DNA of 37,228 nucleotides from assembly GCA_016936535.1 (NCBI GenBank), contig JAFGXP010000029.1, positions 1 through 37,228 of the forward strand, read 5' to 3'. The DNA comes from Thiotrichales bacterium (GTDB lineage Bacteria; Pseudomonadota; Gammaproteobacteria; Thiomicrospirales; Thiomicrospiraceae). Of this stretch, positions 1 through 37,228 are shown piece after piece. Positions within the stretch are counted from its first letter, which is position 1. Each line of letters starts with the position of its first letter. The position numbers and the translations under genes were made by a program. The notes beneath the pieces are model-generated. The model was not told the origin of the DNA. It saw nothing but the letters and a program-made list of their open reading frames with translations, and made no database searches.

Positions 1-338
1 GACGTATAAATTCATTACCACCTTTCAAAACAAGATAATAAATCAATTAAATCAATAGCTTAATCATAAAAAAATAAGCTCATCTCTTTTTTTTATACAG
101 GTAAATAATTTATGAATATAGGCTTAGAATGCGGATCTTTCACCATTGACTTAATGCATAAACTAAAGTGCATTATGTATACACATAAGCGCATTAAAAA
201 TTCGATAACACAGACAATTCTTTATAACTTAATATAAATGGCACAAAAAATAAGTATTTTCGCTAATTGATAATAATTATTTATTGGCACATTAGATTTT
301 AATAAAGTCTCAATACTGATTCCATTTTTAACAATTGC
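1..338. other. AT-rich non-coding region with small palindromes
   Basis: No convincing gene. A hand count of bases 1-300 gives about 25% G+C, against roughly half in the genes of this window. Visible structures are a 6-bp inverted repeat AGCTTA/TAAGCT (57-62 and 75-80) followed shortly by a T run (87-94), which could be a weak terminator for a gene entering from the left; AATGCA/TGCATT (153-158 and 169-174); and TTATGT-ATAC-ACATAA (173-188), which contains the perfect palindrome TGTATACA. The last two resemble operator half-sites, but no regulator can be named. A TTGACT at 146-151 has no clear -10 partner. Confidence 0.5.
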
Positions 339-366
339 TTGACAAAAAAATTCTCAGTAGACTTAT
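339..366 (+). promoter_or_regulatory. Putative sigma-70 promoter for the 371-503 RNA
   Basis: A perfect -35 TTGACA (339-344) is followed, 16 bases on, by ACTTAT (361-366), a mediocre -10 with 3 of 6 matches. Transcription would start near 371-375, exactly where the first hairpin of the candidate RNA begins. The position agreement supports the call; the weak -10 limits it. Confidence 0.45.
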
Positions 367-370
367 CCCA

Positions 371-503
371 AGCTTAATTGAGAGAAATCTCACCTAAGTT
401 GGCTCGTTTCTGTAGTCTTTTCTTCACACTTGCACTCCCCTAAATGCAAGCCTGTAGTGCTCCTCAGTTCAAGCGCGGTAGGACCAAATACCGCGCTTTT
501 TTT
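371..503 (+). ncRNA. Candidate small RNA or attenuator leader
   Basis: A roughly 130-nt interval bounded by a promoter with a perfect -35 and an intrinsic terminator. Hairpin 1 (371-400) pairs AGCTTA with TAAGTT around an inner stem TGAGA/TCTCA closed by a GAAA tetraloop. Hairpin 2 (429-450) pairs CTTGCA with TGCAAG and exposes a C-rich loop CTCCCCTAAA. Hairpin 3 (471-498) is the terminator. Between them lie a pyrimidine-rich single-stranded stretch, a repeated CTGTAGT (410-416 and 452-458), and TCCTC at 461-465. CUCCCC and UCCUC could pair with Shine-Dalgarno sequences, as in some trans-acting small RNAs. It matches no family I recognise. It could instead be a regulated 5' leader of the gene at 558. 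Confidence 0.4.
471..503 (+). terminator. Strong intrinsic terminator
   Basis: A perfect 10-bp stem AAGCGCGGTA/TACCGCGCTT (471-480 and 489-498) closes an 8-nt loop GGACCAAA and runs into a T tract through 503. It lies 55 bases before the start codon at 558. It therefore either ends a separate small RNA or attenuates the downstream gene. It also argues against starting that gene at the in-frame ATG at 444. Confidence 0.8.
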
Positions 504-557
504 ACCCTAAACAAAGCGCAAAATAGCGTTTTTATCCTTAATTTTGTGGAGAGGGTC

Positions 558-1031
558 ATGAGTGAATCCAATCATTCTTACCGTTTTGGACGAGGCAGCG
601 ATGCCGAACATCAACAAGATCAAGCCCTGTTTAAAGAATTATTGCAGTTCCATCAACAATTGCAGCGCCAAACGGTAAAACTGCCTAATGGCATTTGTGC
701 GCAAACCACAAGCTCTAACCCTGATTTAGTCAAAGTACTGCAAGCACACGTTATTGGCATGGAGAAACGCTTTGCCAAAGACCGTGCCATCCGCTCGTGG
801 GATCCTTTATTTGCCGCTCTATTCGAGTTTAAAGATCAGATTCAAATGGAGTATCGTATGCTCGAAAATGGCGTTGAGGCCGTCCTAACCAGCGACCACG
901 AGCCAATGGTTGAGCTGATTCACGCCCATGATCTGACCTTACACGGCTTTGTGGATCGCGGCTTTGCGGCCAGCCGTGAAACCAGTCCGGTTCCAGATTG
1001 GCTACAAAATCATTTGGGACTTGTAAAATGA
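558..1031 (+). CDS. Unknown protein with two tandem 60-residue repeats
   Basis: A 157-residue protein with no signal peptide or membrane segment, probably cytoplasmic. I do not recognise a characterised family. The start is the ATG at 558, preceded by GGAGAGG (548-554); an in-frame ATG at 444 would run through a terminator and is rejected. The protein is an internal duplication. Residues 24-72 align without gaps to residues 84-132 at a constant offset of 60, sharing LF at the start, F31/F91, Q34/Q94, Q36/Q96, NG at 44-45/104-105, TS at 51-52/111-112 and AH at 63-64/123-124. Between the repeats is a conserved-looking IRSWDPLF segment (78-85). The paired histidines H64 and H124 would suit a metal or cofactor site, but that is inference. 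trxC follows 53 bases downstream on the same strand. Confidence 0.8.
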   Translation: MSESNHSYRFGRGSDAEHQQDQALFKELLQFHQQLQRQTVKLPNGICAQTTSSNPDLVKVLQAHVIGMEKRFAKDRAIRSWDPLFAALFEFKDQIQMEYRMLENGVEAVLTSDHEPMVELIHAHDLTLHGFVDRGFAASRETSPVPDWLQNHLGLVK

Positions 1032-1084
1032 CTCCGCAACCTTATATCATCCAACGCAGCTTTAGATGAATCTGGAGGGACAAA

Positions 1085-1507
1085 ATGATTGTAATGTGCC
1101 CACATTGCGGCGGATTAAACCGAATTGAGAATGGATCAGAGGCCCAGCAGGCAAAATGCGGGAAATGCAAACAGCCTCTCTTTACCGGCCAACCTGTTGA
1201 GATGAATCAACAACAATTTACACGAGCACTGCAGAAAACCGAGCAACCACTTGTAGTCGATTTCTGGGCACCTTGGTGTGGACCCTGTCGTGGTTTTGCC
1301 CCAGTGTTTAGCCAAGCCGCCAAGCAATTAGAGCCACAGGCAAGGCTTATCAAAATCAATACCGAAGTCGAGCAATCTCTGGCAGCAAGTCTGGCAATTC
1401 GCTCCATTCCAACCTTAGCGATTTTTAAACAAGGACAAGAAATTGCCCGCATCTCTGGCGCAATGGACTTGAACAACTTCACCCGCTGGGTTAAACAGCA
1501 TATTTAG
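1085..1507 (+). CDS. trxC: Thioredoxin 2
   Basis: A 140-residue cytoplasmic thiol-disulfide oxidoreductase that reduces protein disulfides, usually recharged by thioredoxin reductase. The N-terminal zinc ribbon is visible as CPHC (residues 5-8) and CGKC (25-28), which separates TrxC from TrxA. The thioredoxin fold carries the active site WCGPC (64-68) and the usual cis-proline segment SIPT. The length matches E. coli TrxC (139 residues). The ATG at 1085 has a good Shine-Dalgarno GGAGGG (1074-1079). It sits between the repeat protein and a small membrane protein in a tight plus-strand row, likely co-transcribed. TrxC is often part of oxidative stress responses; no such regulatory site is visible here. 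Confidence 0.95.
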   Translation: MIVMCPHCGGLNRIENGSEAQQAKCGKCKQPLFTGQPVEMNQQQFTRALQKTEQPLVVDFWAPWCGPCRGFAPVFSQAAKQLEPQARLIKINTEVEQSLAASLAIRSIPTLAIFKQGQEIARISGAMDLNNFTRWVKQHI

Positions 1508-1519
1508 AAAGGAAGCATC

Positions 1520-1759
1520 ATGGAACTGGGGTCAGAACAACACAAACGGCTTTTGCGCATGAGCATCATGAAGGTGGCGTGGAAGACGGCCTCAATTGGC
1601 CTGTTTTTTGGCTTTCTGTTGATTATTCCCAGTCTGATTCGCGATAACCCCTTGGTGAATGGCCTCGCCTTGGCGGGTTATGGATTGATGCTGAGCTTTA
1701 TCGGTTATGCGCTCTATATCGCTTGGCGTAAATACCAAAAAATCTTTAAAACCTTTTAA
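1520..1759 (+). CDS. Small two-helix membrane protein, unknown function
   Basis: A 79-residue protein with a basic N-terminus (about 1-25), two hydrophobic segments (about 26-40 and 47-67), and a basic C-terminal tail ending in KYQKIFKTF. This fits a small inner-membrane hairpin protein. The ATG at 1520 has AAAGGAAG just upstream and lies 12 bases after the trxC stop, so it probably shares the trxC transcript. Its last 14 bases overlap the 3' end of the convergent batD-like gene. Function unknown. Confidence 0.75.
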   Translation: MELGSEQHKRLLRMSIMKVAWKTASIGLFFGFLLIIPSLIRDNPLVNGLALAGYGLMLSFIGYALYIAWRKYQKIFKTF

Positions 1760-3230
1760 ACCGCTGTCGCCCTCTCAGTCGCTGCCAAAGGGCAAGCAGC
1801 TTGTGTCCTTCGCGTGCAAATTGGTGAGAATCAAATCGAATTGTGCGCGTATGCTCTTGTAAAAGACTCAATAACGCTTGGCTGTCTTTTGGTGGCGCCG
1901 GCGCATAAAGCGCGCGGTAAATTTGCTGTGCCAATTCTTCTGAAATACCCAACGCCTTTTGCCACTGTTGCCAATTCTGGATGGGCGGTTGCCCTAACCA
2001 CTCTGCCGTTAACTGCCATAGTTGACGCTGCCCTCGCGAAATCTGACCCGTGCTTAGCAACTGAATCACCCGATATCGTTGCCAGTAAAATCGTCCAAGC
2101 ACCCAAACAGTAAAGCTCAAAAGCCCGCCCAGAAAAAAAATCAATAACCAAAAGAGCCCGGCTTGCCAAGGGGCATAAGTCCAGATGGTTGGCCCGGGCA
2201 AAGACCTAACGTCAACCTTGCCGCTTTCTGGATCAAAAAACCGCCAGGACCAACTGGGCAAAACCACTTGACCAGATTGACCTAGCCGAATTGGAATTTG
2301 AATACGCCAACCCCCCTGATTATCGACATCTTGCTCAATGGTTGGCGCAAACCATTCCACCTCTTCCGTGCGCGGCAGCTGCGCCAGAAGTGCGCGTAAA
2401 GCGCTTTGTGCTTCAATCGGGGCCATTTGCACACCTTGCAGTTGCCACTGCCAAATTCCAACCGCCCCAACCGGCAACCAACTGGGCGGAGCAGTTTGCT
2501 GCCATTTAATCTGTCCAATTAAGGGATTGGGCACAATAAACTCCGGTAAAGGCTCCAGCCAAACTGTTTGCGGCCTGTCAAAAAATTTCCAGACCTTTGA
2601 CTGCTCGGAACGCACTTCCAAAACCGGCGAATAAAGCGTCAAACGCTGCGGAACGCGCTCTGAAGTGACCGACAAATCGGTCGCAAACGTGTGTGGCACA
2701 CGCAAAACCCCTTGCAACTCGCCAGCCAATAGCGCGGGGAGCGTTTCAGGCTGACGTAAGCGTTCAGGATTGGTTTGCCAAGGATTGGCCACAAACGACT
2801 GCATCTGCACTCGCCAGTCAGGCTGACTAAGCTGAACCTGAGCTTGCCAAAACCCTTGTTGTTGCGGATACATCCGCTGCGGCATCTTCGCCTGCCATTG
2901 CACTTTGATGTTTGGATTGTCGAGTACGCGCACATGACTGCCGACAAAATCACCGCCTGCAGCCAATGAAAAAACCCCACTTTGATAGGGATAAAGATAG
3001 ATCGCTGCCTGATTGCGCTGGTTGGAATGCAGCTCTAACACAAATTCTTTAGCCCATTCCTGAACGGGCAGCTGCGCCAAATGGCTGTCTAAGGACTCCC
3101 CAGGCTCACTGATCAGACGGACAATCAACGGCTCGCCTAAAAATACTTGGTCGCTGGATAGTTTGACGGTAGCGGCTTGAAGCGGTAGCTGAAACAGAAC
3201 CATGCACAATATCAACAATCTTTTTACCAT
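1746..3230 (-). CDS. BatD-like (oxygen-tolerance) membrane protein, operon A
   Basis: A 494-residue envelope protein and last gene of the first MoxR/Bat-type operon. It has a signal peptide (residues 1-19, ending LQAA), a long periplasmic beta-rich region, one membrane helix (about 355-378), and a cytoplasmic tail rich in Trp, Gln and Arg. This is the BatD topology. Its assigned role is a partner of the VWA proteins encoded upstream; biochemistry in this family is sparse. The start ATG (3230) overlaps the stop of the VWA/TPR gene by seven bases (ATGGTAA), a junction mirrored in operon B. It is shorter than the operon B counterpart (570 residues), mainly in the periplasmic part. Confidence 0.85.
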   Translation of the reverse strand: MVKRLLILCMVLFQLPLQAATVKLSSDQVFLGEPLIVRLISEPGESLDSHLAQLPVQEWAKEFVLELHSNQRNQAAIYLYPYQSGVFSLAAGGDFVGSHVRVLDNPNIKVQWQAKMPQRMYPQQQGFWQAQVQLSQPDWRVQMQSFVANPWQTNPERLRQPETLPALLAGELQGVLRVPHTFATDLSVTSERVPQRLTLYSPVLEVRSEQSKVWKFFDRPQTVWLEPLPEFIVPNPLIGQIKWQQTAPPSWLPVGAVGIWQWQLQGVQMAPIEAQSALRALLAQLPRTEEVEWFAPTIEQDVDNQGGWRIQIPIRLGQSGQVVLPSWSWRFFDPESGKVDVRSLPGPTIWTYAPWQAGLFWLLIFFLGGLLSFTVWVLGRFYWQRYRVIQLLSTGQISRGQRQLWQLTAEWLGQPPIQNWQQWQKALGISEELAQQIYRALYAPAPPKDSQALLSLLQEHTRTIRFDSHQFAREGHKLLALWQRLRGRQRFKRF

Positions 3231-5188
3231 GGTTGAATTCCCGGTATTTCATGAGCGGTTTTTTGTTCGGCATGGAACCCAGCCTCGGCTTCAAAAAGGC
3301 GTTTGAGCAGACGCTGTTGTTGCGAATCAAGATTCGCAACCTCTGCAGCAAACGCTTCGGCATTCTGCAGCTGACGTCGTTGCGCCTGAATCTGTTGTGC
3401 CGAACCACCATCCCCTTGATTTGCGCTTAAGACAAAATCGGTCGATTCGGTTGGCAGCCTATAGAAAACCGAATCACTCTGAGACGGTAATGGTGGTTTT
3501 TCTCCACTGCGATTGCCGCCCAGCGCATCACCATCCGACCCAAAACCTGGCTCATCACTGTCCGATGGTGAAGGTTTACGGGTGCCATAAAACGCGTCTT
3601 CTAAGCCTTCGCCCTGCCCTTGAGACTTGCCCTTGCCATCTTCACCCTGCTGCATCTGCTGGGCTTGCTCGGCACGCAGTGCCAATAATTGTTTTTGCGC
3701 CAAAGCTTGGGCGAGCTGTAGATTCTGCTCGGCTTGCGGATAAGGATTTTGATAGAGCAATGCCTGTTGATACGCCTCAACGGCCATAACGCCCAATTGC
3801 GCACGCAAGTAACTGTTACCTAAATTAAAGAGCGCCTCACTTCGCGGCCGATCCGCATCGGCCAACCAAGCGGCTTGTCGGAAATAGCGCACTGCAGCAG
3901 GGTAGTCTTCTGCTTTATAAGCCGAAGCCCCGGCACCAAACCAGAGCCGATAGACAGTTGGATCGGTTCCCATTTCGGCCGCAAGGCCCACATAAGCCTG
4001 TTGTGCATCTACATACGCCTGCTGTTGATAAAGCGTAAACGCCTCTTGTTCGGTTTGCGCAGCAAACACCGACGAGCTCAGTAAAATCATTGCCATTGCC
4101 AAAACCAATATCCCTACCCAATGGGTAACCCATGCCGACGCCAAAAACAAAATGCTTAACGCAATAAACCAAGGACCTAAATCCAGCCATTGCCAAGCCT
4201 GGGCAGTGGTTTGTTGGGTTTGGGAAAGCTGGCGAAGGTCTTTGAGCGGTTGCTGTAAAACGCTTAGATTGCCATCGCTATGCCAATAGAATCCAGACGG
4301 GCTCTGCTGTGCGAGCTGCTGCAAACTGCTCTGTTGCAAAGCGACCGAAACCGGCAGTCCATTATGATGGAGCACGCCTGAAGCGTGATTTTTATCCGGA
4401 ATGGGTTGTGGCTGGAGAGAACCAAAACCCAACACCCAAAGTTGACGTAAAGGGGTTTTTAGCCAATCTTTCCAGGGTAAACTTGCTATCTCCGCAGCGA
4501 CCTCGACTGGCTGTAAAAAAGGCTCTGCGCCGTCACTGAGTAACACAATGGCTTGAGCCCGATTGTGTTCCTTACCTTGTGCCGTTAAAGAGTTTTGCTC
4601 CAAATAGTGCAAGGCACGAATCATAGCTGGCTCCAACCATGAGCCTTCTAGAGGAAGAAAGCCGGGCGAAACCTGCGTTAAGTCCATTTCAATCAATGAC
4701 TTATCAAACGATAGAGGGCTGACCAAATGTGCACTGCCAGCAAACACCCATAAACCGAGACGATCTTGGGGCTGGAGGGTTCGCGCCAAACTTTGCGCCA
4801 AACGCTGAGCGCTTTCAAAACGACTTTGCTCACCCAAAAAGGCACCGCCATCTCGCGCCTGCATGGAACGCGAAACATCTAATATCAGCAATACATCGAC
4901 ACCATCTTGTAATTGAGCCTGCTCGCCTTGCTGATAGATTTTTGGGCCAGCAAGCGCAATCACTAAACAAATCCAAGCGCAAAACCAAGCCCATAACGGA
5001 AACCAATGTCCAAACTGTTTGACTGAAACCGGCGCCTGCCCCAAGCGCAAAAGCGGCCATAAATGGGCATCAGCATAGGCTTGTTGGGCTTGCTTTTGTC
5101 GCAGACGACGCAGCCAAATCAGCAAAAGTGGCAGTGGAAGCGCCCACAGCCAAATGGGCGCGCGCCACATCCATTCATCCCAAACCAT
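3224..5188 (-). CDS. VWA-TPR membrane protein (BatB/BatC-like fusion), operon A
   Basis: A 654-residue protein. Two N-terminal membrane helices (about 11-26 and 62-80) lead to a VWA domain with metal-site motif DVSRS (104-108) and a later LLSDGAE; the expected Thr position appears to be Ser in LEGSWLEPAM. Further helices come near 325-355. A TPR segment (about 375-500) follows, then a Gly/Ser/Asp-rich acidic linker and a C-terminal helix. The VWA part should bind Mg2+ and a ligand at the inner-membrane face, with the TPRs offering a docking surface. The start is the ATG at 5188 in a TGATG overlap with the upstream stop, preceded by CAGGAG; a longer in-frame reading to 5323 lies inside the upstream gene and is rejected. 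Confidence 0.88.
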   Translation of the reverse strand: MVWDEWMWRAPIWLWALPLPLLLIWLRRLRQKQAQQAYADAHLWPLLRLGQAPVSVKQFGHWFPLWAWFCAWICLVIALAGPKIYQQGEQAQLQDGVDVLLILDVSRSMQARDGGAFLGEQSRFESAQRLAQSLARTLQPQDRLGLWVFAGSAHLVSPLSFDKSLIEMDLTQVSPGFLPLEGSWLEPAMIRALHYLEQNSLTAQGKEHNRAQAIVLLSDGAEPFLQPVEVAAEIASLPWKDWLKTPLRQLWVLGFGSLQPQPIPDKNHASGVLHHNGLPVSVALQQSSLQQLAQQSPSGFYWHSDGNLSVLQQPLKDLRQLSQTQQTTAQAWQWLDLGPWFIALSILFLASAWVTHWVGILVLAMAMILLSSSVFAAQTEQEAFTLYQQQAYVDAQQAYVGLAAEMGTDPTVYRLWFGAGASAYKAEDYPAAVRYFRQAAWLADADRPRSEALFNLGNSYLRAQLGVMAVEAYQQALLYQNPYPQAEQNLQLAQALAQKQLLALRAEQAQQMQQGEDGKGKSQGQGEGLEDAFYGTRKPSPSDSDEPGFGSDGDALGGNRSGEKPPLPSQSDSVFYRLPTESTDFVLSANQGDGGSAQQIQAQRRQLQNAEAFAAEVANLDSQQQRLLKRLFEAEAGFHAEQKTAHEIPGIQPW

Positions 5189-6333
5189 CACTCCTGACCC
5201 TCGCTGGATTTCGGCCGAAAAGCGATTAGCGCCAGCCAATACAATCCCAACCAAGCCAAACTCAGGAGGGCAAACTGCCAATAAAGAGGTTGATAGTTTG
5301 GTTGACTGGGTGGTGGCTGCCAAGGCACGCCTTCGGCCAAATCAATTTTTTGCAACACCTCGCGCAAATCTTGACCACTGCCAATTTGGTAGTAAAGACC
5401 GCCGGTCTGACGGGCAATATGCTGCAGCGTTTCGGCTTGCAAAGGTTGATAGAGCAAACCGCTAAACTGTCGTTGATCAGCACGCTCGTCCATCGAACCT
5501 ACCCCAATCGTATAAATCGGTACTTGAAGCAACTTAGCATAATCGAGGGCCTGTTCAATCGACAAACGGCTCGGTTGATTTTCGCCGTCGCTGATTAAAA
5601 TCAAGAGACGTTTGCGTTCGGTGGTTTTTCCAAGCGCCAAATTCTGATCTTGGGTTTGCTGCAAGGCAAGCCCTAAGGCTTCGGCCAAGGCCTCATCGGT
5701 TCGGCCGGCTAAATAGGGACGCAACCGCTGCAAATACCGCCTGGCTGCGTTCTGATCGGCACTCAGCGGCAACAAGTTAAACGCGCTCTGCGCATAAACC
5801 GTGATCGCAAAACGGTTCCCAGGCAACTCGGCCATAAATTGGTCCAAAACCTGCTGAACCGCTTGCATTCGGGTTTGCGCCTGACCTTGATAGCGATAGT
5901 CGTTTAATAACATTGACGCAGAAGCCTCTACCACCAACAACAAATCACGCACCGTTTTTTGCTGAGCTTGGGGTGGAGATGGCAGCAGGCTTTGCGGTTG
6001 TGCCAAGGCGGCAAGTAAGCTCAACAATAAGCTTAAACGCAAAACCCATAGCACGCCTTCCTGCCAAATGGCTGGATAAAGACGCGTCTCGGGCGTGGTG
6101 AGGCGAACCGAACCTTGCGCCTGCATAATTTCCAACAGACTGTGCCTGGCTTGCAGCGGTTTGGCCAGATGCCATAGATGCCAATCTGCAAAAAAATCTT
6201 CCCGGCGTACTGGCTTCGCAAAACGCCTCCATAACCAAAAAATAGGTAAAAACCCTGCTAACCAAAACATTTGGGGGTTAGCAAAGTGCCAACTGTTGTA
6301 CCAGGCATTAAAAAGGGTTATCCACTCAGTCAT
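5188..6333 (-). CDS. VWA membrane protein (BatA-like) with altered MIDAS, operon A
   Basis: A 381-residue protein with N-terminal membrane segments (about 22-35 and 94-111), a VWA domain (about 128-330) and a C-terminal membrane helix (about 350-370). The MIDAS motif normally reads DxSxS, but here it is EASAS (136-140); the Glu codon is GAG at 5926-5928. The Thr element (GRTDEALAEAL) and third Asp (ILISDGEN) are intact, so the fold is kept while metal binding may be weakened or changed. The ATG at 6333 overlaps the DUF4381 stop by 8 bases; a GTG two codons earlier (6339) is an alternative. It corresponds to the first VWA gene of operon B, whose site is canonical. Confidence 0.88.
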   Translation of the reverse strand: MTEWITLFNAWYNSWHFANPQMFWLAGFLPIFWLWRRFAKPVRREDFFADWHLWHLAKPLQARHSLLEIMQAQGSVRLTTPETRLYPAIWQEGVLWVLRLSLLLSLLAALAQPQSLLPSPPQAQQKTVRDLLLVVEASASMLLNDYRYQGQAQTRMQAVQQVLDQFMAELPGNRFAITVYAQSAFNLLPLSADQNAARRYLQRLRPYLAGRTDEALAEALGLALQQTQDQNLALGKTTERKRLLILISDGENQPSRLSIEQALDYAKLLQVPIYTIGVGSMDERADQRQFSGLLYQPLQAETLQHIARQTGGLYYQIGSGQDLREVLQKIDLAEGVPWQPPPSQPNYQPLYWQFALLSLAWLGLYWLALIAFRPKSSEGQE

Positions 6334-6784
6334 GATCACGACTCAAACGAACAAGCGAGCGCATCCGTTGAAATTGGCGTTGGCAAGCTTGCCATCCTGT
6401 CATCCAATACCAACGCCAAAAGACATTTTGCGCAGCCGCCTGAATGGCATAGAGCCGTTCAATATGTGGCGGAGGCAAGGGCGTTGGTTGACTGGCAATC
6501 TGCCCAACCTCTTGCAGCCAGAATCTCAATGGCTGAGGTTCTCGCGCTCGCTGCGACAACCGCGCCTGCCACGCTTGTAGCAAAAAATACAACCGCCAAG
6601 CACCCTGCTCTGAACGCCATTGCTTGAGTGCTCGCGCTTGCTGCATCCAAGGATGAAATACTCGCCACAACAGTAGCAAAAGCAGCAAACAACACAATAA
6701 CAGCCAAGCGCCGCTCTCCCAAATCCAGATAGGCTTGGCAGGCAAGGGCATAAGTGGTGGAACAATATCGATCAGTTCAGCCAT
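6326..6784 (-). CDS. DUF4381 single-pass membrane protein, operon A
   Basis: A 152-residue protein with a short N-terminus containing PPLMPLPAKP, one strong Leu-rich helix (about 27-42) and a basic, Trp-rich cytoplasmic domain. This matches DUF4381, found between DUF58 and the VWA genes in many proteobacterial MoxR operons; its biochemical role is unknown. The ATG at 6784 overlaps the DUF58 stop by 8 bases (ATGGCTGA). A GTG two codons upstream is possible but less likely. Overlaps at both ends suggest translational coupling. Confidence 0.8.
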   Translation of the reverse strand: MAELIDIVPPLMPLPAKPIWIWESGAWLLLCCLLLLLLLWRVFHPWMQQARALKQWRSEQGAWRLYFLLQAWQARLSQRAREPQPLRFWLQEVGQIASQPTPLPPPHIERLYAIQAAAQNVFWRWYWMTGWQACQRQFQRMRSLVRLSRDHD

Positions 6785-7763
6785 TTGCACTCATCTCTTT
6801 AATCTCACCCAACCCCGCTAAGACACCGAAGTTATGAACCCCCAACCGCTGAAAACAAACCCCCAGCTCGGGCAAGCTAAGATGCGTGCCAATCGCCACA
6901 AAATCACTGCCACTGCGCACAAGAATGCGCTCTAGGTCCTGAAAATGAGTTTGCGCCCATTCTTGGTAGGCTTGATAGTCGCACGACTGATCCAGCCGCA
7001 ACCGAACGCCTAGACGCGACACAAGAGTCAATCCCGAGACCGGTGGCAACGCCACTTCCGCTCGGTCATAAAACCAACAAAACTGAAGAACAAGCTGCTT
7101 GCGCCAAGCCGCCAACTGCTCACTCAATTTGGGGGTTAATGCCAAATCATGCAAATCACTGAACACCATTAAACGCGCCCCCGATGCTACTTGGGGCAGC
7201 AAATGCTGCAGTGCTTTGGAAAGAGAATCGCCCGGTTGCATGGCCGATGCTTGTTGAGGCAGCCAAACCGATTGTGGCTGATTGAGTAGTTGTAAATAAG
7301 CAAGTACAGCCGCTTGACCAGAAAACTGCGGCACCGTTAAGCGATGCAATTGCTGAGCCAAAACCCAGAGCTGCACATTCACATTATGGCGTTGAGCCTG
7401 CCAAACTACTAGACCGAGCCAATTCAACATTTGGCTGACTTTAAATTGACGGCGCGTGCCAAACCACATCGGTTCACGCAAATCGACCAGCAACACCCAT
7501 TGCGCCTGACGCGACTCCTCAAAACGCCGACTGAATACCTCACCGCTGCGCGCCATTAATCGCCAATCGAGATGACGAATTTCATCACCTTGAGCGTAAG
7601 GACGACTTTCAGCAAATTCACTACCGCTACCCTGTTGACGACTCCATTGCACACCTTGCAAAGGCTGTGTCGATGGCAGTCGCCCCCACTCAGCCTGCAG
7701 ACGCCAAGCATCGAGCTGTGCTAGGAGGCTGTGCAAATGAGCATCGTCTAGGGGCTTTAGCAT
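6777..7763 (-). CDS. DUF58 domain protein, operon A
   Basis: A 328-residue soluble protein. The DUF58 signature is clear at residues 47-75: GSEFAESRPYAQGDEIRHLD followed by WR and ARSGE. The rest has a VWA-like alternating pattern without a DxSxS motif (VLLVDLREPM takes its place). DUF58 proteins accompany MoxR ATPases and are thought to be partners or substrates. I start it at the ATG at 7763, four bases after the moxR stop. The in-frame extension upstream to 7847 overlaps moxR and is rejected because it adds non-conserved residues. It is the second gene of the operon. Confidence 0.88.
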   Translation of the reverse strand: MLKPLDDAHLHSLLAQLDAWRLQAEWGRLPSTQPLQGVQWSRQQGSGSEFAESRPYAQGDEIRHLDWRLMARSGEVFSRRFEESRQAQWVLLVDLREPMWFGTRRQFKVSQMLNWLGLVVWQAQRHNVNVQLWVLAQQLHRLTVPQFSGQAAVLAYLQLLNQPQSVWLPQQASAMQPGDSLSKALQHLLPQVASGARLMVFSDLHDLALTPKLSEQLAAWRKQLVLQFCWFYDRAEVALPPVSGLTLVSRLGVRLRLDQSCDYQAYQEWAQTHFQDLERILVRSGSDFVAIGTHLSLPELGVCFQRLGVHNFGVLAGLGEIKEMSANG

Positions 7764-7767
7764 CTTT

Positions 7768-8733
7768 TCAAACCTGCTCCGGCACCGCAACCCGCTCAAG
7801 TATGCGCGCAATAATTTTGTCGGCATTCCAGCCATTGGCGTAAGCACTGAAACTCAAAATAATACGGTGTCTCAACACATCGGGCAGCATCTGTTGCACA
7901 TCCTCTGGCGTGACAAAGTTACGCCCCTGCAACCAAGCCCAAGCACAACTGGCATGAAGCAATGCTAGAGAAGCGCGCGGTGAGGCCCCTATTTGCAAAA
8001 CCTCAGATAAATCGTTATCCACCGTTTGTAAGCGACGCGTGGCAGTAACCAAGGCGACCATATAAGCCTCTAACTCTGGACAAACGTATTGTTCGGCCAC
8101 TTGATGTCTCGCCTGCAAAACTTCTTGAGGGGTTAAGGCTGCGATAAACTGTGGGCGGTCTTCGCCAAAATGGCGTTTGCGGTCGCGGCGCAACACTTCT
8201 AACTCCTCCTGAGGCGTCGGATAATCCAACAGCAAATGCAACATAAAGCGATCTAACTGTGCTTCAGGCAGCGGGTAGGTACCATTTTGTTCAAGAGGAT
8301 TTTGAGTGGCCAGAACCAAAAAAGTCTCCGGCAAAGGACGTGTTTTGCCACCGGCCGTTACCTGCTTTTCAGCCATAGCCTCCAACAAAGCCGATTGGAC
8401 TTTCGGCGGAGCACGGTTAATTTCGTCGGCAAGGATAATTTCGTGAAAAATCGGCCCTGGAACAAAGCGCAAAGCGCCGCTTTCTTTGTCTAAAACTTCG
8501 GAACCTATCACATCGCCCGGCATTAAATCCGGTGTAAATTGAATGCGTTGAAAAGCGGCTTGGACGCCTTGAGCTAGGGCTTTTACCGCTGTGGTCTTTG
8601 CCAAACCTGGCGGGCCTTCTAACAGAACGTGCCCCCCAGTTAAAAGCGCCACCAGCATTTTATCAAGCAATGCCTCTTGGCCAACGATCACAGTCTGCAA
8701 ATGCTGCTTAAGTTGCTGAAATTGAGCCTGCAT
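7768..8733 (-). CDS. MoxR-family AAA+ ATPase, operon A
   Basis: A 321-residue cytoplasmic ATPase of the MoxR group. Walker A is GPPGLAKTT (40-48), Walker B is IILADE (99-104) followed by INRAP, sensor 1 sits in ATQNP (142-146), and LPEAQLDRF follows. It presumably acts as a chaperone-like motor that matures or remodels the VWA proteins encoded downstream. It is the first gene of the minus-strand operon moxR-DUF58-DUF4381-VWA-VWA/TPR-batD, in which genes overlap or lie within a few bases. The Shine-Dalgarno is weak (TTTGAG). The paralogue at 17521 keeps the same motifs but differs clearly outside them, so the two are not a recent duplication. Confidence 0.93.
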   Translation of the reverse strand: MQAQFQQLKQHLQTVIVGQEALLDKMLVALLTGGHVLLEGPPGLAKTTAVKALAQGVQAAFQRIQFTPDLMPGDVIGSEVLDKESGALRFVPGPIFHEIILADEINRAPPKVQSALLEAMAEKQVTAGGKTRPLPETFLVLATQNPLEQNGTYPLPEAQLDRFMLHLLLDYPTPQEELEVLRRDRKRHFGEDRPQFIAALTPQEVLQARHQVAEQYVCPELEAYMVALVTATRRLQTVDNDLSEVLQIGASPRASLALLHASCAWAWLQGRNFVTPEDVQQMLPDVLRHRIILSFSAYANGWNADKIIARILERVAVPEQV

Positions 8734-9080
8734 AAACTCAAACCCTCAAATATTAAAGTTCGCTTATTTTGGCAAATATCATCTGGCAACACGAATCAAG
8801 AATACTTATTTGCACATTGGTAAGCTTTGGGTTTGATCCATAAAAAAAGCCCATCCCGCCACACCAGGATGAGCCTAAAGCCTCTGACTAATTTCAGTTT
8901 GCTACATTTGTTAAACAATCATCATGCCAGCAAGGATTTAATGGCTTTTATTTCAAAATTTTAGCGAAAATTGGTCCACTCTTTCTGGGTTCGTTTTTCA
9001 TTAAAAGCCGCTCAACACGCACCAAAAGTCGGCATTAAAGCACTCAATTAAAGCGCCAAGACCCGCAAAGGGTTATGGTT
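8734..9080. other. Intergenic region between operon A and the DUF423 gene
   Basis: A 347-base gap with no convincing gene. It holds the minus-strand terminator at 8842-8874 and, next to moxR, space for the operon A promoter; TTGCCA-17-TATTTG is only a weak candidate. An 8-bp inverted repeat GGCTTTTA/TAAAAGCC (8943-8950 and 9002-9009) spans 51 bases of unknown role. The right edge abuts a parS-like palindrome at 9077-9092. Confidence 0.5.
8842..8874 (-). terminator. Intrinsic terminator, minus strand
   Basis: Read on the minus strand, GCTCATCC pairs with GGATGGGC (8-bp stem with one G-U pair, 8867-8874 and 8849-8856), with a 10-nt loop, followed by seven T. It ends leftward transcription from the DUF423 gene before moxR of operon A, so operon A must have its own promoter between here and 8733. 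Confidence 0.75.
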
Positions 9081-9092
9081 TCACGTGGAACG
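9077..9092. other. parS-like ParB-binding site (site 1)
   Basis: The 16 bases GGTTTCACGTGGAACG match the general parS pattern TGTTNCACGTGNAACA at every specified position of the central 14 (GTTNCACGTGNAAC, 9078-9091) and miss only the two outermost bases. It overlaps the stop codon of the DUF423 gene, whose TGA lies in the palindrome. ParB nucleates on such sites to organise and segregate the chromosome origin region. ParA/ParB genes are not in this window, so the role is inferred from sequence only. Confidence 0.5.
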
Positions 9093-9485
9093 GCGTACTT
9101 GCCAAGCGCCCCACATCACAAACGCCCAACCCAACAAGAAAGCCAGACCGCCCAACGGGGTTAAATACACCAACGCCTTGATGTCGCTCAACACCCAAGC
9201 ATACAAACTGCCGCTAAACAGAAAAATGCCCACTAAAAAGCTCCAAGACGCCGCTTGCCAATAACGGTATTGCGCGGCATAGCTTTGCAGCAGGAGCGCC
9301 ATCGCCAAAAGGGCAAAGGCATGCATAACCTGATAATCCACGGCTTTTTCCCACACCGCTAAGCGCTCTGGTGTTAGAAACGACGCCAAGCTATGGGCGG
9401 CAAAAGCGCCTGAAACAACGCTCAAAAACAACCAGATAGCGGCGACCAACAACCAGAAAGCATTGGTTCTACCAACCGAATTCAT
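9081..9485 (-). CDS. DUF423 family inner-membrane protein (YgdD-like)
   Basis: A 134-residue protein with four hydrophobic segments (about 9-28, 52-70, 78-99 and 104-126), the usual size of DUF423 proteins. Family-type motifs are visible: GAFAAHSL after helix 1, DYQVMHAFALL in helix 2, FSGSLYAWVL in helix 3, and LTPLGGLAFLLGWA in helix 4. The function of this family is not established. The ATG at 9485 has a very strong Shine-Dalgarno GAGGAGGG. It lies 52 bases after the secreted hypothetical protein gene and could share its transcript; a terminator follows at 8874-8842. Its stop codon is embedded in a parS-like palindrome. Confidence 0.88.
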   Translation of the reverse strand: MNSVGRTNAFWLLVAAIWLFLSVVSGAFAAHSLASFLTPERLAVWEKAVDYQVMHAFALLAMALLLQSYAAQYRYWQAASWSFLVGIFLFSGSLYAWVLSDIKALVYLTPLGGLAFLLGWAFVMWGAWQVRRST

Positions 9486-9537
9486 CCACCCTCCTCTAAG
9501 AACCTTGCGCGAGAAACATTATTGGCGATTTTAAAGA

Positions 9538-9969
9538 CTATTTAGACGGATAATGACTGCAAACCGATTCTTGACTTTGCCCCTCACCATTAACCTTTAC
9601 CACAGGCAAAGGTGGCATAAAACCCAGCGTACGCATGGGACGAGTGCAATTTTCGATTTGCAAAAAAATGGCTGAATTTTGCATCTCTTTAGAAAAACTC
9701 AGTGCCAATGCTTGCGCTTTCGCAGATTGATTTGCGGCACACAATTCGCGCAAACGCTGATCCAACTCGGTGGTTTGCGCCTCAAATTTTTGCTGGGCAA
9801 TCTCATCCACATCGCTCATGCAATTACGCATTTTATTTAACTCAATACTTAACTGCTGCATCCCCTGTGGACTGTAATCGGTGGTATCTTCGGCTTGGGC
9901 CACCGCCAAGAATGACACGCCAAACCCAATTGCCGCTACCAATCCAATCCCGTTCTTAATTTTGTGCAT
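9538..9969 (-). CDS. Secreted hypothetical protein
   Basis: A 143-residue protein with a clear signal peptide (basic start MHKIKNG, hydrophobic core, cleavage after AVAQA near residue 26), so probably periplasmic. The mature part is helical and Gln/Glu-rich, with four cysteines (in RNC, LRELC, IENC and ESVC) that could form two disulfides. I do not recognise the family. The start is the ATG at 9969 with GGAG seven to ten bases upstream; an in-frame extension to 10020 would bury the signal peptide and is rejected. It is divergent from the flavoprotein gene at 10103, with 133 bases of shared promoter space. Confidence 0.75.
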   Translation of the reverse strand: MHKIKNGIGLVAAIGFGVSFLAVAQAEDTTDYSPQGMQQLSIELNKMRNCMSDVDEIAQQKFEAQTTELDQRLRELCAANQSAKAQALALSFSKEMQNSAIFLQIENCTRPMRTLGFMPPLPVVKVNGEGQSQESVCSHYPSK

Positions 9970-10102
9970 CTTGCTGCTCCATTTTGACGAAAAACGTTTT
10001 GCATCATAATTCAGGGGCAATTCAAAGTATATGCCGTTCTTGTCTTTGATTTTTTCAATCCATAATCCGTTAAAATAAAGCGATTTTTAAGAGCAAACGA
10101 CG

Positions 10103-11350
10103 ATGATGCACGCACATTCCACCGACCCTACTCGTCCAACTTACAAAGTGGTCGTGATTGGCGCAGGGCCCGCCGGTTTAATGGCAGCAGACGTTTTAGC
10201 GGATGCCGGCTTGAGGGTTGAGGTATTTGATGCGATGCCCTCAGCAGGACGTAAATTTCTTCAAGCCGGTCGGGGAGGGCTCAATTTGAGTCACTCTGAA
10301 CCCTTACCGCAGTTTGTCCAGCGTTATGGTGCCGCAGAACCTCAGTTCGCACCTTGGGTTCAAACTTTCGGACCCTCTCAACTTCGCGCATGGGTTGCCT
10401 CGTTCGGCATCGAAACCTTCATCGGCAGCACAGGACGAATTTACCCACAAGACATGAAAGCAGCCCCCCTCTTACGCGCTTGGTTACATCGCTTGCGCGA
10501 AAAAGGCGTGCTGTTTGCCATGCACCATCGCTGGCAAGGCTGGGACGAACACGGTGCCTTGGAGTTTACTCACCGCCAACAGAAGATTCACGTAGAAGCC
10601 GATGCGCTGATATTAGCGCTCGGTGGCGCCAGTTGGCCGCAACTCGGGTCGCGAGGCGATTGGCTCAACTTATTTGCTGAAACAGAAATTGAGCCTTGGC
10701 GAGCCGCCAACTGCGGGTTTGACTGCGAATGGTCTGCATTATTGCGCGATAAATTTGCTGGGCAACCCTTGAAATCGGTGGCGATGAGCGTCCGTTGCGC
10801 CCACGGGGCCATCCAGCATAAACGGGGCGAGCTGATGTTGACCGAATACGGGCTGGAAGGCGGGCTGCTGTATGCGCTCTCAGCCCCAATACGCGATGGT
10901 CTTCAAGCCGCTAAGCCCTGCGAGGTTTGGGTCGATTTATTGCCCGACTTGACCGTACCCCAACTGCAGAAACGCCTACAGAAGAATCGCGGCAAGCAGT
11001 CTTGGAGTACACATCTGAAACGGGCAGGGGTGGATGCCCTGCGTGCGCACCTGCTCCGTGAGCGCTTAGAAGGCGCTGAACTCGAAAACTGGACTCGGAT
11101 TAGCGAACTGCTTAAGGCCTATCCCCTGCACCTAACCCAACCCAGGCCGATTGCCGAAGCCATTAGCAGTGCAGGAGGCATTCGCTTTAGTGCATTGGAT
11201 GAAAACACCATGTTGCGCTCGCGTCCCGGTGTTTTCTGCTGCGGCGAAATGCTCGATTGGGAAGCACCTACTGGCGGTTATCTGTTAACTGGCGTACTGG
11301 CCAGTGCGCGTGCCAGTGCGCAAGGTGTCTTAAACTGGTTGGAAAAATAA
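10103..11350 (+). CDS. FAD-dependent flavoprotein (HI0933/YhiN-like)
   Basis: A 415-residue cytoplasmic flavoprotein. A Rossmann dinucleotide-binding motif GAGPAG (20-25) is followed by VEVFD, the family motif GRKFLQAGRGGLNLSH (about 50-65), and a C-terminal FAD-contacting segment SAGGIRFSALDE ending in GGYLLTGVLASARASAQG. This fits the HI0933-like oxidoreductases, and the shorter TIGR03862-type branch in particular; the substrate is unknown. Two adjacent ATGs at 10103 and 10106 are possible starts, with a weak GAG upstream. The antiporter gene begins 10 bases after the stop, so the two are probably co-transcribed. A TTGATT (10046)/TAAAAT (10071) pair upstream is a poor promoter because its spacer is 19. 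Confidence 0.88.
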   Translation: MMHAHSTDPTRPTYKVVVIGAGPAGLMAADVLADAGLRVEVFDAMPSAGRKFLQAGRGGLNLSHSEPLPQFVQRYGAAEPQFAPWVQTFGPSQLRAWVASFGIETFIGSTGRIYPQDMKAAPLLRAWLHRLREKGVLFAMHHRWQGWDEHGALEFTHRQQKIHVEADALILALGGASWPQLGSRGDWLNLFAETEIEPWRAANCGFDCEWSALLRDKFAGQPLKSVAMSVRCAHGAIQHKRGELMLTEYGLEGGLLYALSAPIRDGLQAAKPCEVWVDLLPDLTVPQLQKRLQKNRGKQSWSTHLKRAGVDALRAHLLRERLEGAELENWTRISELLKAYPLHLTQPRPIAEAISSAGGIRFSALDENTMLRSRPGVFCCGEMLDWEAPTGGYLLTGVLASARASAQGVLNWLEK

Positions 11351-11360
11351 GGATTGTTTG

Positions 11361-12557
11361 ATGCTTGAAACCGCTGAATTAGCTCAAATTTTATTGACGT
11401 TTGGCGGCCTATTTCTGCTCGGCTTGGTTGCCGATTTACTCGGCAGACACACGCCACTTCCTCGGGTAACACTCCTGATTTTGGCAGGGATTTTGATTGG
11501 CCCTGAAGGAATCAATTGGTTGCCAGATTTCAGCAACTCTTGGTTTCCGGTGCTGACTAATATTGCTTTGGCAATGATTGGTTTTGAGCTAGGAAAAAAT
11601 CTAACACGCTCCCAGCTTAAACGCTTAGGACGGCCAATTTTAGGCATTTCTCTCGGCGTGATGTTGATGACAGCGCTGCTGATTTTCAGCGGGATGCTTT
11701 GGCTGGGGGCACCAATAGAACTCGCCTTGATTTTTGCCGCCATCGCTCCGGCCACAGCCCCGGCACCAGTAATGGATGTGGTCAATGAAGTACACGCCAA
11801 AGGTGACTACACCAATACACTTCTTGGCATTGTGGCTATTGACGATGCTTGGGGAATGCTGCTGTTTAGTACCCTACTGGTATTGGCCACACTACTCAGT
11901 ACCGAGAGTCTCTCCTTAGCGGTACTGACTAATGGCCTTTGGGAGCTTGGCGGCGCGCTACTACTCGGTTTGCTATTGGGATTCCCCATGGCTTATTTAA
12001 GTCAGCACCTGTATCCAGGCAAATCCACGCAAGCGGAAGTTTTAGGATTGGTTCTTCTGTGCGCTGGAGCGGCTATCTACTTAGAAGTATCTTACTTACT
12101 GGCGGCAATGGTCATGGGAACGGTGGTCGCCAACTTTAGTCAAGGACACAAACCGCGCGCCTTTGCTGAGCTGGAAGCCATTCAATGGCCACTGATGATT
12201 CTGTTTTTTCTACTGGCCGGCGCCTCTCTTCCACTAAACGCATTATGGCAAGCCGGGGCACTGGGTGCAGGCTATGTGCTGCTGCGTTTTTTGGGACGGA
12301 TAAGCGGCTCTTGGCTTGGCGCCCATTGGGCTGGTAGCCGCAACCCGCACGATTACTGGATGGGGCTGGCAATGTTACCGCACGCCGGTTTACCGATTGG
12401 CATGGCACTGATTGCTGCGCAACAATTTCCTCACTACCAAACGACGCTCTTGGCCGTCATTTTAGGGGCAACCGTGCTTTTTGAATTGATTGGCCCCGCT
12501 CTAACACGTCATAGTTTGCGCCAAGCGGGCGAAGCCAAATTTTTTGCCCAACGCTAA
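11361..12557 (+). CDS. CPA2-type monovalent cation/proton antiporter
   Basis: A 398-residue integral membrane protein with about 12 hydrophobic segments and no cytosolic TrkA-N domain. The Asp-Asp pair D161-D162 in AIDDAWGM is the ion-binding signature of CPA antiporters. An earlier unwound-helix segment is suggested by AIAPATAPAPVMDVV. It probably exchanges Na+ or K+ for H+, supporting pH or ion balance; the ion cannot be read from sequence. The ATG at 11361 follows AAGGA (11349-11353); a TTG directly before it is less likely. It converges on cmoB downstream. Confidence 0.88.
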   Translation: MLETAELAQILLTFGGLFLLGLVADLLGRHTPLPRVTLLILAGILIGPEGINWLPDFSNSWFPVLTNIALAMIGFELGKNLTRSQLKRLGRPILGISLGVMLMTALLIFSGMLWLGAPIELALIFAAIAPATAPAPVMDVVNEVHAKGDYTNTLLGIVAIDDAWGMLLFSTLLVLATLLSTESLSLAVLTNGLWELGGALLLGLLLGFPMAYLSQHLYPGKSTQAEVLGLVLLCAGAAIYLEVSYLLAAMVMGTVVANFSQGHKPRAFAELEAIQWPLMILFFLLAGASLPLNALWQAGALGAGYVLLRFLGRISGSWLGAHWAGSRNPHDYWMGLAMLPHAGLPIGMALIAAQQFPHYQTTLLAVILGATVLFELIGPALTRHSLRQAGEAKFFAQR

Positions 12558-12590
12558 TCTTGTTGCAAACAAAGCGATTCCAAATGGTTT

Positions 12591-12616
12591 GCCCTTAAAA
12601 ACCAAACCCTAAGGGC
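12591..12616. other. Hairpin at the convergent junction with cmoB
   Basis: GCCCTTA (12591-12597) pairs with TAAGGGC (12610-12616) across a 12-nt loop; the right arm includes the cmoB stop codon. There is no clear T run after the stem on either strand, so it is at best a weak bidirectional terminator between the antiporter and cmoB. Confidence 0.3.
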
Positions 12617-13598
12617 GCTTGCATACCATCACCGCCCGCAAAGGGGCGGGATAGCCTTCAATGGTCAGATTCGGATCCTGCGGATCTAAGAAATTTTGCA
12701 ATGAGTTCCAAGTCATCCATTCCGTACTGCGCTGCTCCTGAATCGACGTTTGGTTTAAATCGACGCAGCGAACCTCGGTAAAACCGGATCGACGCAACCA
12801 TTTTGCCAACTCGGATACCGAGGGAATAAACCAGACATTACGCATCTGAGCGTAACGGTCTTCAGGCACCAATAAGTTGCCAAAGTGCTCCGGCACAACG
12901 AGCGTTTCCAGCACCAGTTCACCGCCGGATTTCAATTGATTGCGCAATTCCAACAGGTGCTCAATCGGCGAACGGCGATGATAAAGCACCCCCATCGAAA
13001 ACACCGTATCAAAAGCCCCGCCCTTCGGTGAAACCGGCAGCTGCTCCAATGTCAGCGGCAAAAAATAAGCCGGTACCTGTTCACCAATAAAATGCTTTAA
13101 GACCAAAAACTGACTCATAAACAGCAAACTTGGGTCAATTCCTACCGCCAGTTTTGGGTTTTCACCGGCCATTCGCCACAAGTGATAACCGCTACCGCAA
13201 CCTACATCCAATAGGCGTTTACCTTCCAACGACGAAAGATGAGGACGCACCCGCTGCCATTTCCAATCCGAACGCCATTCGGTATCAATCACAATATTGT
13301 GAATCGAAAAAGGCCCTTTACGCCAAGGCTCAAATTGATGCAACGTCTGCTTAAGCTTGGCTTGCTGTTGCGCACTCAAAGAAGCGGCATTGCCCACACG
13401 AACACAATCGACATTTAAATCAAAATCGCCAGCTACCGGGTAAGTGTCAATCTGCGCTAAGGCGTCAAGCCAGCGTGATAAATTGCCATTATTATCCTCC
13501 GCCAAGGCCGTTTCGAGTAAAGGCGGTAGCTGCTCTTGCCAAAACGCCAAGTTCGTATTCGCAAGGCGCGGCCAGAAGGTCTCATAATGTTGTTTCAC
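12609..13598 (-). CDS. cmoB: tRNA U34 carboxymethyltransferase
   Basis: A 329-residue enzyme that transfers a carboxymethyl group from carboxy-S-adenosylmethionine to 5-hydroxyuridine at tRNA position 34, giving cmo5U. Strong family motifs are PWRKGPF (91-97), IDTEWRSDWKW (104-114), the SAM-type loop DVGCGSGY (131-138), FSMGVLYHRRSP, LVPEDRYAQMRNV and the C-terminal EGYPAPLRA. E. coli CmoB has 323 residues. I choose the GTG at 13598 because GGGGAG lies eight bases upstream and the length fits; a TTG at 13634 adds 12 non-conserved residues. It is the last gene of the cmo cluster, 86 bases after cmoA. Confidence 0.95.
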   Translation of the reverse strand: MKQHYETFWPRLANTNLAFWQEQLPPLLETALAEDNNGNLSRWLDALAQIDTYPVAGDFDLNVDCVRVGNAASLSAQQQAKLKQTLHQFEPWRKGPFSIHNIVIDTEWRSDWKWQRVRPHLSSLEGKRLLDVGCGSGYHLWRMAGENPKLAVGIDPSLLFMSQFLVLKHFIGEQVPAYFLPLTLEQLPVSPKGGAFDTVFSMGVLYHRRSPIEHLLELRNQLKSGGELVLETLVVPEHFGNLLVPEDRYAQMRNVWFIPSVSELAKWLRRSGFTEVRCVDLNQTSIQEQRSTEWMTWNSLQNFLDPQDPNLTIEGYPAPLRAVMVCKRP

Positions 13599-13684
13599 CG
13601 ACAAAACTCCCCAATCAAAACGTGAATCGGGCAATTATACGGCTTTATTACGCTGGCCGTTAAGAGGGAGAAGCACGACTTTTA

Positions 13685-14428
13685 TCAACTTTTAATCGCT
13701 AAAAAAGCCGCAAAATTGTAGGCTTGAAACCAAATGCCCGCTTCAGTAAAGCCCGCTGCTTTCAACCGCTGCAAGTGTTGCGCTTCACTATCAGAAATTA
13801 GCACATTCTCTAAGGAAGAACGCTTCTGACTGATTTCCAGCTCGGAATAGCCGTTGGCTCGCTTAAATTGCAAATGCAAATGTTCAATACTCGCTTGCAA
13901 AGCAGCGTCATTAAAGTGAATTTTTTCAGATAAAAGCAGAATCCCGCCTGGCAGCAGGCCATTGTAAATACGCTTGAGCAACGCGAGCCGAGCGTCTGGA
14001 GCAATAAATTGCAAGGTGAAGTTAATGACCACGACCGAAGCATTGTCGATTGGAAAATCGCAAATGTCTGCACAATGCAAACTCAGCGGCACCTCAGAGT
14101 GAAAAGCTTGAATGTATTCTTGCGCCCGTTGCAACATTGCCGGTGAGTTGTCCACCGCCACAATCGAACAACCATAGGTTTGATCCACGACGCGGCGCAT
14201 GGTTAAACTGGCCGCACCCAACGAACAACCCAAATCATACAAGCGGGTATGAGGCTGTGCATGTCGTTTCGTTAACTCGCCAATTCCGGTCAAAATTGTT
14301 TGATAGCCAGGCACCGAACGCTGAATCATGTCTGGAAACACCGCCGCCACCGAGGCATCAAATTGAAAAGCCCCTACCGCTTCATGCGGCTGGCTAAAAA
14401 TCGTATCTTTGGCACTGGGCAATTGCAT
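13685..14428 (-). CDS. cmoA: Carboxy-S-adenosyl-L-methionine synthase
   Basis: A 247-residue enzyme that converts S-adenosylmethionine and prephenate to carboxy-SAM, the donor used by CmoB. The family start motif DTIFSQP (8-14) is present, followed by FDASVAAVFPDMIQRSVPGY, the SAM loop YDLGCSLGAAS (64-74), and INFTLQF with the downstream LLSEK. Length equals E. coli CmoA. The ATG at 14428 has AAGGAG upstream and lies 13 bases after the nuclease gene, so the cluster is probably one transcript. cmoB follows. Confidence 0.96.
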   Translation of the reverse strand: MQLPSAKDTIFSQPHEAVGAFQFDASVAAVFPDMIQRSVPGYQTILTGIGELTKRHAQPHTRLYDLGCSLGAASLTMRRVVDQTYGCSIVAVDNSPAMLQRAQEYIQAFHSEVPLSLHCADICDFPIDNASVVVINFTLQFIAPDARLALLKRIYNGLLPGGILLLSEKIHFNDAALQASIEHLHLQFKRANGYSELEISQKRSSLENVLISDSEAQHLQRLKAAGFTEAGIWFQAYNFAAFLAIKS

Positions 14429-14441
14429 CGTTCGGAACTCC

Positions 14442-15368
14442 TTAATAACGCGAGGGACGATTGGCGACGGCTTTAAGATTCCAAGCTTCTGGGGTTTGAC
14501 TCGCTTCTAGCAAGTTTTCAAATGCATCGTCAAATTGGTGAAAAAAATCGATGCCTGTCCGCGCTTCTATCTCATCAATCGTGGTAACAAAACTCATCAA
14601 ATTAGCGTTTGGCTTAGCGGTTTGCGGAAAAATAAAGGCTAAAGCATTCGCCGGTTGATCCTCGCTACTCGGACGAATCAAAATTTTATAGAATGCATCA
14701 GGAATCGCTACAGAAGCGTTTTTTAAGTGCTTCGGCTCGTCGCCAAAAATAGGGCCAGTCACCACCCAGAAGTCACCAAATTTATCGGAAAAGTCATTCG
14801 CCACCAGCTCTTCCAGACGCTGCCACGATTTCTGATTCAGCTGAGGCATTTGAGGCGTGATATTGGTCATGATAAAGGTGTCTAACTGCGCCTGACGGCC
14901 ATAGCGGCTGGCAATCACATAATTGGGGGCCATGTGTCCGCGGTCATAACCAGAGCCGGTATAGTCATCGTGACTTACCCGCGATAACGAAAACCACTCG
15001 CTCTCAAAACGGCTCGGACGCTGACCAGGCGAATAACGTTTTGGCCCAACCTTGTAAGTCACCCAAAGCGGATTTTTTAGGCCCTCGGCATATTCCAGCA
15101 TAAAGCCGTCATAACGCAAAATATGCGAAACGCCGGCTTGCGGCAAATTCATCTCAACTTTTGGCACGCCCATATAAGCCATCTGCGGCCGGGCGATTTG
15201 CCACTCATACGCATAGCCTAAACCCATCAACAGCGGTACCAACAACAACCATTGGGGCCGACGAATCAGCCACTGCAACAGAGGCTGAATGAAAAATCGA
15301 ATCAATCCTCCGGACACGGGTGTACGGGAAGCGCGGGTTCTTGTTGGCTTTTTTATCTTTCTGACCAT
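14442..15368 (-). CDS. Membrane-anchored DNA/RNA non-specific endonuclease
   Basis: A 308-residue beta-beta-alpha-metal nuclease of the NUC (NucA/EndoG) family. The catalytic DRGH motif is at 142-145, in YDRGHMAPNY. The Mg2+-binding region reads TNITPQMPQLNQKSWQRLE, with N169 and N178. A basic N-terminus (1-39) precedes one membrane helix (about 40-54), so the nuclease domain should face the periplasm as an anchored enzyme. Roles could include nucleotide scavenging or degrading incoming DNA; no inhibitor gene is seen nearby. It sits between cmoM and cmoA with 18- and 13-base gaps, an unexpected partner for tRNA modification genes. All catalytic residues appear intact. Confidence 0.9.
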   Translation of the reverse strand: MVRKIKKPTRTRASRTPVSGGLIRFFIQPLLQWLIRRPQWLLLVPLLMGLGYAYEWQIARPQMAYMGVPKVEMNLPQAGVSHILRYDGFMLEYAEGLKNPLWVTYKVGPKRYSPGQRPSRFESEWFSLSRVSHDDYTGSGYDRGHMAPNYVIASRYGRQAQLDTFIMTNITPQMPQLNQKSWQRLEELVANDFSDKFGDFWVVTGPIFGDEPKHLKNASVAIPDAFYKILIRPSSEDQPANALAFIFPQTAKPNANLMSFVTTIDEIEARTGIDFFHQFDDAFENLLEASQTPEAWNLKAVANRPSRY

Positions 15369-15386
15369 TGTTTTAACTTTACCTGT

Positions 15387-16196
15387 CTATTCAATCGTGC
15401 CCGTTTCCGGGGTTGTATCCGTTTTGCGCTTGGCTCGTAAATGAATATAGCGCGCCATATTTCGATAAGTTGGCTCACGACAGTAACGATATTCCAAAGC
15501 CATCAGCGCGGGCAAATCACTTTGCGCCTGAGCCTCTTGAGTCATGTAATCGTGAAAAACTCGAATGCCGGTATGCACTTCAATCTCAAATCCCCAGTCG
15601 GTTAACCAAGCACAAACCTCTTCCGGAATTTGCGGATTCGGCGGAGTCAATTTTTTGCCCTTACCCAAATATGCATCCTCCAACAGATAAGGCAATCGCC
15701 AACCGCCACGCAGGGCATTACGAATCACCAACGCATGGCGATTGTAAAACAAGAGCGACAAGGTACCCCCTGGCTTAACTCGCTGCGCCACCGTATTTAA
15801 CGTTGCCTGCGGTTCGACCAACCATTCTAAAACCGCATGAAACAAAACCAGATCTTGTTGCGGGAGCTGTTGAGCGACACTTTGAGCAGAGCCGTGAATA
15901 AAATTCGCCGACACCTTCGATTCGGTAAACTGCTGTTGTGCGCGAGCCAACATCTTAGCTGAAAGGTCACAAAGTGTGAGCTGATGCCCCGCTTCCGCAA
16001 ACCACTGGCTGATTTGTGCAAAACCACATCCGGCATCCCAAATTTGTAAAGGCGCTTGCGCGCGTAAGGGTGCCAAATCCTCTTGCAACAGCTTGAGTCG
16101 CCACTCGCCTTTAACGGTGTCGTACACCTTTTTTTCAAACTTATCGACGAGATTATCGAAATTTCGGTCCTGCAAACCGCGCGTATTTTGGCTCAA
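15387..16196 (-). CDS. cmoM: tRNA 5-carboxymethoxyuridine methyltransferase
   Basis: A 269-residue SAM methyltransferase that methylates cmo5U34 to its methyl ester (mcmo5U) in some tRNAs. Close resemblance to E. coli CmoM (formerly SmtA) is seen at LQDRNFD (8-14), the SAM loop DAGCG (54-58), LCDLSAKM, LFHAVLEW (118-125), LSLLFYN, GIRVFHDY and the C-terminal ARYIH. No ATG fits. I choose a TTG at 16196 because GAGG lies about nine bases upstream; a TTG at 16223 is further upstream and a TTG at 16175 lacks a ribosome site. It heads the cluster cmoM-nuclease-cmoA-cmoB. Confidence 0.9.
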   Translation of the reverse strand: MSQNTRGLQDRNFDNLVDKFEKKVYDTVKGEWRLKLLQEDLAPLRAQAPLQIWDAGCGFAQISQWFAEAGHQLTLCDLSAKMLARAQQQFTESKVSANFIHGSAQSVAQQLPQQDLVLFHAVLEWLVEPQATLNTVAQRVKPGGTLSLLFYNRHALVIRNALRGGWRLPYLLEDAYLGKGKKLTPPNPQIPEEVCAWLTDWGFEIEVHTGIRVFHDYMTQEAQAQSDLPALMALEYRYCREPTYRNMARYIHLRAKRKTDTTPETGTIE

Positions 16197-16305
16197 ACTT
16201 TCTTTCCTCAGACCGTCGATCAAAAGGCTTATGCTGATTCGGCCCTATGCAATTCAGCATCAACTTATATAAAAAAATCAAAACCAACCATTTAAACAAT
16301 TGATT

Positions 16306-16334
16306 TTGTTAAAAATTCATAGACAGGGTATAAC
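16306..16334 (+). promoter_or_regulatory. Putative sigma-70 promoter for the DUF2189 gene
   Basis: TTGTTA (16306-16311) and TATAAC (16329-16334) are separated by exactly 17 bases. Transcription would start near 16341, giving a leader of about 200 bases before the ATG at 16541. The leader has a 7-bp inverted repeat CTTTGTA/TACAAAG (16363-16369 and 16379-16385), which could be an operator or a weak hairpin. The rest of the 344-base gap from 16197 holds no visible gene. Confidence 0.5.
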
Positions 16335-16540
16335 TAGTAGCAAGGCAAAATACTTAGCTTGTCTTTGTACAATACTTATACAAAGCGCCTATCAGCCTCT
16401 CTACCACTCGCTTCCATCACTCTAACCCCGGACCTGCCGGTTGCTGCATCAAGGCTGATTTACGCTTCCCATTCCGATTTAAGCGCCAGGGCCACACCCA
16501 GCGCAGAAACACTTTTCGAACACTCGAAACGGAGGTAATT

Positions 16541-17365
16541 ATGGCACACACTGTAGAACACCAAACAGTCCACGATCATGTCACCGAAAAAGGCGAACAT
16601 ATTGTCTCCAAGGATGCTCAATTCCGAGATATTGGTCATTGGCTTAAAAAGGGCTGGATGGACATGGCGCACGCGCCTGCGGCCTCTTTCTTTTATGGAG
16701 CCATTATGGCGCTTTCGGTCTTACTGGTTTACGCCAGCTTTAAAGACCAACCTGTCATGATGTTCCAAACCGCAACCTTTTTTGTCATGCTCTCGCCTTT
16801 TTTAGCTACAGGCTTATATGCCATCTCTCGACAGCTAGAACAAGGAGAAAAACCCAATTTGATCACCTCCATGTTCGCTTGGCGACACAATGTGACTGAA
16901 TTTGCTTTATTCGCTTTAGCGCTTGGGGTAATCATCGCTATCTGGAGCCGAATTGTGCCGCTGATTGCTGCGATTGTAAAATCCAATAGCCTGCTGATTG
17001 TTGACCCAAATGCCGGGGTCATGGGCTTTCTCACCTCTGCCCCTGGGCAAACGTTTATGTTGTACTTTATGCTGACAGGCGCATTGGTGGCTTTCGTCGT
17101 TTTTGCACTCAGTGTCGTAACCATCCCGCTTTTATTACGCGATCGAAATATTGGCGTGATTCAGGCCATGATTTTGAGTTTTGAAGTCTTTATGGAAAAC
17201 AAAGCCGTTATGACACTTTGGGCATTTATAATCGGCAGCCTAGTTTTTGCTGGCATTCTTACCTTTGGATTACTGATGTTAGTCGTCATGCCGCTGCTTG
17301 GATACGCGTCTTGGCACGCATTTAACGACCTCATTGAAATTGATCCAAAAACCGAAATCAAATAA
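16541..17365 (+). CDS. DUF2189 integral membrane protein
   Basis: A 274-residue protein. A polar, His-rich N-terminus (1-45) containing the DIGHWLKKGWMDMAHAP segment typical of DUF2189 leads into about six hydrophobic segments (near 47-66, 72-92, 118-140, 175-200, 212-236 and 238-258). Function is not established. The ATG at 16541 follows a strong GGAGG. It lies upstream of, and in the same direction as, the operon B moxR, but a hairpin and a perfect -10 hexamer lie between them, so they are probably separate units. Confidence 0.85.
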   Translation: MAHTVEHQTVHDHVTEKGEHIVSKDAQFRDIGHWLKKGWMDMAHAPAASFFYGAIMALSVLLVYASFKDQPVMMFQTATFFVMLSPFLATGLYAISRQLEQGEKPNLITSMFAWRHNVTEFALFALALGVIIAIWSRIVPLIAAIVKSNSLLIVDPNAGVMGFLTSAPGQTFMLYFMLTGALVAFVVFALSVVTIPLLLRDRNIGVIQAMILSFEVFMENKAVMTLWAFIIGSLVFAGILTFGLLMLVVMPLLGYASWHAFNDLIEIDPKTEIK

Positions 17366-17374
17366 CCCATCTCT

Positions 17375-17407
17375 GCCGCTGATGTCTCTGAAAAGTGTGT
17401 CAGCGGC
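17375..17407 (+). terminator. Probable terminator hairpin after the DUF2189 gene
   Basis: A perfect 8-bp stem GCCGCTGA/TCAGCGGC (17375-17382 and 17400-17407) begins nine bases after the stop codon, with a 17-nt loop. Only a broken pyrimidine tract (CCTTCTCC) follows, so termination may be inefficient. Confidence 0.45.
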
Positions 17408-17460
17408 CCTTCTCCCCGCCATAGAACGCTAAGACTCCAGCCTCTCGCCATGCTTGAAAA

Positions 17461-17489
17461 CTTTAGCTGCCCAAAGCATTGCGTATAAT
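17461..17489 (+). promoter_or_regulatory. Putative operon B promoter with a perfect -10
   Basis: TATAAT at 17484-17489 is a perfect -10; the start would be near 17496, 25 bases before the GTG start codon of moxR. The -35 is poor: TTTAGC at 17462-17467 with a 16-base spacer is the best fit. A TTGAAA at 17454-17459 is too far away, with a 24-base gap. An activator may compensate. Confidence 0.4.
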
Positions 17490-17520
17490 AGCCGATAAAA
17501 ATTGTCAGGGATGGATTGTC

Positions 17521-18495
17521 GTGTCAAACACAGAGCGCTCTTTAGTCTCCGCCTTTAACCAACTTCAGGCGCATATCAATCAACAAATCATTGGCCAGCC
17601 TCAGCTGACCGAAAGAATGTTAATTGCCCTGTTGGCAGGCGGCCACATTCTGGTTGAAGGCCCACCTGGGTTAGCCAAAACCAAAGCGATTAAAACCTTA
17701 GCCGAGTTGGTAGAAGGCAGCTTTCATCGCATTCAATTCACCCCTGATCTTCTGCCTTCAGACATTACTGGAACTGAAATTTATCGACCTGAAACCGGTG
17801 TATTTGAGTTTCAAAGTGGCCCCATTTTTCACAACCTACTGTTGGCCGATGAAATCAACCGTGCACCAGCCAAAGTGCAAGCGGCGCTTCTCGAAGCGAT
17901 GGCCGAAGGACAAGTCAGTATCGGCAAACGTTCTTTGCCGATGGCTTCGCTGTTTATGGTAATGGCAACTCAAAACCCCTTAGAACAAGAGGGCACCTAT
18001 CCGCTTCCTGAAGCCCAGCTTGATCGATTTATGTTGCATCTAAAAGTGGATTATCCTGATGCGAATTCAGAGCGCCTGATTCTCGAACTGGCTGAAAGCG
18101 AGGCCAAACAACATCACAAGGTCGAACAACCATTACTCAGTCAACAGGATTTATTTGCCGCTCGGCAAGCGGTGCTTGATTTGTACATGGCTGACTCGCT
18201 GAAAGACTATATTGTGCAGCTTGTTATCGCAACCCGCCAAGCCAATCGCTACAGTCAAGCCTTGGCCGAATCGATTGCCGTCGGCGTGAGCCCGCGTGCC
18301 ACCATTGCCTTATCTTTGTGTGCCCGCGCTCATGCATGGTTACAAGGCCAAACCTTTGTCACTCCAGACAACGTTCAAGCGGTTGTTCACGATGTCTTTC
18401 GGCACCGCTTACTGCTGAGTTTTAGCGCTCAAGCACAAAATCTGAATGCGGACGAAGTCACCGATCAAATTTTGCAGCTGGTTCCCGTTGCCTAG
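17521..18495 (+). CDS. MoxR-family AAA+ ATPase, operon B
   Basis: A 324-residue cytoplasmic ATPase and paralogue of the 7768-8733 gene. Walker A is GPPGLAKTK (47-55), Walker B is LLLADE (106-111), followed by INRAPAK, ATQNP and LPEAQLDRF. It likely acts on the VWA proteins of its own operon. I choose the GTG at 17521, with AGGG about ten bases upstream; a longer reading from 17479 would start upstream of the likely transcription start and adds non-conserved residues. It heads the plus-strand series moxR-DUF58-DUF4381-VWA-VWA/TPR-batD, with a perfect -10 hexamer just upstream. Confidence 0.93.
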   Translation: MSNTERSLVSAFNQLQAHINQQIIGQPQLTERMLIALLAGGHILVEGPPGLAKTKAIKTLAELVEGSFHRIQFTPDLLPSDITGTEIYRPETGVFEFQSGPIFHNLLLADEINRAPAKVQAALLEAMAEGQVSIGKRSLPMASLFMVMATQNPLEQEGTYPLPEAQLDRFMLHLKVDYPDANSERLILELAESEAKQHHKVEQPLLSQQDLFAARQAVLDLYMADSLKDYIVQLVIATRQANRYSQALAESIAVGVSPRATIALSLCARAHAWLQGQTFVTPDNVQAVVHDVFRHRLLLSFSAQAQNLNADEVTDQILQLVPVA

Positions 18496-18504
18496 GGTTT
18501 GGAC

Positions 18505-19416
18505 ATGAATACTGCGCTTTATAGTCAACTGGATGAATTGATTGCTTGGCGTTTTCACGTGAAACAAAAAACCTTACACAGTCACCAGAAACTCTTAGCT
18601 TCCAGCCAAGGCGATCAGCATGCCGTACGAAAAGGGCGTGGAATGACCTTTAGTGAAGTGCGCCAATATCAGGCTGGCGACGATATTCGTCATATTGATT
18701 GGCGCGTCACGGCTCGCACCCAAAAAACCCATACTAAACTGTTTATCGAAGAACACGAACGCCCTACCATGTTCGTTTTGGAACAGAGCCCCGCCCTATT
18801 TTTTGGATCACAAGTGCGTTTGAAAACCGCTCAGGCATTAAATTTGGCCGCGATTTTAGGCTGGATTTCTTTACAGCAACAAGAAAAAGTCGGGGGAATT
18901 TGCTTTAACGGTCAACAACAGCTTTGGTTTGCTCCGCAAAAATCTCAAAACAATCTGCTCCATTTTTTACAAGAATCCATCGCTTTACAACAACAGTTAC
19001 AACAGCCGGGCACGGCCCAACCACAGGCTTGGCTGGCTGCAATTCAGCGGCTACAAAAAAACGTAAAACCCGGCTCGCGCATTTTCCTTATTGGTGATTT
19101 ATTAAGTTTTGAAGCACCGCTGTTTGCCGCACTCAAACCCTTGTTGAGCCATACCGAAATCCTGGCAATACACCTGTTCGATTCATTAGAAAAACACCTT
19201 CCCGAACTGGGATGGCTAAGTTTAGAAGGCCAACAAGGACAAACCTTACGCTTGGACAGTTTTCGGCGTCAAACCCGTGAGCACTATCAACACCATTACC
19301 AGCAGCGCTGGGAACAGCTTCAGCACAACTTTTATCAGCTGCGGATTCCAGTCATTGAAATCGCCAACCATGAAGCGCCAGTTCAAGCACTTGCTCATGC
19401 GCACTGGATTCATTAA
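18505..19416 (+). CDS. DUF58 domain protein, operon B
   Basis: A 303-residue soluble protein. The DUF58 signature is at residues 44-75: GRGMTFSEVRQYQAGDDIRH followed by IDWR and a Thr/Lys-rich stretch. The remainder is VWA-like but lacks DxSxS, with FVLEQSPALFF in its place. It is a presumed partner of the MoxR encoded upstream. The ATG at 18505 follows AGGG (18494-18497), nine bases after the moxR stop; a TTG two codons earlier is less likely. The gene contains a parS-like palindrome at 18551-18566, coding for residues 16-21, which the operon A paralogue lacks. Confidence 0.88.
   Translation: MNTALYSQLDELIAWRFHVKQKTLHSHQKLLASSQGDQHAVRKGRGMTFSEVRQYQAGDDIRHIDWRVTARTQKTHTKLFIEEHERPTMFVLEQSPALFFGSQVRLKTAQALNLAAILGWISLQQQEKVGGICFNGQQQLWFAPQKSQNNLLHFLQESIALQQQLQQPGTAQPQAWLAAIQRLQKNVKPGSRIFLIGDLLSFEAPLFAALKPLLSHTEILAIHLFDSLEKHLPELGWLSLEGQQGQTLRLDSFRRQTREHYQHHYQQRWEQLQHNFYQLRIPVIEIANHEAPVQALAHAHWIH
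18551..18566. other. parS-like ParB-binding site (site 2)
   Basis: The bases GTTTTCACGTGAAACA match TGTTNCACGTGNAACA except at the first two positions; the right half is perfect. It lies inside the DUF58 gene of operon B, where the reading frame encodes HV at its centre. It is 9.5 kb from site 1, and these were the only two CACGTG hexamers found by eye in the window. The role is inferred from sequence alone. Confidence 0.45.
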
Positions 19417-19431
19417 CACAGGGACTTGGCA

Positions 19432-19899
19432 ATGGACCCACAAGCGCTCGCTCAACTGCACGACATTCAACTACCCGAACCGATCGGTTGGTGGCCACTT
19501 GCGTTTGCTTGGTGGATTCTGCTTTTATCGCTGACCTCCATCTTACTGGGGAGCATCTGGTATGTCCGTGAACAACGCCGCCGCAATGCCTATCGCCGCC
19601 AAGCGTTGCAAAAATTACAGCATATTATGGCGCAAGAAAGTGCTGACAGTACCAAGATTCAACAGATGAATCATTTGCTCAAACAGGTGGCAATCACCGC
19701 CTATGGACGCAAGCGCGTTGCCGGTTTGCACCAATCTGAATGGTTCACTTTTTTGCAAACCAATGCACATTATATTCCGCAACCCCCTTCACTGAGTGCC
19801 GGCCTGGAACAGGCTTATGGCCCGCCACACGCCGATGCCGAACAACGAAATTTATGGCATCACTATAGCGAGCGCTGGATTAAAGGGCATCATCAATGA
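19432..19899 (+). CDS. DUF4381 single-pass membrane protein, operon B
   Basis: A 155-residue protein. The N-terminal segment LHDIQLPEPIGWWPLAFAWW is typical of DUF4381 and leads into a membrane helix (about 20-45). A basic cytoplasmic domain follows (EQRRRNAYRRQALQKL and onward), with a conserved-looking TAYGRKRVAGLHQSEWFTFL segment. It has the same operon position as its operon A counterpart but is more typical in sequence. The ATG at 19432 follows CAGGGAC; a TTG two codons earlier is possible. Its stop overlaps the next start (ATGA, 19896-19899). Function unknown. Confidence 0.85.
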   Translation: MDPQALAQLHDIQLPEPIGWWPLAFAWWILLLSLTSILLGSIWYVREQRRRNAYRRQALQKLQHIMAQESADSTKIQQMNHLLKQVAITAYGRKRVAGLHQSEWFTFLQTNAHYIPQPPSLSAGLEQAYGPPHADAEQRNLWHHYSERWIKGHHQ

Positions 19900-20888
19900 A
19901 CTTGGCAAATCTGGCTGCACATTTTGAGTTCTTAGCCCCGTGGATGTTTGCTTTTTTGCCTTTGCCTTGGGTAATTCGCCTGCTTTTGCGGCCTCGAGTG
20001 CAGCAGCAAAACTCCTTATTTGCGCCCTCCATTGTGGCTCGCTTGTCACCAAATTTACCTGCCGAAAGTCTAAAAGAACCGACACTTCCGCAATTTCGCA
20101 TTCCATTACGGTTCATTCTACTCTGGGGGCTTTTGGTCATTGCAGCGGCGCGTCCGGTGTGGTTTCTCGATAGCAGTCCGTTTAACGAAAGTGGTAAAGA
20201 GATGATTTTAGCGGTGGATCTTTCCGGTTCGATGCGCCGTGCAGACATGGTCTTAGCCGGTGAAAATGTCGATCGTTTAACGGCTGTGAAAAACGTGGTC
20301 GAGGCGTTTATCGCTGAGCGTCAAGGCGACCGGATGGGGTTAGTGGTCTTTGGTTCGCAAGCCTTTCTACTCAGTCCGCTGACCTACGATTTGCAAACCG
20401 TGCAAAGCTTACTAAATGAAAGTCAAATTGGTATGGCCGGCAACAATACGGCGATTGGCGATGCGATTGGTTTGACTCTAAAGCACCTTCGCAACAAACG
20501 TCAGCAACACGCCGTGCTGATTCTGCTTACCGACGGGGCGAATACCAATGGCATTAGCCCTATTGAAGCCGCCAGCCAAGCGCAAAAAATGCCGCTCAAA
20601 ATCTACACGATTGGCGTGGGGCGAGAGCGACCAGGACGCAGCAGCCGCACCGATATGGACATTGACACCTTAACCCAAATCGCCGATATGACCGGTGGGC
20701 GTTTCTTCCGCGCCAACGACACCGAACAACTGCAACAGATTTACCAACAAATCGACCAGCTAGAAGCGGTAGAACATGAAGTTTTCAGCTATCGTTTGCG
20801 CAGCGAACTCTATCCTTGGCCACTGGGTGTTGCCTTGTTTTTGAGTCTGTTGTTTGCTTGGCTACAATTACGCAAAATAGGAGGTTAA
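19896..20888 (+). CDS. VWA membrane protein (BatA-like), canonical MIDAS, operon B
   Basis: A 330-residue protein with N-terminal membrane segments (about 13-30 and 70-86), a VWA domain (about 100-290) and a C-terminal helix (about 305-322). All metal-site elements are present: DLSGS (108-112), the Thr in NNTAIGDAIGL, and the Asp in LLTDGAN. It should bind Mg2+ at the membrane surface and is the natural client of MoxR and DUF58. It overlaps DUF4381 by four bases and abuts the next gene with no gap. Unlike its operon A equivalent, the first Asp is retained. Confidence 0.92.
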   Translation: MNLANLAAHFEFLAPWMFAFLPLPWVIRLLLRPRVQQQNSLFAPSIVARLSPNLPAESLKEPTLPQFRIPLRFILLWGLLVIAAARPVWFLDSSPFNESGKEMILAVDLSGSMRRADMVLAGENVDRLTAVKNVVEAFIAERQGDRMGLVVFGSQAFLLSPLTYDLQTVQSLLNESQIGMAGNNTAIGDAIGLTLKHLRNKRQQHAVLILLTDGANTNGISPIEAASQAQKMPLKIYTIGVGRERPGRSSRTDMDIDTLTQIADMTGGRFFRANDTEQLQQIYQQIDQLEAVEHEVFSYRLRSELYPWPLGVALFLSLLFAWLQLRKIGG

Positions 20889-22988
20889 ATGCTCGGCTTT
20901 GAGATGACCTTTCTACGTCCCGCATGGTTTTTTGCCTTAATTCCGGTGGCTTGGTTACTCTGGAAAGCGTGGCAAGTCAAAAGCAAGCAAGGGGCTTGGC
21001 AACAGGTGATTGCACCGGAGTTTCGTGAGCTACTGCTCAACCGAGTGCAGAGCACCTCCCGGTTTGGCGCACACCTTTGGTTAGGTGGTTTAGGCTTGGC
21101 TTGGTTCATGACGGTATTTGTGCTTGCCGGCCCTAGTGTAAAAAGTGTGGAAATCCCCGCACAGAAAGCACAACACGGCACTGTTATTGTTCTCGATTTA
21201 TCTTTGTCGATGTTAGCGGAAGATTTAAGCCCAAATCGTTTGAGTCAAGTACGTTTTAAACTCACCGACCTCTTGACTCAATTTCCGGAAATGCCGGCAG
21301 GCTTAGTCGTTTACGCAGCCAGTGCGCACACCATTACCCCTATTTCACAAGACAATCAAACCCTGCTTGGCTTGCTGCCCGCACTCGATCCTTTAATCAT
21401 GCCGGCATTTGGTGCCAATCCGATTGCGGGGTTTGAGCAGGCTAAAACCTTATTTGAGGGCGCGCAAATCACACAAGGGCAGATTATCTGGATAACCGAT
21501 GATGTGGAATCCGAACAATTACCCTTGATTGAGAACTGGTTTAGCGCCCATCCTTTTCGCCTAAAAATCCTCAGTGTCGGTACGGAGCAGGGCGGAACCA
21601 TTCCGGTGCCAAACTACGGAATACTCAAGGATGCCAATCAAAAACCGATTCTGGCACCGGTTCCCAACCAACGCTTGGCCGAGCTCAGCCAACGCCTGCA
21701 AGCACCACTCAAACCACTGAAAATCACCCATGAATCGCTCGACTGGTTGGTGCCTGGCCCCTTTAGCGTTGGGCAAAGTCCACAAGATGTGACCGAGAAA
21801 TCGGTGGTCTATCCATTAGACGAAGGCGCGGCAATCTTACTCTTATTGGTTCCCCTTCTGGCTTTGGCTTACCGGCGGGGCTTGGTATTTATGTGGTTAC
21901 TGGCTCCGATGTTTGTAATTGGCCTCAGTCACCCAAAACCGGCACTGGCCGAAGACCGCTGGGATGATCTCGCTAATGTATTTCAGTCCCACGATCAGCA
22001 GGCTTACAAAGCCTTTAAGCGCGAAAACTACGAATCCGCTGAAGCCATGTTTGAGCACCCACAATGGCAAGCGGCCAGCTTGTATCGACTGGGGCGTTAT
22101 GCCGAAGCCGCTCGCTTATATGCTCAAGACCCCAGCGCAGAAGGCCAATTTAACCTAGGCAATGCACTCGCTTACAGCGGTGATCTTCAAGGGGCTAAAA
22201 CCGCCTATACGCAAGCCCTCAAACTGCGCCCAAATTGGCCACAAGCGCAAGCCAATCTTGCCTTAATCGAACAATTACTGGCACAGCAACCGCCCGCGCC
22301 AGAGACCCCATCGGAACCCACAGCAGGCGATTCCAATCAAGCCACACAATCGGCGGCCAACTCGGCCCAGCAAACCGAAAACTCAAACGACGAGCAGAAA
22401 CAGAAAGCATCCGAACAACAAGAGAATCAGACGTCACAAAACGCAGAGACGCAGGGCAATTCAGAATCCCCCAGCTCAACAAAACAAAATGAGGCATCGG
22501 CGCAAAATAACGCCGAACAAAATCAAAACCAAAATTCGCAAAATGGTGCCAACCGTGATAACAATCAATCCGTACAAGGAGAGCAATCACAAGAAGGCCA
22601 ACAGGCTGGCAACCAGCAGCAAGGTAGTCAAACGAGCCAAGGAGGCGGTTCGGCCAGTCGTCAAAACGAACGTAGTATGGGTGACAATGCGCAATCTCAG
22701 CAAAACACACAGGAAGCAACCCAAGCGGAGGCAAACTCGCCAGACCCCACCGATCCGCAGCAAACTTCAGAGCGTGGCGAGCAGTCAAGCCAACAAACGG
22801 GCGTTTCACGTTTAAATGAGGACGAGGGACAGGGCAGTGCGGATGGACAGAACTGGGAAAACCTCCAAGCAACCGAAGCGTGGCTGCAGCAGATTCCGGA
22901 TCAGCCCGAGCTGTTTCTAAAACGTAAGTTTGAATATCAATTAAACCAAGGCCAGTTCAGTCAGCAACAGGCGGAGAAAACATGGTGA
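20889..22988 (+). CDS. VWA-TPR membrane protein (BatB/BatC-like fusion) with Q/N/S-rich tail, operon B
   Basis: A 699-residue protein. N-terminal helices (about 11-27 and 65-84) precede a VWA domain with DLSLS (103-107) and ITDDVES. The expected MIDAS Thr is not evident (FGANPIAGF stands there). Helices near 315-355 and a cleavage-like PALAE lead to TPR repeats (about 370-470). A long Gln/Asn/Ser-rich low-complexity stretch (about 465-655) follows, then a conserved-looking end: AWLQQIPDQPELFLKRKF. The tail is probably a disordered linker presenting that end motif. GGAGG for the start lies inside the previous gene's last codons. The stop overlaps batD by seven bases. Confidence 0.9.
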   Translation: MLGFEMTFLRPAWFFALIPVAWLLWKAWQVKSKQGAWQQVIAPEFRELLLNRVQSTSRFGAHLWLGGLGLAWFMTVFVLAGPSVKSVEIPAQKAQHGTVIVLDLSLSMLAEDLSPNRLSQVRFKLTDLLTQFPEMPAGLVVYAASAHTITPISQDNQTLLGLLPALDPLIMPAFGANPIAGFEQAKTLFEGAQITQGQIIWITDDVESEQLPLIENWFSAHPFRLKILSVGTEQGGTIPVPNYGILKDANQKPILAPVPNQRLAELSQRLQAPLKPLKITHESLDWLVPGPFSVGQSPQDVTEKSVVYPLDEGAAILLLLVPLLALAYRRGLVFMWLLAPMFVIGLSHPKPALAEDRWDDLANVFQSHDQQAYKAFKRENYESAEAMFEHPQWQAASLYRLGRYAEAARLYAQDPSAEGQFNLGNALAYSGDLQGAKTAYTQALKLRPNWPQAQANLALIEQLLAQQPPAPETPSEPTAGDSNQATQSAANSAQQTENSNDEQKQKASEQQENQTSQNAETQGNSESPSSTKQNEASAQNNAEQNQNQNSQNGANRDNNQSVQGEQSQEGQQAGNQQQGSQTSQGGGSASRQNERSMGDNAQSQQNTQEATQAEANSPDPTDPQQTSERGEQSSQQTGVSRLNEDEGQGSADGQNWENLQATEAWLQQIPDQPELFLKRKFEYQLNQGQFSQQQAEKTW

Positions 22989-24694
22989 AAATGAAAGCGC
23001 ATTTACCACAGCGGATAACATGGCTCCTGACCTTATGGATAACGCTCCTGTTTGGATGGAACGGCACGGCCTACGCCGAACGTTTAACGATGAGCATTGA
23101 ACGCGAGTTAATTGAACAAGGCGATCTGATTTCACTGTGGGTGGAAGCTGACTTTGACACCCTTGGTAAGACCCTTGACGCCACCAACTTGGAAAAAGAG
23201 TTTGATGTTGTTTCCAAACAACGGAGTAATTTTTACGAATTTACCAACGGGATTTACAGTGCGAAAACCCGCTGGCATCTTAGATTAATGCCCAAAAAAA
23301 CCGGCGTGATTGTGATTCCTCCGGTTACTTTAGGGAAGGTAGAGGCACAAGCCTTAATTATCGAAGTTAAGCCCAGTAACCAAACTCAAAACCAAGCCGA
23401 AAAAACCGTTTTCTTACGGGCGGAGGTCGATCAACAAGAGGGGTTTGTGCAACAGCAGTTTCTCTATCGTTTGCGTTTTTATTACCGTGGCCAACTCTTA
23501 CCCACCACGGGTGACATGAACGCCCCCCTTTTCAGCAATGCCTTTGCTGAAGCCCTCAAAGAAGAGCAAATGTACAGCACCGTTATTGACGGCAAGGACT
23601 ACACCGTTCATGAATGGATTTATGTTCTCTTTCCACAGAGCAGTGGAGAATTGACTATTCCACCTGCGCGGGTGCGAGGTGTGGTTAGTTTTGACGGTCG
23701 GCAAAAAGCGATTGATGAAAAATCCGAACCAGTTGTGTTGAATATCCGTCCACCGGTTTCGGACCAACAAGCCTACAGTGCCGCACAACCCTGGTTGCCG
23801 GCCCAATCACTCTTATTAGAAGAGCAATGGCAAAGCCCACCGGAGACCTTACGAGTAGGGGACAGTTTAACGAGAACCTTGACCCTACAAGCTTACGGTC
23901 TAAAAGCCAACCAACTCCCCAAAATTGAGATGGCCAATGGTGAAGGGTTTAAAGTGTACAGCCTGCCCCCCACTCGAGAAGAAGAGAAGTTTGCCAGCGG
24001 CATCGTGAGTCGGGTGCAAGTGCAGCAAAACATTGTGCCCACAGCCAAGGGCGAACTAACGGTTCCCGCCTATCAATTACGCTGGTTCAACACCTTAACA
24101 CAGCAGTTTGAAACCTTGCATTTGGATGCGCAAACCTTTGTTGTCCAAGCGGCCTTAGCAAATGCAACCTACAGCAATCCAACCCCCCCTGAGCTTATCG
24201 AATCGGTTGAACCCCCTTCAGCACAAAGCCATTTAGACTGGTTGATTTGGCCATTAGTCACTACTTTTTTTGCGATTGCTTGGGTGATTACCTTGGTTAT
24301 GTGGTGGCTGGCTCGCAGCCAAAAAAAAGGGGAACCCCGACCAGACGAAATCCCAGAAGTCACACCGGCTTTCACTCAAGCACAATGGTGCCAAGCAGAA
24401 GATCGAATCTTTTATCCGCAGCTACGACAATATTTGCTGAATAGTTGGCAAGTGCGAGAGTTGGCACAATTGGAGGCCTTAAATGGCGCAGCTTTAGCTG
24501 AAAAAATTCACCGTTTTGAGCAAGCGTTCTATGCGCCTCATCAAGAAAACCACCAGGAAAATCTTGAATTAAAACAGCAAATTTGCCAAGCCTTGAGTCA
24601 ACTAAAAAAACCCAAAACGCCCAAAAAATTGGGCATTAAAGGTACGCCATTGCAAAGCTTGTATCCAGAAGTTAAAACAAGAAACGAGCCCTAA
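22982..24694 (+). CDS. BatD-like (oxygen-tolerance) membrane protein, operon B
   Basis: A 570-residue envelope protein with a signal peptide (basic MVKMKAHLPQR, hydrophobic core, cleavage after TAYA near residue 32), a large beta-rich periplasmic region (about 33-410), one membrane helix (about 420-444) and a helical cytoplasmic tail. This is classic BatD architecture. The family motif ERELIEQGDLISLWVEAD follows the signal. The start overlaps the VWA/TPR stop as ATGGTGA, with GGAG upstream. It is the last gene of operon B; no terminator is visible in the 41 bases before the convergent deacetylase gene. A small GCCCAA/TTGGGC hairpin lies in the coding end (24619-24634). Confidence 0.9.
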   Translation: MVKMKAHLPQRITWLLTLWITLLFGWNGTAYAERLTMSIERELIEQGDLISLWVEADFDTLGKTLDATNLEKEFDVVSKQRSNFYEFTNGIYSAKTRWHLRLMPKKTGVIVIPPVTLGKVEAQALIIEVKPSNQTQNQAEKTVFLRAEVDQQEGFVQQQFLYRLRFYYRGQLLPTTGDMNAPLFSNAFAEALKEEQMYSTVIDGKDYTVHEWIYVLFPQSSGELTIPPARVRGVVSFDGRQKAIDEKSEPVVLNIRPPVSDQQAYSAAQPWLPAQSLLLEEQWQSPPETLRVGDSLTRTLTLQAYGLKANQLPKIEMANGEGFKVYSLPPTREEEKFASGIVSRVQVQQNIVPTAKGELTVPAYQLRWFNTLTQQFETLHLDAQTFVVQAALANATYSNPTPPELIESVEPPSAQSHLDWLIWPLVTTFFAIAWVITLVMWWLARSQKKGEPRPDEIPEVTPAFTQAQWCQAEDRIFYPQLRQYLLNSWQVRELAQLEALNGAALAEKIHRFEQAFYAPHQENHQENLELKQQICQALSQLKKPKTPKKLGIKGTPLQSLYPEVKTRNEP

Positions 24695-24735
24695 ACCTTA
24701 GAAGAAGGCGTGGTAGAAAACCGCGCAGGCGTAAA

Positions 24736-25656
24736 CTAAAAACCGGCCATGGTTTTGAGGTAGGCACTGGCGCTCAACGCCAAGGCCTCTAGGTCATACC
24801 CACCCTCTAATACCGAAAGCACCGGCGGATTGCCAAGATTAGGCAATTCTGTCAGTAAAGCCTGCGCCCAAAGCGCAAAATCTTGTTCATGTAAATTCAG
24901 CTGTGCCAAAGGATCTGCACGATGTGCATCGAACCCGGCAGAAATCAAAATCAACTCGGGCATAAAAGACCGCAAAGCCGGCCAAGCGTGTAGCTGCCAA
25001 GCATTCAAAAAACCTTCCCCATCGCAGCCCGCCTCCAACGGCAATTTGACAATATTCTGGGTGGGCGCTTGGTCATTTGGAAAAGGGAAAATCCCACGTT
25101 GATAGCTGGAGATAAATTGTACCCGCGGTTCTTGCTCAGCATAGGTTTCGGTACCGTTGCCGTGATGAACATCAAAATCCAGAATCGCCACTCGTCTTAA
25201 GCCATACTCCGCCAAAGCATAGGCCGCGCCTACCGCGATACTGTTAAACAGACAAAAACCCATTGGGCGGTGAACTTCGGCATGGTGCCCAGGCGGGCGC
25301 ACATTGCAAAAGACCCCGCTGACCCTTTTCTGCAGTAAGGCATCAATACCATGCAACACCGCACCGCAGGCATGCAATGCCGCCGATATCGAATCGGGGC
25401 CAAGCGCAGTATCTTCATCAATTTGGACACGCCCACTGCTGGGTTGATTGCGCGCTAAAACTGTCCAATAATGCGCACTATGCACCCGTAACACATCGTC
25501 TTGCGTAGCGGGTTTGGCCTGCTCAATCCACATAAAATCGAGCAATCTTTGGCTAATCAAACGGTCTTCAATCGCACTGATACGCTGCGCATTTTCAGGA
25601 TGCCCCCAGCCATTGTCATGCTTTTTACACTCTGGGTGACTAAGATAGAGAAACAT
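24736..25656 (-). CDS. Histone deacetylase / acetylpolyamine amidohydrolase family enzyme
   Basis: A 306-residue zinc hydrolase of the arginase/deacetylase fold, cytoplasmic. Visible hallmarks are GHPENAQR (18-25), VRPPGHHAE (119-127, with the His pair 124-125), ILDFDVHHGNGT (158-169, zinc ligands D162 and H164), SAGFDAHRADPL (239-250, zinc ligand D243) and LEGGYD near the end. It removes acetyl or other acyl groups from lysines or small amines; bacterial substrates are mostly unknown. The ATG at 25656 has AAGGTGAG upstream. It is divergent from an acetyltransferase fusion with only 29 bases between start codons, which suggests linked control and perhaps opposing activities. Confidence 0.93.
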   Translation of the reverse strand: MFLYLSHPECKKHDNGWGHPENAQRISAIEDRLISQRLLDFMWIEQAKPATQDDVLRVHSAHYWTVLARNQPSSGRVQIDEDTALGPDSISAALHACGAVLHGIDALLQKRVSGVFCNVRPPGHHAEVHRPMGFCLFNSIAVGAAYALAEYGLRRVAILDFDVHHGNGTETYAEQEPRVQFISSYQRGIFPFPNDQAPTQNIVKLPLEAGCDGEGFLNAWQLHAWPALRSFMPELILISAGFDAHRADPLAQLNLHEQDFALWAQALLTELPNLGNPPVLSVLEGGYDLEALALSASAYLKTMAGF

Positions 25657-25685
25657 GACTCACCTTTTCATTAGGAATTAAATCA

Positions 25686-28361
25686 ATGCAAACCCATTAC
25701 CTTTCGGCTCTGTTCAATCCGCGTTCCGTGGCCGTGTTTGGTGCCAGCAATCGGCCAGAATCGGTTGGCGGAACGGCTTTTCACAATCTGCTGACAGCAG
25801 GCTTTCAGGGCCAAATTTATGCCATCAATCCTAAGCACAGCACGGTACAAGGTCAAGCCTGTTATGCCTCTCTCCAGGACATTCCCGCTCCTATTGACCT
25901 TGCTTTGATTGCCACGCCCGCCAGCAGTATTTTGGCCATTCTTCAGGCGTGTGGGGAAGCTAAAATTCCGTTTGCCATCCTTCTCTCGGCAGGCTTTGAA
26001 AGCGAAGCCGGCAAAGCCCTGCAAAAACAGCTCCTGAAAACCGCTCAGCAACTTGGTATTCGCCTGCTTGGTCCAAATTGTTTGGGCATTCTGCGCCCTA
26101 AAATCGGCTTAAATGCCACCTTTAGTAAAAACCAAGCGCAAGCAGGAAACCTGGCTTTCGTGTCACAAAGCGGCGCACTCTGCACGGCGGTTTTAGATTG
26201 GGCCGAGAGCCAACAAATAGGCTTTTCACTGGTCGCTTCGACTGGCGATGCCGCCGATTTAGATTTTGGTGAAATACTCGATTACCTGGCCAGTGACGCC
26301 CAAACGCACAGCATTCTGCTGTACATCGAAGGCATTGCCAATGCCCGACGTTTTCTAAGCGGCTTACGCAAGGCCGCCCGCAACAAACCGGTAATTTTAT
26401 TAAAATCCGGACGACTTCCGGCCGGTCGCCAAGCCGCAATTTCACACACTGGGGCTTTGGTCGGTTCGGATGCCATTTTCAACGCCGCAATTGAGCGCGC
26501 TGGGGTAGTGCGCGCCAAAACCATTAGCCAGCTGTTTGCTGCGGCAAAAATATTGTCCTACGATTGGCCGATTAAACCGCAACGCCTGGTGATTATTACC
26601 AATGGCGGTGGGCCAGGGGTGATGGCCACCGACTTGGCGGCTGAACTCGGCTTAGAAATGCCAAAACTCAGTGCAGAGACCCTCACTGCACTCAATCAGG
26701 TTTTACCCGCCCACTGGTCACAAAACAATCCGGTTGATATTTTGGGCGATGCAACCGCAGAACGTTATCGTCAAGTCCTGGAAATCTGCCTAGCCGATTC
26801 GCAAACCGATGCCGTTTTAGTTTTGCTTACCCCGCAGGCCATGACCGATCCCTTGGCGATTGCCGAGGCGTTAATTCATTTAAAAACCCAACAAAAAAGC
26901 CGTAAACCCCTCTTAACTGCTTGGCTTGGTGACAGCTTGGTTGGGCCGGCGCGCCTCGCATTTAACCAAGCACACCTGCCGACTTTCCGTACGCCAGAAG
27001 CCGCAATCGAAGCACTCTATTTTCTTAGCCAATACCATCGCAACCAGGCTTTATTGCAGCAAATTCCCCAGCCTAACCTGAATGCACAAGGCGATGTGCC
27101 GGTGGCCCGACAAATCATACAAAACGCACTGCATCAAGGCCGTACCCTGCTCAATACTCTAGAAACTAAAGCCATACTCAAGGCGTTCCACATTCCCGTC
27201 ACACCAGCTATGCTTGCACATTCTGCCAATGAAGCGCTGGTGGCCGCAGAAAACCTTGGCTTTCCCGTGGTGATGAAAGTGGCTTCTGACCAGATTACCC
27301 ATAAATCGGATATCGGTGGCGTTATGCTCAATCTGCGCAATGCCCAAGACCTGCAGCGCGCCTACCGAGAAATGCAACACAAGGTGCAAACGCACTTGCC
27401 CGAAATGCACACCTTGAGCGTAAGCATAGAACCGATGCTAGAACTGACACAAGCGCGCGAACTACTAATTGGCGTCAGTCGCGATCCGGTATTTGGTCCA
27501 GCCATTACCTTTGGTGCCGGCGGCACAATGGTTGAAATCCTTAAAGACAGCAGCAGCGCTCTGCCCCCTTTAAACACCTTTATTGCCAAACGAATGATTG
27601 CCGCGACTAAGGTCAGTAAGATGCTTGGCGCTTACCGTCATCTCCTTCCAGTGTGCGAAGAACACTTAATCGACGTTTTAGTGAATCTGTCACAGATGGT
27701 CAGTGAACTGCCGGAGATTCTCGAGCTCGACCTTAACCCCCTATTGGCCAATGCCGAGCAGATTATCGCGGTCGATGCACGCATCCGCGTCGGCCGAGTC
27801 GTACCCGGAACCGCTCCCTATGCCCATATGGCCATTCATCCTTACCCATTGCATTTGGAAAAACGCCTGACCACGGCTTCCGGTTTAGAAATTTGTCTTC
27901 GCCCCATTCGCGCTGAAGATGCCAAAATGGAGCGCGAATTTGTCGAGCATCTGTCTGAAGAAACGAAGTTTTTACGCTTTATGCAAAGCGTAAAATCCCT
28001 CAGCCAAGAGATGCTGGTACGCTTTACCCAATTGGATTATGACCAAGAAATGGCGTTTATCGCCTATTGTGAAGACGCCGATGGACCGAAAGAACTTGGT
28101 GTGACCCGCTACAGCATCAACCCAGACGGCCAGAGTGCGGAATTTGCACTGGTCGTGCGCGATGATGTCCAACACCAAGGCATTGGCTCGCTGTTGCTCG
28201 AATCCCTAATCGAGCACGCTCGTCGTAGAGGACTCAAAACGCTCAACGGCGAAGTGCTCAAACAAAATCACAGCATGCTCGCCCTCGCCGACCAATTTGG
28301 CTTTAACCGCAGCCCGTGCAGTGAAGACCCCGGCCTCGTACTCATAGAGAAAAAACTTTAA
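25686..28361 (+). CDS. NDP-forming acyl-CoA synthetase / GNAT acetyltransferase fusion (Pat-like)
   Basis: An 891-residue cytoplasmic protein. Order: CoA-binding domain (about 7-100, GASNRPESVGG), two succinyl-CoA-ligase-like domains (about 140-290 and 300-430), an ATP-grasp domain (about 480-700, with THKSDIGGV), and a C-terminal GNAT domain (about 725-891) with acetyl-CoA-binding QHQGIGSLLLESL. This is the layout of protein lysine acetyltransferases of the Pat/PatZ type. His254 in SHTGALVG corresponds in position to the catalytic phosphohistidine of ADP-forming acetyl-CoA synthetases, so synthetase activity may be intact. The start ATG has AGGA twelve bases upstream. Pat-type enzymes acetylate acyl-CoA synthetases and regulators. 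No terminator is visible before the convergent aas gene. Confidence 0.9.
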   Translation: MQTHYLSALFNPRSVAVFGASNRPESVGGTAFHNLLTAGFQGQIYAINPKHSTVQGQACYASLQDIPAPIDLALIATPASSILAILQACGEAKIPFAILLSAGFESEAGKALQKQLLKTAQQLGIRLLGPNCLGILRPKIGLNATFSKNQAQAGNLAFVSQSGALCTAVLDWAESQQIGFSLVASTGDAADLDFGEILDYLASDAQTHSILLYIEGIANARRFLSGLRKAARNKPVILLKSGRLPAGRQAAISHTGALVGSDAIFNAAIERAGVVRAKTISQLFAAAKILSYDWPIKPQRLVIITNGGGPGVMATDLAAELGLEMPKLSAETLTALNQVLPAHWSQNNPVDILGDATAERYRQVLEICLADSQTDAVLVLLTPQAMTDPLAIAEALIHLKTQQKSRKPLLTAWLGDSLVGPARLAFNQAHLPTFRTPEAAIEALYFLSQYHRNQALLQQIPQPNLNAQGDVPVARQIIQNALHQGRTLLNTLETKAILKAFHIPVTPAMLAHSANEALVAAENLGFPVVMKVASDQITHKSDIGGVMLNLRNAQDLQRAYREMQHKVQTHLPEMHTLSVSIEPMLELTQARELLIGVSRDPVFGPAITFGAGGTMVEILKDSSSALPPLNTFIAKRMIAATKVSKMLGAYRHLLPVCEEHLIDVLVNLSQMVSELPEILELDLNPLLANAEQIIAVDARIRVGRVVPGTAPYAHMAIHPYPLHLEKRLTTASGLEICLRPIRAEDAKMEREFVEHLSEETKFLRFMQSVKSLSQEMLVRFTQLDYDQEMAFIAYCEDADGPKELGVTRYSINPDGQSAEFALVVRDDVQHQGIGSLLLESLIEHARRRGLKTLNGEVLKQNHSMLALADQFGFNRSPCSEDPGLVLIEKKL

Positions 28362-28370
28362 TCTCTTCCT

Positions 28371-30542
28371 TCAAGGCGTATTCAGCAGTTGTTGTTCAAC
28401 CAGCTGCTGTACTGCAGGGTAGTTGATTTTACCGGTGCCGAGAATCGGAACCTGTTCGACCAGAAGCACCGTTTTTGGAATCATCAACTCGGATAGGCCG
28501 CGCGCTTTGGCGGCATCGAGTACGGTTTTACGACTCAAAGAGGGATCATCGGTTACCAGCACTAATTGTTCACCTTTTCGTTTATCAACCGTGGCCACAA
28601 CGGCATGGTGACCGTCCGGACTGGCTTGATGAATGTAAGCTTCAACAGCGGTGAGCGAGACCATCTCGCCGCCCAATTTGGCAAAACGTTTCACACGACC
28701 TTTAATCCAAACAAAACCGTCTGAATCTACCTCAACAATGTCTCCGGTGTCGTGCCAGCCATCCACCGGCGGTTGCAGTACGCCAGGCGCATCCGCTAAC
28801 AAGTAACCTAGCATAATATTGGGTCCTTTAACCCATAAGCGCCCGCCTTCATGGATGCCCGGAATAGGTTCAATTCGGTGCTCAACCATCGGAACAAACA
28901 GGCCAACTGACCCGTGTTTAAAAGCCGTAGGCAAATTGACACTGAGCACGGGCGTCGCTTCGGTAACGCCATAACCTTCAAAAATCGGTTGGTGAAATTT
29001 TTCGGCATAGAGCTGGCGCGTTTCTGGGCGTAACCGTTCGGCTCCGGCCACCAGAGCACGCATGCTGTAAAAGTCGTAGGGATGGGCTTTACGGGCATAG
29101 CCGTTAAAAAAAGTATCGGTACCGAAAATAAGGTGTGCATTCTTTTGATATGCCATTTCGGGCACCTGCTGATAGTGAACCGGCGATGGGTAAAAATAAA
29201 CGCGTGCGCCCTTTAAGATAGGCCAGAGCATTCCGGCCGTGAGGCCAAAACAGTGAAAGGTTGGCAAGGCATTAAACAGTTGTTCATTGGGCAAAAGATT
29301 GAGCATGGCGCTGATTTGTTCAAGATTACTGATCAGGTTCTGGTGGGAAAGAACCACACCTTTGGGGGTACCTTCTGAACCGGAAGTGAACAAGATTACG
29401 GCTTCTGTATCCGGATTGACCTTCGCACCGGGTAGCCGTTTAGGCGAGCGCAGTAGTCCGCTCAATTTGGCGCGAAATCCAATGGTTTGTCGAACGTCCT
29501 CCAACAAAATAAACCGCACTTCTCCTGAAAGACTTTGCACCAGTTCATGCAAATCAAAAGCGTCAATAAAACGCTGTGACGTAATGATGGTTTTGAGCTC
29601 GGCAGTTTGGCAGGCTGAACGAATGGCTTGGATGCCGGCCGTAAAGTTGATCATCGCAGGAACATAGCCGTAGGCTTGCAATGCAAAAAAACTGGCCGGC
29701 ATGCCACTGACATTTGGCAACATCAAGCCGACCCGTTTTTCATCACCCAGTTTTTTCGAGAGCGCTTTGCCTAAAATATTGGCGGCCAAAACCAGTTTTT
29801 TCAGTGACAGCGTCTGTTGGTTGATGTCTTCTATACACAAAGCTTTGGCGTGGTATTTGGTTTTGGCCTGCAGCAACGCCTGATGCAACGATTGGCGTTG
29901 AATCGTACCAAGATAAGCGGCCTCACGCATACGGGAAGCGACCTGCTCGGTCAGCAAACGATGCCGATCATGCCCCTTGCCAAGCGATGGCACATTGAGC
30001 GGACGAGGGGGCGCAAGTGTTAAGGTGATTTTAGGAAACCAAAAGGGTTTGATAAACGCGAAGCGGCTGCCGTCCAAATAAGAAAAACGGCTCAAAAGTG
30101 CCCCATCAATGTGCACAGCTAAAATCTGCGCACCGCTTTTGGCAGCGACCATACCGGTTCCATCGTAAAGCTTCATCATGGCACCGGTGGTGGTAATGCG
30201 CCCTTCTGGAAAAATCATGCATTGTTGGCCTGAGCGCAATGCCTCAACCATGTGTTTGGCAGCATAAGGACTGTGCATGTCCACCGCCAAAAAACGGCTC
30301 ATGCCTAAAATCCATCGCTCATGCCATTTTTGAGTGTGCCCCTTATCAACCATAAAGGTGGTTTCACCCGGAATAAACAGATCCAGCAGCGGGCCATCCA
30401 ACAACGAAACATGATTTGCAATAATCAATAAAGGCTGAGTTCGGTCCAGAGCATGATAATGCTCCAACCCTTTCACTTCGACCCGATACAACCATTTAAA
30501 TAGCCATTTCGCCAGAGGCTTTATTACCCACTTCATTTTCAT
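28371..30542 (-). CDS. aas: Bifunctional 2-acylglycerophosphoethanolamine acyltransferase / acyl-ACP synthetase
   Basis: A 723-residue inner-membrane enzyme that re-acylates lysophospholipids using fatty acid activated on acyl carrier protein. The N-terminal PlsC-type domain (about 1-200) has the catalytic NHVSLLDG (H44...D49) and FPEGRIT. The C-terminal AMP-forming domain (about 215-720) has ILFTSGSEGTPKGVVLSH (about 380-397), FEGYGVTEATPV, GWHDTGDIV and the C-terminal Lys motif GTGKINY. E. coli Aas has 719 residues. It lies 15 bases after lplT, giving the standard lplT-aas operon, which imports and repairs lysophosphatidylethanolamine. Confidence 0.93.
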   Translation of the reverse strand: MKMKWVIKPLAKWLFKWLYRVEVKGLEHYHALDRTQPLLIIANHVSLLDGPLLDLFIPGETTFMVDKGHTQKWHERWILGMSRFLAVDMHSPYAAKHMVEALRSGQQCMIFPEGRITTTGAMMKLYDGTGMVAAKSGAQILAVHIDGALLSRFSYLDGSRFAFIKPFWFPKITLTLAPPRPLNVPSLGKGHDRHRLLTEQVASRMREAAYLGTIQRQSLHQALLQAKTKYHAKALCIEDINQQTLSLKKLVLAANILGKALSKKLGDEKRVGLMLPNVSGMPASFFALQAYGYVPAMINFTAGIQAIRSACQTAELKTIITSQRFIDAFDLHELVQSLSGEVRFILLEDVRQTIGFRAKLSGLLRSPKRLPGAKVNPDTEAVILFTSGSEGTPKGVVLSHQNLISNLEQISAMLNLLPNEQLFNALPTFHCFGLTAGMLWPILKGARVYFYPSPVHYQQVPEMAYQKNAHLIFGTDTFFNGYARKAHPYDFYSMRALVAGAERLRPETRQLYAEKFHQPIFEGYGVTEATPVLSVNLPTAFKHGSVGLFVPMVEHRIEPIPGIHEGGRLWVKGPNIMLGYLLADAPGVLQPPVDGWHDTGDIVEVDSDGFVWIKGRVKRFAKLGGEMVSLTAVEAYIHQASPDGHHAVVATVDKRKGEQLVLVTDDPSLSRKTVLDAAKARGLSELMIPKTVLLVEQVPILGTGKINYPAVQQLVEQQLLNTP

Positions 30543-30557
30543 CTTCCTAATCGAGCA

Positions 30558-31832
30558 TTACGCTATTGACAACAGACGCCTCCAAAACAGCGCCATCACC
30601 AGTAAATTCAACGCTGCCAACAGCAGCAGCAAACTCAGCAAGGATAAGCCAAGCGCCAAGCCAAGCATAATCAAAATTGACGATAGCACCATCAAAGTCG
30701 CATTCAAAAGGTTATTAACCGCCAACATTTGGCCACGTTCTCCGGAGGGTGTAGCGGTTTGCATCAAAGTATAGAGCGGCACAATGTAAGCGCCACCAAA
30801 TCCCGCCATCAATAGAAAACAGAAGCTAAGGGCCCAACCCGAAAATTGGCTCAAAAAAGCACTCAATGTTTGCAAACCGGCGGTGTCGGTTGGACTGATC
30901 AGACTAATAAGCGCCACGGCAGCGGCCAAACTCAGGCCCATTAGCAACAAAAGCCAAGGATGCGCACGCAAATGCACCTGCGCTCGAAAAACGCGCGCAC
31001 TTAACGCCGAGCCTAGCGCAATACCAATCGAAAACAGTGTTAAAAACCAGACCGCAACCTGATCATCTGCACCCAACTGATATTTCACCAAGGTGGGAAT
31101 TTGACTCAAAATAACCGCCCCAAAAAACCAAAACCAAGAGATGCCCAATAGAGCAAAAAACGCCAACCGATGTCCTTGGGCTTGCTGTACCAGCAACCAG
31201 GTGTTGCCTAAAAATCGAACTGGACGGGCGCTCCCCGGATGTGCTCCCATAGGTCCTAAACTCAAACTGGCCCAATACCCAATTATCGCCACCAACAGTA
31301 CCGCAAGACCGACCCAATAGCTCCCTTGCATCAACATCACGCCAATCCCACCCAAAATCGTTCCCAGTAAAATGGCGATAAAGGTCGAACCGCTAAACAG
31401 TGCATTACCCTGAACCAGCTTTGGGGACGGTAAAATCTCTGGCAAAAAAGCATATTTAATCGGCCCAAACAGTGCCGATTGCGCCCCCATTAAGAAAAGG
31501 GTAAACAACAACAGTTCAAGCGCCTGTTGAATCAGCGCCACCGCGCCCAGCAACATAATCCCGATTTCTGCCAGCTTCAGTTTGCGAATCAACCAGCGCT
31601 TGTCATAGGCATCCGCCAACTGCCCCGCTAAAGGCGAAAACAGCATAAACGGTAAAATAAAGAGTCCCGCCGCCAGAGTGACCAACAGCCCCGCCTGTTC
31701 AGCATCTTGGCTCAATTTAAACGTGATCAAAATCACCAAGGCATTTTTAAACAAATTGTCGTTAAAAGCGCCTAAAAATTGCACGGCAAAAAAGGGTTTA
31801 AAGGCGCAAACCCGCCAGATTGATTCCTTCAT
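30558..31832 (-). CDS. lplT: Lysophospholipid transporter, MFS family
   Basis: A 424-residue polytopic inner-membrane protein with about 12 hydrophobic segments. N-terminal FLGAFNDNLFKNALVILITF is typical of LplT, followed by LAGQLADAYDKRWLIRKLKL and a FGPIKYAFLPE segment. LplT flips lysophosphatidylethanolamine from the periplasmic side inward for Aas to re-acylate. It is the first gene of lplT-aas and lies 140 bases after the tetR stop on the same strand, with a plausible promoter of its own in the gap. LplT and Aas are fused in some bacteria but separate here. Confidence 0.9.
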   Translation of the reverse strand: MKESIWRVCAFKPFFAVQFLGAFNDNLFKNALVILITFKLSQDAEQAGLLVTLAAGLFILPFMLFSPLAGQLADAYDKRWLIRKLKLAEIGIMLLGAVALIQQALELLLFTLFLMGAQSALFGPIKYAFLPEILPSPKLVQGNALFSGSTFIAILLGTILGGIGVMLMQGSYWVGLAVLLVAIIGYWASLSLGPMGAHPGSARPVRFLGNTWLLVQQAQGHRLAFFALLGISWFWFFGAVILSQIPTLVKYQLGADDQVAVWFLTLFSIGIALGSALSARVFRAQVHLRAHPWLLLLMGLSLAAAVALISLISPTDTAGLQTLSAFLSQFSGWALSFCFLLMAGFGGAYIVPLYTLMQTATPSGERGQMLAVNNLLNATLMVLSSILIMLGLALGLSLLSLLLLLAALNLLVMALFWRRLLSIA

Positions 31833-31843
31833 AGAGTGCCCTT

Positions 31844-31860
31844 TGGTTCAAGGAGAACCA
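31844..31860 (-). promoter_or_regulatory. Hairpin in the lplT leader
   Basis: On the minus strand TGGTTC pairs with GAACCA around a TCCTT loop (31860-31855 and 31849-31844), directly before the AAAGGG that serves as lplT Shine-Dalgarno. It could be an operator or influence ribosome access. It is short and may be chance. Confidence 0.25.
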
Positions 31861-31889
31861 CTGATCGGATGAAAACCCCTCGGTTACAA

Positions 31890-31917
31890 ATTCTACAAAA
31901 GCCCGAACCTTAGCCAA
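31890..31917 (-). promoter_or_regulatory. Putative lplT-aas promoter
   Basis: On the minus strand TTGGCT (31917-31912) and TAGAAT (31895-31890) are separated by 16 bases. Transcription would begin near 31883, about 50 bases before the lplT ATG. This would let lplT-aas be expressed independently of the upstream tetR gene. Confidence 0.4.
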
Positions 31918-31972
31918 GAGAGGAGAAAGACGAGGATTTGAACATGGCCGACTTTCGTTAATAAAAAAGCCC

Positions 31973-32626
31973 TTAGTCTGCTTTTAAGCACCCTTTCAAA
32001 AAAAGCTGCACCGCTTGCTGCAGCGCAGCTTGCGTCTGATGCGGCTCAATCGTATGGTTAAATAGGCGGGGGTAGAAAAAAGGCCCTTTGACCATTTCAA
32101 TAAATTGGGCGGCGGCAAGGTAAGGGTCTTGCAGCTCAACCTTGCCTAATTGGCGCAGAGATTGCAGGTAATCCCCCAGAATGCGAATCGCAGTTTGCGG
32201 GCCATGTTGATAGAAAATACGCTGGATTTCACTCTGCTCGCTGTTATTTTCAGTCACCACCAAACGATAAATCGCAATGCCGTCAGGGCTGGAGGAGACC
32301 TCTTGCAGGCATTGCCCAAAATGGGTCAAATTTCGTGGCAAATCGCCTTGCCAAAAATGGGCTTGCTGAAACGGGGCAAAGAGCGCATCGGTTTTGAGTT
32401 TAAACACCGCTTCAAACAAACCCAGTTTATTACCAAAGTAGCGATACAAGGTATTTAAGGAACCACCGGCCTCCTTAACGATTTGATTAACATTCGTACC
32501 GGCATAACCTTGACTGAAAAAATGCACCTGTGCCACTTGCAACAATTTCTGTTGTCGCTCTAAACCCCGTTTGCTCACCGCCACTTGGCGTGGCTTGAGC
32601 ACAAATTGGTCTAAGATAGGCACCAT
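31973..32626 (-). CDS. TetR/AcrR family transcriptional repressor
   Basis: A 217-residue regulator. The N-terminal helix-turn-helix (about 22-68) reads KLLQVAQVHFFSQGYAGTNV, then NQIVKEAGGSLNTLYRYFGNK, the standard TetR pattern. The C-terminal ligand domain resembles the AefR-like type (VTENNSEQSEIQRIFYQHGP). The ATG at 32626 has CAGGAG upstream. It is divergent from an RND pump operon with 174 bases between start codons, where a shared 9-bp motif appears once near each gene in mirrored orientation. This strongly suggests it represses both itself and the pump, released by a small lipophilic ligand not readable from sequence. Confidence 0.92.
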   Translation of the reverse strand: MVPILDQFVLKPRQVAVSKRGLERQQKLLQVAQVHFFSQGYAGTNVNQIVKEAGGSLNTLYRYFGNKLGLFEAVFKLKTDALFAPFQQAHFWQGDLPRNLTHFGQCLQEVSSSPDGIAIYRLVVTENNSEQSEIQRIFYQHGPQTAIRILGDYLQSLRQLGKVELQDPYLAAAQFIEMVKGPFFYPRLFNHTIEPHQTQAALQQAVQLFLKGCLKAD

Positions 32627-32640
32627 AAATCTCCTGACAA

Positions 32641-32649
32641 ATAAGTAAG
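32641..32649 (-). promoter_or_regulatory. Candidate TetR operator, tetR side
   Basis: ATAAGTAAG lies just upstream of the tetR Shine-Dalgarno and about 20 bases downstream of the inferred tetR transcription start. The same motif, followed after three bases by TTC, recurs as its reverse complement at 32773-32781 on the pump side. Confidence 0.5.
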
Positions 32650-32676
32650 CGGTTCGACAAACACAACCGCCTGCAA

Positions 32677-32682
32677 ATTATA
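32677..32682 (-). promoter_or_regulatory. Putative tetR promoter -10
   Basis: A perfect TATAAT on the minus strand (32682-32677) lies 51 bases before the tetR ATG. No good -35 is seen at 16-18 bases. Start would be near 32670, placing the ATAAGTAAG motif in the early transcribed region. Confidence 0.35.
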
Positions 32683-32719
32683 GTGCAAAGTCATCAAATT
32701 CGATTTTATAAAAAATGTA

Positions 32720-32747
32720 GTGACAATTACACTTTTATCTTTAAAAT
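32720..32747 (+). promoter_or_regulatory. Promoter of the RND efflux operon
   Basis: GTGACA (32720-32725) and TAAAAT (32742-32747) each match consensus at five of six bases with a 16-base spacer. Transcription would start near 32754, and the CTTACTTAT operator half (32773) would lie about 20 bases downstream, suited to repression. Confidence 0.6.
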
Positions 32748-32772
32748 AAGTTTTCATCATGTAAATGAATTA

Positions 32773-32781
32773 CTTACTTAT
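32773..32781 (+). promoter_or_regulatory. Candidate TetR operator, pump side
   Basis: CTTACTTAT is the exact reverse complement of the motif at 32641-32649; with the next bases both read ATAAGTAAGnnnTTC on their respective strands. It sits between the inferred pump promoter and its ribosome site, mirroring the tetR side. Confidence 0.5.
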
Positions 32782-32800
32782 CTTTGAAGGCTGATTTCTA

Positions 32801-33970
32801 ATGAAAACGCACTCGTTCAAAACCTCATCCCCGCTGTTACTCCCGCTGCTGATTTGCAGTTTTTTTACTCTGGGCCTACTCCAAAGCAACAAAGCCTATG
32901 CCGAAACGGCGCAGCAACAGCCGCCCATGCCAGTGCAGGTAGAAAGGGTTGAACCCAAAAACTTTGCTTATCAAACAGAATATCCGGCACAACTGGCTGC
33001 CAGTCAGGCCGTGGGTGTCCATGCACGAGTGACTGGGACCATCGAAAAACAGTTTTACCTGGAAGGAAGCCTTATCAAAGCGGGTGAGCCCTTATATAAG
33101 ATTGATGATCGTCGCTACCAAGCGACTAAAAACCAAGCCGAAGCCCGACTCAAAAGCGCAAAGGTTCAAGTTCAGCAAAACAAAGTCAACTATGACCGAG
33201 TGAAAAGCTTGCGTGCAAAACAGTCGGTCAGCGATCAAGATGTGGACGATGCATTCACTGCATGGCAAACCGCAATCGCGGATGTTGATGCCGCTCAAGC
33301 CGCGTTGCTCAGCGCCCAAATTGAGCTAGACGATACGATTATTAAAGCGGAAATCGGCGGCATTATTGGTCAACGGCAAAAAGATGTCGGTGACCTGATT
33401 AATCCATTAAACGGCGACAGTCTTCTCAACCACATTACCCAAACCGATCCCATCCATGCCCATTTTGCGATTGCCGATGGTGACCGCCAAGCCTTACTGA
33501 AGTGGGTTGATGCGGGCTTAGTCAAGGCTTACGCAACACCGAAAGTCAGCATGCTCACAATGTCCGGACAAAAACCCCAAGCGGGAACCGTTGATTTTAT
33601 TGATGCGCAACTCGATCTCAAAACCGCCTCACAAGCCGTGCGTGCTGCTTTTACCAATCCAGAACAACGCTTATTACCCGGCCAATTTGTGCGCTTAAAC
33701 GTCCAACTAGGCGAATGGCAACAACTCCTGAGCGTGCCGGAAAAAGCGATTATGCAAGTCGGTGGACAAAGTTTTGTCTATCTTGCAGAGGATGGAAAAG
33801 CGCAAATGAAACCGGTGCAGTTGGCTGGTCAAGTTGATGGTCGTTGGCTGATTAAAAGTGGCTTAAATGCCGGTGATGCTGTCATTATTGGCAACTTGAT
33901 TAAGCTGCGTCCAAACAGTCCCGTACAGATTCTCACAGCTGAGGCCACGGCACCAGCGGGAGGCAATTGA
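32801..33970 (+). CDS. RND efflux periplasmic adaptor (AcrA/MexA-like)
   Basis: A 389-residue membrane fusion protein linking the RND permease to an outer-membrane channel. A signal peptide (about 1-34, ending KAYA before E) lacks a good lipobox, so it may be a soluble periplasmic protein rather than a lipoprotein. The lipoyl half-motif VGVHARVTGTIEKQFYLEGS is at about 70-89, a coiled-coil hairpin (about 105-175) follows, and the second half-motif TIIKAEIGGIIGQRQKDVGD comes next. A beta-barrel and membrane-proximal domain complete it (LLPGQFVRLNV). It is the first gene of a two-gene operon under the divergent TetR; its stop overlaps the next start by one base (TGATG). Confidence 0.93.
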   Translation: MKTHSFKTSSPLLLPLLICSFFTLGLLQSNKAYAETAQQQPPMPVQVERVEPKNFAYQTEYPAQLAASQAVGVHARVTGTIEKQFYLEGSLIKAGEPLYKIDDRRYQATKNQAEARLKSAKVQVQQNKVNYDRVKSLRAKQSVSDQDVDDAFTAWQTAIADVDAAQAALLSAQIELDDTIIKAEIGGIIGQRQKDVGDLINPLNGDSLLNHITQTDPIHAHFAIADGDRQALLKWVDAGLVKAYATPKVSMLTMSGQKPQAGTVDFIDAQLDLKTASQAVRAAFTNPEQRLLPGQFVRLNVQLGEWQQLLSVPEKAIMQVGGQSFVYLAEDGKAQMKPVQLAGQVDGRWLIKSGLNAGDAVIIGNLIKLRPNSPVQILTAEATAPAGGN

Positions 33971-36900
33971 TGCTGACCAAAACCTTTATCGATCGGCCCG
34001 TTTTAGCCAGTGTTTTCTCCTTGATTGTGATTATTGCCGGTTATCTGGCGATGAAGACCCTGCCGGTCGCCGAGTATCCGGAGATTGTTCCCCCGCAAGT
34101 GCAAGTGATTGCCAATTATCCAGGTGCCAGTGCAGAGACCATCTCGGAAACCGTTGCAGCGCCCCTAGAGCAGGCAATCAATGGCATCGACGATATGCTA
34201 TATATCAATTCGGTAACCTCCTCTTCCGGCACCCTTAACTTGACGGTGACTTTTGAAATCGGCACCAACATTGACCAAGCCAATATTAACGTCAACAACA
34301 AGGTACAAAGCGCTTTAAGTCGCTTGCCGGTTGAAGTGCAACAATTAGGCGTGCAGGTTAATAAACGCTCGCCAAGCATTTTGAAAGTGATTTCGCTCTA
34401 TTCGCAAGACGCTTCCTTGGACACGGTCTTTATTGCCAACTATGGTCTGATTAACGTGGTGGATGAATTGGCGCGTATTCCTGGTGTTGGCGAAGTTCGG
34501 CAATTTGGCGCAAAAGACTATTCCATGCGCATCTGGCTCGACCCCAATAAATTACAACGCTTTGCTCTGACGCCTGCAGATGTTCAGCAAGCCATTCATC
34601 AACAAAACTCTCAGTTTGCGGCCGGAAGTTTTGGTGCCGAGCCGGATGGAAGAGGTGCCTTTACCTATACCGTGACCACTTCAGGGCGCTTGAGCGATCC
34701 AAAGGCGTTTGAAAACATCATTTTACGCACTGAAAGCAATGGTGCCCTGTTACGCTTAAAAGATGTGGCACGCGTTGAACTGGGCGCGCAAGCCTATAAC
34801 TTTAATGCCACATTTGATGGCAAACCTGCGGTACCGATGGGCGTTTTCTTGCAGCCAAATGCCAATGCATTGGAAGCCTCGGCTTTGATTGACGCCAAAA
34901 TGGCCGAGCTGGAAAAACAATTTCCGCAAGGCTTAAACTACGCTATTCCGTACGACACCAGTGAGTTCGTTAAAATTTCCATCGACAAGGTGATTTACAC
35001 CCTGTTTGAAGCGTTGATTCTGGTCGTTCTGGTGGTGTTTCTCTTTCTACAAAACTGGCGAGCGACCTTGATTCCGGTCTTGGCGATTCCAGTTTCTATT
35101 GTGGGCACCTTTGTCGGCATGTATCTGCTGGGCTTCTCAATCAACCAGTTGACCTTGTTCGGGATGATTTTGGCCATCGGGATTGTTGTTGATGACGCCA
35201 TTATTGTGGTGGAAAACGTTGAGCGAATTATGCGTGATGAGCATCTCAAAGCAAGGGATGCCACGATCAAAGCCATGCAAGAAATTACCGGACCAATTAT
35301 TGCGATTGTTCTTGTTTTGGGTGCTGTCTTTATTCCCGTGGCCTTTATCGGTGGCTTGACCGGCGAGATGTACAAACAATTTGCCATTACCATCGTTATT
35401 TCTGTGACCATTTCAGGGATTGTCGCCTTAACACTAACCCCAGCGCTGTGTGCCAATATGCTTAAGGAAGGCCACATTCAACCTAACTTGCTGTTCCGTG
35501 GCTTTAACCGTTTTTTTGACGGACTGACCCGAGGTTTTTCCTTCGGAGTGCGGCAAATTATGCGTTACAGTGCGCTTAGCATTTTGTTGTTCGGTGGTCT
35601 GGTTTATGTCACCTTTGACACACTGCAAGGGATTCCAAAGAGCCTGGTGCCACAAGAAGACAAGGGGGTGTTGTTTGTATTGAGTTATTTACCCCCGGCT
35701 TCAGCGCTCAGCCGCACGGAAGAAGTGCGCGATCAAGTCAGCGATCTGGTACTGAACCATCCCAGTATTCAACACTCCACCAATTTTGCAGGCTTTGATT
35801 TGCAAACCTTTACCAATCGCACCGATTCCGCCGTTGGCTTTGTCAAACTCAAACATTGGGATGAGCGTGACGATCCGCAACAGGTCTCTTCCGCGATTGT
35901 GGCACAACTGTTTGGCCAGTTAATGACCGTCCCAGAAGCGTTCAGCATTCCGATTGGAATGCCGACAATTATGGGCATGAGTATGACTGGAGGCTTTGAA
36001 GCTTATCTGCAAAACCGCACTGGTTCAGGTTCTTTAGCCCTGGCCGAAATCACGGATGAGTTAATCGCCAAAGCCAGTCAGCGCCCAGAACTGCAACAGG
36101 TACGCACCACCTTCTCGACCAAGATTCCACAATATGAAGCCTTGGTAGATCGTGAAAAAGCCCAACTTTTAAATGTTTCCGAACAGGAGATTTTTGCAGC
36201 GATGCAAGCGACGTTCGGCAGTCTCTATGTGAACGACTTCACCCTATATGGCCGTACCTTTAAAGTGAACCTGCAAGCGGAAGCGGATTTTCGTCAATCG
36301 CCGGAAGACTTAAAACAAGTCTTTGTCCGCTCGCGCAGTGGCGAAATGATTCCGCTGAGTGCGCTGGTCGAATTTAAGCGCACAACCGGGGCAGATGTTA
36401 TCGACCGTTTTAATCTCTTCCCAGCCGCCAAATTAATGGGAGAGCCTGCACCCGGTTATAGTTCAGGTCAAGCACTGGCTGCGTTTGAAGAGGTGGTTCA
36501 AGAGGTTTTACCCGAGGGCTATTCCTTGGGCTGGGTCGGCGAAGCTTACCAGCAGAAAAAATCGGCCGATTCTGGAAACCAAGCTTTTCTCTTCGGTTTA
36601 TTGTTTGTGTTCCTGATTTTAGCGGCACTCTATGAACGCTGGTCTATTCCTTTAGCTGTACTGACAGCGGTACCCTTTGCTGTTCTCGGTGCCTCGGTAG
36701 CGGTGATTCTCAGCGGTCTGACCAACGACATCTACTTTGAATTAGGTCTGTTAACACTGATTGGTTTATCAGCAAAAAACGCTATTTTGATTGTCGAAGT
36801 TGCCATTCAAGAACACCGTGCCGGCATGCCTCTGGAGCAAGCTGCTCAATTGGCTGCCAAGCGTCGCTTCCGGCCAATTGTCATGACTTCACTCGCCTTC

Positions 36901-37086
36901 ACCATCGCCGCCATTCCATTAATGCTCAGCACAGGTGCTGGGGCTGCTGCGCGGGAATCCGTTGGTACCGGCTTGGTTGGGGGGATGATTTTTGCCACCA
37001 TCCTAGCACCGCTGTTTGTGCCGATGTTCTTCAAACTAATTGCGCGCTTCAGCGAGTCATCAAAAACGCGGCAGCATAGTGTGTAA
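33970..37086 (+). CDS. RND efflux permease, HAE1 family (AcrB/MexB-like)
   Basis: A 1038-residue inner-membrane trimeric drug/proton antiporter. The N-terminus FIDRPVLASVFSLIVIIAGY is typical. The proton-relay residues are present: D408-D409 in GIVVDDAIIVVEN and K936 in GLSAKNAILIVEVA. Two large periplasmic loops follow TM1 and TM7, with the family segments NYPGASAETISETVAAPLEQ and LVPQEDKG. Length agrees with AcrB (1049). It extrudes hydrophobic compounds through its adaptor and an outer-membrane channel, but no channel gene lies in this operon. The start is the ATG at 33970, not the TTG before it. A strong terminator follows 50 bases after the stop. Confidence 0.96.
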   Translation: MLTKTFIDRPVLASVFSLIVIIAGYLAMKTLPVAEYPEIVPPQVQVIANYPGASAETISETVAAPLEQAINGIDDMLYINSVTSSSGTLNLTVTFEIGTNIDQANINVNNKVQSALSRLPVEVQQLGVQVNKRSPSILKVISLYSQDASLDTVFIANYGLINVVDELARIPGVGEVRQFGAKDYSMRIWLDPNKLQRFALTPADVQQAIHQQNSQFAAGSFGAEPDGRGAFTYTVTTSGRLSDPKAFENIILRTESNGALLRLKDVARVELGAQAYNFNATFDGKPAVPMGVFLQPNANALEASALIDAKMAELEKQFPQGLNYAIPYDTSEFVKISIDKVIYTLFEALILVVLVVFLFLQNWRATLIPVLAIPVSIVGTFVGMYLLGFSINQLTLFGMILAIGIVVDDAIIVVENVERIMRDEHLKARDATIKAMQEITGPIIAIVLVLGAVFIPVAFIGGLTGEMYKQFAITIVISVTISGIVALTLTPALCANMLKEGHIQPNLLFRGFNRFFDGLTRGFSFGVRQIMRYSALSILLFGGLVYVTFDTLQGIPKSLVPQEDKGVLFVLSYLPPASALSRTEEVRDQVSDLVLNHPSIQHSTNFAGFDLQTFTNRTDSAVGFVKLKHWDERDDPQQVSSAIVAQLFGQLMTVPEAFSIPIGMPTIMGMSMTGGFEAYLQNRTGSGSLALAEITDELIAKASQRPELQQVRTTFSTKIPQYEALVDREKAQLLNVSEQEIFAAMQATFGSLYVNDFTLYGRTFKVNLQAEADFRQSPEDLKQVFVRSRSGEMIPLSALVEFKRTTGADVIDRFNLFPAAKLMGEPAPGYSSGQALAAFEEVVQEVLPEGYSLGWVGEAYQQKKSADSGNQAFLFGLLFVFLILAALYERWSIPLAVLTAVPFAVLGASVAVILSGLTNDIYFELGLLTLIGLSAKNAILIVEVAIQEHRAGMPLEQAAQLAAKRRFRPIVMTSLAFTIAAIPLMLSTGAGAAARESVGTGLVGGMIFATILAPLFVPMFFKLIARFSESSKTRQHSV

Positions 37087-37136
37087 GGTGCCAGCTTGAG
37101 CTGGCCAAGCCGACACAAAAACTCGTAAAAGAGCAT

Positions 37137-37177
37137 AAAAAAACCCGCTTGAACCTGAGTGTTCAAGCGGGTTTTTT
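37137..37177. terminator. Strong bidirectional intrinsic terminator
   Basis: A perfect 14-bp stem (37141-37154 with 37161-37174) containing CCCGCTTGAAC/GTTCAAGCGGG closes a 6-nt loop CTGAGT, flanked by an A run on the left (37137-37143) and a T run on the right (37172-37177). It ends the pump operon on the plus strand and the convergent gene entering from the right on the minus strand. Confidence 0.92.
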
Positions 37178-37178
37178 A

Positions 37179-37228
37179 TCACCAACGCTTTTTAAGCGCC
37201 AATCTTAACCATAATTTACCCGTTTGTA
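37179..37228 (-). CDS. C-terminal fragment of a minus-strand gene
   Basis: Read leftward from the window edge, an open frame encodes QTGKLWLRLALKKRW and stops at TGA (37181-37179), two bases before the bidirectional terminator. The position of the stop next to the terminator supports a real gene end, but 15 residues are too few to name a family. Confidence 0.35.
   Translation of the reverse strand, partial: QTGKLWLRLALKKRW

Follow-up and report, generated by a model that had tools for sequence, protein, structure and literature searches.

The window analysed here, a stretch of 37,228 nucleotides, is one whole contig (C46) of a 2.12-Mb genome (G000) that is 97.5% complete. Close to its start lies a compact unit consisting of a promoter, a structured RNA and an intrinsic terminator, followed on the same strand by a gene for a 157-residue protein and by trxC (Table 1). 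The unit, its promoter, terminator and stems, its distribution among relatives and its complementarity to start sites are all computed from the sequence. The protein gene is present in 24 of the 32 genomes of the genus, and the nearest named relatives identified through it are Thiomicrorhabdus species, placed by NCBI in Thiotrichales, Piscirickettsiaceae. The first-pass annotation had called its product a repeat protein, a description that no Pfam or NCBIfam match bears out. The protein shows 56 invariant columns in 14 members and has homologues in sulfur-oxidising Gammaproteobacteria and in Campylobacterota MAGs; by a simple motif test, a trxC motif follows its gene in at least 16 of the 24 genus loci.

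Table 1 Features of the small RNA locus, with positions in the window.
Feature	Position	Strand	Evidence
Tandem direct repeats, 11-bp period, upstream of the −35 element	299–325	+	Several positions invariant or nearly so in 31 promoters
−35 element TTGCTT	335–340	+	TTG at 17 bp from the −10 element in 29 of 31 aligned promoters
−10 element TAGACT (consensus TAAACT)	358–363	+	Found at the expected place in 31 promoters
Putative small RNA, about 134 nt	370–503	+	5′ end predicted from the −10 element, 3′ end from the T tract
5′ hairpin	371–400	+	Fold; pairing kept in aligned relatives
Hairpin CTTGCA/TGCAAG with CUCCCC in the loop	429–450	+	Fold; C-rich hairpin loops seen by eye in many relatives
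Unpaired recognition motif UGCUCCUCAG (predicted)	458–467	+	GCTCCTCA invariant in 22 of 22 aligned rows
Intrinsic terminator, 10-bp stem and T tract	471–503	+	Stem 471–498, T to 503; fold and pair counts
Downstream gene, 157 aa, outside the RNA unit	558–1031	+	No Pfam or NCBIfam match
trxC (thioredoxin 2), next gene	1085–1507	+	NCBIfam TrxC equivalog above cut-off

The predicted fold of positions 371–510 is more stable than that of 198 out of 200 dinucleotide shuffles (z −2.58), and the mean z over 22 relatives is −5.4; the part preceding CUCCUCA gives a mean of −3.8, with values below −1 in 21 of the 22. The 10-bp terminator stem with its T tract, already proposed in the first-pass annotation, is present and its pairing is kept in relatives, and the C-rich motifs that had been described as exposed are indeed so in the fold, with CUCCCC at 435–440 inside a hairpin loop that reads CUCCCCUAAA and the UGCUCCUCAG motif unpaired. 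The suggested series of three hairpins holds in part: the 5′ hairpin stands, but the middle one at 401–417 is weak in the window, the hairpin at 429–450 being better, and the central hairpins vary between groups, often showing UCCCC or CCUCCUCAG when read by eye. C-rich motifs likewise appear by eye in several loops of many members. A repeated CTGTAGT that had been pointed out is found in the window (410–416 and 452–458) but is absent from the other 21 aligned rows; a shorter form, TGTAG, appears twice in the window and in two near relatives but in no other row, and the repeat was discarded as a conserved feature. No ATG-started open reading frame of more than 5 aa is closed inside the unit in any of the 22 aligned rows. 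One copy of the RNA was found in the window's own genome.

Preservation of the stems in relatives, suggested earlier as a covariation check, is evident for the terminator stem and the first hairpin, the two elements covered by the pair counts. Changes on both sides of a pair occur in 10 of the 20 pairs counted over 22 rows, against a mean of 4.0 in shuffles, none of which reached 10 in 500 trials. They affect six of the ten pairs of the terminator stem, where 99.1% of cells are paired, and four of the ten pairs of the first hairpin, with 90.9% and 86.4% of cells paired in its helices. For the two elements together 94.1% of cells are paired and 29.9–47.5% when the structure is slid along the alignment, a comparison in which the alignment was not fitted to the structure, although the pairs of the first hairpin were taken from a single aligned row, a choice that favours the unslid version. 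The degenerate units of G018 and G003 were omitted from the 24-row set, leaving 22 rows for the covariance model, the folds and the pair counts.

As in a trans-acting small RNA, the unit has an intrinsic terminator with a U tail and a predicted promoter of its own, whose −35 element and upstream repeats are conserved in 31 loci; these 31 rows leave out G018 and a contig-edge locus of G004, and the alignment was anchored on TA[AGT]ACT, which makes the invariance of the −10 element a matter of construction. The perfect TTGACA noted in the first-pass annotation exists (339–344) but lies 4 bp off the conserved −35 element TTGCTT, and it was rejected as a −35 element since it is not conserved, the TTG of 335–340 being the one kept in 29 of the 31 loci. 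Just 5′ of the −35 element the 31 loci show TTAA/CTCAAT/CTTCAA repeats with mostly variable spacer positions, represented in the window by TTAAT (299–303), TCTCAAT (308–314) and a degenerate third copy (319–325). Repeats placed beside the −35 element are typical of OmpR/PhoB-family activators, and those found here presumably resemble PmrA/QseB-type boxes; they are a candidate site for a response regulator. Elsewhere in the genomes the repeat pattern gives 12 to 26 matches per genome against 2 to 12 for its backward control, with a large excess in some genomes, such as G001 (21 against 2) and G017 (24 against 3), and none in G000 (12 against 12). An automated promoter scan of the window did not list this promoter among its predictions, and the terminator pattern by itself is no rarer than chance (7 found against 5.6 expected in positions 1–4000). 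The unit is counted as real because it is conserved.

The unit is found 5′ of the same gene in all 24 genus genomes that have that gene, in degenerate form in G018 and G003. A covariance model matches 29 of the 32 genus genomes, each with a best match under 1e-3, although 22 of these are the model's own training rows and seven are new; the match in the window (371–503, E 2.7e-12) belongs to the training set. At the family level the model matches 38 of 62 genomes at E ≤ 0.01, covering seven of seven genera, with nine matches outside the genus, some of them doubtful. In a draw of 369 genomes from the class, two match at E ≤ 0.001 and each belongs to the genus; this search used stricter filters and threshold and did not report G071, a member of the family that carries the unit. 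Weak matches in G009b, G027b, G025b and G075 lack CUCCUCAG and were taken as chance. Among 40 named loci with the downstream gene, 23 carry the unit, as judged by CTCCTCA and a T tract within 330 bases 5′ of the gene, a combination that shuffled sequence yields 6 times in 2000; they belong to Thiomicrorhabdus, Hydrogenovibrio, Thiomicrospira, Sulfurivirga and MAGs labelled Thiotrichales, Piscirickettsiaceae or Gammaproteobacteria. The 17 loci where the same criterion finds no unit comprise the Halothiobacillus and Campylobacterota homologues, two Gammaproteobacteria MAGs, Acidithiobacillus, Thiomicrospira sp. ALE5 and a locus that lacks upstream sequence. Rfam 15 gives no family match at gathering score in the whole window, riboswitches included; in positions 300–560 the highest-scoring permissive match lies on the opposite strand and has 17 bits, the cut-off being 64. 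A possible further copy, with TGCTCCTCAG and a terminator, occurs in G060 (L077), flanked by genes that were read by eye as acetylglutamate-kinase-like and as coding for a membrane protein.

The constant presence of one downstream gene in 24 genomes, with a strong terminator just 5′ of it, would suit an attenuator or leader that controls this gene and trxC by read-through, as the first-pass annotation had offered for one of its two readings, and the window's own locus, where a −10-like hexamer is missing after the terminator, agrees with such a role. The unit, however, also exists without that gene: six of the eight genus genomes that lack the gene still match the model, with nine copies. Three of the nine follow a cation-efflux gene and directly precede a trxC-like gene, one comes after what was read by eye as a fragment of a cation-efflux gene and precedes another gene, one lies elsewhere, and four stand before a convergent gene, which in G022 is a lipid A acyltransferase by Pfam and was read by eye in the other three. 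Furthermore, a −10-like hexamer (TANAAT or TATACT) lies between terminator and gene in 16 of the 24 loci, the window's being one of the eight without it, compared with a mean of 6.3 and a maximum of 12 of 24 in mononucleotide shuffles, and the 22 aligned rows show no closed ATG-started leader ORF above 5 aa. The attenuator was rejected on the ground that the unit has no fixed co-directional gene downstream and that four copies lie beside a convergent one; control by read-through is very improbable, and positions 370–503 or thereabouts very probably encode a stand-alone regulatory RNA. The six genomes without the downstream gene are G001, G011, G016, G022, G028 and G029 (L045–L053), three of which hold two copies.

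The first-pass annotation's other reading, a free small RNA whose C-rich motifs face Shine-Dalgarno sequences, gains from the conservation of unit and stems, from the copies that lack the gene and from predicted complementarity to two genes of the cbb3 oxidase operon. CTGAGGAG lies 2–9 bases before an ATG 40 times in seven genomes, against 8 times for the backward pattern, the 40 including non-starts and one copy of the RNA itself. Orthologues that recur among these matches are ccoP (five genomes), a diheme cytochrome (four) and a FadL-like gene (two); CcoP scores above its NCBIfam cut-off, and the PdsA-like cytochrome and the FadL-like protein below theirs. The ccoP start site carries CUGAGGAG, and CTGAGGAG is present in the ccoP of 20 of 29 genus genomes and absent in nine (automatic scoring covered 27 starts and gave CTGAGGAG in 18; those of G018 and G029 were inspected by eye). 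The pdsA-like gene, found in 11 of the 32 genus genomes, has CTGAGGAG in 10 of the 11, eight being flagged automatically and those of G009 and G010 read by eye from upstream starts. The FadL-like gene with CTGAGGAG occurs in G000 and G019, and in G000 (C45:29783) it offers an 8-base match of −16.5 kcal/mol. Though 29 of the 32 genus genomes have ccoP, none was found in G000 at E ≤ 1e-60, and with that genome 97.5% complete the targets there may differ. The missing ccoP may reflect either loss or an assembly gap. Among the genes of the window itself no strong predicted target emerged, the best of their 17 start sites scoring −12.8.

The second gene, ccoO, emerged from the scoring of 150 start sites and is identified as FixO by Pfam. 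Its box TGAGGAGCA is exactly complementary to UGCUCCUCA and occurs in 28 of the 29 genomes. The 24-mer TGAGTTGAGGAGCACAAACTCATG at its start site is identical in 26 of 29 genus genomes, and identity to the consensus is 0.97 for the last 24 bases but 0.59 further upstream. The start site folds as a hairpin of −5.2 to −6.9 kcal/mol in three sequences, with UGAGGAGCA, which includes the Shine-Dalgarno sequence, in the loop; UGAGGAGCA is kept in 28 of 29 genomes. Two other genera retain the box, and five alphaproteobacterial ccoO start sites lack it. A search with the 9-mer CTGAGGAGC gave 46 matches in seven genomes, of which 45 were read, and no recurrent start site, with one plausible start site at best, that of a 94-aa frame starting with GTG in G009; it missed ccoO because that gene has TTGAGGAGC. 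A conserved unpaired seed complementary to mRNA start sites, a further hallmark of a trans-acting small RNA, is represented by GCTCCTCA and the ccoO box. The ccoO start-site hairpin (L248:442–465 and equivalents) is also a candidate RNA element in its own right, with a variable flank.

When each genome's own linker is scored against all start sites of the stretch that holds the operon, ccoO ranks 3 and ccoP 12 of 349 in G019, while ccoP ranks 1 and ccoO 2 both in G033 (138 start sites) and in G061 (353), the latter two genomes belonging to two other genera that were not used to pick the two genes. When CTCC is kept and only the flanks are shuffled, the real linker of G019, G033 and G061 is equalled by 3, 0 and 0 of 150 linkers, respectively, and when CTCCTC is kept by 31, 10 and 1. 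A GAGGAG Shine-Dalgarno sequence occurs in only 12 of 349, 2 of 138 and 6 of 353 start sites of these genomes, and the CTCCTC-kept shuffles indicate that much of the rank signal comes from this rare sequence, which ccoO and ccoP share. The flanks beyond the Shine-Dalgarno sequence add clearly only in G061 and perhaps in G033, and the tests are not independent because the cco start sites of different genera are homologous. In G061, ccoO was located in a 400-kb stretch selected by its expected gene order; the 200 kb of that genome scored initially (176 start sites) contained no ccoO, nor was the gene found in 300 kb of G061 or in 300 kb of G071.

Whether the ccoO box follows the seed of the RNA can be judged in the genomes where one of them has changed. 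In G003 the box reads TCAGGAGTA and the syntenic RNA, TTGCTTATTAGG, lacks CUCCUCAG, the resulting duplex reaching −7.3 kcal/mol against −17.6 to −20.2 in three other pairs. An exact CUCCUCA copy is missing in six of the 29 genomes with ccoO (G001, G003, G010, G016, G028 and G029), and all of these except G003 keep the box intact. The seeds of G016 and G029 still pair with it through G-U pairs (−17.3 and −16.4 kcal/mol), the CCCCUAAG motif of G001, shared with G028, does not (−3.7 kcal/mol), and in G010 the model search did not find the RNA; G001, G010 and G029 are 79–86% complete. Co-variation of box and seed amounts to one suggestive case and not to a pattern, since five genomes without exact CUCCUCA retain the box. 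No genus genome other than G003 (L255) has an altered ccoO box, and the syntenic small RNA of G003 is degenerate as well. GCTCCTCA, invariant in the 22-row alignment, is changed in one group of the copies that lack the downstream gene, and the RNA type with CCCCTAAG in place of CTCCTCAG in such genomes suggests that its targets have diverged.

Taken together, the RNA is probably a trans-acting, base-pairing repressor of the anti-Shine-Dalgarno type, with the cbb3 oxidase operon as its predicted main target, in the lineage comprising Thiomicrorhabdus, Hydrogenovibrio, Thiomicrospira and Sulfurivirga. We infer its expression, its use of Hfq, repression as the direction of its effect, and the kind of regulator. 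The RNA would be transcribed from its own sigma-70-type promoter, probably driven by a response regulator bound to the tandem 11-bp repeats next to the −35 element, and would end at the intrinsic terminator. It would display a C-rich hairpin loop and, ahead of the terminator, the unpaired and strongly conserved linker UGCUCCUCA(G), which may pair with Shine-Dalgarno regions and so block ribosome entry. The main targets would be ccoO, with UGAGGAGCA offered in the loop of its start-site hairpin, and ccoP, with CUGAGGAG; the diheme cytochrome and the FadL-like porin are weaker candidates. The RNA may use Hfq, whose gene is found in the genome (PF17209, E 5.6e-29). A stricter form of this model, a lineage-specific small RNA driven by a response regulator and dedicated to the cbb3 terminal oxidase, with the ccoO hairpin kept as a docking site displayed in a loop, is put forward tentatively.

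The same chemistry might instead serve other genes, such as outer-membrane proteins or other cytochromes, the ccoO hairpin being conserved independently. Such a free small RNA would explain why G000 keeps the motif without a detected ccoP and why the FadL-like genes of G000 and G019 carry CTGAGGAG, as well as the survival of the ccoO box beside another motif (G001, G028) or where no RNA was found (G010). The top ranking of ccoO and ccoP in two genera that played no part in their selection speaks against it, and we consider it unlikely. It is less probable still that the RNA and targets are as proposed but that pairing raises expression by protecting or remodelling the ccoN-ccoO junction or the ccoO start-site hairpin: the start site does fold as a hairpin, an element that partners can open, yet the complementarity lies in the loop that holds the Shine-Dalgarno sequence and not in the arms of the stem, so that pairing would cover the ribosome site. 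An RNA that titrates a protein or another RNA, its complementarity to Shine-Dalgarno sequences being incidental, could account for the C-rich motifs seen by eye in several loops of many members; the ccoO match, however, reaches beyond the Shine-Dalgarno core, and this is the most improbable of the explanations, scarcely to be credited.

The CcsR 'cuckoo' RNAs of Rhodobacter have CU-rich anti-Shine-Dalgarno loops as well, and are alphaproteobacterial with other neighbours. A parallel in chemistry is RoxS/RsaE, whose C-rich regions pair with Shine-Dalgarno sequences (ppnKB) and which is induced through the two-component system ResDE (PMC8216469); the window's RNA shares the C-rich anti-Shine-Dalgarno regions and, as proposed here, induction by a two-component system, but RoxS/RsaE belongs to Bacilli and staphylococci and has other targets, and the window has no Rfam match. 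Expression of LhrC1-5 of Listeria depends on the LisRK two-component system via a conserved promoter region (PMC4132741), and the predicted mode of action of the window's RNA is like that of LhrC as well; these RNAs differ in their host and in the target studied, lapB, an adhesin (PMC4132741), and the window matches no Rfam family. NrrF of Neisseria represses the respiratory-chain genes sdhCDAB and petABC, the latter via the 5′ untranslated region (PMC5586341), and resembles the window's RNA in the kind of target predicted for the latter, yet it is Fur-controlled and acts on succinate dehydrogenase and cytochrome bc1 instead of cbb3 (PMC5586341). A literature search whose coverage excluded most subscription journals found no paper on a small RNA of these sulfur-oxidiser genera and, among the papers listed, none on small-RNA control of a cbb3 oxidase.

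If the proposed repressor is real, it would constitute an RNA family absent from Rfam 15 and would add a specific layer of control over the terminal oxidase in vent and sediment autotrophs, with its pairing site in ccoO. Should the RNA moreover be dedicated to the cbb3 oxidase, a two-component system would set respiratory capacity after transcription in these chemolithoautotrophic sulfur oxidisers.
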